Positions 1 to 60,765 of a DNA stretch of 60,765 nt are shown in pieces (position 1 is the first letter of the stretch; every line of letters starts with the position of its first letter). Made by a program: the position numbers and the translations under genes. Under the pieces are notes generated by a model. That model did not search any database. It was not told where the DNA came from and saw nothing but the letters and a program-made list of their open reading frames with translations. The stretch comes from a virus. Location: positions 1-60,765 of IMG/VR virus record IMGVR_UViG_3300025890_000027. One strand, given 5' to 3'.

Positions 1-85
1 GTCACAAAACTTAACATATCTTAACACTTCGTAACATTAAGAACTGTGTCATGGCAGAGCGTAACACTTCTTAATATTAAGAAGT
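1..85. repeat. 10-bp-phased TTAACA/GTAACA direct repeat array (left)
   Basis: Six-base units GTCACA (1), TTAACA (11), TTAACA (21), GTAACA (31), then GTAACA (61) and TTAATA (71) recur with their first bases exactly 10 bp apart within each group. This places them on one face of the helix. Direct 6-mers with 4-bp spacers are typical of OmpR/PhoB-family response regulator sites. The cyanobacterial HLR1 site bound by RpaB has this geometry, and the PHO box has a similar core but usually an 11-bp period. Which protein binds is inference. The array lies beyond the terminator of the minus-strand gene at 121-483, so it probably serves a gene left of the window. Confidence 0.6.
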
Positions 86-87
86 AC

Positions 88-112
88 AAAAAAAAGAGGG
101 GGGAGGCCCCCC
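88..112 (-). terminator. Rho-independent terminator of the 121-483 gene
   Basis: Read on the minus strand, six G, the loop CCT and six C form a hairpin followed within two bases by a run of eight T. It begins just after the stop codon of the minus-strand gene ending at 121, as expected for an intrinsic terminator. Confidence 0.8.
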
Positions 113-120
113 GCTGTCGG

Positions 121-483
121 TTACCTCACCCGAACAGTCTCGTGAGCTGCCGGCTGGTTGACGTTAGCTGAGATGTTCCAGGTGATACAAAGCGCGGTGA
201 CGGCTAGAAGAGCCGCTAACAGACGTCGAGGGGTTGCCTGGCGTTCCCGCTTGATTCGGCGGTTGGTCTCAGCCCTCTCGATCCATTCGCGGATCATCCA
301 GTACTGGCTCCACAGGGCCTCGTCGGATGCGATCCTGTACTCCATCCTCATGTCTTCCATCTGCTCTTCGTTCATTACGCCTAGGCTGTGCAAATCATCC
401 AGGGCTGAGATGCAGCAGTCGACCATAGGCCGGGCGGCCATGGCGCTGAGGTGTTGGTTGAATTCGTTGCTGAGATTGGACAC
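121..483 (-). CDS. Small protein with C-terminal membrane helix
   Basis: This 120-residue protein is of unrecognised family. The N-terminal ~85 residues are helical and charged and look soluble. Residues ~87-105 (LLAALLAVTALCITW) form one hydrophobic segment followed by a short polar tail, which predicts a tail-anchored membrane protein with the N-terminus in the cytoplasm. The start is GTG at 483, preceded by AAAGGA at a normal distance. The gene is transcribed leftwards from the second TTAACA repeat array and ends at a strong terminator, so it is a single-gene unit. The repeat array in its upstream region suggests control by a host response regulator. Function unknown. Confidence 0.7.
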   Translation of the reverse strand: MSNLSNEFNQHLSAMAARPMVDCCISALDDLHSLGVMNEEQMEDMRMEYRIASDEALWSQYWMIREWIERAETNRRIKRERQATPRRLLAALLAVTALCITWNISANVNQPAAHETVRVR

Positions 484-568
484 GGAAGTAATTCCTTTGG
501 TGGACTCCCTTATCTTAGCGACTGCTCTCCACCTTGTCTACCCGGACCCCTCTTCTGTTGATCTTTCT

Positions 569-670
569 TAACATATCGTAACGAATGCCAATAACGCATA
601 AGTCACATATCGTAACAATACAGGGTTGTAACAAAACTTAACCCCCCCACCCCCGTTACAATTCGTAACA
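569..670. repeat. 10-bp-phased TAACA repeat array (right)
   Basis: The same unit as at 1-85 appears as four 10-bp-spaced pairs: TTAACA 569 and GTAACG 579, GTCACA 602 and GTAACA 612, GTAACA 628 and TTAACC 638, GTTACA 655 and GTAACA 665, with an extra ATAACG at 591. The array occupies most of the gap 484-736, between the start of the leftward gene at 483 and the end of the leftward gene at 737. It is the likely control region of the 121-483 gene. A C-rich tract (641-654) interrupts it. No other gene is visible in this gap. Confidence 0.6.
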
Positions 671-736
671 CTCCCAGCCTAACCCCTCTCAAAATTTTTC
701 ACAAATTCTCAAACTACCTTTAAGGGGGACATGGAA

Positions 737-940
737 TCAATATAACTCTTTCATCCAATCACGTTCTTTTGCAGTCATGAGGTAGATAGTACGATTAAGG
801 ACGGGTTTCAGCTGTTGTTCTTCAAAGTCATGATAAAGCTGTCTAAGTAACTGAGTAACAGCTTGTTGATTCTGGCAGCGAACAGCGATAAGAAGTGCTA
901 AACAGGAGCGATTCATTCTAGTCTGTTCATTTAGCATCAT
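737..940 (-). CDS. Small helical protein of unknown function
   Basis: This 67-residue protein starts at ATG 940 with the Shine-Dalgarno AGGTGA just upstream. It is rich in Leu, Gln and Arg and predicted helical, with no signal peptide or cysteine motif. It diverges from the plus-strand gene at 985, leaving only 44 bp for both promoters. Such small genes are common at the edge of phage structural modules. No family recognised. Confidence 0.55.
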   Translation of the reverse strand: MMLNEQTRMNRSCLALLIAVRCQNQQAVTQLLRQLYHDFEEQQLKPVLNRTIYLMTAKERDWMKELY

Positions 941-984
941 TTTATCACCTGGAATACTAGTCTGATCGGTTATTATTCCAACTC

Positions 985-1392
985 ATGTCCTTAAATACTG
1001 ATGGTAATTGGGTGGCAGGTGACGAGTTACGCGTTATTGAGGCCTTAAGGGTTCCTTTTGGGGGATATATCTTAGATTGTATTGAAGACTGTATGAATGA
1101 GATGGAGGTTCTAAGCGCCTCTGCGGTTTTAAAGGTACGAATCTTACTGGACGAATATGAAACGGCTGATACCAATGATAGCGCTCAGAATACCGAAGAT
1201 ACTGAGGGGAAGGTATTGGTTAAAGCTGATGTTTTGGAATGGGAAGTTATTGGAGGGAAAAACGGACTAACAGGCCCACAGAAAGAGAAGAATAAAGCTC
1301 GTTTTGAGTTGTGGAACTACTTTTCGTTCTGTTCCTGTATCAGTATGTACAATCCTGATGGCGGTCTTACTACAAGGTTGATTCGGTCTTGA
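985..1392 (+). CDS. Probable head-tail joining (neck) protein
   Basis: This 135-residue protein has a helical N-terminal half, with two conserved-looking helices around residues 10-55. A segment follows reading GKVLVKADVLEWEV (residues ~75-88) and then GPQKE and a helix. This layout resembles small connector proteins of cyanophages that list their last residues as lost steps in a loading reaction, but the match is by memory only. The position just before gp10-like and tail chaperone genes fits a neck role. The start is ATG 985 without a strong Shine-Dalgarno. The role is inferred mainly from context. Confidence 0.4.
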   Translation: MSLNTDGNWVAGDELRVIEALRVPFGGYILDCIEDCMNEMEVLSASAVLKVRILLDEYETADTNDSAQNTEDTEGKVLVKADVLEWEVIGGKNGLTGPQKEKNKARFELWNYFSFCSCISMYNPDGGLTTRLIRS

Positions 1393-1394
1393 TG

Positions 1395-1402
1395 GGTATA
1401 CT
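1395..1402 (+). promoter_or_regulatory. Candidate late promoter box GGTATACT
   Basis: GG followed by the -10-like hexamer TATACT at 1397-1402 lies 33 bases before the start at 1435. The same GGTAnnnT form recurs upstream of 2948, 15921, 32174, 37317 and 38908. No clear -35 hexamer is visible. Confidence 0.4.
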
Positions 1403-1434
1403 GTGAAAACACTCATTCTTAGTGTATTATTACC

Positions 1435-1620
1435 ATGAACAACATTCATCCTGAAATGAACGAGGGACCCATGGGTGAACTCATGCGCGAAGTGGGACAA
1501 GCTGATGTCGTGGATGTTTGGTGTAAGGGATGTGAGTCCTGGCGTAAGATGAATGCAAAATACGCTAAGATTATTGGTACAGGAGAGATTGAAAGCTGTA
1601 CTCAGTGTCCTGTAAAATAA
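1435..1620 (+). CDS. Small zinc-ribbon-like protein
   Basis: This 61-residue protein has two CxxC pairs, CKGC near residue 31 and CTQC near residue 55, separated by about 20 residues. That is the layout of a small zinc ribbon. It may bind a nucleic acid or a protein partner, and the sequence does not say which. Its stop codon overlaps the next start (TAATG at 1618-1622), so the two genes are translationally coupled. Confidence 0.6.
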   Translation: MNNIHPEMNEGPMGELMREVGQADVVDVWCKGCESWRKMNAKYAKIIGTGEIESCTQCPVK

Positions 1621-1817
1621 TGGAATTTCAAATCACTCTAGGTCCAGAACAAATTAGAACCCTTTCGTATGCTGTAAATGAAGCTATTCGTTTGTGGCCC
1701 GGTAGTCCGGCAAGACCTGCTGAAGAACAAGAATGGTTATGGCACTTAAGGGATTCTTTTTTTGCACTTCAGATGGAACTTGTTCTTGATGAAGACGTAA
1801 AGCGTGACGAGGGCTAA
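1620..1817 (+). CDS. Small acidic protein, unknown
   Basis: This 65-residue protein begins MEFQITLGPEQ. The ATG at 1620 overlaps the TAA of the preceding zinc-ribbon gene, and I prefer it to the upstream GTG at 1605 because of this coupling. It is amphipathic, helical and acidic at the C-terminus. It contains PEQIRTLSYAVNEAIRLW, a long helix of the kind seen in small phage connector or regulatory proteins. No family recognised. Confidence 0.55.
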   Translation: MEFQITLGPEQIRTLSYAVNEAIRLWPGSPARPAEEQEWLWHLRDSFFALQMELVLDEDVKRDEG

Positions 1818-1824
1818 GCCCGAG

Positions 1825-1890
1825 TTAGCGACTCGACCCGGAGGGGAGAGAAGCTGGGGGGTGCGGCTTGGCAGCCTAGAACGATTGGGT
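1825..1890 (+). other. GC-rich intergenic segment with hairpin potential
   Basis: The 80-base gap between 1817 and 1898 is GC-rich compared with its surroundings. It contains CGAGT-TAGCG-ACTCG and GGCT-TGGC-AGCC inverted repeats. There is no T tract, so it does not look like a terminator. It may be a structured leader of the next gene. Weak evidence. Confidence 0.25.
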
Positions 1891-1897
1891 TTACGCT

Positions 1898-2404
1898 ATG
1901 ACCAGCCCCTTGTATCCTTACATTAACTCTCGAGTTCTATTCCCGGGGGTAGTTGACGTCGTAAACGTTAATGGAAGATTTGAAGAGATAATCGCTGATA
2001 ATTTCTTGGTCAAAGCCTGGTTGAAGCGTGTTGAGTATTCAGGGGTCAGCTCGGGGTCAAAAAGAGTTCCACTAGAAAGCCAGTTAGATGGTCAAATGAT
2101 GCCTGGTGCGTCTGGAGATCAGTTTTATTATCGTGGGTATTCGTTAGAGTACGCAGTTGTTCCGGTCGAATATGACCTAAGGCATCCAGCTGAAGGTGGC
2201 CTTGTCTTTAATCCTGTGCATTTTCAACACCCATGGATGAAGACAGGTCAAGAAATTACCCTCGTTCACGGAGAAGGCCCAGTGTTAATAGCTAAAGTTC
2301 AAAGGTCAGACGGTGTTTACGGGGGAGTAGGTATTGATGAAGTCCTGTATAAGGAAATCGGAGGGGTTCAGTTGCAACTGACAGCCAGCGAGCTTCAAAA
2401 CTAA
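1898..2404 (+). CDS. Probable head-closure / head-tail connector protein
   Basis: This 168-residue protein is predicted mostly beta-stranded, with several short strands and a central GxxFYYRGYSLEY segment. It has no signal peptide. It is followed, with a TAATG overlap, by a protein with the HK97 gp10 pattern. In siphoviruses the head-completion or stopper protein normally sits at this place. The role is inferred from position, size and fold class, not from a recognised motif. Confidence 0.45.
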   Translation: MTSPLYPYINSRVLFPGVVDVVNVNGRFEEIIADNFLVKAWLKRVEYSGVSSGSKRVPLESQLDGQMMPGASGDQFYYRGYSLEYAVVPVEYDLRHPAEGGLVFNPVHFQHPWMKTGQEITLVHGEGPVLIAKVQRSDGVYGGVGIDEVLYKEIGGVQLQLTASELQN

Positions 2405-2919
2405 TGGCAATGAATTTATCCAATCAAATCAACGGCGTATTTGAAGAGCTAATCACAAATGTAGAGAGTCTTGACGGCTTAACGTTCGAATCATCCGAGC
2501 AAGTTGTTGGACCGAACTTTTCTATTGAGATTCTAGGCTCGCCTGACACTGATCCAATAATGGGATTACTGGAGAAAGCTCACGAGAGAGGAGTGGCCTC
2601 TGTCGCAAAAGGCCTTGAGGACCACTTGAAAGCCCAGATAATTGCCGTAGGCGCAGTTGATACTGGTGCTTTAATGAACTCAGGCTCAGTAGCCTTCCAT
2701 TCTAACTTTATTAATATCGACTATTCCACCAGCCCTTATGCTGCCCTCGTCCATTATGGAGGATATATAGCGCCCTATGGAAACGTTAATATTAAAAAAG
2801 TCTACATCCCTGGCCGCCCTTGGCTAGAGGCTTCTCTGGGAATCAGCCCTGGTCCGCTTGGTGCATTTGACTGGAAAGAGGCTTATGCGGCTGGAGCTGG
2901 GTCAAGTCTTAAACTATAG
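2404..2919 (+). CDS. HK97 gp10-like neck / tail completion protein
   Basis: This 171-residue protein carries the gp10 family pattern in its second half. VDTGALMNS (~residue 80) follows a long helix, then come YSTSPYAALVHYGG and YIPGRPWLEASL, the last resembling the 'P.RPFL' C-terminal motif of this family. Members sit at the head-tail joint and help complete the tail. The gene is coupled to the preceding one through TAATG at 2402. The N-terminal ~60 residues are longer than in HK97. Confidence 0.7.
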   Translation: MAMNLSNQINGVFEELITNVESLDGLTFESSEQVVGPNFSIEILGSPDTDPIMGLLEKAHERGVASVAKGLEDHLKAQIIAVGAVDTGALMNSGSVAFHSNFINIDYSTSPYAALVHYGGYIAPYGNVNIKKVYIPGRPWLEASLGISPGPLGAFDWKEAYAAGAGSSLKL

Positions 2920-2926
2920 GTAAGAT
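2919..2926 (+). promoter_or_regulatory. Candidate late promoter box GGTAAGAT
   Basis: GG plus TAAGAT (2921-2926) lies 22 bases before the tail chaperone start at 2948 and directly behind the stop of the gp10-like gene. It belongs to the GGTAnnnT set described for 1395. Confidence 0.4.
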
Positions 2927-2947
2927 ATAGCGATTTGGAACAAAAAG

Positions 2948-3505
2948 ATGCCTAAGCTGCCTTTTATCGTCGAACCACGAGTCAAACCGGCTCTTGAGAC
3001 CATTGGATCGGACGAGTCTGGCAAAATTCAGGTTAAACGATTGGGATATTTGACTACTTCAGAGAAAACTTTCATTCAAGCTCAAACTCAGTCAGAAGAA
3101 TCGACGCGAAAGCTAATATCTTTGACTCGTTCGATCGGGAAAGAATTGAAAATAGATATGCAAAAGGCTTACGAAAGAGTCTCTAACGCATTGCAGAATA
3201 ACCCTAAAGATAAAATTGACGAAACGATCCAAAAAAAACACGGCGAAGAGTTGGATGAAATTGTCAATGAAATGGCCGCTGCATCTACAAGGAAAACTCT
3301 TATTTCGGTCTTAGCCTTACTGGTTTACAGGGTAGACCCTGAATTCACGGCAGAACAATTATTGGAGTTACACCCTGATATCATTGATGGCCTGTCTTTA
3401 TTGTTTGAAGATGAGGAAGCTCGATCAACAGAAAGACTTACTCAATTGCTTGATAAGGAAGAAACTGGAACAGTCGATCAGCTAGATGATCTTGAAAAAA
3501 AGTAG
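2948..3505 (+). CDS. Tail assembly chaperone, short form (gpG-like)
   Basis: This 185-residue protein is helical and highly charged with an acidic C-terminus (DQLDDLEKK). It is the expected counterpart of lambda gpG, which binds the tape measure protein and helps polymerise the tail tube around it. Its last codons run into a slippery A-AAA-AAG, and a second open frame continues in -1 for 207 codons, the hallmark of this gene pair. It precedes the tail terminator, tube and tape measure genes. Confidence 0.8.
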   Translation: MPKLPFIVEPRVKPALETIGSDESGKIQVKRLGYLTTSEKTFIQAQTQSEESTRKLISLTRSIGKELKIDMQKAYERVSNALQNNPKDKIDETIQKKHGEELDEIVNEMAAASTRKTLISVLALLVYRVDPEFTAEQLLELHPDIIDGLSLLFEDEEARSTERLTQLLDKEETGTVDQLDDLEKK

Positions 3506-4125
3506 GGGCCGGTGGTAGTGTTGATCTAGACATTGAACATATCTTCTGGTTTTTGAAGTCTTATTTCAAAGGCGATGAAGAATTTAACTACGAAAACTTC
3601 TACCGGTTACCTTACGAGTACGTCCTTAGCGCATATAGCTGGGCTTTGAAGATGCAGCAGATTGAATCCCATAGGGCTGAGCGTCCAGTCTCGTTGCTAG
3701 CAGCTCAGTCTGCTAATATGAATAGAGACCCCAAGAAACGTAGGGTTCCATTTGAATTAGAAGATTTTTACCTTTACCAGCCATTAGAAGAAAAAAGACT
3801 GCCAGAAGCGCGATACGGAGCCTCGGCTCTTTGGCTTGCAGAAAATGATTTGTTTCCAGCTTTTGCTCTTTTCTGTTTTCCAGACTTACGCAAAAATGCT
3901 GGCAAAAATACGCCAACAGTTGTAAGCCTTAACCATCCGAATGCTATCTTGTTAGCGCCAGTAGAGACGCCTGAAGGGATCAAAGGGTTGCTTATAGCAG
4001 AAAAAAATGTTAGCGACAGTACCATCTCAATGTCGTCCCCTTGCGGTCTTTCTTTTTTAGTTAAAATTCCATTTATTAACGATGAGGTCGCAGCAGAAGA
4101 AGACGTTACGTTGTTATATGGTTGA
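2948..4125 (+). CDS. Tail assembly chaperone, -1 frameshift form (gpGT-like)
   Basis: A -1 slip at 3496-3502 joins the 185-residue short form to a 207-residue C-terminal part (VGAGGSVDLDIEH... onward), giving ~392 residues. The -1 frame is open from the slip site to the stop at 4123. The downstream frame has no ATG near its beginning and its first candidate start is TTG 3553, so independent translation is unlikely. The C-terminal part contains HIFWFLKSYFKGDEEFNYENF, matching the helical start of T-type domains. By analogy with lambda the long form is the minor product and recruits the tail tube subunits. The last 20 bases overlap the converging HNH gene. Confidence 0.75.
3496..3502 (+). promoter_or_regulatory. 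-1 ribosomal frameshift slippery site A AAA AAG
   Basis: In the zero frame the codons are GAA AAA AAG TAG. The heptamer A-AAA-AAG is one of the most efficient -1 sites in bacteria (dnaX type). The stop codon directly follows it and the -1 frame is open beyond. A GC-rich stretch (GGGGCCGGTGG) starts 4 bases later and may slow the ribosome. Confidence 0.85.
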
Positions 4126-4522
4126 TAAATTTGTCCAGCCAAATTGAATCTTCTTCACTCCCGAACTCAACTTTCCCTTTGATCAGCCAGTTTTTTATAC
4201 GAATCTCTGCCTCTATAGAGTAAAAATCTTGCATCCTAAACCAAGACATCCATTGATCGCTACCTTTGTCAGCATTACATCGAAGGCATGCAGGGATACA
4301 GTTTTTCGTTTGGTCTTGACCTCCATGAGCTCTGGGCTTGACATGATCAATTGTCAGCGACTTGTCGTCAATAGGAGGATTACCACAATAAGCGCATCGA
4401 TCATTCCAGGCTTTTTTTATAGCTGTTCTCCAGATACGCTTTGCTTGAGAGCTATTTAAAGTAGTCATGTTAAAAACGTAGTCCTGCGGAACCTCGAAGA
4501 GGGGGAAACTAACGTCGCTCAT
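4106..4522 (-). CDS. HNH endonuclease
   Basis: This protein of ~138 residues (ATG 4522; one codon more if GTG 4525 is used) has a complete HNH core. CAYCG is followed by LTIDHVKPRAHGG, then NCIPACLRCNADKGS, giving two CxxC zinc pairs and the DH...N catalytic pattern. It is the only minus-strand gene among the head and tail genes here. Its 3' end overlaps the tail chaperone gene by 20 bases, and only ~120 bases separate it from the tail terminator gene. This is how free-standing homing endonucleases sit in phages. Many siphoviruses carry an HNH that helps terminase, but those are next to the terminase genes. The ribosome binding site is weak. Confidence 0.85.
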   Translation of the reverse strand: MSDVSFPLFEVPQDYVFNMTTLNSSQAKRIWRTAIKKAWNDRCAYCGNPPIDDKSLTIDHVKPRAHGGQDQTKNCIPACLRCNADKGSDQWMSWFRMQDFYSIEAEIRIKNWLIKGKVEFGSEEDSIWLDKFINHITT

Positions 4523-4645
4523 CACATGAAGATAACAACGTTTGACATGAGGCCGAATAATGAGGGCGTCATAGGCAAATCAAGCGTTGATGCCAGTAGT
4601 ATTCCGAGTTAACGGAACCATATAAGGAGCCCATTAGGTATAACA

Positions 4646-5077
4646 GTGTCAACTCAAACTTTTCCTGAGTCTCCAGAGATTATCTATAATACTCTGCTGT
4701 CTGACACCGTGTTTTCATCGTATTTAGGTGAATATTTTTTCGCATCTGGTAAAGTATTACCTTCTATCGGAATTCAAAGCCCAGGGGCTGATATGCCGGG
4801 ACTCGATAGAATATCTGGCCTTGAGTGTGTTATTCATGACGCAGCAGATCTTCGCCGCAGACAATTCTACGGATCAACAAATATAGAGGTAAAGTGGAAA
4901 GTTTTTTTAATTTGTTGGGAGCCAGCGAATGGGGGTGTGATGAATCTAGCCGCGAGAAGAGCTATGGAAATATTTGGTGGATCTGAATCGATGGAAACAG
5001 TTGCAGTTGCTGATGGATTAGGAGCTTTAGTTCAGACAATGATCTTAATACCATCCGATATGCCTGTCTTAATTTAA
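4646..5077 (+). CDS. Probable tail terminator protein
   Basis: This 143-residue protein has a GTG start at 4646, with AGGAG ~20 bases upstream and AGG nearer. It begins with a helix-rich segment (PEIIYNTLLSDTVFSSYLG) and then has strands, including VKWKVFLICWE. The helix-then-sheet order, size and place just before the tail tube gene fit the gpU / tail terminator family, which caps the tube and joins it to the head. No diagnostic motif is known to me, so the call rests on context. Confidence 0.5.
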   Translation: MSTQTFPESPEIIYNTLLSDTVFSSYLGEYFFASGKVLPSIGIQSPGADMPGLDRISGLECVIHDAADLRRRQFYGSTNIEVKWKVFLICWEPANGGVMNLAARRAMEIFGGSESMETVAVADGLGALVQTMILIPSDMPVLI

Positions 5078-5166
5078 TCGCAACATTTTACAGGATACCA
5101 AGAGATTCGGCAGAATATTATTAGGTGGGGCAAGCCCGCCATACTTGTCCTTTTGCTCTGGCCCAT

Positions 5167-5760
5167 ATGGCTAATTTTTCCGCCGCTTTTGGCTACAAAG
5201 TGTACCTTGTGCCACTAGCCTCAAGTTCTGTTCAAGTTGACTCCGTTATTTCCCTGGCAGGTCTAGGAGACGGTGGCTTTATCGATGAAACTACTACTGT
5301 TCCAGCGGCTTCTCCTTTAAGCTATTCTGCTGGCGTATTCAGTGTAAACAGCGTAGCAATGAATATGGACGGAGCTGACACTCCTTTCCTTTTGCGCGGT
5401 CTGACAAACGCCTCTCTGGAAACCGATACTGGTTCTGAGGACGTTTATACTTATGATGACGAGACTAAAGGCTTCAATCAAGCCGTCGCTACGACTAAAA
5501 GTTTCAGCTTGACTCTCGCAGGTGTTGCTGACTTTAAAGATTCTGCATATCAGGCATTGCGCCTGACTGAGCAAAATACCGTAGCAGATTCATTGCGAGT
5601 TAAATTTGCTCGGATCGGCCCTACCGGGACGGACGAAACAGTATACGGCTATGGAACGCTGACAGGCTACACTGAATCGGTGGAAGTTACAAGCATTGTG
5701 TCCTGGGAATGCACACTAACTGGCTATGGCTTCTATGGTCTAGACCTTGACACTAATTAG
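5167..5760 (+). CDS. Probable major tail tube protein
   Basis: From ATG 5167 this is a 197-residue protein beginning MANFSAAFGYKVYLVPL; an in-frame GTG at 5125 would add 14 residues. It is predicted almost entirely beta-stranded and rich in Thr, Ser and Gly. It has FSLTLAGVADFKDSAYQAL in its centre and a YGTLTGYTESVEVTSIVSWECTL-type C-terminal half (split here by strands), as in tail-tube proteins of long-tailed phages. Neither candidate start has a convincing Shine-Dalgarno. It ends in TAG at 5758, and the next ORF continues in exactly the same frame. A strong terminator follows that ORF, as expected after a highly expressed gene. Confidence 0.65.
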   Translation: MANFSAAFGYKVYLVPLASSSVQVDSVISLAGLGDGGFIDETTTVPAASPLSYSAGVFSVNSVAMNMDGADTPFLLRGLTNASLETDTGSEDVYTYDDETKGFNQAVATTKSFSLTLAGVADFKDSAYQALRLTEQNTVADSLRVKFARIGPTGTDETVYGYGTLTGYTESVEVTSIVSWECTLTGYGFYGLDLDTN

Positions 5761-5784
5761 CTGATTGGAGGGGCTGAAGGTGCG

Positions 5785-6324
5785 TTGAGAACCCTTAACG
5801 GTTCCAGCGTCACCACTTCCACTAGCTTTAGCAATCAGGATACTAACGGTGTCTTGGTTGATATCACCGGACCGAACGGAGCTACCGCGACTGCTGATAT
5901 TGTCACTGGAGGGGACTTGATGACTAATCTCGAAGTTATCCGCACCTCTAACGACAAATTCAGAGTTGGTGATTCGATTACCATCACTGAAAATGGCGGA
6001 ACCGGAGTTGCAACTGCGACTGTTTCAGAAATCCACGAAGGTCAGAAAATCGGTGCCATTGCATCGACCGATGCCTTCAACACAGATAACCCCTTCGACG
6101 CTGCTGACACTTCCGGTATTGCCGTCACCCTTACTCCGAGTGCTGGTATTACTAGCCAACTTGGAGCCGGCCTCGCCGGAACGGCTACCACTTCTGGGCC
6201 AAACTTGCTCGATAGTGTTCAGCTCACCGATGGTGGTTACGGATTCCTCGTTGACGACATCATCGAAGTCGAAGAAGTAGGTGGATCCGGTATTGGTCAC
6301 ATCCGTGTTCTTACTCTCGCTTAA
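5785..6324 (+). CDS. In-frame downstream ORF: possible C-terminal extension of the tail tube protein
   Basis: This 179-codon ORF has the same reading frame as the tail tube gene and is separated from it by one TAG plus eight sense codons. It has no ATG near its start. The candidates are TTG 5785, with GGAGGGG 11 bases upstream, or readthrough of the TAG. The product is beta-rich and contains two similar blocks, a 'GVLVDITGPNGATATADIV' type and a 'GYGFLVDDIIEVEEVGG' type, the latter common in cyanophage virion proteins. A readthrough fusion would be ~385 residues. Either way it is probably a decoration domain of the tail. See findings. Confidence 0.6.
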   Translation: MRTLNGSSVTTSTSFSNQDTNGVLVDITGPNGATATADIVTGGDLMTNLEVIRTSNDKFRVGDSITITENGGTGVATATVSEIHEGQKIGAIASTDAFNTDNPFDAADTSGIAVTLTPSAGITSQLGAGLAGTATTSGPNLLDSVQLTDGGYGFLVDDIIEVEEVGGSGIGHIRVLTLA

Positions 6325-6365
6325 ACTTCTAACCTCAGCCCTTAGAAGAACTACAGCATACTCAC

Positions 6366-6390
6366 AGCTCGCCTCTAGGCGGGCTTTTTT
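6366..6390 (+). terminator. Rho-independent terminator after tail tube genes
   Basis: AGCTCGCC, loop TCTA, GGCGGGCT and six T form an 8-bp stem with one G-T pair. It separates the highly expressed tube genes from the tape measure gene, so tape measure transcription needs readthrough or its own promoter. Confidence 0.85.
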
Positions 6391-6423
6391 CATGGAACAC
6401 TAGTTGAGGAACTTTTAACGTCG

Positions 6424-9384
6424 ATGAGCAATCTGGAGTGGAATGTCGGCATAAAACTTGACGGAGCTGGGGCCCAACAGCAATTCGACCAATGGCTAAA
6501 TGCAGCTGTTGGTGGAAGCATGGAGGCAAAAAAGAAAATAAATAAAGAACTGGGAGGAAAAGAGGAAAAAAAAGTTAGCATTTTAATCGATAGTAATACA
6601 GGACAATTAGTAAGACAATCTAAACAAGTTCTTACAGAGTGGAATAAAATTCAGAAAGCAATCGACTACTCTAATAAAACCGTAAAGGGATCATTAACAA
6701 GTCTGAGGGCTCAACTAAGGACTCAGATGCAGCTTAGAGATAATATAGTCAGGTATACAGCAGGCGTACGACGTAGCAGTGACGCCTGGATCAGGCAAAA
6801 CAAAATTGTTGAAGATTTAAATAGAAAAATTGCAGATGCCAGTGGAAACTGGATGAAGATGCTATCTTCTCGCATCCCAGGCGGCCAGAATGTAATGAAT
6901 CTGGCAAATGGGTTAAGTCAGGTAAGCATGGCGGCTACTGCAACCGTGATGACAATACAAGCGGTAGCCGGAGCCATTAAACCAGTAGTGGCTCGCGCCA
7001 AACAAATGCAAGCACTTGACTTAGCCTTTCAAGGATTTGGGTTGAGCGCAGAGCAATCAGCGCAGTTCATGCAGCAGGCAAAAGCACAAGCTTTACAATA
7101 CGGATCATCTCTTATTCAGGTAGAAAAAGGGTATAAACGAATAGCTCCAGCTATTATGCAATCGGGAGGTTCGATGCAGGATGTATCAGAGTCGATGGCA
7201 AGCCTCTCTGCTCGTGTGACAACTCTTGGTTTGAACAGTGAACAATCAGGACGATATATCGAAGCGTTCGCTCAGGTTATGGGAAAAGGCAAGCTTCAAG
7301 GAGAAGAATTAAATCAACAGTTCTCTGAACTTGATGGTGCATTGCGTGGTCAGCTTAAATCATATGTTAAAGCAAAATACGGCATAACTGACTTTGAAGA
7401 AGCCATGAGAAAGGGCGAGGTTACTTCTGGAATGTTTAGAGAAGCATTTAATGCTTCTGCTGAAGACATGAGGAATAATCTTGGAGGTGCTATAGGCGAA
7501 GTCCAATCAAGAATAGGTGAACTGAATGTAGCTCAGATTGAGAATATAGGAAATAGTCTTAATACTATAACAATGGAAAGTCTAGTAGAGACTCTTGCTC
7601 CTATCGGAAAGCAAATGCAATCCGTAATTCTTATGTTTCAGCAATTTTTTGCTAATATTGCTACTTCGATGCCCGCGACTCAAGAATATGTCAAAGGCTT
7701 GCTTACAGTGATTGGAGCTCTTATTCAGGTTACGGTTGTAGGATTACTTGGTGCTTTAAAAGCTGTGTTTGTTGCGTTTGAATTTGTAAACTGGATCACA
7801 TTTGAATTGCTTAAAGGTATTGCACGTCTGATTGAAATGATCCCTGGGCTAGGTGGAATGTTCGCCAAAATAGGCGATATTTTCCTGGGGGCTGGGAAAG
7901 CGCTCGCAACGTTTACTGATAGCTGGATGAAAGTAGGCGACTCAGCTAAATCAACAGAGCAAGAATTAAGTTCCCTTGATGGTCGCATCGAAATATTAAG
8001 GAATAAAATAGAAGAAGGTACAGGAGATACTGAAGAACTTCGCAAAAAACTTGAAGAATTACAAGATCAAGCGCAACAAGAGCTAGATACCCAAGCACTC
8101 GATAATTATAAGGAGAAAATCAAGGAATTAAAAGAACAAATAAACGAGGCACAGATAGTCGAGACGGACAAAAAAAGCCTTTGGGACGAAGAAAACCAAA
8201 AATTAAGCGTACTGAAAGGATCAGTCAAGGCTTATTATGAGGGGGTGAAACAAGCTCATGCTGAACGCACTCAAAGAGTTAAGGACTTTTATGACAGCGA
8301 GTTATCTCGACTTGCTCGCAATAAAGAGGCTATGAAGGAAAGTCATCGTTCAGCGATGGAAGATTTGAAGGCAAGAAATCAAGCATCAATAAACGCTCTT
8401 GAGAAGGAGATTCAGGCTCTTCAAGCTAGAACTCCAGCTGAAGAAAAGCTGCAGGTTTTGAGAAAGCAGGAAATTTTAGATAAACTAAAATCTACAGACC
8501 TTAGCGAAAAAGAAAAGCTTGAATTGCAGGCTCAGCTGGAAAGAATGCAGCGCCAGAAGGAAATAGAAGAAAAACAACTTAAACTAAAAGCTGAAAAAGA
8601 AAACGCAGCAAAAGCCGAAGCACAGCTGGCTAAACAACAAAGAGCCGAAGCAAAACAAGCGGCTGAGGAAGAGAAGCAAATGCGAGAGCAAAAGAAAGAA
8701 GCATTGAAGGAGCTAAAAAGGATAGGCAAGGATATAGATGAGCAACAAAAGAATACTACTAGTCTTTTTGAAAATCAGAAAGAAGTTATTGATCTTACTG
8801 GCAAGACCTTTGCAGAAATCAACGATTTAGTAAGTAGACAGGCTGACTTAGCGTACGAAGCTGCAGATGGGTATGAAGCGGCAAAAACAAATGTTAGTCA
8901 ATTAAAGACTCAACTGAAGCAAGCCCAGGCAGAGGCGGCTCGTCTTGGGCGACAACTTAGATCGAACAATGCAGCTACACCCCCGACTACTCCTCCCAAC
9001 GCTTTTACGGGCGGGTCAGTTAAAGGTGGGGCTAGTAGGACAGTCAACGAATTCGGGAGAGAAGGTTTCCTTAGTCTTTCTGGTCGATTGTCCGAAATCA
9101 ATGCTCCTGCCTGGGGGTCCTGGAAGGCTCCTAGCTCTGGTACTATCATCCCCGCTCATGTCTGGGCACAAGTAAAGGCTCAAGGGCTTACAGGAGGTCC
9201 TACGAGGACGCCTACAGCTGTCGGTGCTACTGGTAATATGATGGCGCGAGTCTCAGCTCTTGGAAAAACGGGTAGTAGCGATATCGTTACTAATAATGTT
9301 ACGATTCAAAGTGAGGATGTAGATCGCACTATGCATCAGTCGCTGATCAGTTTGCGTCGCACAAAACGTGCTCGGTATTATTGA
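6424..9384 (+). CDS. Tape measure protein
   Basis: This 986-residue protein is the longest helical protein of the tail module and lies directly after the tube genes. Residues ~1-420 are helical with TMP-type composition (AQALQYGSS, SLSARVTTLGLNSEQSG). Residues ~424-478 hold strongly hydrophobic helices (TVIGALIQVTVVGLLGALKA...) that may cross the host membrane during DNA entry. Residues ~510-775 form a long Lys/Glu/Gln coiled coil. The C-terminus is Gly/Pro-rich and ends in a beta segment. Lambda-like tails use about 1.5 Angstrom per residue, so 986 residues would predict a tail near 150 nm (inference). ATG 6424 has AGGA ~13 bases upstream. Confidence 0.9.
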   Translation: MSNLEWNVGIKLDGAGAQQQFDQWLNAAVGGSMEAKKKINKELGGKEEKKVSILIDSNTGQLVRQSKQVLTEWNKIQKAIDYSNKTVKGSLTSLRAQLRTQMQLRDNIVRYTAGVRRSSDAWIRQNKIVEDLNRKIADASGNWMKMLSSRIPGGQNVMNLANGLSQVSMAATATVMTIQAVAGAIKPVVARAKQMQALDLAFQGFGLSAEQSAQFMQQAKAQALQYGSSLIQVEKGYKRIAPAIMQSGGSMQDVSESMASLSARVTTLGLNSEQSGRYIEAFAQVMGKGKLQGEELNQQFSELDGALRGQLKSYVKAKYGITDFEEAMRKGEVTSGMFREAFNASAEDMRNNLGGAIGEVQSRIGELNVAQIENIGNSLNTITMESLVETLAPIGKQMQSVILMFQQFFANIATSMPATQEYVKGLLTVIGALIQVTVVGLLGALKAVFVAFEFVNWITFELLKGIARLIEMIPGLGGMFAKIGDIFLGAGKALATFTDSWMKVGDSAKSTEQELSSLDGRIEILRNKIEEGTGDTEELRKKLEELQDQAQQELDTQALDNYKEKIKELKEQINEAQIVETDKKSLWDEENQKLSVLKGSVKAYYEGVKQAHAERTQRVKDFYDSELSRLARNKEAMKESHRSAMEDLKARNQASINALEKEIQALQARTPAEEKLQVLRKQEILDKLKSTDLSEKEKLELQAQLERMQRQKEIEEKQLKLKAEKENAAKAEAQLAKQQRAEAKQAAEEEKQMREQKKEALKELKRIGKDIDEQQKNTTSLFENQKEVIDLTGKTFAEINDLVSRQADLAYEAADGYEAAKTNVSQLKTQLKQAQAEAARLGRQLRSNNAATPPTTPPNAFTGGSVKGGASRTVNEFGREGFLSLSGRLSEINAPAWGSWKAPSSGTIIPAHVWAQVKAQGLTGGPTRTPTAVGATGNMMARVSALGKTGSSDIVTNNVTIQSEDVDRTMHQSLISLRRTKRARYY

Positions 9385-9411
9385 CAATAGGACTATTGTT
9401 ATTGTTAAGCT

Positions 9412-9777
9412 GTGTTTGTTTTTGGTGATCCGAAAGAAGTGGCTCAACTCTTGCTTTCAGAAGTAGCAAGTTATTCTGGTCCTGGACTCCCTGAGACCTC
9501 GACGGAAGAGTGGGACTATGACGAGACGCGTCGTCAGATGATATATGCATCGGCTGCCTTGCGTCGAGCAGCCTCCAATCAGCTGGAACCAAAGGTAATA
9601 GAAGCCGTATGTGACCTTTACGAAGAAGCCTTGTATAAATTTTGCCTTTTGGATGATGTGGTATGGCGAGCCATGAAAATGAAAGAGCACTCCTATCCTT
9701 GGCATGATCAAGCGGCTGAATACCGTCAGTATACTATTGTTTCAAGGATCTGTGATCCAATACTGTCGGAAGACTAA
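9412..9777 (+). CDS. Tail protein following tape measure, unknown
   Basis: This 121-residue protein (GTG 9412) is mostly helical with an acidic character, and a central AALRRAASNQLEPKVIEAVCDLYEEALYKF-type helix pair (paraphrased in two parts: AALRRAASNQ and PKVIEAVCDLYEEAL). It sits between the tape measure and tail tip genes, where small tail tip or minor tail genes lie. An inverted repeat CAATAG-GA-CTATTG lies between the tape measure stop and this start (9385-9398). No family recognised. Confidence 0.55.
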   Translation: MFVFGDPKEVAQLLLSEVASYSGPGLPETSTEEWDYDETRRQMIYASAALRRAASNQLEPKVIEAVCDLYEEALYKFCLLDDVVWRAMKMKEHSYPWHDQAAEYRQYTIVSRICDPILSED

Positions 9778-9797
9778 GCCATTCTTGGTGGTAAGTC

Positions 9798-10202
9798 ATG
9801 ACAGGCCTCGCTATTGCCTATACACAGCAAACGGGTGGTAGCGCGAGCTGGAACGTAGTATTTAAAGATTTCACTTCTCCTGATCTGCCTAGACAGTATG
9901 AAGATTCTGCTGGCTTTGGTCGCAGCCAAACTGGAGCTTTAATTCAATCTGGTCCTCGCTACGTTCAAAAGTATATCTGGGTAGTTGATTGCTTGATTGA
10001 TACAGAGGATGCTGAAGCCTTAGATCAACTTTACAGAGCTTGGGACGAAGATAGGGCTACAGGGAAAAGCGTTGCTGTTGGGATCACAGATGCTACCTTC
10101 GGCCTTTCTCTCTCATCGCAAGCAACTTTTACTTCGGCTCCTTCTTTTACTTATGCTAGCCCACGGAAAACTATCGTCAGCTTCGGATTAACACAGGTCT
10201 AA
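9798..10202 (+). CDS. Probable minor / distal tail protein
   Basis: This 134-residue, beta-rich protein has Trp and Tyr clusters and an 'EALDQLYRAWDEDRATGKSV' segment that resembles a helix embedded in a sheet. It is coupled to the next gene through TAATG at 10200. Its position between the tape measure and the ~690-residue hub-like gene suggests a tail tip component, perhaps of the lambda gpM type. Family not recognised. Confidence 0.45.
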   Translation: MTGLAIAYTQQTGGSASWNVVFKDFTSPDLPRQYEDSAGFGRSQTGALIQSGPRYVQKYIWVVDCLIDTEDAEALDQLYRAWDEDRATGKSVAVGITDATFGLSLSSQATFTSAPSFTYASPRKTIVSFGLTQV

Positions 10203-12277
10203 TGGCTTTTCTAATCAACAGCACTCGACTTACTCGCGTTGATATTGGCGGGGAAGACTTCACTGATCAGACCTTGGATATTTCTCTGAGTGACTCGTCG
10301 GGAGTCAAAAACGGCCTAATCGCGACTGACGGGGAAATCTCGTTAGGATATCGTCCAGGAGGAAAAATTAACGAAGACTATGGACGCAATCATTTCAGCA
10401 GAGGGATGCAGATCGACATATTCGTAACCTATCCGGATGGAACCGAGGAAAAGCATCCAAGAGGCCGCTTGTATATCATTGACTCTAAATTTGATCCCCA
10501 GAAAGAATCCATCATTTTAAGCGTTGGATGCAAGATGGCCCTACATGCCCTTGATGGTGATATTAGCGAAATAAAAGATTTACCTAACTTTTACCTTCCA
10601 AGTACTCGACAAAACTATTCATCGATTTCGGCGGCATTGGCTGCTGAAAGCAGGATAGCATGGTATGACAGGGACGGTTTACTTCAGTCAGCCAAGCTTT
10701 GGGAAGGAGAAGGGTCTGATTATTCCGCAACTGCCAAGTGGGTGTCAGTTTTCGGAGTTACCACTTTAGCTATTTCTAGCCTTGACTCCTCAAGGTCTAT
10801 TAGTTCTGGAAAAAGTTCGGGCAATCCTTATTCTGGAGGAGATCCCGACAATATTGAGTTGACATATCAGTATGCACCAAGATTAATTGATGGCGAAACA
10901 GGCTTTCCTGCTGACGAAGAAGGAGGATTCATTAAAGAAGAAGTATCCACTAGTGAATCCAAATATTATACGCAGTACCCCGTTATATTTTACGCTCGTG
11001 AGCCATCAAATACAGGTGAAGATGAAGGGACTTCAGATGGGATCCCTGACTTAGAAACTGTCGGGCTTCCTGAAATGGATAAGGGACTAGAAAGCCCACG
11101 ACCTAGCGATTGCGCCCAAGAGTTTTCCGAAAGCGACAATCCCGCAAGCGCAGATAACAAGCCTGGAGGAGGAGCTGGAAATGGCGATACAAATTGCATG
11201 AGTGGAATGACGACTGTAAGGACTCCTCTCTATGTGGGAGTCGAGAGTAGCTCTGAAACCACAAATTTCTACGGTGGGCCTGGAGGAGCTTTGTCTAAAG
11301 TTGTCTCAGTGAAACGAGGGCCAGCCTTAGAGGCTAATAATCAATATTACGGTGACTTGTATCAACTATGTCGGCAATCTTGGGCAACACGTTGCAACCC
11401 TAACGGCTATTGCGGAACTGACGCTGGGACTAAGCAGCTTGAGCTTTCTAGGTCAGTTCAGCTAACTGAATACAACCCCGATGGGTCGGTGAAAACAGTA
11501 ACTACTGACGAATACAAGCCTTTACTAACAGCAGCATCGACTGACAATTGGAGAGCTGGTGTGGTAGATGGTGTTATGACTTCTTTTAGATCTTTAGGAT
11601 TTGCAGAGACAACATTCTTTCGAGATAGTCGAAAGGTAGTAGAATATCAATACCCAGAGAATGGTACTTATCGCAAGACCACTAGCTATCAAAGCATCAG
11701 ATCACGAGGCCCTTCCAATAAGCTCGATAGCAACTATTTGGATGCTATTAATGGTGTTGTTAAAACAACAGTTGATAGCTCTACTTCTAATGTTATAAAT
11801 GAGGATCAACCTCAATCTCAGGTGAGCCCTGAACCTTCAAGTCTTAGCGATGTATCCATCGTAGCTTTTCCGTCTCACGATCTTCCAGGAACCGATTCTT
11901 CTTTGAAGCCTTTAGTCTACAAAGAAAGCGTACCATATCCTTTCTGGATCATTGCAGGTAGTAATATGAGCTGGGAACAGTCTTTGTCTGAATATGAAGA
12001 CTATACTCGCCGTAACATAAAAGGTGCATCCCTTGGCCTTCGATTAGGCGAATCCTTGAGGCAGGAAATTGCAAGCGAATGGAAACCAAATACTTCTTTC
12101 CGTTATCATGACCCAAGGTACAATATACTGATATCAATGCGCTCTAACGCGCAAACCTGGAGCATGACCCCAGAAGAATGTGTTATGACTGTTGATGGAA
12201 TGGCTGTTGGCTTCTCGAACGGTCAGGTCAACATTCCCGATAACATTGTTGGAGTAACAACGGCGATTTTACCATGA
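10202..12277 (+). CDS. Probable tail hub / tail tip protein
   Basis: This 691-residue protein has an N-terminal ~170 residues that form beta-barrel-like sheets (RVDIGGEDFTDQTLDISLSD, then RLYIIDSKFD). They look like the first domains of baseplate hub proteins of the gp27 / Dit-Tal class. A low-complexity Pro/Asp/Ser region with spaced cysteines lies at ~265-345. The rest is beta-rich. It overlaps the next start by ATGA (12274-12277). As the first large protein after the tape measure it probably closes the tube and carries the fibres. Confidence 0.55.
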   Translation: MAFLINSTRLTRVDIGGEDFTDQTLDISLSDSSGVKNGLIATDGEISLGYRPGGKINEDYGRNHFSRGMQIDIFVTYPDGTEEKHPRGRLYIIDSKFDPQKESIILSVGCKMALHALDGDISEIKDLPNFYLPSTRQNYSSISAALAAESRIAWYDRDGLLQSAKLWEGEGSDYSATAKWVSVFGVTTLAISSLDSSRSISSGKSSGNPYSGGDPDNIELTYQYAPRLIDGETGFPADEEGGFIKEEVSTSESKYYTQYPVIFYAREPSNTGEDEGTSDGIPDLETVGLPEMDKGLESPRPSDCAQEFSESDNPASADNKPGGGAGNGDTNCMSGMTTVRTPLYVGVESSSETTNFYGGPGGALSKVVSVKRGPALEANNQYYGDLYQLCRQSWATRCNPNGYCGTDAGTKQLELSRSVQLTEYNPDGSVKTVTTDEYKPLLTAASTDNWRAGVVDGVMTSFRSLGFAETTFFRDSRKVVEYQYPENGTYRKTTSYQSIRSRGPSNKLDSNYLDAINGVVKTTVDSSTSNVINEDQPQSQVSPEPSSLSDVSIVAFPSHDLPGTDSSLKPLVYKESVPYPFWIIAGSNMSWEQSLSEYEDYTRRNIKGASLGLRLGESLRQEIASEWKPNTSFRYHDPRYNILISMRSNAQTWSMTPEECVMTVDGMAVGFSNGQVNIPDNIVGVTTAILP

Positions 12278-13398
12278 GCTCAATTACTGTTAGCAACGAA
12301 ACCAACATAGACCTTGGAAATAGTGGATCTTTCTGCAATTTCTATCAAGCCAATTCGTTTGATATAAGCTTGGCTTCGGAGTCTGGTGTCTATTATCCAG
12401 CTGATGATTATTATATTGCTTTTCGTCAAACTAATGTGTTTTTTGTCAGTGGCACGGTAGCAACGGGCGGATCTTTGGTGTCTTTGACCCCAAGTGGTGA
12501 CATCCCAGCTGAGTTCAATGGGAACGGAATCTCTGCTAATGCTACTATTATAACTCCTGAGATATTTCTCCCAGGATCAGCAACAGAGGATGGCGAACCA
12601 GTTTTACCTCCGGCGGATCCTCCTCTCGATGATGGGAAAGTTTCAGATCACGCAAATGTCATTCTACTCCTTCATGGCAATGAGACCCCTTTGATTGACA
12701 GCAGTATTCCAGGCAGGACCTTGCTAGTGTCAGGTGATGCAGCTTACGACCCACTAAGAAAAGCTTTTGGTGCTGGCTCTATTAAATTTCCAGCCAATAC
12801 AACGAATAATGGTGTTTATACTGAGATCACTGACAATGATTTATTTACTCTTAACGACGAAGCTTTTACTTTTGAAGCACGTATTCGGCTAGACTCTTTA
12901 GCGGAAAAAGAAAACACTTTATTTTCTTTTGGACTAGGATCTGATATGCGTATGGTCCTTAGTCTCGAAATAACCGCATCAGGAAGTCAAGTTGTTTTTT
13001 ATTGGAAAGACTCTTCGGAAGTAGATCAACAAGTAACAGTTCCACTGTTGGATGACAAGCTAAAAGAAAAACCTCAAGACTTTCAGCAATTTGCATTTGT
13101 ATACAGTAAAGTTCAAGGGCATTTTGGAGCCTTCCTCGACGGAGAAAGGATCGGTCTTCTTGAAGTAGATGATAACACTGATCCAGTATGGCCTGGCCTA
13201 ATAGTAGCTCCTAAGACAGAAGATGTCACATTTAATCTTTCTATTGGGCTGTTAGATCCACTTGACTCGGACAATTCTAAGCAGTTTACCGGGCATATGG
13301 ACGAAGTAAGATTAACCTTGAGAGAAGCTCTTTACAAAACGATTTCGCCAACTGCCGCCGTGTACTCATTTGCTTGGCCAAATCCAATCGGCAGTTAG
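12274..13398 (+). CDS. Tail protein with LamG-like lectin domain
   Basis: This is a 374-residue protein. Residues ~1-115 are a beta-rich attachment domain ending in a Pro-rich linker (PVLPPADPPLDDGK). Residues ~125-365 match the concanavalin/LamG jelly-roll layout: VILLLHGNE, then FTFEARIRLDSL, QQFAFVYSKV, GAFLDGERIG and FTGHMDEVRLT. In other proteins such domains bind glycans. It is coupled to the hub gene by an ATGA overlap, so it probably decorates the tail tip. Confidence 0.7.
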   Translation: MSSITVSNETNIDLGNSGSFCNFYQANSFDISLASESGVYYPADDYYIAFRQTNVFFVSGTVATGGSLVSLTPSGDIPAEFNGNGISANATIITPEIFLPGSATEDGEPVLPPADPPLDDGKVSDHANVILLLHGNETPLIDSSIPGRTLLVSGDAAYDPLRKAFGAGSIKFPANTTNNGVYTEITDNDLFTLNDEAFTFEARIRLDSLAEKENTLFSFGLGSDMRMVLSLEITASGSQVVFYWKDSSEVDQQVTVPLLDDKLKEKPQDFQQFAFVYSKVQGHFGAFLDGERIGLLEVDDNTDPVWPGLIVAPKTEDVTFNLSIGLLDPLDSDNSKQFTGHMDEVRLTLREALYKTISPTAAVYSFAWPNPIGS

Positions 13399-13448
13399 AC
13401 GAAGAAACTTCAAGGCTAGGAATACTAATCGCAGTAATCTCAAAAAAA

Positions 13449-14183
13449 ATGACCATTGCTGCCAAGGTTACGCCTCTCGAGCTTGGCGAACAAGTAACTA
13501 CTCGCTATGCAGGTCAATATCTTTCTGTTAAGCTTCTTGACACGGCAGGGCTTGCTTACACTCCCGGACTCCAAGACCCGTTGCAGTACGTTATCGATTA
13601 TGAGATTCCACGGGCTTCAGGCTATCTTCCTCAGGTCTTCGGATACGAAGCTAATGATGTCTTGGACTACGCTGATTTCGGGGTAGGATTGCGTCAGAAG
13701 CAGGTGATTTTTCAGCACGACGGAGGCGTCAACTCCTATAGCTTTGACAGCATTTCTGTTCAATGGGCAGGAGGAGTGGTCTTAGGTGTAGAGGTCGACT
13801 CAGGTAGCAGCCCGGGTACTCTTGTGGATGGGGTTTATCAAAACGTAATAGTAGGCAATGTTAGTGGAGAAGGGCAAGGTTTAGCTGTCAATTTTGAAGT
13901 TTTTGATGGTTCGATCGTCTCAATTACCGTACACTCAAGAGGATACGATTATAATGTTCTTGATGACTTGGAGATCTCTTCGGGCGTCTTGTCTATTATC
14001 GGGGCTCACGACGGGTCAGGAGGGGCGCAGGGCATCAATGTGACGTCAGTCTATAACGCAAGCAATCCCGGCGGAGTCGTCTTAATAGCGCCTACGGCGA
14101 ATGTCGTTACGCTAACCAGCGGGAACGAAAGCGCCGTTTACTTTAACTATAAAAACTTTGGATTCTACAATACTTCGTCATGA
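13449..14183 (+). CDS. Beta-rich tail protein, unknown
   Basis: From ATG 13449 this is a 244-residue protein (MTIAAKVTPLELG...). An in-frame TTG at 13374 would overlap the previous gene by 25 bases, and I prefer the ATG. It is nearly all beta and rich in Gly, Val, Ser and Tyr. One segment (VTTRYAGQYLSVKLLD) resembles IITTRYEEPRYTPALVKV in the LamG protein at 14678, so the two may share a small domain. The stop overlaps the next ATG (ATGA 14180). Confidence 0.6.
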   Translation: MTIAAKVTPLELGEQVTTRYAGQYLSVKLLDTAGLAYTPGLQDPLQYVIDYEIPRASGYLPQVFGYEANDVLDYADFGVGLRQKQVIFQHDGGVNSYSFDSISVQWAGGVVLGVEVDSGSSPGTLVDGVYQNVIVGNVSGEGQGLAVNFEVFDGSIVSITVHSRGYDYNVLDDLEISSGVLSIIGAHDGSGGAQGINVTSVYNASNPGGVVLIAPTANVVTLTSGNESAVYFNYKNFGFYNTSS

Positions 14184-14452
14184 AAAAAAATTCTAATGTG
14201 CTATTCTTGATGGATCTAGCAAAAGCAAATCAAGAGGTTACTGCTGAAAAGAGAAATGCGAATGGATCATCTATTGCTGATTTCGACGGGGTCGTGCAAG
14301 GTCGCTGGATCAAAATTGCTGAAGACAATTCAGGTGTTGTCGAGTATAATGGAGTAGAATATAATACAATTATGCAAGGCAGGAAGTCAATTCCAAAAGG
14401 AACAAAAGTTAGCCTTGAATTTCGTCAGGGCCATTACATTTCTTCTTGGTAA
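14180..14452 (+). CDS. Small tail-module protein, unknown
   Basis: This is a 90-residue protein. A Lys/Asn-rich N-terminal helix is followed by a compact beta region (GRWIKIAEDNSGVVEYNGVEYN and KGTKVSLEFRQGHY, both shortened). It is translationally coupled to the upstream gene. It could be a small OB or SH3-like fold. No family recognised. Confidence 0.55.
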   Translation: MKKNSNVLFLMDLAKANQEVTAEKRNANGSSIADFDGVVQGRWIKIAEDNSGVVEYNGVEYNTIMQGRKSIPKGTKVSLEFRQGHYISSW

Positions 14453-14456
14453 TAAA

Positions 14457-14678
14457 ATGAGTCCATTTCAACGCCCGAGCATTGGTTCCAAGAATAGAGC
14501 AACTGAGCCACAGTTAACTATTAGGCTTTTGACTGCAATGCCTACTGTTCTCCAGAACATTGATCCCCCAATGCTTCCGAACGAACTGGTGGGAGTTTTT
14601 AATGGTTACGATGGAACTATTCGGTTGCTTGTTACTTCCGCTGACGGAAGAGCTTATATTCCTGTTGGAGCAGCTTAA
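14457..14678 (+). CDS. Small tail-module protein, unknown
   Basis: From ATG 14457, five bases after the previous stop, this is a 73-residue protein beginning MSPFQRPSIGSKN. It has a polar N-terminus and a short beta C-terminus (TIRLLVTSADGRAYIPVGAA). TAATG at 14676 couples it to the following LamG gene. It may be an accessory or chaperone of that protein. No family recognised. Confidence 0.55.
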   Translation: MSPFQRPSIGSKNRATEPQLTIRLLTAMPTVLQNIDPPMLPNELVGVFNGYDGTIRLLVTSADGRAYIPVGAA

Positions 14679-15892
14679 TGAGCCAAGGTGTCTTTTGTCT
14701 AATTCATTTTGACGAAGAAGATCCAGTTGACACTGGACCCACACCATCGAGCACTTTTTTCACTGGCCACGCTGTCCACGATCCTCTTGACGGAGCCTTC
14801 TCTGACCCTCTGGGATGCGCGTCATTCCCTCAGCAACTTGACGAGAATGGTAACCTACTTCCTCCAGAAAGTTATCCTGCCGCTGATCTAAGGAAGATTG
14901 CGACTTTTCGAGATCTTGAGTTTAATAATGACTCTTTTGTTGTCGAGATGCGGATCAAATTTAGCTCTTTGACAGGACTACAACAATTAGCTTCTTATTG
15001 GTCTCCTGCCGCAGGACTTGGATGGGCTATTACAGTTAATTTTACTCAATCAAACCAGACTATTGATTTCTCATGGATCGATCATCATGGAGATAATCGA
15101 AATTTTTCAATTATTCTTAGCGAAGGTTTATTTACAGAAGGAGTTTGGCATCACTTTGTTTTTCAGTATAGTAAAACAAGCGAGTGGTCTTTTGTCTGGA
15201 TAGACGGTCAATTGGCTGGAAGCTTTCTTGGTCCAACCCTTAGCGATCCACAACAGCGAAGATGGGACGGTATATATATACAGACTTTAATGGGAAGCGT
15301 CTATGATCCCGCCGTGAACGGTTTTGTCTTTGATGGTCAGCCTTTATATTTTTCTGTAGGAGGCCCTGAAAACACTCTCAAAGGAGCTGTTGATGAAATT
15401 AGGGTTATCAATGGCTACTTTTACCACCTTGACACGCCTCAATCAAATGCGTCATTGAATGATATCTCTGTGCCAACGACCCCATACGATGATTTTCCTC
15501 CTCCTCTGATCCCGGAAGATCTTAACTCTATAGAAATAAGCAAAGGAATGATGAATGACATTATTACGACTCGTTACGAGGAGCCTCGTTATACTCCGGC
15601 TTTAGTCAAGGTCAATTCCAGCCTTCCAACTGAAAGGGCCACAATTCAAGCCTCGCCATTCGGCAGGGATCCAGCGTTATTTGGGTACAACGAAGGAACA
15701 ATATACGTCCATCAGCCTCGGCCTGACTTCCCGCTAGCTTTTCTTTATGTATTGTACAACATACAAGGAGAAGGGGAGACTCCCATCCTTAGGTGGGTTC
15801 CTGTTAATATGCCCAAGCTAGGTAAAATAAATACAATTTCTGGCTCTAATTGGAAAAACCGAAAAGGATTCAAACTGGGCGAGCCCTTCTAG
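14678..15892 (+). CDS. Tail protein with LamG-like lectin domain
   Basis: This is a 404-residue protein. Residues ~1-250 form a LamG jelly roll: FCLIHFDEED, then FVVEMRIKFSSL, VWHHFVFQYSK, FVWIDGQLAGSF and LKGAVDEIRVINGYFY. The C-terminal ~130 residues are a different beta domain (IITTRYEEPRYTP). It resembles the LamG protein at 12274 in plan but has the lectin domain at the N-terminus, so the two are domain-shuffled relatives. Probably a tail tip glycan-binding protein. Confidence 0.7.
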   Translation: MSQGVFCLIHFDEEDPVDTGPTPSSTFFTGHAVHDPLDGAFSDPLGCASFPQQLDENGNLLPPESYPAADLRKIATFRDLEFNNDSFVVEMRIKFSSLTGLQQLASYWSPAAGLGWAITVNFTQSNQTIDFSWIDHHGDNRNFSIILSEGLFTEGVWHHFVFQYSKTSEWSFVWIDGQLAGSFLGPTLSDPQQRRWDGIYIQTLMGSVYDPAVNGFVFDGQPLYFSVGGPENTLKGAVDEIRVINGYFYHLDTPQSNASLNDISVPTTPYDDFPPPLIPEDLNSIEISKGMMNDIITTRYEEPRYTPALVKVNSSLPTERATIQASPFGRDPALFGYNEGTIYVHQPRPDFPLAFLYVLYNIQGEGETPILRWVPVNMPKLGKINTISGSNWKNRKGFKLGEPF

Positions 15893-15899
15893 GTAAACT
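15892..15899 (+). promoter_or_regulatory. Candidate late promoter box GGTAAACT
   Basis: GG plus TAAACT (15894-15899) lies 22 bases before the ATG at 15921 and follows the previous stop codon directly. It is a member of the GGTAnnnT set. Confidence 0.4.
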
Positions 15900-15920
15900 A
15901 TCGCAGTTGTTTACAGGCTG

Positions 15921-18900
15921 ATGACAGGCCAGAGGTGCAGTCAGCCTTTCGATTGCGGTAGTCAATTTAAATGTTTCAGGGGTTTTTGTATTCCTGTGCC
16001 TGAATGCCCGGGAGATGACAATGGATGTACCGCGCCTGGTAGCGAGTGCTTAGAGGCCAGTCAGCCAGAGCCCTTACCAGATCCAGACACTCCTAACTGC
16101 GGGTTAGGTGATCCGAACACGGACCCTTATGTAAGGAAAGATTGCGTTTCTGACTGTAGTATTTTTTGTGATGAATGGAGTAAGATCACTGCAAATCTAA
16201 CGCCTGACAGTGATCTTAAGGGTTGCAGTGTAGATGACGCTTGTAGTGTTTGTAGGGCTTGTAACGAAACAGAGGAAGCTAATGAAGACGCCGTCCAGGC
16301 TGCATCCGACTACTATGATTTACTTATTGATGAAGTAGAAACGCAGAAGCAATTTAAAATAGACGAGTACGAAGAAGGTTTAGACGAACTGACTGATGTG
16401 TACAATCAAACTTATGGCGAACTATATGATACTTACCAGTTATTGCAAGCAGAAAGAAACGAACTGATAAGCCAGCATGACGAATACTTGGATGAACTAG
16501 CCCAACTGATAGCCGAAAGAGACTCATTAACAGATCCAGCTGAAATTGCAGACAAGGATGTTGAAATTGCAGATAAGCAAGCTCAAATTACAGCCATAGA
16601 AGATGAAATAGACGTCAAAAACGATCAAATAAGCGAGAACACGGAGGCCAGAACAGACCTCACTCAGGAGTACTTGGACAACAAAGAGGAGAGAAAAGAT
16701 CAACATGAAGAACAAATTAAAATTACAGATGACTACCTCTATCAACTTAACAAAGAAAAGGCGGATAAGCTGACGTTTTTGAGTAGAACTAGAGGCATTT
16801 GTGGTGACATAAAGCTTCCGAACAGGGCTTGCTATTGCCCGGCTTATATAGACAAAGACAATGGTAGAGTCGTTGATGATTCAGATGGCCGTGAATGTTA
16901 TCTCTGTAACGTTGACAGCGGACACTGGGAATATGAGCCAGAGCTTTGCAGTGTTACCTGCGATCAATGTGTTATTTGCGACAATGGAGATCAGGCGTGT
17001 GCTAGTGTTACCAAAAATCCGAGCGAACCAGGCGACCCGTGTGAATTAGCTAGAAAAAAAGCTGTGACAAAATGCTCGGAGGTGCAGACTGTAATAGATT
17101 GTGCTTATCCGCGGCAAATTTGCGAAGTAAAGGGTCCTCTTTCTAGTGCTTCTTTATCTTGGGAAGAAAAGGACTGGCGAGATTTTCAAGTGCTACGTAT
17201 TCTTCAGACAGGCGGAGATTCAGCAGTCGAAGCTAATGGAGTAACAGCTAAGCTTCGTTTAATAGCTGAATCCGTTTCGGATAACACTCAGTTTCTAGTT
17301 AAAGTTAACAGAGAGGGAACCAGAGTAAATGGAACCGACAGGACAGAATTCGCAACAGTCGACGGGTTGATTACAATAAACACTGAAGACGTATTAAGTA
17401 TTGACGGCAAACCAAAAGTCGAGCTAACCGACAATTCAGATATCAAAAGAGTTGGTAGTACGGTTGAGATTAATGTCGATGATGTGACTACCCAAGTTCC
17501 TTTTCCTAGTTATGAGTACACTTGGTACGCCGATAATAAACAGCTTTATTTGGACGGAGATGGGGAGATTGCTTTGTCAAATATCGGAGAAGATGGCGAG
17601 CCTCTTGGATATGTACACATCGTTACTCTAAGTTCTGTACTTGAGCTTGAAGAAATCTTGGTGGGTATGAATTTGCAAGGAGCGATAAGATTGGTAGATC
17701 CTTCTCAAGCAGAAGAAGAAAGACCCACTAACGAGGATTGGGTTAAGTCCGATCCTTTTGGTCCAATCATTTACGGCAATCGCGAAGAGATTGATGCAGA
17801 AATTTTCATAAGTGCGGATAGCTCTTATAGTACCTACAATGCTATTGTCGTAGACATTAGTTCACTAAATGAGTACAGACCAGAAATTGAACCTATAGCA
17901 ATCAGCTGGGTTGATGCAACTACAGGTGAAAATGTTGGATCAGGTGATTACTTGTACCTTGCAAATTGGGCTCTCCAAAAGCAGTACTACCCAATAGCAA
18001 CTTTCATAAATTTAAATGGAGAACAACAAACTATTACTGGGCCTGTGTCACCTGTTATAGGCCTTACTTCTCCTCCAAGCTTGGATGATTTAAGTGAGGA
18101 TCCCCAGGTTTCTTCATTAGAGCTTTCGAGCTTAAGTCCGAAACAATATGATACTTTAGAAATTTATGGTAATTACAACACTCCAAACGGCAAAAGCGCA
18201 GGGCCTTTTTACAGTTGGAAAAGTAACGGCGATTTTATCTTTAATCAAGTGTCATCAAGTCTAGACATAACGCAAGAAATGGTAGATACCTACTTGTCAG
18301 TTGAAGTGACTTATTTCGATAACTACGGAGTCCCAATCACTCTGTATCCAGACGGTACAGAACTAGTGATAAACGTCCAAGATGATCCCACAGGCTGGGT
18401 CTGGATCCTTGGAGAACCTCAGGAAGGGAGTAAGCTAACTGCTATTGATAATATAGAAGATAAGGACGGAATTCGCGACCAGAAGTACATTTGGTTGCTA
18501 GATGGTATAGCAATTGATGAGTCGCAATATGATTTTCTTTTTGAAGGCAGTAAAAACGAAACACTGTTAATTGGCCCTATCCTTAACAGTGTTGACAGAA
18601 AAATCTCAGTAGCAACAACTTGGACTGACTATCACAAAAACGAGAACGGAGAAGTTAACGAGCATCAAATATTTTCGGACGAAACATTCCCTGTAAAAAA
18701 AGGGCCTGTAGAGGGCAATTTAACCCTTATCGTTGAAAGCAAGGAGTACGTTATTCCTGATCAGTTTTTCGAGCTTGACCTGTCGGTAGCGTCCATAACA
18801 GAAGATGAAGAGCCTTTACAGATTACTTCAATCCTGTGGGAGATTGAAATTGAAAGGCTTAGAGGTGACGGGACCGGATCAAGCGAATTAAGATTTACAG

Positions 18901-20438
18901 CTGGGGAGTACCGGGAGAGTCAGTCAGAACAAGGCGATTATGATGGAGGTATGTGGCCTTACTTTGAAGAGGAAGAGCCTGTCATCGAGGGTCCGCTGGT
19001 TGAAGACGACTGGAACGGCCAGGCCGAAATAGATTGTCCTGATTGTTGGGATTGCTTCGAAAGGTCTACCTACAAAGGCAAAAAAGCGCCACTTGGGTCA
19101 GCCTTTCATCAAAGATGCCCCTACCCAGGTTATCCAGAAGTTAGCTGTGAGGAATCTAAAGAAGATAAATGCAAGCAACTTTGCATTGACTATTGTTGGC
19201 GATGGGAAACAACGGAATCCGATGGGGATCTTCCAAGAGCTCTTGACGAAAACAGCAAGATTGTTGAAAGTTGGGTATCTAAAGGAGTTCGTACATTTAC
19301 AATTGAGACTTGTGTCGAACCCCCACCGGAACTGGACTGCCCTCCACGAGATGGTGGCGCGTATCAATATGCTGTTTATCGATTAGTGACCCCTACTTGG
19401 GATTATTACGAATGCACATGTTCTGTACCTGTCGGACCAAGGCAGACGATTCCAAGTAAGATTGAATACAGTCGGACCGGTCTATCTAAAGGGCCGTGGT
19501 TCCTGAACCCAGAAGAACGCGAGTTTCTTGGCTGGGGAGTTGACGAAATGGCTCAGGCGAATAACCTTAGCTGGAATGATCCTGGTTTCGACTATGGTGA
19601 CCTTCCTTTTGCAAGTGCGTACTTCTGGCCTGACTTAGGCTGCCGTTGGCAAGAATATTTCGACAGCTTGCTCCCTATTGACTGCTATCCACTACCAATA
19701 AGACAAGATTTATGTGGCGGGAATAGTAAGCCTAATCCAGTTCGAGCCTTTGTTGTCACAGATTCTTCGGAAGTCCCAATTAAACAGAATCTAATCCATG
19801 GATGGTCTGCATTTCCATTTCCTTATAATAGCAACCAATTTTGGATCAATCAAAATACAGACGATTACCTCATGCCGGAACAGCTTCCTCCGACATGTAT
19901 TGGAGCGCCTGAGCTTGTAGGAGTTCTTGACCTTCGATCAGTGCCATATAGCTTTTACTCTTCAGACGAGGTCTACCAAGAATTGCTGGCCATGACAAGT
20001 CCCGAGGGCTCTCCCGATATAAGTGAGCAGTTCTATGGCGGATACAGCGAATTTGACTGGATTAATAGTGCAATCCACGTTGGTGACCTTAGGCCGGGAG
20101 ACATAGCTCATCCACCAAGGCCAGAACGCAAAAAGAAAAATACGCCAATTCCTGTCATTGTAGGTCCGAGACTTATCTTGCATGACATATCAGTCGGGAC
20201 ACGGCTAGGTGAAATGCAATCAATTATCCCTCACCTTAGCGGAGTTAAGCCAGAGAGCTGGAGGTTCACAGCGAACAAAGGAGCACTGAGTCCTGATAAT
20301 GTTTTTAAAATTAACTCAGATGGAGTAATCAGTCTAGCGAATCAATCACCTGATCCTGGAAGTTATCAGTTTGAAGTTCAAGCTAGATGGAAAGATGTTT
20401 GGTCTAAAAGTTTTGCCGTTGGCATTGACCTTTTTTAA
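15921..20438 (+). CDS. Giant cysteine-rich virion protein with coiled coil and Ig-like domains
   Basis: This 1505-residue protein is unusual for a phage. Residues ~1-120 are dense in cysteine (RCSQPFDCGSQFKCF, VPECPGDDNGC), like EGF or other disulfide knots. Residues ~125-280 form an acidic coiled coil (LIAERDSLTDPAEIADKDVE). A second Cys-rich block spans ~290-400. Residues ~415-1030 look like consecutive Ig-like beta domains, with PxSYxWxxDG-type strands (e.g. FYSWKSNGDF, YIWLLDGIAI). A third Cys cluster lies at ~1045-1170 (CPDCWDC). The last ~80 residues look like a cadherin or Ig-type domain. It is probably a long stalk or fibre stabilised by disulfides outside the cell. Confidence 0.65.
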   Translation: MTGQRCSQPFDCGSQFKCFRGFCIPVPECPGDDNGCTAPGSECLEASQPEPLPDPDTPNCGLGDPNTDPYVRKDCVSDCSIFCDEWSKITANLTPDSDLKGCSVDDACSVCRACNETEEANEDAVQAASDYYDLLIDEVETQKQFKIDEYEEGLDELTDVYNQTYGELYDTYQLLQAERNELISQHDEYLDELAQLIAERDSLTDPAEIADKDVEIADKQAQITAIEDEIDVKNDQISENTEARTDLTQEYLDNKEERKDQHEEQIKITDDYLYQLNKEKADKLTFLSRTRGICGDIKLPNRACYCPAYIDKDNGRVVDDSDGRECYLCNVDSGHWEYEPELCSVTCDQCVICDNGDQACASVTKNPSEPGDPCELARKKAVTKCSEVQTVIDCAYPRQICEVKGPLSSASLSWEEKDWRDFQVLRILQTGGDSAVEANGVTAKLRLIAESVSDNTQFLVKVNREGTRVNGTDRTEFATVDGLITINTEDVLSIDGKPKVELTDNSDIKRVGSTVEINVDDVTTQVPFPSYEYTWYADNKQLYLDGDGEIALSNIGEDGEPLGYVHIVTLSSVLELEEILVGMNLQGAIRLVDPSQAEEERPTNEDWVKSDPFGPIIYGNREEIDAEIFISADSSYSTYNAIVVDISSLNEYRPEIEPIAISWVDATTGENVGSGDYLYLANWALQKQYYPIATFINLNGEQQTITGPVSPVIGLTSPPSLDDLSEDPQVSSLELSSLSPKQYDTLEIYGNYNTPNGKSAGPFYSWKSNGDFIFNQVSSSLDITQEMVDTYLSVEVTYFDNYGVPITLYPDGTELVINVQDDPTGWVWILGEPQEGSKLTAIDNIEDKDGIRDQKYIWLLDGIAIDESQYDFLFEGSKNETLLIGPILNSVDRKISVATTWTDYHKNENGEVNEHQIFSDETFPVKKGPVEGNLTLIVESKEYVIPDQFFELDLSVASITEDEEPLQITSILWEIEIERLRGDGTGSSELRFTAGEYRESQSEQGDYDGGMWPYFEEEEPVIEGPLVEDDWNGQAEIDCPDCWDCFERSTYKGKKAPLGSAFHQRCPYPGYPEVSCEESKEDKCKQLCIDYCWRWETTESDGDLPRALDENSKIVESWVSKGVRTFTIETCVEPPPELDCPPRDGGAYQYAVYRLVTPTWDYYECTCSVPVGPRQTIPSKIEYSRTGLSKGPWFLNPEEREFLGWGVDEMAQANNLSWNDPGFDYGDLPFASAYFWPDLGCRWQEYFDSLLPIDCYPLPIRQDLCGGNSKPNPVRAFVVTDSSEVPIKQNLIHGWSAFPFPYNSNQFWINQNTDDYLMPEQLPPTCIGAPELVGVLDLRSVPYSFYSSDEVYQELLAMTSPEGSPDISEQFYGGYSEFDWINSAIHVGDLRPGDIAHPPRPERKKKNTPIPVIVGPRLILHDISVGTRLGEMQSIIPHLSGVKPESWRFTANKGALSPDNVFKINSDGVISLANQSPDPGSYQFEVQARWKDVWSKSFAVGIDLF

Positions 20439-20497
20439 TAACGTTGTTACTCTTAACTAGCCCCTGGAACCCTATCGTGACAAGAGTCTAGCTCGAC

Positions 20498-23374
20498 GTG
20501 GCACTTTTTTCTGATAACATCACAATTAAGTACGGGTCCGATATGTCGGAGCTGGAGTTCCTAGGCTTATTAGGAAGTCCCCTAAATTCGCTATTCAGAG
20601 GAGAGCTAGCTTTACGCGACGATACTGACGGCATCTTTTTGTATGGAATTAATACTGATGGAGATATAGCTCGAATTGTTCCTGAGTTGTCGGACTTACC
20701 TAGTATTGATATATCTAATCCTCAGCTTGGTAACGCAATAGTATATAATTCGGATAATGGCGCCACTGACCGCCCCCCTGAATACCCAGGGAGGCCTTTA
20801 AATAAATGGATTAATGTACCAGCACCAAAACCTAATCTTTACGCTAATTCTTTAACAGAGCTAGGAGATGTAGACGTATATAACGCGTATGAAGGCCATA
20901 CTCTTGTTTGGGACTCTTCAGCATCCGAGTGGCGGGAAGGGATTAGTGTTGAGATAGCAACGCTAGGAGATTTTCGCGATACCTCTATTGATTTTGTCCC
21001 TATCCAAGGTCAGACTCTTTTATGGAATGCAACGCTTGGAAAATGGGAAAACGGATTCTTCCCAGATAATCTGAATTCGTTGTCTGATGTTGATGTAAGT
21101 ACATCTCTTCCTTTAGACGGCGACGTCTTGCTTTACGATGGACTTCAAGGTTTGTGGGTACCCGGAGTAGTTTCCGGAGGAAATGCTAACGTTTTAATCC
21201 TCGACGATACTGAGGCATTGCCCGTAGCTGAACTGACCACTCTCGGAGTAAGTCAGCCAGAAGGTGAATTTTACTGGATAGAAGAAGACAATACTAATAA
21301 CTGGGCAAAAGCTATAACCGCAGGTGAGGTTTCTTTTGACGACTTCAAAGATGTAGACCTATCGTCTATTCAAGATGGACAAACTCTTCGATGGACCTTT
21401 ATCGATGGTCAATGGAAATTCATTCCATCAGATTATCTGCCAGGAGCTTTTGTTGCATCTTTCAGGGATCTGCATCCATCAGATTTTAGTGAGTTTGCCC
21501 TTGGAACATGCGGTATTGAACGCGGACGATATTTTGCTACTACTAACACTACTGGCCTAGGAATGTATGGCACTTCAGCTGTCGACGGAGGTATTCATGT
21601 CTCTTATGACCTCAGGGATGAAGACAGGACTGTAGATAGTTTCTTTTATGGTTTGTTAAAGTTTCCGTCAGACCTCGAAGATGATGAAATCACAGGCCTC
21701 CGAGGCATTCGCCCTCTCACTGCAAACAGTTCCATTCCTTTTGCTTTAGCGGGAGAGACAGGCTGGAAAGTTGAATTTTGGATAAACGTTTCTGATGTCA
21801 ATCAATCTTCTGAAATACTAGATTATGGTACGATTAAGGTCGAGCTAGAAAACCAAAACATAAAAACAACTTTCTTGTCTGGAGGAGTGACTTACACTAA
21901 TTCATGGATTTTCCCTGATGGTTTAGAAGCAGGCTTGTCTTATTTTGTAGAATTTGGTGTTAGGCCTATTAGCGATTATCCCTCGTGGTACGACGGACCG
22001 ACTATTAACTGCAAAAAAGTTTTCATCAATGGTATTGAGTGCTATAATGAAAATGGCGAACTAGGTAGTGAAACTGCAATAAGTTCGGTTGACACTCCAC
22101 TGGATACACCAGATACAGCAGCTCAAGCATTGCCCGTTATTGGTCGAACCTTTGCCGGCTATCTTGCCAACTTGGCAATGCAGAATAACAGCTTAGCTGT
22201 CTCCGATTTTTCTTTTACAAATAAGCTAGCAAACTGGGGCACTAGACCTATTGGGATGGTCCCCGGTCAGATGGTAATAATGGAGGGCACTGAGGAGAGC
22301 GACCCTAATCGTGACAAATGTTTATGTACAAAAGGATACAATCCTGAAAAATGGGCAACAGACGAAGAGTATTATTCATTTACTAGATTTGGCGATAGTC
22401 TAAGGCTTTTGGACCTAGCGGACGTAGATGAAGAAGCTTTTTCCCAGGAAAGCGGATATTTATATTACGATGCAGCAACCCAAAAGATTACAAAAGCGTC
22501 AGAGAGTCCAACAGACGCAAAGAACTATCGTCTTAGAAACGCAGAAGACGTTAGTTATCGGGATGACAGCAACAATTACATACAAAACAACGCGGTTCTG
22601 GCTTGGAGTACGGAGAGAAACTTATTCCGACCAGTCCCAACCAACTTAAGTTTTAGAATCAATGATGCTGAAGATGTAAATACGGAATCAGGCCTCACCG
22701 AAGGATCTACGCTGCACTGGAATCAATCGGCTGAAGAATGGCAAGTAGCGCCCAATCTTAACGCTGTTGCGGGTGATTTAAACTCTCTGACTGATGTCGA
22801 GGCCCTCTTATCGTTTGAGAATTATACCCTTTTATATAGCGAAGCAAATGGAAAGTGGGTGACAGGCCCGGCCCCCGCCCAAGGAGTCGAAAAGCTAAGA
22901 GACATGGTCGATGTCGACGCTGATGACATAGAAGACGGGCAAATACTTGCATATAATTTTTTAACAAACAAGTGGTCTTCTGCTCCTAAACCCTACCCTA
23001 AAGAGTTAAACGACATTGTTAATGTAGACACAGTTTCTCGTCCTCCTCGCGATGGGCAGGCGCTTACCTGGGATGGAGAACGGTGGTTCCCCGGAGACTT
23101 TGCAAAAGGTGGATCGTCTAGTGTCGAGGGGCTTTATGACGTACAGGTCAAGGAAGCTAGGGAGGGGCAAGTTTTAACCTGGGACGGTACTTACTGGGCA
23201 AACAAAGAAGCGCACTCTGGTCGAGGGGATGGTGGCGACTTCGATACGGGCCAGATAAGAGTTAGCTTTACTTCTGGAGTGTGGGGAGGTGGCGACTTTG
23301 ACTTAGACTCATCAGATCGACCCATGGAAATGCTTGGATTCGGAATCTTTAATGGTGGCGGCGACTTCGACTAG
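20498..23374 (+). CDS. Tail fibre protein with 'DVD...W' repeats and LamG-like insert
   Basis: This is a 958-residue protein (GTG 20498). Residues ~15-65 carry the anchor module shared by the fibre genes (FRGELALRDDTDGIFLYG). About ten copies of a ~30-residue unit follow, L-x-DVD...G-x-x-L-x-W......W (e.g. LGDVDVYNAYEGHTLVWD). They are interrupted at ~400-580 by a LamG-like domain (WKVEFWINVSD...YFVEFGVRP). The C-terminus has three GGGDF/DGGDF motifs and ends in GGGDFD. Likely a receptor-binding fibre or its connector. Confidence 0.7.
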   Translation: MALFSDNITIKYGSDMSELEFLGLLGSPLNSLFRGELALRDDTDGIFLYGINTDGDIARIVPELSDLPSIDISNPQLGNAIVYNSDNGATDRPPEYPGRPLNKWINVPAPKPNLYANSLTELGDVDVYNAYEGHTLVWDSSASEWREGISVEIATLGDFRDTSIDFVPIQGQTLLWNATLGKWENGFFPDNLNSLSDVDVSTSLPLDGDVLLYDGLQGLWVPGVVSGGNANVLILDDTEALPVAELTTLGVSQPEGEFYWIEEDNTNNWAKAITAGEVSFDDFKDVDLSSIQDGQTLRWTFIDGQWKFIPSDYLPGAFVASFRDLHPSDFSEFALGTCGIERGRYFATTNTTGLGMYGTSAVDGGIHVSYDLRDEDRTVDSFFYGLLKFPSDLEDDEITGLRGIRPLTANSSIPFALAGETGWKVEFWINVSDVNQSSEILDYGTIKVELENQNIKTTFLSGGVTYTNSWIFPDGLEAGLSYFVEFGVRPISDYPSWYDGPTINCKKVFINGIECYNENGELGSETAISSVDTPLDTPDTAAQALPVIGRTFAGYLANLAMQNNSLAVSDFSFTNKLANWGTRPIGMVPGQMVIMEGTEESDPNRDKCLCTKGYNPEKWATDEEYYSFTRFGDSLRLLDLADVDEEAFSQESGYLYYDAATQKITKASESPTDAKNYRLRNAEDVSYRDDSNNYIQNNAVLAWSTERNLFRPVPTNLSFRINDAEDVNTESGLTEGSTLHWNQSAEEWQVAPNLNAVAGDLNSLTDVEALLSFENYTLLYSEANGKWVTGPAPAQGVEKLRDMVDVDADDIEDGQILAYNFLTNKWSSAPKPYPKELNDIVNVDTVSRPPRDGQALTWDGERWFPGDFAKGGSSSVEGLYDVQVKEAREGQVLTWDGTYWANKEAHSGRGDGGDFDTGQIRVSFTSGVWGGGDFDLDSSDRPMEMLGFGIFNGGGDFD

Positions 23375-23409
23375 AGTTCGGGATCCTAGTAAAACGTTAA
23401 GGCTTGAAC

Positions 23410-26400
23410 GTGGCTTTATTTCCAAAAAACCTGGTATGGAGACACTCGGGAAATTCTTTAGAAGGAATAAGAAGATATATGGCATCATTCCCGGACTCTC
23501 AGGTCCGGCCAGGCGAATTGATAGTTCTGGATGGCCCGGACGCTTACGGGGATCCTCGTGTCTCTCTTATGACGCTAGACCCGTTTCACAATGAGTTAGC
23601 AAGCGTTTTCGGCACGATCGATCAGTTAGCGGATGTGCCATTCCCCTCGAGATTTGCGCTTGATAGAGGAAATTGGCCTCATGGAAGTTGCTTGGTGTGG
23701 TATGAAGTCAGGATGGATGTCCACCCAGACGACCTGTACGGCCCATTAGTCAATTATGGACCGGGTTGGCAGGTTAGACGTGCTTTCCCCTATGACATCT
23801 CTGAAAACTCCGTCGAGGAGTTTTATGATGTAGACTCTGTTTCACTTCCCGAGAAAATCGAAGGAGACTCATTCGTCTACTCTGTAGCTAACAGTCGGTA
23901 TGAGTCAGCTCCGGGTTTTGGCGACCCGTCAAAAAATATTGATCCTTCGGCAGACCTTGATGATTTAGTCGACATAGTCTATACTGAACCAGTTGAGGGG
24001 AATAGTCTTATAAAATGGGATCAAGTTGCAGGAGAATGGAAAAATGTGTATCTAGAGCCTTTCCTATCTACGAGAAGCGATGTAAATTTCAATAATATTA
24101 ATCCAGAGGACCAGCAAGCCTTAGTATATGGTGCTTTCGAGGAAAAGTGGCAAGCGCAAGACATAAGTACAGAAGGGGCTGTAGTTATTCCTGATGGCCG
24201 ACGAAGCAGAAATAAAGAACTCGAGTATTTAGTGCTTCCAGGAACTCATGAAAGCCTGAATGGCAAAATTCTTGATTTTGGGCTAGGCGTCACAAGTGAG
24301 CCGACTCCTTCTCAGCCCCATGGTCATGACTATGTACTAAATGCAGCCTCTGAGATCCGAGCTGAAGGGGTGACATCAGAATTCTGGGAGCGCTTTCCGA
24401 AAGGATCTTTTTATTTTGAGGCTCCTCCTGGGCTCGACTATGGCTTTTTACCTTATTATGAAAGAACAGGCTTAGCTAGAGAACGGTATGACCACAAAGA
24501 AGTACAAGGGCTATCAAAGGAGTCTCGCTTCCAAGATATTAGTGTCTCCTCTAATATAACCCCTATACCGGGATTGCTTAATCCTTCTGGGCAATATTAT
24601 GGCGACTATACTATTCAGTTTTGGTTTCGCATGGCGACCGATGCTGTTGAAGGCATTGACGACCGAACACTGTTTTCCTTATACGCCTACGGGCTAGGTG
24701 GTGGAGGCGATGAACTAAGCGTTGTAATCACAAAGAAGGGTGGTGAGCGATACATTAATAGCCCTCCCCATGCTATGTCACTAGTAGTAAGATATCCTCG
24801 CTCTGGAGTTTTTCCTTGGATTACTGAGCGGGACCTTCTATTTAATATTTATCCTGATATCGATTACCATGTAGCTGTCCAATGGGACGCAGAAGCACAA
24901 AGGCTCAAGACTTGGGTGGATGGTTCATTAAGGCTAGCCTTTGAAACTCCTGACTTAGATAGCTTTAAGTACATCGATCTTGAGAGCCTCTTCATAGGTC
25001 GAAACATGAGAGGGTATATTGCTGATTTCAATATAACGTTAACTACTGAGTACAATGAAGACTATGTCGAGCGACTCGCTTACTCAAAGGATTTCAATCC
25101 TCCCGGTCACTGGGGCAGAAAACTAGTAGAAGGACCCAAGGCGTCGTTAAAAACATTAGGGTTAACTAGAACGGGCCTCTTTAGCTGGATTTCACAGGAA
25201 CAGCCATATGCTTGGACTACTGCATTTGGCCGAAATCAATTTGATACAGTTAGTCAGTCTTTAGATATAAACTACGGGAGCCTTCTCTCTGGTAATATTT
25301 TGAGTTGGAACGCTGCTGAAGGGAAATTATCTTCAACCAAGTCGATACTAGCAGGAGATGATTCTGTTTCTAAGAATCCAGGAGATCTCGCCGGCACGGC
25401 ATTTAATTCAGTAATAGATGCTGCTTATTATAAGATTGGCCAAGGAACTCAAACAGGCAACATTAAGCCTATGGATTATCACAGGAAAGGAGATTTTCCT
25501 TACAATGATGCCGGAAGCAACTATTTTTGGGGGGGAGAATTAAGTTTTAAAGCCCCGGTCAATTTAGCAGGCCTCCCAAGCGTGGTTTCCCTTCCATCAG
25601 GAAAAGCTTGGCAGATTCCTCACGATAGAAAATACAGCGATTTATTTGAGAATCAGACTAGCTCTTATTTAAGTCTAAACAGAGAGAGGGACACTGAAAT
25701 TGAGGATTGGAGACAGGGGTTACCCTCTGAACAAAACTCTTTCCTTTCTTGGGGCTTTAGATTTAAGCTAAACGAAGCGATAAGTGATTATGGATCGACG
25801 ACAATCGCCCAGGGTGGTGATGTTTCATTAAGAGTAGAAGGAGGTTTCTTCACAATAGATGTTAGCCTCCGGATTAGCTCTGGATACTTTCCTGACGGGT
25901 TTACATTAACTAATGAATGGATATATGAAAACGGGTTCTTTGAAAATGCAACAATAACTCTTCCGGGCGAAAATGTTGTTGCTGATCGTGATTATGAAAT
26001 CTCGATCTTAGCAGACTCGATAGAAGGGAAGTTCAGCGTGTACTTAAATGGCAGGCGTCAATACATAATTGTACAGGCCCCATTTCCTTCTCCGGGATCC
26101 ACATCAACTTCAGTTGAAGTGTTTTCCCAAGAGAGTAATGCAGGATTGCCTCAATACCTTGCTATCGGAAATTATTCTAGAGACATTGATCATGCTCTAT
26201 CGCCTACTTTATTTTCCGGCGGAACTGCTTGCCTTTACGGTGCTTTTTTTAGTTTTGATCGCAGAGAAGACTTTAAGCATCAGCGCTACTATGATTTCAG
26301 TGCTTTCTATGATGCCAGGATTAGTCAGCCCGGGGTATCTTTATTCACCGGAGCTAGATCTCAAAGTCCGGGATTTTCTGACTATTTTAGTTTAAACTAT

Positions 26401-29400
26401 CTTTTCGATAATATTGCTGATCAATTCCTTCAGTCTTCAAGTGAGCTAACCAGAAAAAACGAACGATTATGTCAGCTTGACGGAGAGTGGATCGGTTCCA
26501 GTCAAAATCTTTATAAACGCAACTCTCCGTATTTTAGTACCAGAACTTCAGAATCCGCCTTCTTATATCAGAGTAAAGACTCAAATTTCGGTGCGTCCGG
26601 CTCTTTCAGGACTTTTTCCTCAGATTACTACATTGCTCAAGGCGTCAATAACTACAATGCTTTCCAAGATGTACTTGCGTACGATATAAGACTTGCTGAT
26701 GGAGAAGTCTTGGTATACAATTCTGGATACTGGACAAACAGTTTAATTGATGATTTTTCTCCTATTCGTGTAAGCGACAAAGAACCAATGGGTGTACTCC
26801 AGGATGGTGACACTTTATACTGGAGTGTAGCAAGAAATGGATACATCAATGATCAGCCTCGCAGTTACATTCAATATGGATTAAAAGATATAACAAATGT
26901 TGAAATAGCTGGACGCTTAAAAAGCAATGATATGTTGATTTATAATTACCCTGAACGAAAATTCGAAAGCAAACCTGTTGATTATTTTAGCCGCATAAAT
27001 AGTCTTCTTGATGTCAGTCTTACGGAAGGTATAGACGAAGGAGACGTTCTTTCATGGAATTCTAAAAGCAACTCTTTTTCTCCAGAAGACCCTGACCCTC
27101 AGATAATTACGCCGCATTCTCTCCTTGACGTCGATCTGCTTGCAGAGCCACGCTCTCCGGGATCGCATCTCAACCATTACAATTACCCCACTAGTGACGT
27201 AATAATTTTAGTCTGGGATGGAAGAAAGCAGCTCTGGGTAAAAGGAGAAACTTACGGTTATTCGTATTCAGGGTCTTATACAAACAGAATCGTTGAAGGA
27301 GAGCATCAGACTCATGGTCTCCGCGACTTTTACATTCGGCGCCATGCTAACAGGATGTTAGGGATAAGTGAACGATGGTATAAAGGACCGTGGGACGCTC
27401 AAAAAGGTGCTTGGTATGACGAAAGTGGAGATATTCCTATTGACTATGTAAATTCAGCTCAGCCTTGTTCTAACTCTCAAAGAGGAGATGGCGGCGACTT
27501 TAATTATGCAGAGACGAGTACTGGAATGGCTTTAGGTATATTGGGTGGAGGCGACTTTGAGAACGGAGTAGAAGATCCTCCTGTCGAAATGATTATAGGT
27601 CAAGATGGTGGGGAATTTGTCGAAGCGATCGAACCTGTTGGGCTACCGCCAAGAAACAACGATCCTGTGTTTAGCAATACAGCTTATATCCTCGACTTCG
27701 AGGGAGACCATCCGTTTAAGAATAAATCTCTCAGAGGTAGCATTACGCCTGGTGGTATTAGAGGCAACGCAACGTTAGTATCGAGCGGAGGCGCCTTTGA
27801 CGGAAGGCATGTAAAGATTACTGACTGGGTGAGCAGCGAAGAACATGAAGAAGACGATAGTTGCGTATTCTTTTACCCTGAGGGCTACTTTGATGTAACA
27901 GAATATAACTGGAGTATTAGTTTTTACTTTAAGACCGAAGAAACTGCAGAAAATCGTAATGAATATCTGTTCTCCCAGGGTGATTTATTTATCGGTCAAA
28001 ATCAGATTCCAAAACCGACGCATCTTGTCCTTGAGCATAGATTTTTAGAAAACGGGGACACAAGCTCAAGCTTGAAATTTCGTTGGCACGACAGCCGCAA
28101 TGAAGACTATTACAGCAGCCCCTGGGAATTCGAAATGCAGATTTCAGATAATACTATAAACTATGGCGAATGGGAACATTTTGTCATTGCGTATGATGCA
28201 GAAGCTAGCCTTTTGTCGGCTTTTTACGCAGGAAGCCGGATAAGTCACCTCGATTTAAATTCTTTGGAGGGCATGATTAGTGATGGGATGGGAGAAGGAA
28301 TTTGGAGTGGCATGTATGTAAATACACATTATCAACAAGGGTTCTGCCTCGGAGGAAGGAATGCAGTAAATGCTACATTTGCTGGAATCGGGCCACTGAT
28401 TGGAGCTGTAGACGATTTCAAGCTGACTACACTTAGCTGTGAATATGATCCAGCTCTTGAGTCTATCCCTGTTCCAGGATCGCTAGTTCTAGAAGAGTTT
28501 CCTCCTACTTTTGACTACGAAACGCTTTTACCATTAAATCCAAGAATTGTTAGTATTTTAGGATTCACGGGAATGCCTGAAGCATATCCCTACGCAGACT
28601 CGTTATGGGACGTTACTTATGACAGCGTCGGTTTTGTCTGGGGAGATCACTCTAGCTTCGTTGACGTAGCGGAAGGAGATACGCGCCTAGAACCTGTTCG
28701 GCTTCCTGTTTTCACAAGGCCTGAGGCCCCTCTCAGGAGAGACGTAAGCGTAAATTACGAGGCAGACCCCAAAATAGCTTCCATGACAACAGCTTCCATG
28801 ATACATGGATTAGCCACAATTAATAACCAGAGTGACTATCAATTAAGCATTGAAACGGAACGAATGGGAGGTCAAGGCCTTTTGACGCGCTTGACTGATG
28901 ATTTGGCGATGAATTACGAAGATTTTACTTTTGAAGCTATCTACACAAGGAACCCACCGAGAGAAACCGCTACCATTCGTAATACTCCTATAGAGACTTT
29001 TAACATAAAGAAAGGTATGGCTCTTGTCGTTGTTGCAGCAGAGGAAGACTTGTCCGATCCTACTGCCGGCGACTCTTGGGGAATTAGACTACTAACCTCT
29101 GTTGAAAAAAGGTCGGAGCTAGTGGCGCATGAAGTGTATCCCGAAGGCGTTCGTTTTGAATGGTGGACCCAAGACAACGAATATCATCATCTTGATTTTC
29201 TTTATGGCCCAGATGCTCTTGACGGAACACCCAAAGATCGTCCTTATGATTTCTCTGTAAACGAAAATCAGGAACCGGGCGAAGATATGTATGTAGAGGA
29301 CACTAGTTACAATCCATTACGATTGCAACCCGGGAATTACAATCATACTGTTATTCAACGTAGCCTTCGGAAGAGTTCCATAACAGTATTTCACAATAAT

Positions 29401-29613
29401 TCAAGAAAGGAGCTATTCCATCCACGATTAGCAGAACCTTTCCGAGATATCTCAGCCTTACCTGATCCTCGAATAGGTATAGGGATAGACCCTCGCGTAA
29501 CTTTTGAATCGACTAACGACTTTAGTGGTAGAATAGCTGCTACTCGCATGACGAGGGGAATTTGTCTTTACGGCTCAGAAGCTAGGTTCCCTGATAAACA
29601 TTTTAGTCTTTAG
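23410..29613 (+). CDS. Giant tail fibre protein, LamG-like domains and 'DVD...W' repeats
   Basis: This protein is 2067 residues from GTG 23410 (MALFPKNLVW); AAGG lies 7 bases upstream, and a TTG at 23404 is the alternative. It mixes repeats of the L-x-DVD...W type with at least four concanavalin/LamG-like domains (around residues 395-560, 770-970, 1490-1680 and 1830-2060; for instance YTIQFWFRMATD and WSISFYFKTEE). Near residue ~1360-1405 it has DGGDF, GGGDF and DGGEF, the motif that ends other fibres. This suggests it arose by fusion of two fibre genes. At over 6.2 kb it is the largest gene of the window. Confidence 0.7.
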   Translation: MALFPKNLVWRHSGNSLEGIRRYMASFPDSQVRPGELIVLDGPDAYGDPRVSLMTLDPFHNELASVFGTIDQLADVPFPSRFALDRGNWPHGSCLVWYEVRMDVHPDDLYGPLVNYGPGWQVRRAFPYDISENSVEEFYDVDSVSLPEKIEGDSFVYSVANSRYESAPGFGDPSKNIDPSADLDDLVDIVYTEPVEGNSLIKWDQVAGEWKNVYLEPFLSTRSDVNFNNINPEDQQALVYGAFEEKWQAQDISTEGAVVIPDGRRSRNKELEYLVLPGTHESLNGKILDFGLGVTSEPTPSQPHGHDYVLNAASEIRAEGVTSEFWERFPKGSFYFEAPPGLDYGFLPYYERTGLARERYDHKEVQGLSKESRFQDISVSSNITPIPGLLNPSGQYYGDYTIQFWFRMATDAVEGIDDRTLFSLYAYGLGGGGDELSVVITKKGGERYINSPPHAMSLVVRYPRSGVFPWITERDLLFNIYPDIDYHVAVQWDAEAQRLKTWVDGSLRLAFETPDLDSFKYIDLESLFIGRNMRGYIADFNITLTTEYNEDYVERLAYSKDFNPPGHWGRKLVEGPKASLKTLGLTRTGLFSWISQEQPYAWTTAFGRNQFDTVSQSLDINYGSLLSGNILSWNAAEGKLSSTKSILAGDDSVSKNPGDLAGTAFNSVIDAAYYKIGQGTQTGNIKPMDYHRKGDFPYNDAGSNYFWGGELSFKAPVNLAGLPSVVSLPSGKAWQIPHDRKYSDLFENQTSSYLSLNRERDTEIEDWRQGLPSEQNSFLSWGFRFKLNEAISDYGSTTIAQGGDVSLRVEGGFFTIDVSLRISSGYFPDGFTLTNEWIYENGFFENATITLPGENVVADRDYEISILADSIEGKFSVYLNGRRQYIIVQAPFPSPGSTSTSVEVFSQESNAGLPQYLAIGNYSRDIDHALSPTLFSGGTACLYGAFFSFDRREDFKHQRYYDFSAFYDARISQPGVSLFTGARSQSPGFSDYFSLNYLFDNIADQFLQSSSELTRKNERLCQLDGEWIGSSQNLYKRNSPYFSTRTSESAFLYQSKDSNFGASGSFRTFSSDYYIAQGVNNYNAFQDVLAYDIRLADGEVLVYNSGYWTNSLIDDFSPIRVSDKEPMGVLQDGDTLYWSVARNGYINDQPRSYIQYGLKDITNVEIAGRLKSNDMLIYNYPERKFESKPVDYFSRINSLLDVSLTEGIDEGDVLSWNSKSNSFSPEDPDPQIITPHSLLDVDLLAEPRSPGSHLNHYNYPTSDVIILVWDGRKQLWVKGETYGYSYSGSYTNRIVEGEHQTHGLRDFYIRRHANRMLGISERWYKGPWDAQKGAWYDESGDIPIDYVNSAQPCSNSQRGDGGDFNYAETSTGMALGILGGGDFENGVEDPPVEMIIGQDGGEFVEAIEPVGLPPRNNDPVFSNTAYILDFEGDHPFKNKSLRGSITPGGIRGNATLVSSGGAFDGRHVKITDWVSSEEHEEDDSCVFFYPEGYFDVTEYNWSISFYFKTEETAENRNEYLFSQGDLFIGQNQIPKPTHLVLEHRFLENGDTSSSLKFRWHDSRNEDYYSSPWEFEMQISDNTINYGEWEHFVIAYDAEASLLSAFYAGSRISHLDLNSLEGMISDGMGEGIWSGMYVNTHYQQGFCLGGRNAVNATFAGIGPLIGAVDDFKLTTLSCEYDPALESIPVPGSLVLEEFPPTFDYETLLPLNPRIVSILGFTGMPEAYPYADSLWDVTYDSVGFVWGDHSSFVDVAEGDTRLEPVRLPVFTRPEAPLRRDVSVNYEADPKIASMTTASMIHGLATINNQSDYQLSIETERMGGQGLLTRLTDDLAMNYEDFTFEAIYTRNPPRETATIRNTPIETFNIKKGMALVVVAAEEDLSDPTAGDSWGIRLLTSVEKRSELVAHEVYPEGVRFEWWTQDNEYHHLDFLYGPDALDGTPKDRPYDFSVNENQEPGEDMYVEDTSYNPLRLQPGNYNHTVIQRSLRKSSITVFHNNSRKELFHPRLAEPFRDISALPDPRIGIGIDPRVTFESTNDFSGRIAATRMTRGICLYGSEARFPDKHFSL

Positions 29614-29642
29614 GCAACCTAAACGGATTCGCAACAAGGTTA

Positions 29643-32096
29643 GTGCCTACGCCTACAAACAGAGTTCCTGTAAGAGTAGCGCGTGGTTACTTCTCTACTC
29701 TAAGTGCTTCCATCTCGGACTTGTATGAGGGGGAGATTGTATACGCTTTAGATCAGCAAGCTCTCTATGCTGTAGAAGCTCAGCAGTTAATCCCTGTAGC
29801 CGGCACCAGTATCACTAGCGTAAATGGTGCTACAGGTAGTGTCCTTCTTGGCATAGAAGAATTAGAGGATACCACTATAAATTCATTGCTTGACGGGGAT
29901 ACGCTCGTTTATTCTAACGGAGAATGGATTAATTCGCCTGCGACGGCTGGAGGCACTGTTCTCAGTATTGATTTAAATGGCAGTGGAGGTATTGAGACTT
30001 CAGGAGGGCCGGTCACCTCAAGTGGGGTAATCGAAGTATCCTTGAGCAGCACTGGCGTTACCGCAGGCGAGTATACTTTTCCTACTTTAACTGTTGACGA
30101 GAAAGGACGCATTACGGCTATCCTCTCTAACGCTGCTCCAGATCAAAGTCTGAATGATCTTAGTGATGTAAACTCTCCTTTGCCAGGTATAGGCGATGGG
30201 TTGATTTGGGATGGAGTTAACTGGGTCAATACTCCAGATGTTGGAGGTGGAGCTGAATCACTAGATGAATTAAGCGACGTAGATGTCACTACTCAACTTC
30301 CCACGGAAGGTCAGGTTCTTCTCTGGGATAACACGCAAGCGACCTGGAAACCAGGAACTGTCGAAATTCCCCCCTCGGCTTCTATTCCTCTCAATGAATT
30401 AGTAGACGTTGAGATCCCTAATCCAACTGATAAGGATTTAATTGGCTACAATTCTGACACCGGATTGTGGTCAAATGGGTCCTTGCAATCCATTCTCTTA
30501 GCAGACCCTTCTGAGCTTGAAAACGGAGACGGGCTAATTTGGGACGAATGGAATAGCTCTTGGTACTCCGGTGTGCCTGGAAGCGCAGGGAAAATTGAAT
30601 ATCAAACGTATACTACCACCCAAGAGCAGTCTCCACTTATTGGTGGTAGCTCCTTACTGATAGACGAACCTGCTTGGGAAGATCTAGGCTTTACTTTGTG
30701 TGAAGAATTTGACAATAGCACGCGTTGGGTTGAGGGAGTTCAACAGTTCGTTTTAGACCTTTCGTCAGTTGGGAGCGCCGATACTTTTGCGTTTCATGAG
30801 GTGGTGCCCTATGGAGGCCAGGTTGCAAATTGGAGACCTCTTTCTGCTGATGTTTTCATTACTATCAAAAGAGAAACTTTTGAAATTTTAGAGGAAAATA
30901 GAACAGTTAACACTACTGATCCTACTCCTACTGGAGATCCCTTTAGTTTCCCCGACGACGCCGACCCAAATATTGCATTTGAATGCAGCATCTTTCCTCA
31001 GGATGCAAAGGATTTGGATATGCTTGTCTATAGAGCAGGCGTAATTCCTTCCTATACAGACGATGTTGGCGAACGATGGACAATCTTCCGGAGAGAATTA
31101 ATACAAAAAAATTATTTCTTTAATAACTGGGCAACTGAACTTTGGATCTCTAGTAAAGGCGCAGTTATTGTTAAACAAGGAAATCCTTCTTGGGAATATT
31201 CATGGGGAGCCAATACTGGTGGTCATGGCACTCTTCATAATTGGTACTTTGATCCAGTGCTTGGACCAAGCAATTACGGCGATGGGACCTGGGCGGACCT
31301 GCCAGTAAGTGGCAGCTACGTTGCCTTTGCTGGGCATCGTCTACTTAACCCAGAAAAAGAAGAGATATCCCTTGAGGATTTGAATGATGTAGATACCTTT
31401 GGAGTGCAGGTCAATCAATCATTGCATTGGTCTGGGACAGAATGGACCCCTAGTTTTATTAGTATCGATGAACTGTCTGATGTTGACACCACTACAAGCC
31501 CACCAGCGACAGGGCAAATGCTTCAATGGGACGGTAACAACTGGGTTCCCATAAATATTCCTATCTCTGGCGCGACTAGCCTTGACGAGCTTTCGGATGT
31601 AAGAACAACTGAGCCAACTCCTCAGGATACTAATGTTTTAGCCTATAACGATACAGAAAACCGATGGTTGCCAGCAAAACCTAGGGCTACCCCTGGAGCT
31701 CCTTTAAGCCTTTCTTCCCCTGGATTGCCGGGAGAGATGCGTTTTAACGATAATTATTTTTACATTTGTATTGGCTTAAACCACTGGAAGCAGGTTGGTC
31801 TTGTTGACCTTACAATTGATCCAAGCATTCAAGAAGTTGCCGATGGTGGTAACTGGGCTGACGGCTCAGGCGGAAGTGTTGACACCACTCTGGATGGAGG
31901 GGACTGGGGAGAAGGAACAACCAATGATGCACAAGGCGCTATTGTTGATGGCGGAATATTTGCTTCGACTATTGATGGCGGCAACTTTACAGATGGAACA
32001 AGTGGTGGGTATAATGTTTCATCTGACGGAGGTAACTTTACGACCGGAGCTCCTGGGGTTGACAGGACTAGTGATGGGGGCGTATTTACGCCATAA
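29643..32096 (+). CDS. Tail fibre protein with shared N-terminal anchor and DGG(N/D)F tail
   Basis: This is an 817-residue protein (GTG 29643). It begins MPTPTNRVPVRVARG and continues DLYEGEIVYALDQQALYAVE, the anchor module also seen at 32174, 34262 and 40590. Seven L-x-DVD...W repeats follow. A ~200-residue beta domain at ~320-570 (WEDLGFTL ... YRAGV) is homologous to one in the 34262 protein. A 'YFYICIGLNHWKQVGL' module precedes the C-terminus, which has six DGG-x-F/W motifs at ~10-20-residue spacing, ending DGGVFTP. Probable receptor-binding protein. Confidence 0.7.
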   Translation: MPTPTNRVPVRVARGYFSTLSASISDLYEGEIVYALDQQALYAVEAQQLIPVAGTSITSVNGATGSVLLGIEELEDTTINSLLDGDTLVYSNGEWINSPATAGGTVLSIDLNGSGGIETSGGPVTSSGVIEVSLSSTGVTAGEYTFPTLTVDEKGRITAILSNAAPDQSLNDLSDVNSPLPGIGDGLIWDGVNWVNTPDVGGGAESLDELSDVDVTTQLPTEGQVLLWDNTQATWKPGTVEIPPSASIPLNELVDVEIPNPTDKDLIGYNSDTGLWSNGSLQSILLADPSELENGDGLIWDEWNSSWYSGVPGSAGKIEYQTYTTTQEQSPLIGGSSLLIDEPAWEDLGFTLCEEFDNSTRWVEGVQQFVLDLSSVGSADTFAFHEVVPYGGQVANWRPLSADVFITIKRETFEILEENRTVNTTDPTPTGDPFSFPDDADPNIAFECSIFPQDAKDLDMLVYRAGVIPSYTDDVGERWTIFRRELIQKNYFFNNWATELWISSKGAVIVKQGNPSWEYSWGANTGGHGTLHNWYFDPVLGPSNYGDGTWADLPVSGSYVAFAGHRLLNPEKEEISLEDLNDVDTFGVQVNQSLHWSGTEWTPSFISIDELSDVDTTTSPPATGQMLQWDGNNWVPINIPISGATSLDELSDVRTTEPTPQDTNVLAYNDTENRWLPAKPRATPGAPLSLSSPGLPGEMRFNDNYFYICIGLNHWKQVGLVDLTIDPSIQEVADGGNWADGSGGSVDTTLDGGDWGEGTTNDAQGAIVDGGIFASTIDGGNFTDGTSGGYNVSSDGGNFTTGAPGVDRTSDGGVFTP

Positions 32097-32139
32097 AGTT
32101 TAAGCTTAAAGTCTATATTATTACCAGTTAAGTCTCATG

Positions 32140-32147
32140 GGTATACT
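32140..32147 (+). promoter_or_regulatory. Candidate late promoter box GGTATACT
   Basis: GG plus TATACT (32142-32147) lies 27 bases upstream of the fibre start at 32174 in a 77-base intergenic gap. It is identical to the box at 1395. Confidence 0.45.
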
Positions 32148-32173
32148 AGCTGGAGTTTCAGGAAAACAGTCTC

Positions 32174-34186
32174 ATGCCAGTTCCAAGTCCCAGAAGCAAG
32201 TTGCTGCCAGCCCGTGGTAATTACTCGGACTTGGAGCAAAACGTCGGCGATCTTCTAGATGGCGAGATTTGCTATGCTATTGACCAAGACCAGTACTATC
32301 AGAAAGAAGGCGCAGGGCTTGTTGCTGTAGGCGCGACCAAGGCGCAAGGAGCTTTGGCTGACTCGGCTTTACAAGATGCCCCTTCTAATGGCTATCAATA
32401 CGCTCGCCAAGACGGCTCTTGGTCAATTGTAACTGGAGGAGGAAGTGGCGGAGGAAGTTCTGCTTATCCGGAAACAACCTTCACTATTGATGCCGATTCC
32501 ACCCCTAACTATTTATTTTCAGGTGCTGGTTTTACGACTGCTACGGCGAATCCCGACTTGGTTTTGATTCGTGGACAAAAGTATTCTTTCGATAATACGA
32601 GTGGTGCTCATCCTTTCCAAATCCAAACATCTGACGGTAGTGCTTATGACGAAGGAGTTATCGACAACGATACCATCGGTCTGGTGCAGTTTACTGTCCC
32701 ATTCGATGCTCCAGCCGAGTTAAGGTATCAGTGTACAGTTCATCCATCCTCGATGGTCGGTGCAATTGCCGTCTTAGATTCTGACTTGTCTTCTTTAGTT
32801 GATGTAGACCTTTCTGTCGCTCCTGCTAATGGCGAAGGACTGATTTACGATTCTACTTCAGGAAAATGGAAGCCGAAAGTTCCTGATCCGATCGCGGAGG
32901 AGACTTTCATTGAAGCTCAGTACATTGCAATCGCTCAGGACTTTGAGGATTCCGGCTCTCATTCAGGTGAGAAGAATGCTGATCTTTGGAATGGATCGGG
33001 AACCGAGCAAGACGGAGGTGAGATGCCGGTATCAGGTCCTGCCACTCAACCACCAGGCATGCACGGTACTAAATATATAGATTATACAGAATTTACGAAC
33101 TACAGTTTCCCGGGTACCAATGATGAAGGTATGCAGGGGCCCTGGGTAGGCATTGGCAACCAAGCCGTGTACATCGAGTTTTGGTTTCGGCATGACCCCA
33201 TCACGTCTTCCACACCGGTTGGTGATCAATTCGTATTTGGACAAGGTTCAGCTTCTCAAGCCGGTGACATCAACAATGGCCATGGAGGGCTTGTTATTAA
33301 GCACATCATAGACGTGGATCTTTCTACCACGACGGCACTTGACCCTACATTTAATCCTGACACAACGTATAGCGGGTTTGAGCCTGAATTTGGCTATATC
33401 TACACTAACACAAGTGCTCTTATCCTCCAAGACGGATTAGATAGTGATGGCTATTTCCTTGTTGGAACAAAGGAAATGAATATTGCGGATGGTGTCTGGC
33501 ATCATGTTGTCTTCATGCAAGAACCCACCGCGGACCCTCAGCCAGGGGGTGCGGCAAGTGGAGTATATTCCTGCTTTATTGACGGAAAACTTCGAGACAG
33601 GTGGGATGCTAATCAAAATCCTGGCACCACCCCTGTTGATACCAACGCTGGGGATTGGGACACTTATTATTTTGGCTGCCTGAAGGATGGAACAGGCCAC
33701 ATGAGGGCCGCTATTGATAACTTTGTCGTTTACGGCACAACAGAAAAGTTTCCCTATCCTGCAGGAGTCGATTCTGTAGAGGTTTACAAGGGGCCAGTAA
33801 ATGTAGATCGTACATTCAAGATTCAGACAAAAGGTTCTCCTTCATCGTCCTTGAGTGATTTCTCTTCATTACAACCAAAAATAGGCGAAGCCCCTGTATT
33901 TGATCAGTTTGGCAGCTACACACCTACTCCCGTACTTTCCATTCACGCTGTGTCTAATACAGCAAATGCCGGCGAAGGAACTAGCGGTACGCCATTCCCT
34001 GCAGATCGCGAAGATCTCATTTATTCGGATACAGAAGACGGTCGATACAGGTACCCGCTAGCTGTAGGCACCTGCTTGATTGATGCCGCAAACAACACCT
34101 TATTTATCTGGTCAGGTCCTTACGACGAAGCGGGATACAGCGCCACTACTGGAGGATGGAAAAAGATTGCTCTATTGGATATTTAA
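32174..34186 (+). CDS. Tail fibre with cupredoxin-like and LamG-like domains
   Basis: This is a 670-residue protein with an anchor module at residues 1-55 (MPVPSPR, LLDGEICYAIDQDQYY). Residues ~100-205 form a cupredoxin-like domain with a complete type 1 copper ligand set: H146 (GAHPFQI), C187, H190 and M194 (YQCTVHPSSM). One DVD...W repeat (~205-235) follows, then a LamG-like domain (~270-555; VYIEFWFRHD, WHHVVFMQE, SCFIDGKLRD). The end is a 'NTLFIW...WKKIAL' module as in other phage fibres. Copper binding is inferred from ligand spacing, C-x2-H-x3-M. Whether the site is loaded is unknown. Confidence 0.75.
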   Translation: MPVPSPRSKLLPARGNYSDLEQNVGDLLDGEICYAIDQDQYYQKEGAGLVAVGATKAQGALADSALQDAPSNGYQYARQDGSWSIVTGGGSGGGSSAYPETTFTIDADSTPNYLFSGAGFTTATANPDLVLIRGQKYSFDNTSGAHPFQIQTSDGSAYDEGVIDNDTIGLVQFTVPFDAPAELRYQCTVHPSSMVGAIAVLDSDLSSLVDVDLSVAPANGEGLIYDSTSGKWKPKVPDPIAEETFIEAQYIAIAQDFEDSGSHSGEKNADLWNGSGTEQDGGEMPVSGPATQPPGMHGTKYIDYTEFTNYSFPGTNDEGMQGPWVGIGNQAVYIEFWFRHDPITSSTPVGDQFVFGQGSASQAGDINNGHGGLVIKHIIDVDLSTTTALDPTFNPDTTYSGFEPEFGYIYTNTSALILQDGLDSDGYFLVGTKEMNIADGVWHHVVFMQEPTADPQPGGAASGVYSCFIDGKLRDRWDANQNPGTTPVDTNAGDWDTYYFGCLKDGTGHMRAAIDNFVVYGTTEKFPYPAGVDSVEVYKGPVNVDRTFKIQTKGSPSSSLSDFSSLQPKIGEAPVFDQFGSYTPTPVLSIHAVSNTANAGEGTSGTPFPADREDLIYSDTEDGRYRYPLAVGTCLIDAANNTLFIWSGPYDEAGYSATTGGWKKIALLDI

Positions 34187-34197
34187 CTAGAGTTATT

Positions 34198-34213
34198 AGC
34201 CCCTACTGGGGCT
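34198..34213. other. Intergenic hairpin AGCCCC-TACT-GGGGCT
   Basis: A perfect 6-bp stem with a 4-base loop lies between two fibre genes. It is followed by TAAAAATTG rather than a T tract, so it is at best a weak terminator or an RNA processing or stability element. Confidence 0.4.
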
Positions 34214-34261
34214 TAAAAATTGAGTGGGTATCCTAAGCCAGATTTTGCAAGCGCTAGAAAA

Positions 34262-35938
34262 ATGCCAGCTCCTTCGAATCGGATTCCAGTTAGACCGGCT
34301 CGCGGAAGTCGCACAGTTCTCACTGACTCTTTAGACAGTATTCAGGAAGGTGAAATTGTATATGCTCGAGACGAGGACTCGCTATTTATAAAAGAAAACG
34401 GACAGTTGGTTAACGTCGCCATAGGAATAGGCCTTGACGCTCAAAAAATCAGCGCAGAAATCACTTGGACTATCGCAACTTCCGCAGCTGAAGATGCCTA
34501 TCTTTTTAGTGGTCAGGGCTTTGCTTCTCAGATAGAAAATCCTACTATATATGTAATTAGAGGGCAGAAGTATGCCTTTGATCATCAGCTCGGCACAGAT
34601 CCCTTTCAGATTACTACACCAGATGGAACGCCTTATACCGTAGGTCAAACAAATACTCCAGCTGACGGATCAATCCTAAGATGGGAGGTCTCAATGCAAG
34701 CCCCCAAAATCCTGAGATACGTCTCAACAGAGGATAGCAATAAGAGTGGAGAAATTATCGCTATTTCTGATAGCTTTTCTTTAGGTCTTGAAGATCTCAC
34801 AAATGTAGGCGACGCCGTTCCCGCGGACGGGCAAGTTATGATCTACAGTTCGTCTCAAGGGTTATGGCAGGCTGCTGATTTGGCCACTGGTGGTGTCACT
34901 TCCTTGAATGGATTAACGGATGTAGACACTTCATCGGCACTTGAAAGTGATGTATTGAAATTTAACGGAACATATTGGGAAGCTTTGCCGGAAGCTACGG
35001 ATGTAGGGACCCCAGGCCGTAAAGTCACAATGAGTATAGACAGCACTCGTCGTGGACAGATGTTGGGGACCGAATTTATTTTGGACTCGACAGCCGACTG
35101 GGAAGGTATGGGCTTTACGGTTCTTTCTACTGACAACAATGAAACAGACTCTTGGGTCTACTTCCAGTTTGACAGCTTCGATTTAAATAAGTGGGTTCCT
35201 CTGGGAAGAAATGACTCAATTCCGTATAACAGTGATGGAGAGGATAGTCCAACATTCGCATTTGACGGAAGTGGCCGTCTTGTTTCTTGGACCAACTCGC
35301 CATTCGACGTCAGCCCCATCGCATCTACAAAAAATTTATCAGCTCCCCAGAACTGTGCGTTCTGCTTTACGGCTTTCCTTGAATCATCCAATTGCACTGT
35401 CTACAGAGCTGGGTACAAAGGAGCCTTGGAGTACGAAGGCGCCACTTGGAGTGTCTTGCGTGTTGAATATGCTAAATTTGACACTTTACTAGCAGTAGAA
35501 TATTGGCTGGGCCACGACGGAGACGTCAAAATGTTGTATGGTCGGCCTGATGGAAGTTTTAATCTAAATGTTGATACTAACGGCAACGGCTTTACTTTTG
35601 GTGGTCGAACTAACGACCCAACACTAGGAAATGCTAATTATAATCTTCCTGGTTTGACTCAAGATGCAGGCTATGGAATTGAGTTATGGTATAACGGTAG
35701 TGGCTACAACATTGACGACCTATCCAACGTAAGTCATTCTGGTGATTCCCCTCCTACTGATAACTTTCCTTTAGTGTGGTCCAACGGGTCTTGGGGCCCA
35801 GGAAGCATCGTCAGAGAAGGCTCTCAGGCGTCTACTTCCGGGGGAGAAGTAGGCATTTTTGCTGTTGATTCAGTCTATCTTTACGTCTGTGTCGGAAAGA
35901 ATGACTGGAAAAGAATAGCATTGGAAACCTTCGTCTGA
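34262..35938 (+). CDS. Tail fibre with degenerate cupredoxin-like domain
   Basis: From ATG 34262 this is a 558-residue protein beginning MPAPSNRIPVRPARG, aligning with the starts of its paralogues; TTG 34220 would add 14 residues. After the anchor module (IQEGEIVYARDEDSLF) comes a domain clearly related to the cupredoxin-like one at 32174 (RGQKYAFD, DPFQITTPDG). Here the copper ligands are replaced: His by Asp, and the CTVH segment by STED. Three DVD...W repeats, the ~200-residue beta domain shared with the 29643 protein (VYRAG), and a YLYVCVGKNDWKRIAL module follow. Confidence 0.7.
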   Translation: MPAPSNRIPVRPARGSRTVLTDSLDSIQEGEIVYARDEDSLFIKENGQLVNVAIGIGLDAQKISAEITWTIATSAAEDAYLFSGQGFASQIENPTIYVIRGQKYAFDHQLGTDPFQITTPDGTPYTVGQTNTPADGSILRWEVSMQAPKILRYVSTEDSNKSGEIIAISDSFSLGLEDLTNVGDAVPADGQVMIYSSSQGLWQAADLATGGVTSLNGLTDVDTSSALESDVLKFNGTYWEALPEATDVGTPGRKVTMSIDSTRRGQMLGTEFILDSTADWEGMGFTVLSTDNNETDSWVYFQFDSFDLNKWVPLGRNDSIPYNSDGEDSPTFAFDGSGRLVSWTNSPFDVSPIASTKNLSAPQNCAFCFTAFLESSNCTVYRAGYKGALEYEGATWSVLRVEYAKFDTLLAVEYWLGHDGDVKMLYGRPDGSFNLNVDTNGNGFTFGGRTNDPTLGNANYNLPGLTQDAGYGIELWYNGSGYNIDDLSNVSHSGDSPPTDNFPLVWSNGSWGPGSIVREGSQASTSGGEVGIFAVDSVYLYVCVGKNDWKRIALETFV

Positions 35939-35952
35939 TTCAAGCAAAAAAA

Positions 35953-36339
35953 ATGGCCAACTCTTCTGAAGAATCATATGCGGAGCAATTCCGCTCATCA
36001 GGCAAATTGCCAAAAGGGCCAGTTTCACCTTGGCCTCGTGGTCGCGAAATTCGAACTTTAAACTCTTACGTTAACAAGGCCGATGTGAGAAACGAGAACG
36101 AAATCAAGCCAACTCTTAAGGAAATGGCTGCAGGCATGCTGAGAACAGGAGGGCAGGCTCTTCATCATGGAAAATGTTCTACAGAAGTCAGGACCGAGAG
36201 GATGGAAACGTGTATGAGTTGCGAACATTTTCTTCCTGCCGAACAAAGATGCAGTCTATGTGGTTGCTATATGAAGGCTAAGACCTGGGTCGGCGGCGAC
36301 CCTAAAAGATTGTGCCCAGCTAAAAAGTGGCTTAGGTAA
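35953..36339 (+). CDS. Small zinc-ribbon protein (DUF6171-like)
   Basis: This is a 128-residue protein. The C-terminal ~50 residues have an ordered cysteine set (ETCMSCEHF, RCSLCGCYM, RLCPAKKW), matching R-x3-C-x2-C ... C-x2-C-x-C ... CP-x2-KW as in small phage zinc-binding proteins. The N-terminus is basic and polar (SPWPRGREIRTL). It lies 14 bases after a fibre gene and before the scaffold gene. It may assist virion assembly or bind nucleic acid. Function not known. Confidence 0.65.
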   Translation: MANSSEESYAEQFRSSGKLPKGPVSPWPRGREIRTLNSYVNKADVRNENEIKPTLKEMAAGMLRTGGQALHHGKCSTEVRTERMETCMSCEHFLPAEQRCSLCGCYMKAKTWVGGDPKRLCPAKKWLR

Positions 36340-36367
36340 CATATCGACATAACATTCGTCCGACGAG

Positions 36368-37120
36368 ATGTCGGTCTTTTATATGCCAGAAGAGAATCTT
36401 TCAGCTGTAGAGAATACGGCCTCTGATGTCTCGCCAGCTGAGCCCGCTCCACAGAGAGATGATATGATGCCTCGTGCAGAGGCCGAGAATCTCCTCAAAG
36501 CGCTTAAAGCAGAGAGAGAAGCGCGTAAACAGTATGAGCGTGATCTAAAGGAGTCAAGAACTCAATTGGAGAAGTTCGCCGAGATCAACCCGGATGAATA
36601 CCTTCAACTGCAAGAAGAAGCAGCGGAAGCAGCGAGACTCCAGGCTCAATGGGGCGAAGTGCGCGACGCAATGGAGTCAAAATACTCTACTCAAGCACAA
36701 GATGCTCTTCAGAGAGCTGAGGCTGCAGACAACCTGTTAGCCACATACAAGAAAAAGTACGCTCTTGAAAAGGTCTTCAATAGTGCTGGTGGTCGCATCG
36801 ATTCTGTTGATGGTGTCTCTTTCTTTGATTTACTTTCAGAGCAAGTGGGGAATTCGTTCAGACAGGAGAGCAATGGCACTCTAACAGTTGTCGATTCGTC
36901 TGGTGATCCAGTGATGGACAAGGAGACTGGTTTGCGAATTACCCCTGAAGATCATATGGCTAGCTTCAAGCGCCATCCTGTATTTGGAACATTTTTCCAG
37001 GGAGTCAAAGGAGCAGGTGCTGGAATTGGCTATGGCGGCACTGATGCTAATGGAGCGACAATTGAAGATCTCTCTTCTTTAAGCAGTGAGGAAATGTTCC
37101 GTCGTGCTTTTGGCTCCTAA
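36368..37120 (+). CDS. Probable capsid scaffolding protein
   Basis: This 250-residue protein lies immediately before the major capsid gene. Residues ~35-135 are a charged coiled coil (LLKALKAEREARKQYERDL, EEAAEAARLQAQWGEV). The C-terminal part is mixed and ends in EEMFRRAFGS. An acidic, coiled-coil protein next to the capsid gene is the normal signature of a scaffold, which guides procapsid assembly. A cleavage site for a head protease is not obvious and no protease gene is in the window. Confidence 0.7.
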   Translation: MSVFYMPEENLSAVENTASDVSPAEPAPQRDDMMPRAEAENLLKALKAEREARKQYERDLKESRTQLEKFAEINPDEYLQLQEEAAEAARLQAQWGEVRDAMESKYSTQAQDALQRAEAADNLLATYKKKYALEKVFNSAGGRIDSVDGVSFFDLLSEQVGNSFRQESNGTLTVVDSSGDPVMDKETGLRITPEDHMASFKRHPVFGTFFQGVKGAGAGIGYGGTDANGATIEDLSSLSSEEMFRRAFGS

Positions 37121-37187
37121 AGAATCAAAATAGCTGCTCCTTACTAGGAAAAACAAGCTAACATATAAAACCAAAATCAAATCGTTA

Positions 37188-37195
37188 GGTAGAAT
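37188..37195 (+). promoter_or_regulatory. Candidate late promoter box GGTAGAAT
   Basis: GG plus TAGAAT (37190-37195) lies in the 196-base gap before the major capsid gene. It would produce an mRNA with a ~115-base leader that contains the structures at 37202-37275. Confidence 0.45.
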
Positions 37196-37201
37196 ATAGT
37201 T

Positions 37202-37275
37202 AGCAGCCCTGTAGGGAAACTCTGAGACGGAGTGGACTGTAAGGGTGCGACTGCTGATTTTGTTGTGACAACAAA
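37202..37275 (+). promoter_or_regulatory. Structured 5' leader of the capsid mRNA
   Basis: Two elements are visible. AGCAG-CCCT (37202-37210) can pair with AGGG (37242-37245) and CTGCT (37251-37255), enclosing a small hairpin ACTC/GAGT (37219-37222 with 37230-37233). A second perfect hairpin TTTGTTG-TGA-CAACAAA spans 37259-37275. The ~40 bases to the start codon are unstructured. It may stabilise the capsid mRNA or control its translation. I recognise no known riboswitch class. Confidence 0.45.
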
Positions 37276-37316
37276 CGACGCTCTAACACCCAATCTTTGT
37301 TCACTCTTTAATTATC

Positions 37317-38213
37317 ATGGCATTTACGCTATTAGAAGCACAGAAACACGCCAAAACTCCTCAGGAATTGGCTGTAGTAACAGAACTGGCCGCCGGTCAG
37401 CTTATGTCCGTTCTTCCTTTCCGCAATATTGAAGGCAACGGCCTTTTCTGGAAGAGAGAAGAAAGCCTGCCTGACGTAGGCTTCCGCAATTACAATGGCT
37501 CTTTGGCCGAAAGCTATGCTGAGGTCTCTCAGCAATCTGAGAGCTTGAAGCTTTTTGGTGGCGACATCAAAGTAGACCGTGCCATTGTGGACCTTGAGGG
37601 CGCCGAGGCTAAAGCTTATCAAGTTCAATCTCGTGTCCGCGCTATGCGGATGGCTTGGGAGTCTCTCTTCATTAATGGCGATTCGAATCTCGCCCCTTCC
37701 GAATTTGACGGACTGGCGAAGCGCATCACCTCTGGCTCCTCTCAGTATTTTGAAAATGCTGGCAGCGCCGCTGCTCTTAGCCTTTCCAAGCTTGACGAGC
37801 TGATTGATAACGTTGACGCACAAGGTGGTCAGAAGTATCTCATCATGTCAAAGTCAACTCGTCGTCATCTGAGTGCTCATGCTCGCGCCAATGGCCAGAT
37901 TGAGATTACTCGCAACGAGTTTGGTTATCAGCAGATGGCCTATTCTGGCGTTCCCGTTCTTGAATTGGACCGCGATAACAAGAACGTTGCGATTCTTGAT
38001 AGCAATCCTGCCGATCAAGACGTGTATTGCGTTTCTTTCGGAGCAGATCACCTTACTGGAATCCAGAATGGTGGTGTAGGCGTACGTGAGCTAGGAGAAA
38101 GCCACGATCAACCACAATTGATCACTAGAGTTGAATGGTACTGCGGACTTGCCCTCATCAATGGACGCGCAGCCGCTCGCTTGACAAACGTTGACGCAAC
38201 CGCATCCGTCTGA
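37317..38213 (+). CDS. Major capsid protein (HK97 fold)
   Basis: This 298-residue protein has the typical course of HK97-fold capsid proteins of this class: an N-terminal helix (EAQKHAKTPQELAVV), an extended loop, and a spine-helix region (VDRAIVDLEG ... QSRVRAMRMAWESLFINGD). A peripheral domain with FDGLAKRI, LDELIDNVDA and YLIMSKSTRRHLSAHAR follows, then GVPVLELDR and a C-terminal VEWYCGLALINGRAAARLT strand. It follows the scaffold gene, has its own structured leader and is closed by a strong terminator, all consistent with the most abundant virion protein. Confidence 0.85.
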   Translation: MAFTLLEAQKHAKTPQELAVVTELAAGQLMSVLPFRNIEGNGLFWKREESLPDVGFRNYNGSLAESYAEVSQQSESLKLFGGDIKVDRAIVDLEGAEAKAYQVQSRVRAMRMAWESLFINGDSNLAPSEFDGLAKRITSGSSQYFENAGSAAALSLSKLDELIDNVDAQGGQKYLIMSKSTRRHLSAHARANGQIEITRNEFGYQQMAYSGVPVLELDRDNKNVAILDSNPADQDVYCVSFGADHLTGIQNGGVGVRELGESHDQPQLITRVEWYCGLALINGRAAARLTNVDATASV

Positions 38214-38232
38214 TCAAGTCTATTCCGGACTC

Positions 38233-38254
38233 AGGGGGCTTTGCCCCCTTTTTT
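38233..38254 (+). terminator. Rho-independent terminator after capsid gene
   Basis: AGGGGGC, loop TTT, GCCCCCT and a run of T form a perfect 7-bp stem directly behind the capsid stop codon. Confidence 0.9.
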
Positions 38255-38312
38255 AATGCAATCGGGTATTTCAAAGGAAGACTAAATAGTATAAACGTCG
38301 CAGGAGGACGCA

Positions 38313-38498
38313 ATGTCTACCACTCTGGCTACACGCGGTTTAAATATTCCCGCATACGACTATGTGTCCAATACCTATACAGGTGACAACTTAACACAAA
38401 CTGTCTACCGTCGCAACGGATCTTCCGGGCCAATCGTTGCTACCTTAGACTACACTTATGACGGGAACAATAACGTCGTAACTATTACTAAAACCTAA
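38313..38498 (+). CDS. Small beta protein, possible head decoration
   Basis: This is a 61-residue protein with a very strong Shine-Dalgarno (AGGAGG, 38302-38307). It is Thr/Asn/Tyr-rich and all beta (TQTVYRRNG, ATLDYTYDGNNNVVTITKT), typical of small phage virion decoration or fibre fragments. It lies between the capsid gene terminator and another terminator, with two similar small genes. The role is inferred from context. Confidence 0.55.
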   Translation: MSTTLATRGLNIPAYDYVSNTYTGDNLTQTVYRRNGSSGPIVATLDYTYDGNNNVVTITKT

Positions 38499-38508
38499 GG
38501 ACTAAATT

Positions 38509-38829
38509 ATGCCATATTCATTTGATCCTTTAACAGGTTCTGTCAGTAAAAGCGGCAGTGGCCTGAGCAGTATTGGGGGAGCTATGACTAGCGCTATAAT
38601 CCCTGATACTAACGATGCCTATGACATAGGTAGCGCTGAATACAAGATTCGCGATCTTTATGTCAGTGACACTACGATTTACACTGATAGCGGCACCTTG
38701 AGTGTTGGCACGGCTGGAGTACCTGGTTCCGGCGATACGATCGTCAACGGCTCCGAATTGAAGGCTATCCTTGCTGATTGCTCGGATTTTGCTGAATTCA
38801 AGGCCAGGATCGCAGCGGCAGCTTTCTGA
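38509..38829 (+). CDS. Small virion protein with fibre-like repeat motif
   Basis: This is a 106-residue protein. Its core (IIPDTNDAYDIGSAEYKIRD then LYVSDTTIYT) is a motif common in cyanophage fibres, where a short beta segment is followed by 'IGSxxxxxxDLYV'. The C-terminus is a helix (FAEFKARIAAAAF). It follows the previous gene by 10 bases with TAAGGA upstream. Perhaps a head fibre or decoration protein. The evidence is motif and position only. Confidence 0.55.
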   Translation: MPYSFDPLTGSVSKSGSGLSSIGGAMTSAIIPDTNDAYDIGSAEYKIRDLYVSDTTIYTDSGTLSVGTAGVPGSGDTIVNGSELKAILADCSDFAEFKARIAAAAF

Positions 38830-38831
38830 TC

Positions 38832-38839
38832 GGTAATAT
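38832..38839 (+). promoter_or_regulatory. Candidate late promoter box GGTAATAT
   Basis: GG plus TAATAT (38834-38839) lies 69 bases before the start at 38908, directly after the previous stop. It is a member of the GGTAnnnT set. Confidence 0.35.
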
Positions 38840-38907
38840 AGTATGTAACAGGTCTCGCTCTGGTAAGATCTTTACAATTCTCTATCTCTACATTCTAGGA
38901 GTTTAAC

Positions 38908-39246
38908 ATGGCCGCAAGAAGTACTGGTATTTTCCCAAGGGAGAATTTCAATCTTGACGCTGAACTGGAAATCACAACTTCCACTACAGCTGCCGCAGTA
39001 ACACTGGCTAACGCCAAAACTATTCGCGTAATTGTCCTTGGCTTGTCAGGCGGTGACGCGACCGTAACCATTGGTGGCGAATCTCTGGTTATTGCCGAAG
39101 CTACAGATCTAGACAAGAATGGCGTGGGTATCGCTCATGTCCGTGGTGCGCTTTGTGACGCTGACAACAACGTGTCTTATGCCTTGAGCGCTGGAACCGT
39201 AGGCGGTGTCTTTTATGAGCTCGTCGACGGCCCTAGCCGAGGCTGA
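38908..39246 (+). CDS. Probable capsid decoration protein
   Basis: This is a 112-residue, all-beta, Ala/Val/Thr-rich protein beginning MAARSTGIFPRENFNLDAE. It has TIRVIVLGLSGGDATVTIGG in the centre. It has its own strong Shine-Dalgarno (TAGGAG) and its own terminator 25 bases downstream. High-expression signals, small size and the place near the capsid gene suggest a head-stabilising protein. No family recognised. Confidence 0.5.
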   Translation: MAARSTGIFPRENFNLDAELEITTSTTAAAVTLANAKTIRVIVLGLSGGDATVTIGGESLVIAEATDLDKNGVGIAHVRGALCDADNNVSYALSAGTVGGVFYELVDGPSRG

Positions 39247-39270
39247 TTAGCTTAAACAAGTGAATACAAG

Positions 39271-39295
39271 AAGCCCCCCTTTAGGGGCTTTTTTT
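39271..39295 (+). terminator. Rho-independent terminator
   Basis: AAGCCCC, loop CCTTTA, GGGGCTT and a T tract form a perfect 7-bp stem, closing the capsid module. TATACT at 39295-39300 overlaps its end and may be the -10 of the next gene (31 bases before ATG 39331). Confidence 0.9.
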
Positions 39296-39330
39296 ATACT
39301 ATCGGCATCCTAGCTGGAGACAGAAATACT

Positions 39331-40560
39331 ATGATCCTATCATCCACTGACATTGTACGCATTCTAAAGGGAAGCGCGATTATCAGTGGATCTGCGCGGA
39401 TCACTATAGTCGAGAAAAAACCTATTTTCAGTGGGGCAGAAGGGCTTTTTCTTTATGTGGAAGAGTTCCCCGCCTTAGAAGAGTTTGAAGCAACCTGGAA
39501 GATTTGGATAGAATCAGACGGAAGCGAGTTAGATGATTTAGTTATCAAAGAGATGGGAGAGTTGCTCCCTAACTTTAGGGTAAAGCCAGGACTTATACTA
39601 GAGGCTTGCGTAACCGATTTTAGATCTAATGAGACTGTTGCTAGGCCATTGCCTTCGACCGATCTCGTCTCGATACCTGAATCAGTGTGGACTGAAAAAT
39701 CTGAGCAGCGTTTTGCTGAATTGGCCCAAGACATTCAAGACAGGATGTTGCTCGTCAATTCAGGTAGGGCTGGATCCAACGGAGCTGATGGTAAGGATGG
39801 AGTGCCGGGTCCCCCCGGGGCTGCTGGCCGTGATGGCAAGGATCTACTTGCCAGTAATGCCGTTCTCGATAATCTCAAAGATGTTAAGATTGCGGACAGA
39901 ATACCGCTCAAGAAAAGCCAAGTACTTACATACGACGGTTCTCAATGGACTAACTTATATATCCCTCAATTAACCTCTTCCTCCGGAGGTGGCGGGTCTT
40001 CTACCGTAGTCACTGGTGGGAGCGGCACAACGATTTCTTGGATCGAGCACGGCGAGACAGGAGAACCTCATGATCGCAAATTCCATGTAAACAATACCGA
40101 CATAGCGCTGGTCACTCAGTTTCATGTTAGCAAAGCGAATGAAGCTGGAAATGACGTCGAATTACTCCTCGAAGCGATACTACCTATAAGTGGGCAAATT
40201 TACTTAACGCAAGCTAGTGATTCCTCTCAGGCCCATTTATTCTCAATTACTAGCTATTCTGAGACCACCGATGGTTTTCTTCTCGTTGTCGCTCATGTCG
40301 AAACTCCCGGGCCTGAAACGCAGTTAGCAGAAAATCAAGCGTATAACTTTCTTTTTCTTTCCTCTTCAAGCGTATCAGGAGGTATCCCCGAAGCCCCTCA
40401 AGACGGTGGTTATTATGTTCGGAGAAATGGGGCATGGGTTAATCTTAGTGTCGCGCTGGGCGCATTTGACAACCGCGACTTCGATGGAGGTGACCTGGCC
40501 GCCGGTACATCTGACTCGATTGATAATGCACCATTGGATGGCGGAAACTTTACGACCTAA
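39331..40560 (+). CDS. Tail fibre protein with short collagen-like segment
   Basis: This is a 409-residue protein. An N-terminal ~120-residue beta domain (FLYVEEFPALEEFEATWKIW) is followed by a stretch of eight G-x-y triplets at ~150-173 (GADGKDGVPGPPGAAGRDGK), a collagen-like triple-helix segment used in many fibres. One DVK...W repeat, a Gly/Ser linker and a jelly-roll-like domain (~225-370) come next. The C-terminus carries DGGD and ends DGGNFTT, the motif of other fibres here. Probably trimeric. Confidence 0.7.
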   Translation: MILSSTDIVRILKGSAIISGSARITIVEKKPIFSGAEGLFLYVEEFPALEEFEATWKIWIESDGSELDDLVIKEMGELLPNFRVKPGLILEACVTDFRSNETVARPLPSTDLVSIPESVWTEKSEQRFAELAQDIQDRMLLVNSGRAGSNGADGKDGVPGPPGAAGRDGKDLLASNAVLDNLKDVKIADRIPLKKSQVLTYDGSQWTNLYIPQLTSSSGGGGSSTVVTGGSGTTISWIEHGETGEPHDRKFHVNNTDIALVTQFHVSKANEAGNDVELLLEAILPISGQIYLTQASDSSQAHLFSITSYSETTDGFLLVVAHVETPGPETQLAENQAYNFLFLSSSSVSGGIPEAPQDGGYYVRRNGAWVNLSVALGAFDNRDFDGGDLAAGTSDSIDNAPLDGGNFTT

Positions 40561-40589
40561 GGAATACTAATGAGATCAACGGAGTAGTC

Positions 40590-42197
40590 ATGCCAGTCCC
40601 TTCACCCAGGAATGCAGTAAAACCGGCAAGGGGCAATTACAGTGACCTGCTGACTAATGTTTCGTCTTTAAAAGATGGAGAGATTTGTTACGCAGTCGAT
40701 CAGGATCAACTATATGTAAACGAAAGTGGAACACTCGTTCCGGCTGGTGTCACCGTAGGAGGCGTTCAAACTGTTACTGGCAATAAAACCTTTTCGGGCG
40801 ATGTAGACTTAACTGGAACTTTCAAGATAGATTCTACAGCTGTTACTGCTACAGCTTCTGAGTTGAACTATACTGGTGACCTCGGAACTTTTACGGGTTC
40901 TACTATCGCTGATAATTCTGATGTAAAAGTTGCTTTACAGTCGATAGAAACAGCGGTCGAAAGTGGTGGTGGTGGTAGTGGTGGTGGATCTTTGACCGCC
41001 GACGATGCCGGGACAGCTAACTATTCGTCTGGGACAATTAATATACTAGGCGACACTGGCCTGAGTACTACAGCTAGCGGCAATACCCTAAATATTGACC
41101 TTGATGACACGGCTGTTACGGCGGCTCCTTATGGAGCGGCTGGAGCGGTTGCGACTTTCACCGTAGATGCCCAGGGGCGATTAACTGCTGCTTCTGATAC
41201 TGCAATCAGTGTTACGCACGATCAAGTCTCCGACTTTGACTCCGGGGTTCAGGATAATCGGCTAGATCAGATGGCAGCCCCTACGGGCGCTGTAGGCATG
41301 AACGGTCAAAAAATAACTGGCTTAGCGGATCCGACATCTGATCAAGATGCGGCGACGAAGTCCTACGCAGATGCCCTTGTTTCAGGGCTTGATATCAAGA
41401 AATCAACAAGGGTTGCTACTACAACTAATATTGCATTAAGCAACACTCAGACTGTTGATAACATATCTTTGGTTGCTGGTGATAGAGTTTTAGTTAAGGA
41501 TCAGACAGACGAGTCTGAAAATGGTATTTATGACGTAGTTTCAGCAGGAAATTGGACTCGTTCTTCTGATGCAGACAATACTCCTTCGGGAGAAGTGACG
41601 TCCGGCATGTTTACATTCGTAGAAGACGGCGACACTAGCGCTGGAATTGGCTATGTGTTGGTCACGCCTGATCCTATAATCCTTGGAACAACCGACCTCG
41701 CTTTTACTCAGTTCTCTGAGATTGGTGCCGTAACGGCAGGAAACGGCCTTACTAAAACAGGCCAAACCTTAGATGTAGGCACTGCTGACAGTGGGCGAAT
41801 CGTAGTCAATGCTGACAATATAGATCTTGCGGTTAGCGGCGTAAATTCTGGAACCTATAACGGCCTCACCGTTGATACCTATGGTCGAACCACTGGCTTC
41901 TCTCAGCCCACTACGCTTGCTGGATACAGCATCACAGATGCTCAGAGCCTGGACGCTACCTTAACCGCACTGGCTGGAGTGACTGTAGCGGCAGATGAGC
42001 TAATTTACGCTACAGGCGAAGACGCTTTCTCGACTACTAGCCTGACCACTTTTGGTCGTAGTCTGTTAGACGACGCAACTGCTTCTGATGCTCGTACTAC
42101 CCTAGGGCTAGGAAGTATTGCGACCCAGGAGGCCTCTGACGTAGCAATTACCGGAGGATCAATTGACAACATTACAATAGATGGTGGAACTTATTGA
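40590..42197 (+). CDS. Tail fibre protein
   Basis: This is a 535-residue protein. It opens with MPVPSPRNAVKPARGNYSDL and DGEICYAVDQDQLYV, the anchor module almost as at 32174. Then follow QTVTGNKTFSGDVDLTG, a motif of many phage fibres, a Gly/Ser linker (~125), and a conserved ~150-residue fibre region (MNGQKITGLADPTSDQDAAT, LVAGDRVLVKDQTD). It ends in DGGTY. The first half of the gene is close in plan to fibres of T4-like cyanophages, which suggests exchange between phage types. Receptor-binding role inferred. Confidence 0.75.
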   Translation: MPVPSPRNAVKPARGNYSDLLTNVSSLKDGEICYAVDQDQLYVNESGTLVPAGVTVGGVQTVTGNKTFSGDVDLTGTFKIDSTAVTATASELNYTGDLGTFTGSTIADNSDVKVALQSIETAVESGGGGSGGGSLTADDAGTANYSSGTINILGDTGLSTTASGNTLNIDLDDTAVTAAPYGAAGAVATFTVDAQGRLTAASDTAISVTHDQVSDFDSGVQDNRLDQMAAPTGAVGMNGQKITGLADPTSDQDAATKSYADALVSGLDIKKSTRVATTTNIALSNTQTVDNISLVAGDRVLVKDQTDESENGIYDVVSAGNWTRSSDADNTPSGEVTSGMFTFVEDGDTSAGIGYVLVTPDPIILGTTDLAFTQFSEIGAVTAGNGLTKTGQTLDVGTADSGRIVVNADNIDLAVSGVNSGTYNGLTVDTYGRTTGFSQPTTLAGYSITDAQSLDATLTALAGVTVAADELIYATGEDAFSTTSLTTFGRSLLDDATASDARTTLGLGSIATQEASDVAITGGSIDNITIDGGTY

Positions 42198-42245
42198 TTA
42201 GGAAGACTAGCGGGATCGCCTAGATAGGCACGACAGGATCGCCAC

Positions 42246-45017
42246 ATGGCAAACACCGTTAAGTTGAAGCGTTCAGCAGTACAAGGCAACGCTCCGTCTA
42301 CAACAGATTTAGCGCTAGGAGAGCTTGGCCTGAATACCTATGACGGTAAGCTTTTCATGAAGAAAGACGATGGCACAGAGGCCATTGTGGAGATTGGAGC
42401 TGGTGGCACAGAACTGGCTTCGGACACTTCGCCTCAGCTAGGAGGTGACTTGGACATGAATTCCAATTTTATCTCCAGTGGTATTCTTGGTGTCAAAAAC
42501 GAGGGGACTCAGTCAGAAATTCGCCTCTATTGTGAATCAAGCAATGCACATTATGCTGCTATCAAAGCTCCTCTTCATAGCAACTTTAGTGGCGATATTA
42601 CCTTTACGATGCCTGCAACGGATGGCAGTGCAAATCAAGTCCTCAAGACTGACGGTAGCGGAAACCTTGGTTGGGTAAGTCAAAGTGGTGGTGGTGGGGG
42701 TGGTGCTGCTAGCTCTGTTAGCAATGACACTGGACATCTTTATATCGTTAATGCCACTGGAAACGACGACAGTAATATTTATATTCAGGCGGTGTCTGGT
42801 GAAAACTCTATTGTTTGTCTTGATGATAGTTCTGTAAGGCTTTATTATGATAATGCTTTAAAACTAGAGACAACTTCTACTGGTTTTAGTGTTACAGGAA
42901 CAGCATTGGGAAATTTCAAAGTAAATGATGACAATTTTCTAACAGCAGGAACTGGAAATGATTTCCAAATTTATCATGATGGCATTGGAACTTATCTAGA
43001 TAATAATACAGGAAATGTTTATATTAGAAACAATGTAGACGACGTGGATGGTGGCAATATTTATATTCAAGCTAAGTCGGGTGAAAATTCTATTTCTTGT
43101 TTTGACAACGGTAGCGTAAGGCTTTATCATGATAATGGTTTAAAATTAGAAACGACATCGTCTGGGTTTAATGTCACGGGAACTGGGGTAGGAAACTTTA
43201 AGGCAGATGATAATGAGTTTCTAACAGCAGGAACTGGTGACGATCTCCAGATCTATCATGATGGCATTGGAACTTATCTAGATAATAATACAGGACATAT
43301 TTACATTAGAAACAATGTAGACGACAGCGATGGCGGTAATATTTACATCCAGGCATTGTCTGGCGAGAATTCTATTACTTGTTTTGACAATGGTTCTGTA
43401 AGGCTTTATTATGATAATGCTTTGAAATTAGAAACAACGTCGTCTGGAGTTAATATTCCAGGAACCTTAACTGTTGGCGTTCTTAATTTTCCAGATGGTA
43501 ATGAGTTAACTTTTGGGGCTAGTAATGATTTTCAGATTTACCATGATGGTGGAACAGGAACCGAGACCAATGATACTTTCCTGGATAACAATACAGGTGA
43601 CCTTTGGATTAGAAATAATGTAGACGACGTGGATGGTGGCAATATTTATATTCAGGCCAAAGCTGGTGAATACTCTATTGCTTGTTACGATGATAGTTCT
43701 GTAAGGCTTTATTATGATGGTCTTTCAAAACTAGAGACAACATCGTCTGGATTCAATGTTGCAGGAACCGGTGTTGGCAATTTCAAGGCAGATGACAACG
43801 AATTTTTAACAGCAGGAACCGGGGATGATTTTCAAATCTATCATGATGGAACTGATACTTTCTTAGATAATGACACAGGTCGACTTTACATTAGAAACAA
43901 CGTGGCAACAGATGTAGGTGGAGATATTAGTATTCAAGCTAAATCTGGTGAAAACTCTATATTCTGTTCAGATGATGGCGCTGTAAGTCTTTATTACGAT
44001 GCCTCTTTAAAACTTCAAACATCATCTAGTGGTTTTAATGTTACAGGAACTGGTGTTGGTAATTTTAAAGCAGATGATAATGAATTTTTAACCGCAGGAA
44101 CTGGTGATGACTTTCAGATTTATCACAATGAGACTAACACTTTCTTAGATAATGATACAGGACATATTTACATTAGAAACAACGTAGCAGCAGATGTAGG
44201 TGGTAATATTTACATCCAGGCTAAGTCCGGTGAAAACTCTATTTCTTGTTTTGACGACGCTGGAGTAACTCTTTATTATGATAATGCTACAAAATTAGCG
44301 ACAACTTCTGATGGAGTTACTGTTACTGGAAATCTTGATATGTCTGGTGACAATCAAAAGATATTACTTGGAACTGATAATGACTTTGAAGCCTATCACG
44401 ATGGGACCAATACCTACTTAGACAATGATACCGGTGATCTTTTTATCAGGAACAACGTTGCTGCAGATGTAAGCGGAGATATTCATATTCAAGCTAAGTC
44501 TGGTGAAGAGAGTATTGTTTGTAATGATGATAGTAGTGTACAACTTTATAACAATAATGTTCTAAGGTTAAATACGTCAACAAGTGGAGTTACTGTTGCT
44601 GGAACAGTAAGTGCTACTGGGTTAGACCTTTCTGGGATGTTGTCTGAGGGGGCTAATATAACTGCAGGAAAGTTAAGTGCTAATACTAACATTGATCTTG
44701 AGAATGGAATGGTTCATTTGTTCACTACGACAGAAACTGCAACCTCAACACCAAATATAAGATTTAGTTCTAGTTCTTCTCTTAATAGTAGTATGGCGAT
44801 CGGCGATGCAGTTACTGTTGCCTTGATATCAAAAACAGCGGCTGCAGGGTACTCTGCTCAATTGCAAATTGATGGTACCAGCGTAACTGAAGAATGGTTA
44901 GGTGGATCTGCTCCAAGTACTGGTGGATCAGGTGGGTATGATGTTTATACATATAATATAATCAAAACAGCCGATGCAACTTTCCTTGTATTGGCAAACT
45001 TAGTAAACTTTGCTTAG
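42246..45017 (+). CDS. Long tail fibre with seven tandem ~94-residue repeats
   Basis: This is a 923-residue protein. The N-terminal anchor is of a different type (MANTVKLKRSAVQGNAPS, LGELGLNTYDGKLFMKKDDG). After a Gly-rich linker (~150) there are about seven repeats with the plan FLTAGTGxDFQIYHDG - TYLDNNTG - YIRNN - GGNIYIQAKSGENSI - VRLYYDN - KLETTSSG. The end is a small globular domain. The repeats probably form a long beta-helical shaft. The plan is known from marine phage fibres. Confidence 0.8.
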   Translation: MANTVKLKRSAVQGNAPSTTDLALGELGLNTYDGKLFMKKDDGTEAIVEIGAGGTELASDTSPQLGGDLDMNSNFISSGILGVKNEGTQSEIRLYCESSNAHYAAIKAPLHSNFSGDITFTMPATDGSANQVLKTDGSGNLGWVSQSGGGGGGAASSVSNDTGHLYIVNATGNDDSNIYIQAVSGENSIVCLDDSSVRLYYDNALKLETTSTGFSVTGTALGNFKVNDDNFLTAGTGNDFQIYHDGIGTYLDNNTGNVYIRNNVDDVDGGNIYIQAKSGENSISCFDNGSVRLYHDNGLKLETTSSGFNVTGTGVGNFKADDNEFLTAGTGDDLQIYHDGIGTYLDNNTGHIYIRNNVDDSDGGNIYIQALSGENSITCFDNGSVRLYYDNALKLETTSSGVNIPGTLTVGVLNFPDGNELTFGASNDFQIYHDGGTGTETNDTFLDNNTGDLWIRNNVDDVDGGNIYIQAKAGEYSIACYDDSSVRLYYDGLSKLETTSSGFNVAGTGVGNFKADDNEFLTAGTGDDFQIYHDGTDTFLDNDTGRLYIRNNVATDVGGDISIQAKSGENSIFCSDDGAVSLYYDASLKLQTSSSGFNVTGTGVGNFKADDNEFLTAGTGDDFQIYHNETNTFLDNDTGHIYIRNNVAADVGGNIYIQAKSGENSISCFDDAGVTLYYDNATKLATTSDGVTVTGNLDMSGDNQKILLGTDNDFEAYHDGTNTYLDNDTGDLFIRNNVAADVSGDIHIQAKSGEESIVCNDDSSVQLYNNNVLRLNTSTSGVTVAGTVSATGLDLSGMLSEGANITAGKLSANTNIDLENGMVHLFTTTETATSTPNIRFSSSSSLNSSMAIGDAVTVALISKTAAAGYSAQLQIDGTSVTEEWLGGSAPSTGGSGGYDVYTYNIIKTADATFLVLANLVNFA
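42721..44590 (+). repeat. Tandem DNA repeats (~282 bp) inside the fibre gene
   Basis: Neighbouring copies are near-identical in DNA. For example, a 42-base stretch starting at 42972 recurs unchanged at 43254, exactly 282 bases (94 codons) later. Later copies diverge. This points to recent unequal recombination and makes repeat number likely to vary. Confidence 0.85.
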
Positions 45018-45025
45018 AGGTAACC

Positions 45026-45679
45026 ATGTCACCACCGCTTACAATGCTAGGGATGTCTGGCCCCGTCAGTACGCTCTCTTCCGCAGTAGCCGAAGCAGGA
45101 GGGACTGGAACAGCTCAGGTCAGTTTTAAATATCACATGTACGGTGCCGACATGGGTACTGTTTACCTCTACTGGGAAAGCGGTAGTACATATACATTGC
45201 TTTGGTCGAAGGCCGGTCAACAGCATACGGGGCACACTTACCCCTGGACCGTAGGAAATAGCAGCACTACCTTAAACGGAAAGGCGGGAGAAACGGGAAA
45301 ACTTGTTTTGGTCTATTTTAAGGGTGCGAATAAAGGGTATAGAGGTGATGCAGCTTTTTGCGAAATCGAGCTATCAAGAAGCACTGGTTCCACGGTTGGC
45401 CTTAGTGGCGCTCCTCTTTGGAAAACCACTGCTTCGAATTCATCGGTATCGAGCTTGACTTCCGCTAGATCCAGGAGTGCCACAAGTACAGTCTCAGCTA
45501 ACTCCAATAGTACTTGGTCTTATGATGCCGGCGGACCTACTCCAAGTGCTAACACTGGACCAGATAAACATCACAACAATCTTGATTACTGGGATTACAT
45601 TTATTTTGAAGCCTCAGGCACCACGAGTAGTGCTGATAGGTACTATACGATGAGAACTGCGAACTCTTACACTCTTTAG
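45026..45679 (+). CDS. Virion protein with MAM-like domain
   Basis: This is a 217-residue protein. Residues ~30-118 follow the MAM domain pattern closely (FKYHMYGADMGTVYLYW, LLWSKAGQQ, YRGDAAFCEIEL). MAM domains are jelly-roll adhesion modules best known from animal receptors and proteases. The C-terminal ~100 residues are Ser/Thr-rich and end in a Tyr-rich strand (DYWDYIYFEAS). It follows the long fibre by 8 bases with AGGTAACC as Shine-Dalgarno and may form a fibre tip or a separate adhesin. Confidence 0.7.
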   Translation: MSPPLTMLGMSGPVSTLSSAVAEAGGTGTAQVSFKYHMYGADMGTVYLYWESGSTYTLLWSKAGQQHTGHTYPWTVGNSSTTLNGKAGETGKLVLVYFKGANKGYRGDAAFCEIELSRSTGSTVGLSGAPLWKTTASNSSVSSLTSARSRSATSTVSANSNSTWSYDAGGPTPSANTGPDKHHNNLDYWDYIYFEASGTTSSADRYYTMRTANSYTL

Positions 45680-45683
45680 GAAT

Positions 45684-45854
45684 ATGTCATTCGATACTCT
45701 ATTCAACCTAAATCATCAGCTGGGTGATGAAAACCCACAAGATGATTTTGAAGTCATTCAGTCAATGACAAAAGAAGAATCGCTTGCCTATATTGATGCA
45801 GAAGGAACAATCACAACAGAGGAGATCCTTGCTCTAGCGGATCAATTGAGGTAA
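45684..45854 (+). CDS. Small acidic protein with EF-hand-like loop
   Basis: This is a 56-residue protein starting at ATG 45684, four bases after the previous stop, with TTTAGGA as Shine-Dalgarno. Its C-terminal part (YIDAEGTITTEEILALADQL) resembles one EF-hand, with Asp, Glu, Gly, Ile and Glu at plausible positions, but the loop is short of ligands. Calcium binding is speculative. It is strongly acidic and predicted helical. Confidence 0.5.
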   Translation: MSFDTLFNLNHQLGDENPQDDFEVIQSMTKEESLAYIDAEGTITTEEILALADQLR

Positions 45855-45918
45855 TACGGAAAAGCTACTTCGGAATCCTAAGAAGCGATTGAATCAGCTC
45901 TTTCTTCTACTAAGTATC

Positions 45919-46272
45919 ATGGCACATTTAAAGAAACTTCCTACATACTTTGTCAAAGGCGATCAGCGTAGGTCCGCTTATTTTACAGTTCAGGCCTCCG
46001 AGCTTTTAGCAAAAGGGTTCGTCGAAGAAGGCGAGAAAGCTGCTACAGCGAAACCTATTGAAAGACAGCCTGAAATTATTGTCGAAGCAGGCTCTACAGC
46101 TTACGACACAACTGACGCTCTTCAGGAGCCCCAGTCGGACGGCGAAACACTGGAAGAAATGACCAAAGCAGAACTATTGGATTGGGCTTTAGATAACGGA
46201 GAAGATTTAAAAAATAACCAACCAAAATCTGAAATCTTTGCTAGATGTAAGGAGATCGAAAATAATCAGTAA
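45919..46272 (+). CDS. Small protein with C-terminal HeH/SAP-like segment
   Basis: From ATG 45919 this is a 117-residue protein. The first ~45 residues form a compact basic fold (PTYFVKGDQRRSAYFTVQAS) seen in cyanophage small proteins. A variable acidic linker follows. The last ~35 residues (LEEMTKAELLDWALDNGEDL ... KSEIFARCKEI) match the helix-extended-helix plan of Rho-N/SAP-type motifs. In other phages such modules sit in head or tail accessory proteins. Function not known. Confidence 0.55.
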   Translation: MAHLKKLPTYFVKGDQRRSAYFTVQASELLAKGFVEEGEKAATAKPIERQPEIIVEAGSTAYDTTDALQEPQSDGETLEEMTKAELLDWALDNGEDLKNNQPKSEIFARCKEIENNQ

Positions 46273-46302
46273 GTTTTATTAAAAATACAGCAAAGGAAAA
46301 AA

Positions 46303-46488
46303 ATGAGCCACTTCTCTATTGAGCACAGCATTGGACCTCGATATATTGATGGAGTTAACATCGATGCAGACGTTAATGCTACCGTCGATATTAAGGTAAC
46401 AGAGCTGGAGGTATCGGCTGCTGTGACAGGTTTATTCGGGAAGGGATACGAACCAGGTCAGAAAAATAAAGACGGAGGAGACCTATGA
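46303..46488 (+). CDS. Small protein, unknown
   Basis: This is a 61-residue protein with AAAGGA before ATG 46303. It is beta-rich with alternating Val/Ile and Asp (VNIDADVNATVDIKVTELEV), and the C-terminus is polar (GQKNKDGGDL). The stop overlaps the next ATG (ATGA 46485-46488), so it is co-translated with a small membrane protein. No family recognised. Confidence 0.5.
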   Translation: MSHFSIEHSIGPRYIDGVNIDADVNATVDIKVTELEVSAAVTGLFGKGYEPGQKNKDGGDL

Positions 46489-46685
46489 TTTCCGCTACCT
46501 GTCATGAATCAAAATGCAAAAAGATACAAAAGGAGGTCCGAGCGCAACTCCTGATTTTTGCAACAGTGAATTACTTATTAGGCTTTGGAACATTTTTTCT
46601 CTTGTTTTACAGTGAGCCGCATCCTTCTTCTGATCTTTTCAAAAACGGGGCAATCCATCCTGTTCTCTTAGTCAAAAGCAAATGA
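46485..46685 (+). CDS. Small membrane protein
   Basis: This is a 66-residue protein. A basic N-terminus with two cysteines (CHESKCKKIQKEVRAQ) is followed by one hydrophobic segment (LLIFATVNYLLGFGTFFLLF) and a ~25-residue polar tail. A single-span protein this close to the endolysin gene may act in lysis, for instance as part of a holin or spanin system. The sequence gives no proof. Confidence 0.5.
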   Translation: MISATCHESKCKKIQKEVRAQLLIFATVNYLLGFGTFFLLFYSEPHPSSDLFKNGAIHPVLLVKSK

Positions 46686-46729
46686 GCAAGATTACTCTTA
46701 TTGTTTTTTCAAGGTAAACTAGTAGTGTA

Positions 46730-47047
46730 ATGACTTTTTTGCTGATGCCTGAGTACGTCCTTAGCGCTATGATAGCTGGGCTTCTTGGCTGGGGCGGATT
46801 TACCTGGAGAAAAGCTGAATCTGCAATCCTGGAGGCTCGGTCTGCGACAGATAAAACTGACAGACTTGAACTAAAGGTTGCTGAAAACTACCTAACAAAA
46901 AAAGAGTTTGAGCACTCTATGGATCGTTTATTCAAAACACTCGCAAGATTCGAAGAGAAGCTCGACTATCATGTATACGAGCAGGATCAAACCATTAATC
47001 GTCTGCGTTCTCAGCTTTCTAAGAATAACGACGGAAACCTATTTTGA
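46730..47047 (+). CDS. Membrane-anchored coiled-coil protein, holin/spanin candidate
   Basis: This is a 105-residue protein. An N-terminal transmembrane segment (YVLSAMIAGLLGWGGFTW) is followed by a ~75-residue coiled coil (LELKVAENYLTKKEFEHSM, LARFEEKLDYHVYEQDQT). This i-spanin-like or accessory holin-like plan is common in cyanophages. Only ~2.3 kb separate it from the endolysin. Function inferred. Confidence 0.5.
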   Translation: MTFLLMPEYVLSAMIAGLLGWGGFTWRKAESAILEARSATDKTDRLELKVAENYLTKKEFEHSMDRLFKTLARFEEKLDYHVYEQDQTINRLRSQLSKNNDGNLF

Positions 47048-47068
47048 ATTGCTTCGCGTAACTTTCCT

Positions 47069-47389
47069 ATGGCTGCAAAGAAAAGGAAAACAGCGGACTT
47101 TTATAAGTCCAACCCAGAGTCATACAAGAAAAAGCTTGCCTATGACGCAAAGTATAACTCTTCATTATCTAAGAAAAAATATCGAGCTGAACTAGCTAAA
47201 GAGCGAAGAGCTCGCGGCATTATGGGAAAAGGAGGTCCTGATGTTTCTCATGCTAAAGGCGGTAAATTCAAGCTTGAAAATCCTTCAGCGAATCGCGCTC
47301 GAAATGGTCACGGCAAAAACAAACGATTAGCCGAAGGAGGGACTAGACGCAAGTCAAAGCCTGGATATAAGCCTCGGGGTAAAAAATAA
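47069..47389 (+). CDS. Basic protein, lysine/arginine-rich
   Basis: This is a 106-residue, very basic protein. It begins MAAKKRKTADFYKSNPESYKK, a pattern I recall from cyanophage and giant-virus small proteins, and ends in a Lys/Arg/Gly tail (GTRRKSKPGYKPRGKK). It is the first of five basic proteins encoded in a row (47069-48424) and is coupled to the next gene by TAATG. It probably binds DNA or RNA, perhaps as a packaged or nucleoid-condensing protein. Confidence 0.6.
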   Translation: MAAKKRKTADFYKSNPESYKKKLAYDAKYNSSLSKKKYRAELAKERRARGIMGKGGPDVSHAKGGKFKLENPSANRARNGHGKNKRLAEGGTRRKSKPGYKPRGKK

Positions 47390-47772
47390 TGACTACTTCA
47401 AAGAAGACAAAGCCCGAACTGTGGTCCAGGAAAGTTTCTGCGGCTAAAAATAAATTTGGCAAATGGTCCGCTCGCGCTGCTCAGTGGGCCACCAAAGAGT
47501 ATAAGAAGGCTGGAGGTAGATACAAAGGAGTCAAGTCTTCAGGTAATTCTTTAAGTAAATGGACGAAACAAAAATGGCGCACTCGCGATGGTAAACCTGC
47601 TAAAAGGAGTGGAGGCACAGCTCGTTATCTACCCGATAAAGCCTGGAAGGGTTTAAGTAAATCCGAAGCAAGAGCTACTGATGCCAAAAAGCGTCAAGGT
47701 GGTCGCAAAGGTAAGGGAACAGTCTCCAACACTCGGAAAGCTATGAAAGCCAGTAAACGCGCAAGGAACTAG
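47389..47772 (+). CDS. DUF5872-like basic protein
   Basis: This is a 127-residue basic protein matching the DUF5872 plan. LWSRKVSAAKNKFGKWSARAAQ is followed by KEYKKAGGRYKG, NSLSKWTKQKWRTRDGKP, RYLPDKAWKGLS and a Lys-rich end. The family occurs in large DNA viruses and cyanophages, with no established function. The conserved Trp and Lys/Arg spacing suggests nucleic acid binding (inference). Confidence 0.7.
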   Translation: MTTSKKTKPELWSRKVSAAKNKFGKWSARAAQWATKEYKKAGGRYKGVKSSGNSLSKWTKQKWRTRDGKPAKRSGGTARYLPDKAWKGLSKSEARATDAKKRQGGRKGKGTVSNTRKAMKASKRARN

Positions 47773-47776
47773 TCTT

Positions 47777-47896
47777 ATGCCTCTGATCAACGGTAAAGAG
47801 TTTCCCTACACTAAGAAGGGCAAAGCCGCAGCCAAGAAAGCCGCGGCAAAAAAAGCCACAGCTAAAAAGACTTCAACAAAGAAAGGGGGGAAATGA
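47777..47896 (+). CDS. Histone-H1-tail-like small basic protein
   Basis: This is a 39-residue protein from ATG 47777. After MPLINGKEFPYTKKGK the sequence consists almost only of Lys, Ala and Thr (KAAAKKAAAKKATAKK), like the C-terminal tail of histone H1 or bacterial H1-like proteins. Such tails neutralise and condense DNA. The stop TGA overlaps the next start (ATGATGG at 47893). Confidence 0.6.
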   Translation: MPLINGKEFPYTKKGKAAAKKAAAKKATAKKTSTKKGGK

Positions 47897-48189
47897 TGGC
47901 TGGTAACAAAAAAGACTCTAGGCTTGCTAAGAATAACTTGTCTGGTTTCAATAAGCCGAAAAGAACTCCAGGCCATCCAAAAAAAAGTCACGTCGTTCTT
48001 GCAAAAGAAGGCAGCCGAATCAAGCTAATTCGTTTCGGAGAACAAGGAGCCAAGACAGCAGGCAAGCCAAAGAAAGGAGAATCTGCTAGGATGAAAGCTA
48101 AAAGAAAAAGCTTTAAAGCTCGTCATGGGAAAAATATAGCTAAAGGTAAAATGAGTGCAGCCTACTGGGCTAATAAATCTAAATGGTAA
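47896..48189 (+). CDS. Conserved cyanophage-type basic protein
   Basis: This is a 97-residue protein (ATG 47896; ATG 47893 also possible). The C-terminal half (SHVVLAKEGSRIKLIRFGEQ, KSFKARHGKNI, SAAYWANKSKW) is a recognisable small domain found in many marine phages, with function unknown to me. The Phe, Arg-His and Trp positions look structural. It is strongly basic and translated together with its basic neighbours. Confidence 0.65.
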   Translation: MAGNKKDSRLAKNNLSGFNKPKRTPGHPKKSHVVLAKEGSRIKLIRFGEQGAKTAGKPKKGESARMKAKRKSFKARHGKNIAKGKMSAAYWANKSKW

Positions 48190-48208
48190 CACTTCAAAAA
48201 GGAACACT

Positions 48209-48424
48209 ATGCCGTTAACATCTATCACCTCAAAAGCTACCATGTACAACAGCAAAAAAGACGCTACCAAGGGAAGCACTGCAAAAAAAAGCACCGCTAA
48301 AGGCAAACGAGTCTTGAAAAACGCTCCAAAAAGAGGTTCCGCAAAAAAGCGTAGTCCTGAATTCTTGAAAGGTATAGAAGAACTTAAGAAGCGGGCTGCG
48401 AGTCTAAAAGCTAAGAGCAAGTGA
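48209..48424 (+). CDS. Lysine-rich basic protein
   Basis: This is a 71-residue protein. AAAAAGGA precedes ATG 48209. It is Lys/Ser/Thr/Ala-rich throughout (KDATKGSTAKKSTAKGKR), with a short amphipathic helix at the end (EFLKGIEELKKRAASLKA). It overlaps the next gene by four bases (GTGA). The composition suggests a DNA-condensing or packaging role. Confidence 0.6.
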   Translation: MPLTSITSKATMYNSKKDATKGSTAKKSTAKGKRVLKNAPKRGSAKKRSPEFLKGIEELKKRAASLKAKSK

Positions 48425-48651
48425 CAACTAGGCCTCCTTATCAGAAGCAAAGCATAGCATTTGTTCTACTTGGCGTTTTAATGGTATTTCACCTTGGTTT
48501 TTTGGGGCTTACGGCTAAATACTGCGGGAGCACCTTGGCTGATAAGGAGCCTTCAGAGCAATGCAGTCGCTCAACCGAAAGCTTTCAGAGGGCTTCGGAG
48601 ACTTATGTAGCCATCCTTTTAGCCCTCATGGCTCCCACACCCGGCCAATAG
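48421..48651 (+). CDS. Small two-helix membrane protein, holin candidate
   Basis: This is a 76-residue protein (GTG 48421). Two hydrophobic stretches (FVLLGVLMVFHLGFLGL and YVAILLALMAP) are joined by a ~30-residue polar loop with two cysteines (KYCGS, EQCSR). The size and two-span topology fit a class II holin, and the endolysin follows 0.7 kb downstream. The class II holin topology has both ends in the cytoplasm. Functional proof is lacking. Confidence 0.5.
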   Translation: MTTRPPYQKQSIAFVLLGVLMVFHLGFLGLTAKYCGSTLADKEPSEQCSRSTESFQRASETYVAILLALMAPTPGQ

Positions 48652-48655
48652 CCAT

Positions 48656-48853
48656 TCAAGCCCAAGGCCATCCCAGTTCGACGTCTCCTTTCCATAGCTC
48701 TGGGTCAACAGGGTTGACTGCTACAAATTCACGAAAAATTCGCTGCATTTCTTCTAGAGAAATCTCCAATTGATTTGCCATAAGCTTGACATTGCTTTGT
48801 CCCTTGAATAAGACCTGACATGCTTCAAGGTTCGTGATCTTCGGTAAGCTCAT
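48656..48853 (-). CDS. Small helix-turn-helix-like protein
   Basis: This is a 65-residue protein. The central part (NVKLMANQLEISLEEMQRIF) has the shape of a helix-turn-helix, and the end is polar with several Trp (ELWKGDVELGWPWA). Similar short proteins are common in marine cyanophages. It is the last of three overlapping minus-strand genes in an otherwise plus-strand region (48656-49272), so it may be a regulator. DNA binding is inferred. Confidence 0.5.
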   Translation of the reverse strand: MSLPKITNLEACQVLFKGQSNVKLMANQLEISLEEMQRIFREFVAVNPVDPELWKGDVELGWPWA

Positions 48854-49133
48854 AGGTTAAACCCATCACTCCGCCGAGCGGAGTTTCTCCTTGTTCCTGT
48901 TCCCAGTATACTGGGCTGACCATTTCGACTGGCTTCGAATTCAACTCTTTGATCTGCCGATCAACCTCATTCATGGTTGATTGCGTACGGAACTCAACCC
49001 AAACGTCAAACCATCTATCATGGATTTTCCTCAGCCAGGTATTTGTTCGGTAAAGGCCCCGGTCCCAAAAGCGACGAATCACTTCTACCACTAGGGCCAT
49101 CGTGACCTTTTCGAGGGTCATTCTTTTATTCAT
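48825..49133 (-). CDS. Small helical protein, unknown
   Basis: This is a 102-residue protein. An amphipathic, Arg/Trp-rich N-terminal half (VEVIRRFWDRGLYRTNTWLR) is followed by a helix and an acidic, flexible end. Its start overlaps the stop of the upstream small membrane protein gene, and its end overlaps the start of the HTH-like gene by 29 bases. The three are clearly one transcript. No family recognised. Confidence 0.55.
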   Translation of the reverse strand: MNKRMTLEKVTMALVVEVIRRFWDRGLYRTNTWLRKIHDRWFDVWVEFRTQSTMNEVDRQIKELNSKPVEMVSPVYWEQEQGETPLGGVMGLTYELTEDHEP

Positions 49134-49272
49134 CTTTTTCTGGACTGCGAGGAAAGACTTCCCTCAGAACTTCGATAATCTCCTGAACCACTCCATTCCC
49201 TTTCAAGGGAGTGTAGGGAAGAATTTCAGAAAGAACAAGCAATAGCAATGCGGCAGCGGCTGTGAATTCCAT
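49126..49272 (-). CDS. Small one-span membrane protein
   Basis: This is a 48-residue protein from ATG 49272 on the minus strand. MEFTAAAALLLLVLSEILPYT forms a hydrophobic segment and a short amphipathic helix follows (GVVQEIIEVLREVF). The stop overlaps the start of the 102-residue gene (ATGAATAA), supporting real translation. Its promoter would lie in the 86-base gap 49273-49358, which it shares divergently with the endolysin gene. Confidence 0.55.
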   Translation of the reverse strand: MEFTAAAALLLLVLSEILPYTPLKGNGVVQEIIEVLREVFPRSPEKDE

Positions 49273-49358
49273 GGCTTTACTCCGATGTACTCAATTATAT
49301 TACCATCTAACACGATAAGATTGAATAGGCAGCCTACATCATTCTTTTCAGGGATTAG

Positions 49359-50522
49359 ATGAAAACCTCCGACACAGGCCTTTCTCTTATAAAGGAATTC
49401 GAAGGACTTCGTTTAACTTCGTATTATTGTTCAAGTGAAGAATTGACTGTGGGATATGGCAAAACAGGGCCTGAGGTCTACGAGGGAATGACTATAACAA
49501 AATCTCAGGCTGAAACTTTTCTCCTCGAAGATGTTACTTATTTCGAAAAAGCTGTTAACGATCTGGTCGACGTCGACTTAACTCAAAACGAGTTTGATTC
49601 TCTGGTCTCATTTTCTTTCAACTGCGGAGTGTCTTCTTTGAAGGAGTCTACTTTGTTGCGTAGATTAAACGCTAATGAAGAAAAAAATTGCGTTTTTCGC
49701 GAGGAACTCCCTAAGTGGATTAATGGCAATGATGGACCCGTTCCTGGTTTAATAAGAAGAAGGGCTGCCGAATTGGAGCTAGCCATCACCGAACAAGGAG
49801 ATCTTGACTCTACGTTTATTGAAAATGCTATAAAATACTATCAGGGGCTCAGCCATCAGACTAAAGCTTTTGTTGATTTATGGGAGGCGTCTTCAGAAGA
49901 GGACCGGAATGTTTTCGTCAAGACTTACCGTGATCAACCTAAAGGGAAGCCTGCCTTAATAGCGAAGCAGTCTAAAAAGCTTTTTCCTTTGGGTGTGCCC
50001 TATTTCTATCAGCATGACTCCGAGACAGCTAATGGTGGACGAATGTGCTTTACATCATCAATGGCGATGGCCCTGGACTATATTGACCCCGAAAAAATAG
50101 ACGGAGATGATGACTGGTATTTGAGCATAGTATTATACTATGGAGATACAGTATCTAGTGAGGCACAAATCAAGGCAGCTAAATCGCTGGGTTTTGATGC
50201 TAAGTTTAAAATGGATGGAAGGGAAGAAGACCTTTGCGATTTGCTTGACAATGGAATTCCTGTTCCTATTGGCATCTTGCATCATAGTCATATTGACTCT
50301 GGCCCAAGCGGTGGAGGACATTGGATCTGTCTTATAGGTTACGATGAAACATATTTTTACGTGCATGATCCGGCGGGAGAACTTGACTTAATAAATGGAG
50401 GCTACAGTTCTTCTTTTTCTTCAGGCAAAAACTTGCGCTATACTAGGAAAAATTTAATGAAAAGATGGTTGATCTCCAATAATCACGACGGATGGTACGT
50501 TGATCTTTCTTATTTTAGGTAG
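49359..50522 (+). CDS. Bifunctional endolysin: GH24 lysozyme plus C39-like peptidase
   Basis: This is a 387-residue protein without a signal peptide. Residues 1-145 are a T4-type muramidase. E15, C24 and T30 match the spacing of E11, D20 and T26 of T4 lysozyme, with Cys in the Asp position as in several lambdoid and P1-type endolysins. Residues ~150-205 form a helical linker. Residues ~208-387 resemble a C39-family cysteine peptidase, with C230 (GGRMCFTSSM), H321 (GGGHWICLIGYD) and D337 (FYVHDPAGE) as triad candidates. It would cut both glycan and peptide bonds of peptidoglycan. Export probably needs a holin. Confidence 0.85.
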   Translation: MKTSDTGLSLIKEFEGLRLTSYYCSSEELTVGYGKTGPEVYEGMTITKSQAETFLLEDVTYFEKAVNDLVDVDLTQNEFDSLVSFSFNCGVSSLKESTLLRRLNANEEKNCVFREELPKWINGNDGPVPGLIRRRAAELELAITEQGDLDSTFIENAIKYYQGLSHQTKAFVDLWEASSEEDRNVFVKTYRDQPKGKPALIAKQSKKLFPLGVPYFYQHDSETANGGRMCFTSSMAMALDYIDPEKIDGDDDWYLSIVLYYGDTVSSEAQIKAAKSLGFDAKFKMDGREEDLCDLLDNGIPVPIGILHHSHIDSGPSGGGHWICLIGYDETYFYVHDPAGELDLINGGYSSSFSSGKNLRYTRKNLMKRWLISNNHDGWYVDLSYFR

Positions 50523-50545
50523 CCTTTTTCGATTCTTTCATTTCC

Positions 50546-50761
50546 ATGCAACAAGTCGTTTTAAGCTATCTACCTGGATACATGTGGTCGCACGGGACTC
50601 TTCTGTCTACGGGAGCAGCTATTCCGCCTACTCAACACATGGACAAGAAAACTGGGGATATTAAGTTCTACGTTCGTCCTTTGTTTCCTTGTGGCTCTAG
50701 CATTGGAATGTTCATTTCAAAAAAAGGAATCATCAGTGCTATTAAACGAGGGCAAGTCTAA
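50546..50761 (+). CDS. Small protein, unknown
   Basis: This is a 71-residue protein with GP- and Phe-rich beta content (YMWSHGTLLSTGAAIPP, FYVRPLFPCGSSIGMFISKK). It begins 23 bases after the endolysin stop without a strong Shine-Dalgarno. It ends one base before the converging minus-strand gene, with no terminator between. No family recognised. Confidence 0.45.
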   Translation: MQQVVLSYLPGYMWSHGTLLSTGAAIPPTQHMDKKTGDIKFYVRPLFPCGSSIGMFISKKGIISAIKRGQV

Positions 50762-51175
50762 CTATTCTTCGTACTCTAGTCCTTCTATTGATTCGACAAG
50801 AGGTTTAAAGTACGAATGAACTGAGACCGAATCCCACTGACATTCTTCGATCAAGCGAACACCTACCATATTCAAGGCTTCTGAATGATCATCTGTCCAG
50901 CTATCATCTGCTTCTGCGCTTTCTTTGATTCGAATAGCTGCTTGCATTAAAGCTAGCTCTAGCTGAACCTTCAGATGTTCTGTTTCGGACTGCTCTTCCT
51001 TTACTCTGTTCCCATCTACTCGCTTCAGTAGCCACATGCATAGATGAGCATAAGTTACTTTATTGAAAGTAAAAACTTTTACAGTTAAGAAAATGAGCAG
51101 ATTTGCGACAAAGTCAGTAACGCCTGCAAATGCAATACAGCTATGAGCTACAAGGTCATAAAGGTAGGTTTTCAT
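50762..51175 (-). CDS. Membrane-associated small protein, unknown
   Basis: This is a 137-residue protein. Residues ~8-55 are hydrophobic (SCIAFAGVTDFVANLLIFLTV), probably one or two membrane spans. The rest is an acidic helical region (KVQLELALMQAAIRIKE). It is the last gene of the minus-strand replication operon (helicase upstream by 24 bases). It might tether replication to the membrane, but this is only a guess from position. Confidence 0.5.
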   Translation of the reverse strand: MKTYLYDLVAHSCIAFAGVTDFVANLLIFLTVKVFTFNKVTYAHLCMWLLKRVDGNRVKEEQSETEHLKVQLELALMQAAIRIKESAEADDSWTDDHSEALNMVGVRLIEECQWDSVSVHSYFKPLVESIEGLEYEE

Positions 51176-51199
51176 TGTCTTGATCTTTCTATAATCAGT

Positions 51200-52885
51200 T
51201 TACCAGTTTGAAGGGCTGTCCGCTGTTTGATTAGTAAAATCCTGCTTGACAGAGCTGAACTTGTAATCCATAGACAGGATCGACTTGTCGACAAAAGTCT
51301 TCAGGCCTGTGATTTTATTACCACGCCACAATGCTTGTCGCCCCCTGGTCTTACAGTGCCAAAACTCAAGATTGCCGGTCCAATGACGATCGTCCCCACT
51401 TCCTTCCATTTCCTTTCTAACGATCCATACTGCATGACTAACATGAGACAAGGCATCAGTTCCTCTAATCTGATCCAACTTTGGAGTTTCTTTCTGGCTT
51501 AGAGAGTCCATTCCCACACGATTCATCTGAGCTAAAACTATTAAGTCAACTTCTAGCTCTTTAGCGGCATTCATTAATTTGTAAGCACGATCTTCAAGCA
51601 TACCAGCTTCATTGCTAGGAGCGCCTTTATGGCGAGACAGTACGTGAAAATGATCTATTACAACGCAGCGAAGATCAGGGTTTTTTGCTTTCATAGATCG
51701 CATTGAATTGATAACTGAATCAACACAAGCCCCCCAAGGGTCTTCTATTAGTATCTTCCCCCCAGCTTCTTGGATGGCTGCAGCGGCCATCATTAGATTA
51801 GCGCTTACCTTCTCGCGATTACCTGAGGGTGAATCTATGTCACCGACTTCAGCCCAATGAGTATTTGGGTTGCATTGATGAGTGGCAGCGGACCAAAGAC
51901 GTGCATAAATGGCTGCTTTGTCAAGCTCTGCAGAGATAAAGCCGACAGTTAGTCCCTCTTTTGCAAGGTTGACTGCAGCGAAAACGCCCAAAATAGTCTT
52001 TCCTACACCAGTACGAGCGGCCAAAGAGAAAAGGCGACCACCCGCTGACTGTCCAGGAACACGAACGCCTCCCTCCATGTCGATATCCATAGCAGTCATT
52101 CCGGTGCTGATAGGTTTAGCCTGCTCCCGAGCGTTCATTATCTGATCGATCAGTGAGACTCGGCCATCCTTAGGACTAACAAGGTCTTCTACTGCATCGA
52201 CAGCATTCCCTTGACTCCCTACCGAGCCTCGAAGCATTCCCAGGCAGGTCATTAGCTCCTGTTGTTGGGCTTCAATAGCTTTTTCCAGCTTAGTATCCGA
52301 TTTTATTGCCTGGCCTCCAATATGTTGAGCATCTTTAAATGTTGCTCGTGCTCTCGCTTGACGAAGGAGATCTATAGCAACAGCCCACTCCGACTCAGCA
52401 TCCCCATAAGTACGCATCGTTTCGCGTTGACTTAAGTTGGCAACTGTCTGATTAAAACTTAAAGCTGAGATCGTCGGATTACGAGTAAATGACTCAATCA
52501 ACGTTTGAGGATTTATTATTGATGCTCCGTCAGCAGTACCATTGTAAATCATGTCGATTTGAGTGCCAATAGCGCAAAAAGCCTCCGACGACCAAAGCTG
52601 TGTAGGGAGTTCTTGGCCATGTCCAATACCTACGCCACAACGGAGGTCTGCCCATAGCTCTCTTGCCTTTCCTGAAGGGCTAGTCAATATACGGCAAAGC
52701 ACGATGGCTTCTTGATCTTGAGTATTGTCTTTCTCTGCCATCGTTGATGGTTGAATCTTCTCGATAATTCGACTAAGGCCTAAGACTGTTTCAACTTCGT
52801 CCTTTTGGCAGCCAACAATTCGTCCGTCTTCGGCCTCAAGTAGTCCAAGGTCAACAGCTTTCTGTATGTAGAAAGGGAAGGTCAT
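51200..52885 (-). CDS. Replicative DNA helicase (DnaB-like)
   Basis: This is a 561-residue protein. The N-terminal ~180 residues correspond to the DnaB N-terminal domain and linker region. The RecA-like motor begins near residue 255 (STGMTAMDIDMEGGV). Walker A is RTGVGKT (291-297) and Walker B VVIDHFHVL (408-416). FISAELDKAAIYARL and the LAQMNR motif near 455 follow the DnaB order. As a hexamer it unwinds DNA at the phage fork. The gene follows the winged-helix replication protein by 10 bases, and the pair reads away from the repeat cluster at 53862. Confidence 0.85.
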   Translation of the reverse strand: MTFPFYIQKAVDLGLLEAEDGRIVGCQKDEVETVLGLSRIIEKIQPSTMAEKDNTQDQEAIVLCRILTSPSGKARELWADLRCGVGIGHGQELPTQLWSSEAFCAIGTQIDMIYNGTADGASIINPQTLIESFTRNPTISALSFNQTVANLSQRETMRTYGDAESEWAVAIDLLRQARARATFKDAQHIGGQAIKSDTKLEKAIEAQQQELMTCLGMLRGSVGSQGNAVDAVEDLVSPKDGRVSLIDQIMNAREQAKPISTGMTAMDIDMEGGVRVPGQSAGGRLFSLAARTGVGKTILGVFAAVNLAKEGLTVGFISAELDKAAIYARLWSAATHQCNPNTHWAEVGDIDSPSGNREKVSANLMMAAAAIQEAGGKILIEDPWGACVDSVINSMRSMKAKNPDLRCVVIDHFHVLSRHKGAPSNEAGMLEDRAYKLMNAAKELEVDLIVLAQMNRVGMDSLSQKETPKLDQIRGTDALSHVSHAVWIVRKEMEGSGDDRHWTGNLEFWHCKTRGRQALWRGNKITGLKTFVDKSILSMDYKFSSVKQDFTNQTADSPSNW

Positions 52886-52895
52886 ATAAAAAATG

Positions 52896-53825
52896 TCAAG
52901 GGAGATAGTAAAGAGCTTTTTGGTTCATCTTCCCGGACCAAAAAACGGGTTTGCCGTCTGCATAATAAACGCGAGCCGTCGTCCTGTCAACTTTTTCAGA
53001 TTTTCTTAGAATCGCCTGCTCTTTTTCTTGACCTTCATTCCAGTCAGAAACTTCATGAACTTCAATATTTTGAACGGGAAAGCCTTTAGCAGTGTACCAG
53101 TCCAGAAAATCTGCTTCTTTCCCAGCAAAAGCAGCACTTTTTGCTTCTTTAGTCTGTCCTTGCTTGTAGAGCTTTTCTACACTTTGGAACTTTTTATCTT
53201 CGATCTCTGCCGAATAGCCAAAGATGTTTGAAACTTTAAAAGTTTTAGAAGACCACCAGGTGTCAGCCTTCAAGCCGCGGCAAATAGCCTTAACGAAGTC
53301 TTCGTAACATTCTCGCCCAATCTTCAATCGTTTGGCTTGAATTTCTACGGCAATCCATGTAGCGGGATTCATAGCGCTGCGTTCTTCTACGTAGCTTTCA
53401 GGTTTAAAGCTGTTCCAAGTCTTAACAAAAACGGCCTTAGCTTCTTTTTCGTTGACTTGATTGACCCGACGAGGCTCAGCCTTCATCTCATCTGCGATTG
53501 TTTGCTCCTTCTTTTCAGCGACCTTCGGTAGCGTCTTCTTGGATATTGGTTCAGACGGAACAACCAAGTGAAGGTCGTCATCTCGCTTAATAAGTAGTCC
53601 AGCCTCTTTCAGATCCTTCATTACTCGAAAAAGAGCCGAGCGATTATAGCCTAGGGTCTCAGCTATCGTCTCTATATTTCTATAGCTTCGAGAGTACTCT
53701 CCATGATCCAAGCTAGCCAACCTAATCCACGCTCTTTCCATCGCTGGACTTAGATTCGCAGCAAAAACAGCATTTGGAACCCTTGTAAAGCTTTCGGAGG
53801 CACTGTCCAGTCGGACTACTCTCAT
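52896..53825 (-). CDS. Winged-helix replication initiator-like protein
   Basis: This is a 309-residue protein. Residues ~15-95 form a winged helix (FTRVPNAVFAANLSPAMER, NIETIAETLGYNRSALFRVM, LKEAGLLIKRDDDLHLV), like the helix_turn_helix_36 / DnaD-type initiators of phages. A basic linker and a second helical domain at ~125-230 (KRLKIGRECYEDFVKAI) follow. Its position directly upstream of the DnaB-like helicase suggests it binds the origin and loads the helicase. Candidate binding sites lie just upstream at 53862-53964. ATG 53825 has a weak Shine-Dalgarno. Confidence 0.7.
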   Translation of the reverse strand: MRVVRLDSASESFTRVPNAVFAANLSPAMERAWIRLASLDHGEYSRSYRNIETIAETLGYNRSALFRVMKDLKEAGLLIKRDDDLHLVVPSEPISKKTLPKVAEKKEQTIADEMKAEPRRVNQVNEKEAKAVFVKTWNSFKPESYVEERSAMNPATWIAVEIQAKRLKIGRECYEDFVKAICRGLKADTWWSSKTFKVSNIFGYSAEIEDKKFQSVEKLYKQGQTKEAKSAAFAGKEADFLDWYTAKGFPVQNIEVHEVSDWNEGQEKEQAILRKSEKVDRTTARVYYADGKPVFWSGKMNQKALYYLP

Positions 53826-53861
53826 AAAGGTCTAGGTTGAAGTCTTTTCACTCTAGCAGAA

Positions 53862-53964
53862 GAGTCTCAGAATTGCAACGCTTTTGTTGCAGTAACGAGA
53901 GTCCCAATAACGAGACTATTTTGGTGCTGTTTCTGGACTTTCTTAGTCGCAGTTTCAGGACTCC
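53862..53964. repeat. Iteron-like repeat cluster, candidate origin or operator
   Basis: Five imperfect ~18-bp copies of GTTGCAGT-xAC-GAGAGTC are visible. One is inverted at 53862-53879 and four are direct at 53886-53903, 53901-53917, 53923-53939 and 53946-53964. The inverted copy and the first direct copy form a large palindrome around GCTTTT. The cluster fills the 175-base gap between the divergently transcribed initiator-like gene and the gene at 54001. This is the typical place for initiator-bound iterons or autoregulatory operators. Confidence 0.6.
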
Positions 53965-54000
53965 TCTTATATCTAATACTTAAAAAGATCCATTAAGCCT

Positions 54001-54321
54001 TTGGAACGAATTTCAAGAATCAAAAAAGACCAAGCTAGAGTGGCTTACGCTGAAGGAGGTAGAGCCATGGGGCGGCAAATTCTTTACGACCCATTAGCCG
54101 AAAGCCGACTCTGGAAAATGGTTGGCAGCTTGAAGCTGTGGCCTAGGTGGTACCTAAAAGCTTTCGCTCGACTCTATGCCGAAGAAAATCCTTCAGAATA
54201 TGAACGAATCAGAAAGAGAAAATACCGTCAGCATAAAACGAAAGAGACGGGCCTCAAGAGGCTGAATGAAACCAGGGAACAAGCGATCCAGGACTTAGGT
54301 CAACCATCTCGCGATCAGTGA
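54001..54321 (+). CDS. Basic helical protein, unknown
   Basis: This is a 106-residue protein from TTG 54001; ATG 54066 would give 84 residues. It is basic and helical (WPRWYLKAFARLYAEENPSE, ERIRKRKYRQHK). It opens the plus-strand early operon, opposite the replication genes. It may bind nucleic acid or act as a regulator. The start is uncertain because no clear Shine-Dalgarno precedes either codon. No family recognised. Confidence 0.5.
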   Translation: MERISRIKKDQARVAYAEGGRAMGRQILYDPLAESRLWKMVGSLKLWPRWYLKAFARLYAEENPSEYERIRKRKYRQHKTKETGLKRLNETREQAIQDLGQPSRDQ

Positions 54322-54323
54322 GC

Positions 54324-54332
54324 TGCTAGACT
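54324..54332 (+). promoter_or_regulatory. Extended -10 promoter TGC-TAGACT
   Basis: TG, one base, then TAGACT (54327-54332), followed by GAAAAGG, lies 30 bases before the start at 54363. It is the first of six such boxes in the right arm. Confidence 0.5.
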
Positions 54333-54362
54333 GAAAAGGCAAACCTCTAGAAGGAACCGAAA

Positions 54363-55061
54363 TTGGCTGAATTCCCTAATCTCGCTGGAGTGGTCACAAA
54401 AGATCTTGTTGAGTCGATTGGGACAGGTAAGTATTCTGCCAGTTACGTCAACTGGTCAAGAACACATCAACTCCTGCGCCAACACGCTCCTGGCTGGTCC
54501 GTCGAAGTTAAAGAGCATAGTCCGACCGGCGAAATCTTATTCCGTGCCCCAGTGGGAGGTTATTTGCAGCTCAGAGTCAGCCATGTCGATGGCACTGTGG
54601 GTCCCTGGGTGCCACAAGCTGTTATGGATAATCGCAACAAAGATATCCCTATTGATAGGATTGGAGCTCGAGACATTACGGACACTCACAGGCGAGGCTC
54701 TTGCATGTGCCTGGCTTATTCTTTCGGCCTAGCAGGTGAGTTGTGGGCAAAAATGAAGCTCGAAGCCGGCTGGGGTCTCGACCAAGGAGAAACATCTGAA
54801 CCTCTTAAGTCCTCAACCCAAGGACAACCAAAGTCGCAGCCTGCTCCTATCTCGAATCCTAGCGTCAGTCCAACCTGCACAGAGGAGTCCTTTCGCGAGG
54901 CCCTTCTCTCGAAGGGCGTCAATACAACCGCTATCGATGCATGCGTCGAAATCGTTATCAACAAGCTCAACGGAGATTTCGGACAAGGAATCCGTCAGGT
55001 CGGAACAAAGTCAACAGAAGAGCTTAACGAAAAATACGGATCCCAGCCAAAGACTTGGTGA
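54363..55061 (+). CDS. Single-strand annealing protein, Sak3 / DUF1071-like
   Basis: This is a 232-residue protein (TTG 54363 with AAGGAACC just upstream). Residues ~25-145 follow the DUF1071 (Sak3) plan: NWSRTHQLLRQHAPGWS, VEVKEHSP, then PQAVMDNRNKDIPID and a final RRGSCMCLAYSFGLAGELW region. These proteins anneal complementary single strands during phage recombination, usually with an exonuclease. The partner may be the PD-(D/E)XK exonuclease at 58313. The C-terminal ~80 residues are a variable linker and a helical end, perhaps for SSB contact. Confidence 0.7.
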   Translation: MAEFPNLAGVVTKDLVESIGTGKYSASYVNWSRTHQLLRQHAPGWSVEVKEHSPTGEILFRAPVGGYLQLRVSHVDGTVGPWVPQAVMDNRNKDIPIDRIGARDITDTHRRGSCMCLAYSFGLAGELWAKMKLEAGWGLDQGETSEPLKSSTQGQPKSQPAPISNPSVSPTCTEESFREALLSKGVNTTAIDACVEIVINKLNGDFGQGIRQVGTKSTEELNEKYGSQPKTW

Positions 55062-55135
55062 CATAGAAAGAGCTTGTCAATCGTTGGCCGGCTTTTTTCG
55101 TGGAACCATTATTTGAAGCCAAGAGCAGTATTTTG

Positions 55136-55144
55136 TGGTATTAT
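55136..55144 (+). promoter_or_regulatory. Extended -10 promoter TGG-TATTAT
   Basis: TG, G, TATTAT (55139-55144) lies 28 bases before the sigma factor start at 55172. Confidence 0.55.
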
Positions 55145-55171
55145 TTATCTGTACCTTCGAAAGGAACCGCA

Positions 55172-55984
55172 ATGGCTGACTCGTCCTCATCAGGCTCCAT
55201 CGCCACCTGGCTCGATGGAGCTGGTCGTCGCAAAACTCGAAACAAAAGCGATACTTTGGAAATTTGCGCTAGAATGTCCAAGCTTAAGCCCGGGAGCAAG
55301 CTTTACGTTAAATATCTAAACAAAGCTTGTGAAATGAATCTTTTACTAGTAGCCAATGCCGTACGTCTTTTTATCCGCAAAAGATCGTCAGTGAATTGGC
55401 GCGACACCCATACAGAGGACCTTCTTCAACAAGGATATTTTGGGCTAAGACGCGCTGTCGAAAAATTCGATCCGAGCTTGGGATATGCTTTCAGTACTTA
55501 CGCTATGCCGTGGATCCGACAAGCAATTAGCCGTTACCATAACAGCAAAGCTTCTATGATCTACATCCCAGAAGGCGTCTCTCAGCAGGTTTTTTATATT
55601 GCCAAGCACGGCAAGAAGAAGATAAACGGATCAGGATTGGCCACCAATGATCGTTTGCTAGATGCGGCTCGTTACGCTATGAGGCCTCTTTGTCTTGATG
55701 CTCCTTGTGATAGAAAAGAGAACTCACGGCCTTTGCACGAAACTGTTCCCTACGTTACCCCCGAGCCAACTTACACTGAAGAAGAACCAAACTGGGCTAC
55801 TCAGATGCTTGGTGAGGCTATTGACACCGCAGGGTTGAGCGGCCTGGAAGCCAGCTTAATTCGTTCCTACGCCCACGCCGGTCGCATTTCTTCCGCGGCT
55901 CGTAGTTGTGGATTGTCAGAGCACAAGGCTAGGCCAATTATCCGAAATGCTGTCGAAAAGATTAAAGCTGCTCACCATTCGTGA
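55172..55984 (+). CDS. Sigma-70 family RNA polymerase sigma factor
   Basis: This is a 270-residue protein from ATG 55172, with AAAGGA 7 bases before. Residues ~50-122 are a clear region 2. LLLVANAVRLFIRK is followed by DLLQQGYFGLRRAVEKFD and FSTYAMPWIRQAISR, very close to cyanobacterial group 1/2 sigma factors, including the -10 reading helix. Region 3 (IYIPEGVSQQV) and region 4 (~235-265; LSGLEASLIRSYAHAG, AARSCGLSEHKARPI) are present but diverged, and region 1.1 is missing. It would redirect host RNA polymerase, probably to the late genes, whose upstream boxes differ from the early ones. Confidence 0.85.
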   Translation: MADSSSSGSIATWLDGAGRRKTRNKSDTLEICARMSKLKPGSKLYVKYLNKACEMNLLLVANAVRLFIRKRSSVNWRDTHTEDLLQQGYFGLRRAVEKFDPSLGYAFSTYAMPWIRQAISRYHNSKASMIYIPEGVSQQVFYIAKHGKKKINGSGLATNDRLLDAARYAMRPLCLDAPCDRKENSRPLHETVPYVTPEPTYTEEEPNWATQMLGEAIDTAGLSGLEASLIRSYAHAGRISSAARSCGLSEHKARPIIRNAVEKIKAAHHS

Positions 55985-55990
55985 TACACT
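55982..55990 (+). promoter_or_regulatory. Extended -10 promoter TGA-TACACT
   Basis: TG, A, TACACT (55985-55990) starts on the sigma factor stop codon and lies 32 bases before the SSB start. It has the same hexamer as the box at 58282. Confidence 0.55.
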
Positions 55991-56021
55991 GGAACCAACC
56001 CAACCTTATTGAGGAAACGAA

Positions 56022-56396
56022 ATGACATCAGTCTCCCTGGCAGGAAAAGTAACAGGGAAGGAAGAAGAGCCTCCCGTTACTGTTCGCGAATTTGGGAATG
56101 GAGGCAAAATCGCAAGGTTCTCTGTGCTTGACAATGAGTATTTTTACGTCAAACAGACAGATGACCGCAAGCTTCAATTCTATACTGTCGAGGTATCCGG
56201 AAAACAAGCTGAAATTGTAGCTGAGCGATTAGCCCGAGGAGATCAAGTTGGTGTTCATGGCCAGCTTATACAGCGAGACTGGAATGGCAAAACCTTTCTT
56301 GACGTTAAAAACGCTCGAATCACATTCCTTACACCTCGACCAGAAGCAGACGTAACGCCTGGTTCTGTTGCTGATGAAGATTCTGCTTTGTTTTGA
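56022..56396 (+). CDS. ssb: Single-stranded DNA-binding protein
   Basis: This is a 124-residue protein with an OB-fold layout of SSB: VSLAGKVTGKEEEPPVTVRE, then KIARFSVLDNEYFYV, FYTVEVSGKQAEIVAERLAR, GDQVGVHGQLIQRDW and FLDVKNARITFL. The end is acidic with a terminal Phe (ADEDSALF), like the protein-docking tail of bacterial SSBs. It coats single strands at the fork and in recombination and may dock the annealing protein and exonuclease of this window. It has its own promoter and terminator. Confidence 0.8.
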   Translation: MTSVSLAGKVTGKEEEPPVTVREFGNGGKIARFSVLDNEYFYVKQTDDRKLQFYTVEVSGKQAEIVAERLARGDQVGVHGQLIQRDWNGKTFLDVKNARITFLTPRPEADVTPGSVADEDSALF

Positions 56397-56398
56397 TA

Positions 56399-56418
56399 GG
56401 TAGCCTAGTCTGGCTACC
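56399..56418 (+). other. Hairpin GGTAGCC-TAGTCT-GGCTACC
   Basis: A perfect 7-bp stem begins just after the SSB stop codon. Only a weak T-rich stretch follows, so it is an mRNA 3' stabiliser or a weak terminator. Confidence 0.5.
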
Positions 56419-56459
56419 CCTTATTTATCGTCTCCGCGACGCTTAATAAAAACTACATC

Positions 56460-56488
56460 CCTACTGGCAAAAACCAGTAGGTTTTTTT
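56460..56488 (+). terminator. Rho-independent terminator after ssb
   Basis: CCTACTGG, loop CAAAAA, CCAGTAGG and seven T form a perfect 8-bp stem. A promoter box begins two bases downstream. Confidence 0.9.
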
Positions 56489-56489
56489 G

Positions 56490-56498
56490 TGCTAAAAT
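56490..56498 (+). promoter_or_regulatory. Extended -10 promoter TGC-TAAAAT
   Basis: TG, C, TAAAAT (56493-56498) lies 23 bases before the ATG at 56521 and directly behind the terminator of ssb, as expected for a new transcription unit. Confidence 0.6.
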
Positions 56499-56520
56499 AG
56501 TCATTCCAAGAGGTAGTACC

Positions 56521-56949
56521 ATGAATCACAGCTTTAATTTCTCTATAGAAGAGTCGGAGGTTTGCCCAGGGACCGTGGGCCTTTTAATAGAAGATCAGCC
56601 TAAGCTCACGACAGCGCATGTCCGCCCCTTCGTTTGGTCCATCCTTTTGTTTCGCGGTGGCGTTCATAGCTGGGAAGTGGTCAGTGTTTTAAGTAGCGTG
56701 TGCAGCGTAGAAGATATGAAGATTAATGATGAAGATGATGACGACAGGAATTGGGCCGAAATTTGTGTTGATAACGTTTTAGCCGAAATGGTCATCGAAG
56801 GCTTGCTTGAGTACAACCAAGAAAAAGATATCTGGGTTTTGCGTTATACTCCAAAAGCAGTACCTGTTGTAATAAAAGCTGTCTCAGGTGTTAATGGATC
56901 GATACCAAAGCATTTCATCCTAGAAATGAGTAAGGGAGGCTTCAATTGA
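56521..56949 (+). CDS. Unknown early protein
   Basis: This is a 142-residue protein with AGAGGTAGT before ATG 56521. It is mixed alpha/beta and acidic in the centre (KINDEDDDDRNWAEICVDNV). One segment (VLAEMVIEGLLEYNQEKDIW) resembles the recognition part of a winged helix, suggesting a possible regulatory role. It stands in its own unit behind a terminator. No family recognised. Confidence 0.55.
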   Translation: MNHSFNFSIEESEVCPGTVGLLIEDQPKLTTAHVRPFVWSILLFRGGVHSWEVVSVLSSVCSVEDMKINDEDDDDRNWAEICVDNVLAEMVIEGLLEYNQEKDIWVLRYTPKAVPVVIKAVSGVNGSIPKHFILEMSKGGFN

Positions 56950-56971
56950 AGCCAACAGAGGAAGCGTTTTA

Positions 56972-57238
56972 ATGGGACGTCTAAACAAAGAGACTGGAGA
57001 GTTTAAACCAAAGCCTTCAGTCAATAGTCGAACAGTTTTCATGCAACAACGACCTCAGCCACTTAGGTCTTGCGCCAAGGGCACAGATGTCTACGTGCGA
57101 ATGGGAGCTGGTTGGTCTAAAGGTACTGTGTTAAGCTGGTCAAGGAGATCTATCTGCTGCTATTGCCCTCAACTAAAAAAACAAGTTAGCGTTTACGACA
57201 ACCGATCAATTCGCCTACCTGGCGACCCTAAATTCTAA
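56972..57238 (+). CDS. Small basic beta protein, unknown
   Basis: This is an 88-residue protein with AGAGGAAG before ATG 56972. It is basic, with a compact beta core (DVYVRMGAGWSKGTVLSWSR, SVYDNRSIRLPGD) that resembles a small SH3/Tudor-like barrel. It may bind nucleic acid or protein. It lies in the early operon between an unknown gene and the Nmad1-like gene. Confidence 0.5.
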   Translation: MGRLNKETGEFKPKPSVNSRTVFMQQRPQPLRSCAKGTDVYVRMGAGWSKGTVLSWSRRSICCYCPQLKKQVSVYDNRSIRLPGDPKF

Positions 57239-57252
57239 AAGGACTGCATTGC

Positions 57253-57891
57253 ATGAACACACAAAACGAAATCTGCAAAGTTTGCGACGAGATCAAGGCG
57301 CTCCTGCTTGAGAAAAACCTTAAGTATGGTGACTCTGCTATCAATCCTCAGAGGGTTTTCAGTAGAGCTAGCTCTGTCGAGCAATTGAACGTCAGGATTG
57401 ACGATAAGCTGTCCCGCATCAAGGAGTCAGGTACGATAAGCGTAGACGAAGACACCTTGCAAGACCTAATAGGATATCTAGTGCTTTTGAGGATTGCTAC
57501 GTCACAGAGAGAAAAGCTAATCCCTTTTGCCACTACTTACGAAGATTTCCTTGAGGATCGGATTCTGTCCGCTATGGTGGATGATGATTTTGTTGATGGA
57601 CATTCTTGGGATTATGATTGGACGTCTGACGAGGACATCGAGACACCTTGGGATACACTCTCGCCTAATGAGAATCCTCCTGAAGGGCGTTCAACCTTTA
57701 GCAAGGACAAATCCCCATGGGACCCCAATCTAGGTCCTACGGAGCCTCTATTAGAGGACTCAGAAGTGTCTGAAGCTATCGATCTAAAGCCTCTAAGCTT
57801 TTACACTGAAAACGAAATAGTCTCTATCATCGCTAAAGGAGAATCCGTAATTGGTATCAAAAAAGACGGTTCAACTTTTCTTCTTAATTAA
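57253..57891 (+). CDS. Nucleotide modification associated domain 1 (DUF1599)-like protein
   Basis: This is a 212-residue protein. Residues ~10-80 match the Nmad1/DUF1599 pattern: LLLEKNLKYGDSAINPQRVF, NVRIDDKLSRIKE and EDTLQDLIGYLVLLRI. The family is alpha-helical, related in plan to MazG, and is often found in phages with altered DNA bases. The C-terminal ~120 residues are acidic and low-complexity, with a final short beta unit (ESVIGIKKDGSTFLLN). Role in nucleotide pool control is inferred. Confidence 0.75.
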   Translation: MNTQNEICKVCDEIKALLLEKNLKYGDSAINPQRVFSRASSVEQLNVRIDDKLSRIKESGTISVDEDTLQDLIGYLVLLRIATSQREKLIPFATTYEDFLEDRILSAMVDDDFVDGHSWDYDWTSDEDIETPWDTLSPNENPPEGRSTFSKDKSPWDPNLGPTEPLLEDSEVSEAIDLKPLSFYTENEIVSIIAKGESVIGIKKDGSTFLLN

Positions 57892-58284
57892 ATGACGAAA
57901 CCTTTAGCAGAAATTGCTATTCAAATGCCTCTTTTCTCGAAGGCTCGACCAAGAGTCACCTCAAGAGGAACCTTCATGCCAAAGGAGTACAAGCAAAAGC
58001 AAAAAGAAATGCGTCGTCAGATTCAAGAGCAGTATTCTGGCGAGCCCTTCTCGGGACCCTTGAAGCTTGAAATTGAATTAAGAGGTGAAGGCCGTGGAGA
58101 CATCGACAATATGATTGGAGCTTTTTTCGATACAGCGAATAAGATTTTGTGGACTGACGATCGAGTCTCAATAATTCCTGAAGTTTGTGTCTCGTGGTCA
58201 AGAGCTAAAAAGAATGAATCTTCATGGCTTATTAAGATTTACGAATCCAACGATAAAGATATATACAGATTGCCCTTGTCCTGA
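57892..58284 (+). CDS. rusA: RusA-like Holliday junction resolvase
   Basis: This is a 130-residue protein starting directly after the previous stop (TAAATG). It has the RusA arrangement: PLFSKARPRVTSRGTFMP, then GRGDIDNMIGAFFD with D70 and D72, and WTDDRVS with D89/D90, the metal-binding acidic residues. It works as a dimer and cuts four-way junctions made during replication and recombination. It may also process branches before packaging. The gene sits between the Nmad1-like and exonuclease genes. Confidence 0.85.
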   Translation: MTKPLAEIAIQMPLFSKARPRVTSRGTFMPKEYKQKQKEMRRQIQEQYSGEPFSGPLKLEIELRGEGRGDIDNMIGAFFDTANKILWTDDRVSIIPEVCVSWSRAKKNESSWLIKIYESNDKDIYRLPLS

Positions 58285-58290
58285 TACACT
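58282..58290 (+). promoter_or_regulatory. Extended -10 promoter TGA-TACACT
   Basis: TG, A, TACACT (58285-58290), followed by GAAAAGG as at 54324, overlaps the rusA stop and lies 23 bases before ATG 58313. Confidence 0.6.
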
Positions 58291-58312
58291 GAAAAGGGTC
58301 AGAGCATAACCT

Positions 58313-59152
58313 ATGGCAGAAGTCGTCTACAATCAAAACGAGTTTGACTATCGCCGAGAAGAAGGCGTGAATCAGTCTAGTCTCAAAAAAATCCTAGACA
58401 GCCCGGCACATTTCCAAGCCGCCTTGAAGTCTCGAATAATCCCTACTCCTGCGATGGAGATGGGAACGGCTCTTCACTGTTTATCTCTTGACGGAGAAGA
58501 CGCTTTCAATGCTCAATACATAAAGAAGCCTGATGGCATAAAGCTAAACACCAAAGAAGGCAGGGAATGGAAAGAAGGGGTGGGCCGCAAGAAAATTCTT
58601 GCAGTAGGGGGCAAAGATGATCCGTGGGGGAGCGTCCAAGGGATGGCTAGTTCTCTTTCTCGTCTTGAGTACTACAACAACACTGGCCCTGAATATATCA
58701 AGCGGAATGAGGTGTCGATTTACTGGGAATGGGAAGGTGTCAAGTGTAAAGCTCGCCTAGATAGCGTACTAGTAGACGAAGGCATTGTTATCGACCTAAA
58801 GACTACCGACAGTGTAGACGTTGACCTGTTTACTAAAAAAGTCTTGGGGCTTGGATACGACTTTCAGGCTGCTTACTATGCCAAAGCAGCTCAAATGGCT
58901 TACGGAAGATCATTCAAGTTTATTTTCGCTTGCATAGAGCGGAGAGATCCCTTTTCTGTTGACCTGTTCGAGGTGGACGAGGAGATGATGGCAGAGGCTA
59001 CTGCAAAATGCATAGCTGCGTTGCGCCTTTACAAGACTTGCTCCTCTTTGGGAAATTGGTCCAATAGAGAGCCCAGGATGTACAGTCTTTCCTATCCTTC
59101 CTGGTACAAGCCTTACGGCTCACAGGAAGAACCTGTAGAAGACGTGTTTTAA
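58313..59152 (+). CDS. PD-(D/E)XK exonuclease (RecE/Exo VIII C-terminal type)
   Basis: This is a 279-residue protein with the order of the PDDEXK_1 / DUF3799 family: VNQSSLKKILDSPAHF, MEMGTALHCLSLDG (H55), RNEVSIYWEW (E133), KARLDSVLVDEG (D150) and VIDLKTTDS (D161, K163), then a Tyr-rich LGYDFQAAYYAK helix. It degrades one strand of linear DNA to make the single strands used by an annealing protein, here probably the Sak3-like protein at 54363. Confidence 0.85.
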   Translation: MAEVVYNQNEFDYRREEGVNQSSLKKILDSPAHFQAALKSRIIPTPAMEMGTALHCLSLDGEDAFNAQYIKKPDGIKLNTKEGREWKEGVGRKKILAVGGKDDPWGSVQGMASSLSRLEYYNNTGPEYIKRNEVSIYWEWEGVKCKARLDSVLVDEGIVIDLKTTDSVDVDLFTKKVLGLGYDFQAAYYAKAAQMAYGRSFKFIFACIERRDPFSVDLFEVDEEMMAEATAKCIAALRLYKTCSSLGNWSNREPRMYSLSYPSWYKPYGSQEEPVEDVF

Positions 59153-59164
59153 TTAAGATGCTAG

Positions 59165-59173
59165 TGCTAAAAT
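59165..59173 (+). promoter_or_regulatory. Extended -10 promoter TGC-TAAAAT
   Basis: TG, C, TAAAAT (59168-59173) lies 23 bases before the thyX start. It has the same hexamer and distance as the box at 56490. Confidence 0.6.
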
Positions 59174-59195
59174 CAAAATCATCATTCCTGGATTC

Positions 59196-59924
59196 ATGAA
59201 CGCAGAGACTCATTCCGTCAAGCTGATCAGCGTGTCACGCCTTGCTGATCACGATTTAATCGACCTTTTAGAGAACGCTCGATGTCATTACAAAGAAGAC
59301 GTTGAAGAGCTAGCTGAGTCCGAGTTCATTACAACCTATTGTGCTCGTGTCTCTAATCCTAAAAATCAAGAAAACACGAAAACAGCTCCTCGGCTCTTGC
59401 GTTATCTGATGAAGCACAAACATTGGTCGCCTTTTGAAATGGCTAATATGGTTGTGGAAATCGATACGACTAGGGCAATTGCAGCTCAGATATTGCGTCA
59501 CAGGAGCTTTTCATTCCAAGAATTCAGTCAGCGTTACAGCGATGTCTCTGACTTGCCATCCATAGGACTTCCTCTTCTCCGCACTCAAGACGCAAAGAAC
59601 AAACAAGCAAGTCACGATGATTTGTCCCCAGAGCTGAAAGCTCGCTATGAAGGATACATTCAAGATCTTTATGCTGGAGCGACGGATCTTTATCACAACA
59701 TGCTTAGCAATGGTGTCGCAAAAGAATGTGCAAGATCAATCCTACCTCTTGGCACGCCTACTCGATTGCTAATGAATGGAACACTCCGCAGTTGGCTGCA
59801 TTTTATACAAATCAGAAGCGGAGAGGAGACTCAATTGGAACATCGGATGATAGCTTTAGAGATTAAGGAAATCTTTAGAAAAGAGTTTCCAGTGATATAT
59901 GAGGCAGCTTTTCCGGTATACTGA
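59196..59924 (+). CDS. thyX: Flavin-dependent thymidylate synthase ThyX
   Basis: This is a 242-residue protein. It carries the ThyX signature RHR-x3-S-x5-S-x-RY at residues 101-114 (RHRSFSFQEFSQRY) and KHWSPFEMANMVVEID before it. Later KECARSILPLGTPTRLLMNG and ELEHRM-type segments match the family. It makes dTMP from dUMP using methylene-tetrahydrofolate and FAD/NADPH. Phages use it to raise thymidine supply, and it is common in marine cyanophages. It is closed by no visible terminator. Confidence 0.95.
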   Translation: MNAETHSVKLISVSRLADHDLIDLLENARCHYKEDVEELAESEFITTYCARVSNPKNQENTKTAPRLLRYLMKHKHWSPFEMANMVVEIDTTRAIAAQILRHRSFSFQEFSQRYSDVSDLPSIGLPLLRTQDAKNKQASHDDLSPELKARYEGYIQDLYAGATDLYHNMLSNGVAKECARSILPLGTPTRLLMNGTLRSWLHFIQIRSGEETQLEHRMIALEIKEIFRKEFPVIYEAAFPVY

Positions 59925-59989
59925 TTACTGGGTGTTTCGTAATCAACACTTTGCGACTTCACTCTTGACGTTCTTTTCTTGAAAATTAC

Positions 59990-60346
59990 ATGAAATCGAT
60001 TATCGCTGCAAGCGCTCTTCTCGCTTCTGGCTCAGCTGCTCTTGCCGGCCCTTATGTTAGAGGGGAGGTAGAATTTAGAGGTATTGACAACGATTATGGC
60101 AGTACAAAGACCCAGGCTCGTGTAGGCTACGAATACGACAAATCGAGCAAAGTGGCTCCTTACGTTGAGATCGGTGGAGGTGTCATTGCGCCTGACAGAG
60201 AAAGTAGCCAAGGTCTTTTTGCTGTTGAAACCGGTCTAAAAGTAAACTTGACAGACAAGCTTACTGCCAAGGCTTCTGCTGAAAATCTACGCTATGATGA
60301 CAGCAATAGGTGGAAGGTGAAACTCGGGGCTAAATACGCATTTTAA
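59990..60346 (+). CDS. Small exported, outer-membrane-like beta protein
   Basis: This is a 118-residue protein. Residues 1-19 form a signal peptide (MKSIIAASALLASGSAALA, cut before GPYV). The mature part alternates hydrophobic and polar residues in ~8 strands (ARVGYEYDK, APYVEIGGGV, AVETGLKVNL, WKVKLGAKYAF) and ends in Phe, the hallmark of outer-membrane beta-barrels, but it is short. Similar proteins occur in cyanophages near host-derived genes. It may modify the host envelope or have come from a host porin. Confidence 0.7.
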   Translation: MKSIIAASALLASGSAALAGPYVRGEVEFRGIDNDYGSTKTQARVGYEYDKSSKVAPYVEIGGGVIAPDRESSQGLFAVETGLKVNLTDKLTAKASAENLRYDDSNRWKVKLGAKYAF

Positions 60347-60347
60347 A

Positions 60348-60387
60348 AGCTGAATAGATCAAGGCGGGTGCAATTCCCGCTACAGCT
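60348..60387 (+). promoter_or_regulatory. RNA hairpin in the psbA leader
   Basis: AGCTG (60348-60352) pairs with CAGCT (60383-60387), and inside it GCGGG-TGCAATT-CCCGC (60364-60380) forms a 5-bp stem with a 7-base loop. The element looks like a tRNA T-arm with acceptor but lacks the other arms. Structured RNAs (PhotoRC motifs) are known upstream of psbA in cyanobacteria and cyanophages, and this may be one of them (inference). Confidence 0.5.
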
Positions 60388-60453
60388 ATTAGACAGCCAA
60401 GTCTTAAAACTGGTCTTATTTAATCGCTTCAAAAAACATGCATTTTTACTCTC

Positions 60454-60765
60454 ATGATCGCTTCATCTCAGTTACAACAACAAAAGGCAGGCTGGCAGCA
60501 GTTCTGTGAGTGGGTCACCTCCACTAACAATCGTCTTTATGTCGGTTGGTTCGGTGTGTTGATGATCCCCACACTGCTTGCCGCTACCACTTGCTTCATC
60601 GTTGCTTTTATCGCCGCACCTCCGGTTGATATCGACGGCATCCGCGAACCTGTTGCAGGAGCTTTACTCTATGGAAACAACATCATCTCAGGTGCGGTCG
60701 TACCTAGCAGCAATGCAATTGGTCTACATCTCTACCCCATCTGGGAGGCAGCAAGCCTCGATGAG
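60454..60765 (+). CDS. psbA: Photosystem II reaction centre protein D1 (partial)
   Basis: The first 104 codons of D1 are visible and the window then ends in frame. The sequence after a variable N-terminus ([20 protein letters not shown]) matches marine cyanobacterial D1: [19 protein letters not shown] with the first membrane helix, then [14 protein letters not shown] and [18 protein letters not shown]. Phage psbA keeps photosynthesis running while host D1 decays during infection. The start is ATG 60454. A 23-codon out-of-frame ORF begins at ATG 60438 and overlaps it, possibly by chance. Whether the gene is intact beyond the edge cannot be seen. Confidence 0.95.

Follow-up and report, generated by a model that had tools for sequence, protein, structure and literature searches.

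The copper proteins amicyanin, plastocyanin and pseudoazurin (PF00127) carry their metal ligands in the order His ... Cys-x2-His-xn-Met, and the domain described here, found in two neighbouring tail fibres of a cyanophage, has the same predicted fold and, in one of its two copies, the same ligand order. Metal ions have been described from phage tail fibres in the form of HxH iron sites, which are experimental for T4 and proposed for marine phages (PMC11705849). In gp9 of cyanomyoviruses (phrog_677), a protein that connects the baseplate to the fibres, the C-terminal part was recognized as the same domain as that of the two fibres (E 4e-28 for the ligand-bearing and 1e-20 for the ligand-free copy), and the ligands are kept in the gp9 proteins sampled; the annotations of gp9 make no mention of a cupredoxin. 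The profile match is confined to this C-terminal domain (positions 302-411 and 294-407 of the 412 in the profile), and neither fibre protein showed homology to the N-terminal part of phrog_677.

The stretch of DNA that was analysed (the window, 60,765 nucleotides of IMG/VR record IMGVR_UViG_3300025890_000027) comes from a cyanosiphovirus, its major capsid protein sharing 80-83% identity with that of S-CBS2 and of S-CRES1-3, and a psbA gene (G000:C70:60607-61479) overlaps the window's end. The assembly containing the window was rejected as the phage host, and the contig is probably misbinned: the assembly gave no photosystem I match, and the one psbA it has is that of the phage contig. The two fibre genes follow each other on the plus strand and encode proteins of 670 aa (32174..34186) and 558 aa (34262..35938; a longer ORF in this frame starts from a TTG at 34220), which were aligned by BLASTP with 35% identity over 237 aa (E 2e-28). 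The homologous domain, of about 110 residues, spans residues 97-205 of the first fibre (32462..32788) and 62-172 of the second (34445..34777), and the two copies are 37% identical. The first copy bears the four predicted copper ligands that the earlier note had read as a type-1 set with C-x2-H-x3-M spacing, and the ORF translation places them just as the note had: H146 in AHPFQ (32609..32611), and C187 (32732..32734), H190 (32741..32743) and the axial M194 (32753..32755) in YQCTVHPSSM. In the second copy, which has RGQKYAFD and DPFQIT and which had also been singled out as a homologue with altered ligands, the aligned residues are D113 (34598..34600) and S155, D158 and K161 (34724..34744). The order and strand positions of a type-1 site (His, Cys, His, axial Met) are thus those of the first domain and not of the second.

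Both proteins start with a module of about 50 residues (residues 1-53 of the first fibre, 32174..32332), which is common to four fibre-like proteins of the window, those at 29643, 32174, 34262 and 40590, and which probably serves all of them as a common attachment to the virion. Further along the first fibre, residues 428-521 (33455..33736) form a weak ConA/laminin-G-like region that falls below the cut-off in the window protein (PF13385, E 0.008), whereas the corresponding region of a related fibre (L152, see below) lies above it. Elsewhere in the neighbourhood, the fibre-like proteins at 29643-32096 and 39331-40560 end in C-termini with repeated DGG-x-[FWY] motifs, and a protein of 128 aa whose C-terminus is Cys-rich and zinc-ribbon-like is encoded at 35953-36339; a counterpart of the latter stands beside the fibre pair in L152 as well.

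The fold was followed by structure prediction, which gave confident models for the ligand-bearing domain (AlphaFold pLDDT 94.1, pTM 0.86) and for the ligand-free domain (pLDDT 89.3, with an input alignment that, as for the first copy, consisted mainly of ligand-bearing homologues). When the ligand-bearing model was compared with the PDB using Foldseek, the best E was 1.5e-5 and the 50 matches listed were all blue-copper, multicopper or related proteins, among them nitrite reductase, plastocyanin, pseudoazurin, rusticyanin and laccase; they also include clotting factors, which contain cupredoxin-type A domains. The ligand-free model gave a best E of 1.4e-5 and 50 matches listed of the same cupredoxin-type kinds, and since a copy devoid of the ligands yields a like list, the fold match is independent of the motif in the query sequence. 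Both predicted models match the solved cupredoxins, Greek-key beta-sandwiches of about eight strands, with TM-scores that are moderate for the ligand-bearing model (0.41-0.58 by query length among the matches listed). In that model H146 lies between strands 4 and 5, C187 ends strand 7, and H190 and M194 occupy the following loop, positions like those in the known cupredoxins; in the structure prediction that the earlier note had proposed as a check for this protein, the order and strand positions of the four residues fit a copper site. The domain also recurs in BFVD models of cyanophage proteins, which were made separately (best query TM-scores about 0.85-0.91), and the BFVD matches of similar fold included “beta-sandwich proteins” of giant viruses and, from Fadolivirus, a “blue type 1 copper protein”. 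A cupredoxin-like fold in both copies, as had been proposed, is supported by these models.

The sequence relationship is more distant. The whole fibre gave no useful match to PDB sequences with phmmer, and the relation became visible only by profile: 32 of the 35 PDB sequences matched by the domain profile are of the cupredoxin type, with amicyanin at the top (E 0.002), and HHalign comparisons with sets of pseudoazurin-type and related copper proteins reached probabilities of 91-95%. When the four ligand columns were masked, the sequence similarity to cupredoxins was nearly gone (HHalign probability about 1%), so that the argument from sequence depends on the ligands, and the other support for the relationship is the predicted structure. 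That loss would be expected if an unrelated beta-sandwich resembled a copper protein by chance, an explanation we regard as barely credible, because cupredoxin-type proteins run throughout the 50 matches listed in both fold searches and because the ligands are conserved across hundreds of domains. Against PF00127 (Copper-bind) the window domain scored 14.4 bits, under the cut-off of 21.2, and single sequences falling below this threshold may be the reason that the domain has gone unnamed.

Whether the four residues vary in homologues was a further check that had been proposed, and they do not vary freely. In 159 unique homologous domains the H, C, H and M columns are each 98.7% conserved and, together with one Tyr, are the top columns, in a set partly biased by a scan pattern that included the Cys-His motif. 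A ligand-blind sample was recruited solely by the 41 residues that precede the first ligand, and all 73 unique complete domains recruited in this way keep H/C/H/M, three further domains being truncated by the end of their locus; the only exceptions in this sample, none of them a recruited domain, are three degenerate extra copies in two contigs. In a set of 25 homologues assembled by similarity over the whole domain, the four ligands are kept in all but S-CAM1. Taken over all complete domains collected (n = 224), 215 are HCHM, two are HCHQ and seven have lost three or four ligands: DSDK (window), DSNN (L152), DSTI and ESSA (both L199), HSSV (L267), QSNY (L268) and RCYY (L269). Six of these seven have Ser at the Cys position, and the losses are judged to represent three or four separate lineages; as the 224 domains are partly related by descent, Fisher values for the ligand pattern are indicative only. 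The two HCHQ domains, in which Gln stands in for the axial Met, are in IMG/VR ORFs (residues 966-1070 in L270 and 1096-1198 in L271), and a Gln-coordinated type-1 copper is known from TsNirK (PMC6400189). The usual spacing of the family is C-x2-H-x2-M (222 of 227), and the C-x2-H-x3-M of the window protein is one of three such cases.

A shared metal site would be expected to show such an all-or-none pattern, and a copper site in the first fibre's domain is likely, judging from the conservation of the ligands and the predicted fold. An explanation that would retain the fold but not the metal's significance holds that the conserved residues bind another metal, or copper incidentally, and are kept for instance for the stability of a metal-free fold. 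The metal is indeed a prediction from sequence, and the ligand-free copy is predicted to fold, so that the fold itself would not need the ligands; joint loss of the ligands and a Met-to-Gln variant are, however, expected of a type-1 site and not of unrelated stability residues, and the type-1 likeness spans both ligand order and spacing, for which reasons we consider this explanation unlikely.

The history of the two copies could be followed with the help of a second genome. In L152, which belongs to a 39-kb IMG/VR contig, the two fibre genes recur in unchanged order, and the three large genes that come next in the window, the one for the major capsid protein among them, have counterparts downstream of the pair. 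The first fibre of L152 reads HPF ... YACTVHSGM; in the second, Asp replaces the first His and Ser the Cys. Between the window and L152 the ligand-free copies are 55% identical and the ligand-bearing copies 51%, as against 30-37% across the two kinds. A tree likewise placed the ligand-bearing copies of the window phage and L152 together (97/96), and the ligand-free copies together (100/99). As both the tree and the identities join like with like, the pair is older than the split between the window phage and L152. The two groups do not join each other in the tree, which has few columns and is not decisive on this point. It had been suggested that one copy arose from the other by duplication followed by the loss or gain of metal binding; a simple duplication within the same genome finds no support in the tree and is uncertain, and of the two directions loss rather than gain is the likely one for the second copy, since the ligands are near-universal in the family. 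The ligand-free copy changes no faster than its neighbour (pN 0.33 vs 0.36 between the window and L152), and constraint on it can be read from pN only, the synonymous sites being saturated and dN/dS unusable; the ligand-free form has apparently been retained as an intact fold. When further close relatives of this copy were searched for, only L150, L151 and L152 were found. In L001/L151 the second fibre is in two pieces, beside a run of unknown bases.

The place of the domain in the virion proteins bears on its role. In the window phage it follows the N-terminal anchor module, it is near the N-terminus in the fibres of P-SSM2 and of podoviruses, and it is at the C-terminus of gp9 in cyanomyoviruses. 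This repeated position at the fibre base points to a joint or knuckle rather than to a receptor-binding tip. The earlier note had placed the copper site at the tip of the phage, where it might bind a host surface group, and this placement was not borne out. A role in adsorption, in which the copper site binds such a group or does redox chemistry at the cell surface, would suit a protein that is a fibre, and cupredoxins usually dock their partners near a copper-binding His. Nevertheless, the domain sits beside the N-terminal module and at the gp9 connector, the lectin-like region further along the first fibre would be the better receptor binder, and the ligand or redox partner is purely hypothetical, all of which makes this role improbable. 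Carriage of copper for uptake mimicry appears less probable still, and indeed remote: a buried type-1 site holds copper tightly, no copper receptor provides a link, and the fibre-base position fits poorly. It would be the counterpart of the Trojan-horse idea for iron in phage fibres, which draws on the iron reported in the T4 fibre and on the HxH iron motifs proposed for marine phage fibres (PMC11705849).

The domain at residues 97-205 of the first fibre is thus, on balance, probably a cupredoxin module whose type-1 copper site is intact and acts as a structural staple by the fibre anchor; here the metal, its identity as copper, its role and the anchor function of the N-terminal module are what we infer. 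The copper would pin the loop of the first His to the Cys-His-Met loop, a built-in staple that would give a rigid, compact knuckle beside the N-terminal anchor, at the joint of fibre and baseplate, and its role would be structural and not redox. The second fibre would provide the same knuckle in metal-free form; it is probably a partner subunit from the same region of the tail and may sit at a corresponding place where no staple is required. Bacterial cytoplasm contains little free copper, and loading of such a site would thus have to be chaperoned or to take place after lysis.

The domain is carried by T4-like cyanophages, by podoviruses (P-SCSP2, P-GSP1) and by the cyanosiphovirus of the window. 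For scanning the collections, a profile built from 16 cyanophage domains proved too diverse and narrower sets were used instead; in IMG/VR at least 564 relatives were found, and among bacterial and archaeal genomes the scan gave 38 loci, of which some encode predicted exported proteins, from Flavobacteriia and other groups, and some resemble phage contigs binned with bacteria. In the close relatives S-CBS2 and S-CRES2 no copy was found in the 26-28 kb around the structural genes, and the module therefore comes and goes. Tandem cupredoxin-like domains, some of them degenerate, occur in long proteins of 1470-2152 aa from marine viral IMG/VR records (L269, L270, L272, L281). The degenerate tandem copies of L199, used as a query, had no match among phage records and retrieved more degenerate copies in IMG/VR. 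Several Flavobacteriia loci (L116, L119, L120, L146 and others) encode predicted lipoproteins in which CHRD or Lipoprotein_15 repeats are followed by a C-terminal domain of the family. The family is a large one of marine phage virion proteins, and the libraries searched give it no separate name.

Many marine phage virions may on this reading carry copper, in a module that occurs in hundreds of marine phages. The wider proposal, to which we give slightly less than an even chance, is that blue-copper sites belong to the standard construction of marine phage tails, with copper-stapled joints in every virion of most T4-like cyanophages and of many other marine phages, and with some lineages having made single copies metal-free by joint loss of the ligands while the fold was kept. 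Should copper be bound, it would be present in the tails of a large fraction of marine cyanophage particles, and the family, whose annotations go no further than fibre or baseplate connector, would prove to be one of metalloproteins accessible to standard spectroscopy. Copper would then join a discussion of phage-tail metals that has hitherto been about iron, and the stabilisation of fibre joints would gain a handle, with natural pairs with and without the site to probe the metal's role.

The fold and the ligand set are already known from the cupredoxins. In the open-access papers searched, no published description of the phage domain was found, which does not prove that none exists, and the same papers gave no earlier account of a widespread virion module, of HPF combined with an amicyanin-length loop, or of a conserved pair with and without the ligands. 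Compared with amicyanin, the usual C-x2-H-x2-M loop of the family has the length of the Cys92/His95/Met98 loop (numbering of PMC12723479), and the window copy has one residue more; the first His is followed as HPF in the phage domain and as HN in amicyanin. Unlike amicyanin, plastocyanin and pseudoazurin, which are soluble electron carriers, the phage domain is built into virion proteins. The multicopper oxidases (laccases) and copper nitrite reductases are the best or frequent Foldseek matches among those listed, and the His-Pro at the first type-1 ligand recalls the HP-x-H-x-H motif of laccases; the phage domain differs in having neither visible type-2 or type-3 ligand motifs nor an oxidase architecture. 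The exported domains of Flavobacteriia, Methylotenera and Bdellovibrionales belong to the same family and have the same ligands, but they are C-terminal in predicted lipoproteins, several of them after CHRD or Lipoprotein_15 repeats, and are not phage fibres. In contrast to gp9, the window proteins are cyanosiphovirus fibres with another N-terminal module, and one of them is ligand-free. With the gp37-type sites of T4 the likeness is that of a metal ion in a phage tail fibre; those sites are of iron, formed by HxH in a trimeric needle with octahedral coordination, and are unrelated in fold and site to the phage cupredoxin-like domain (PMC11705849).
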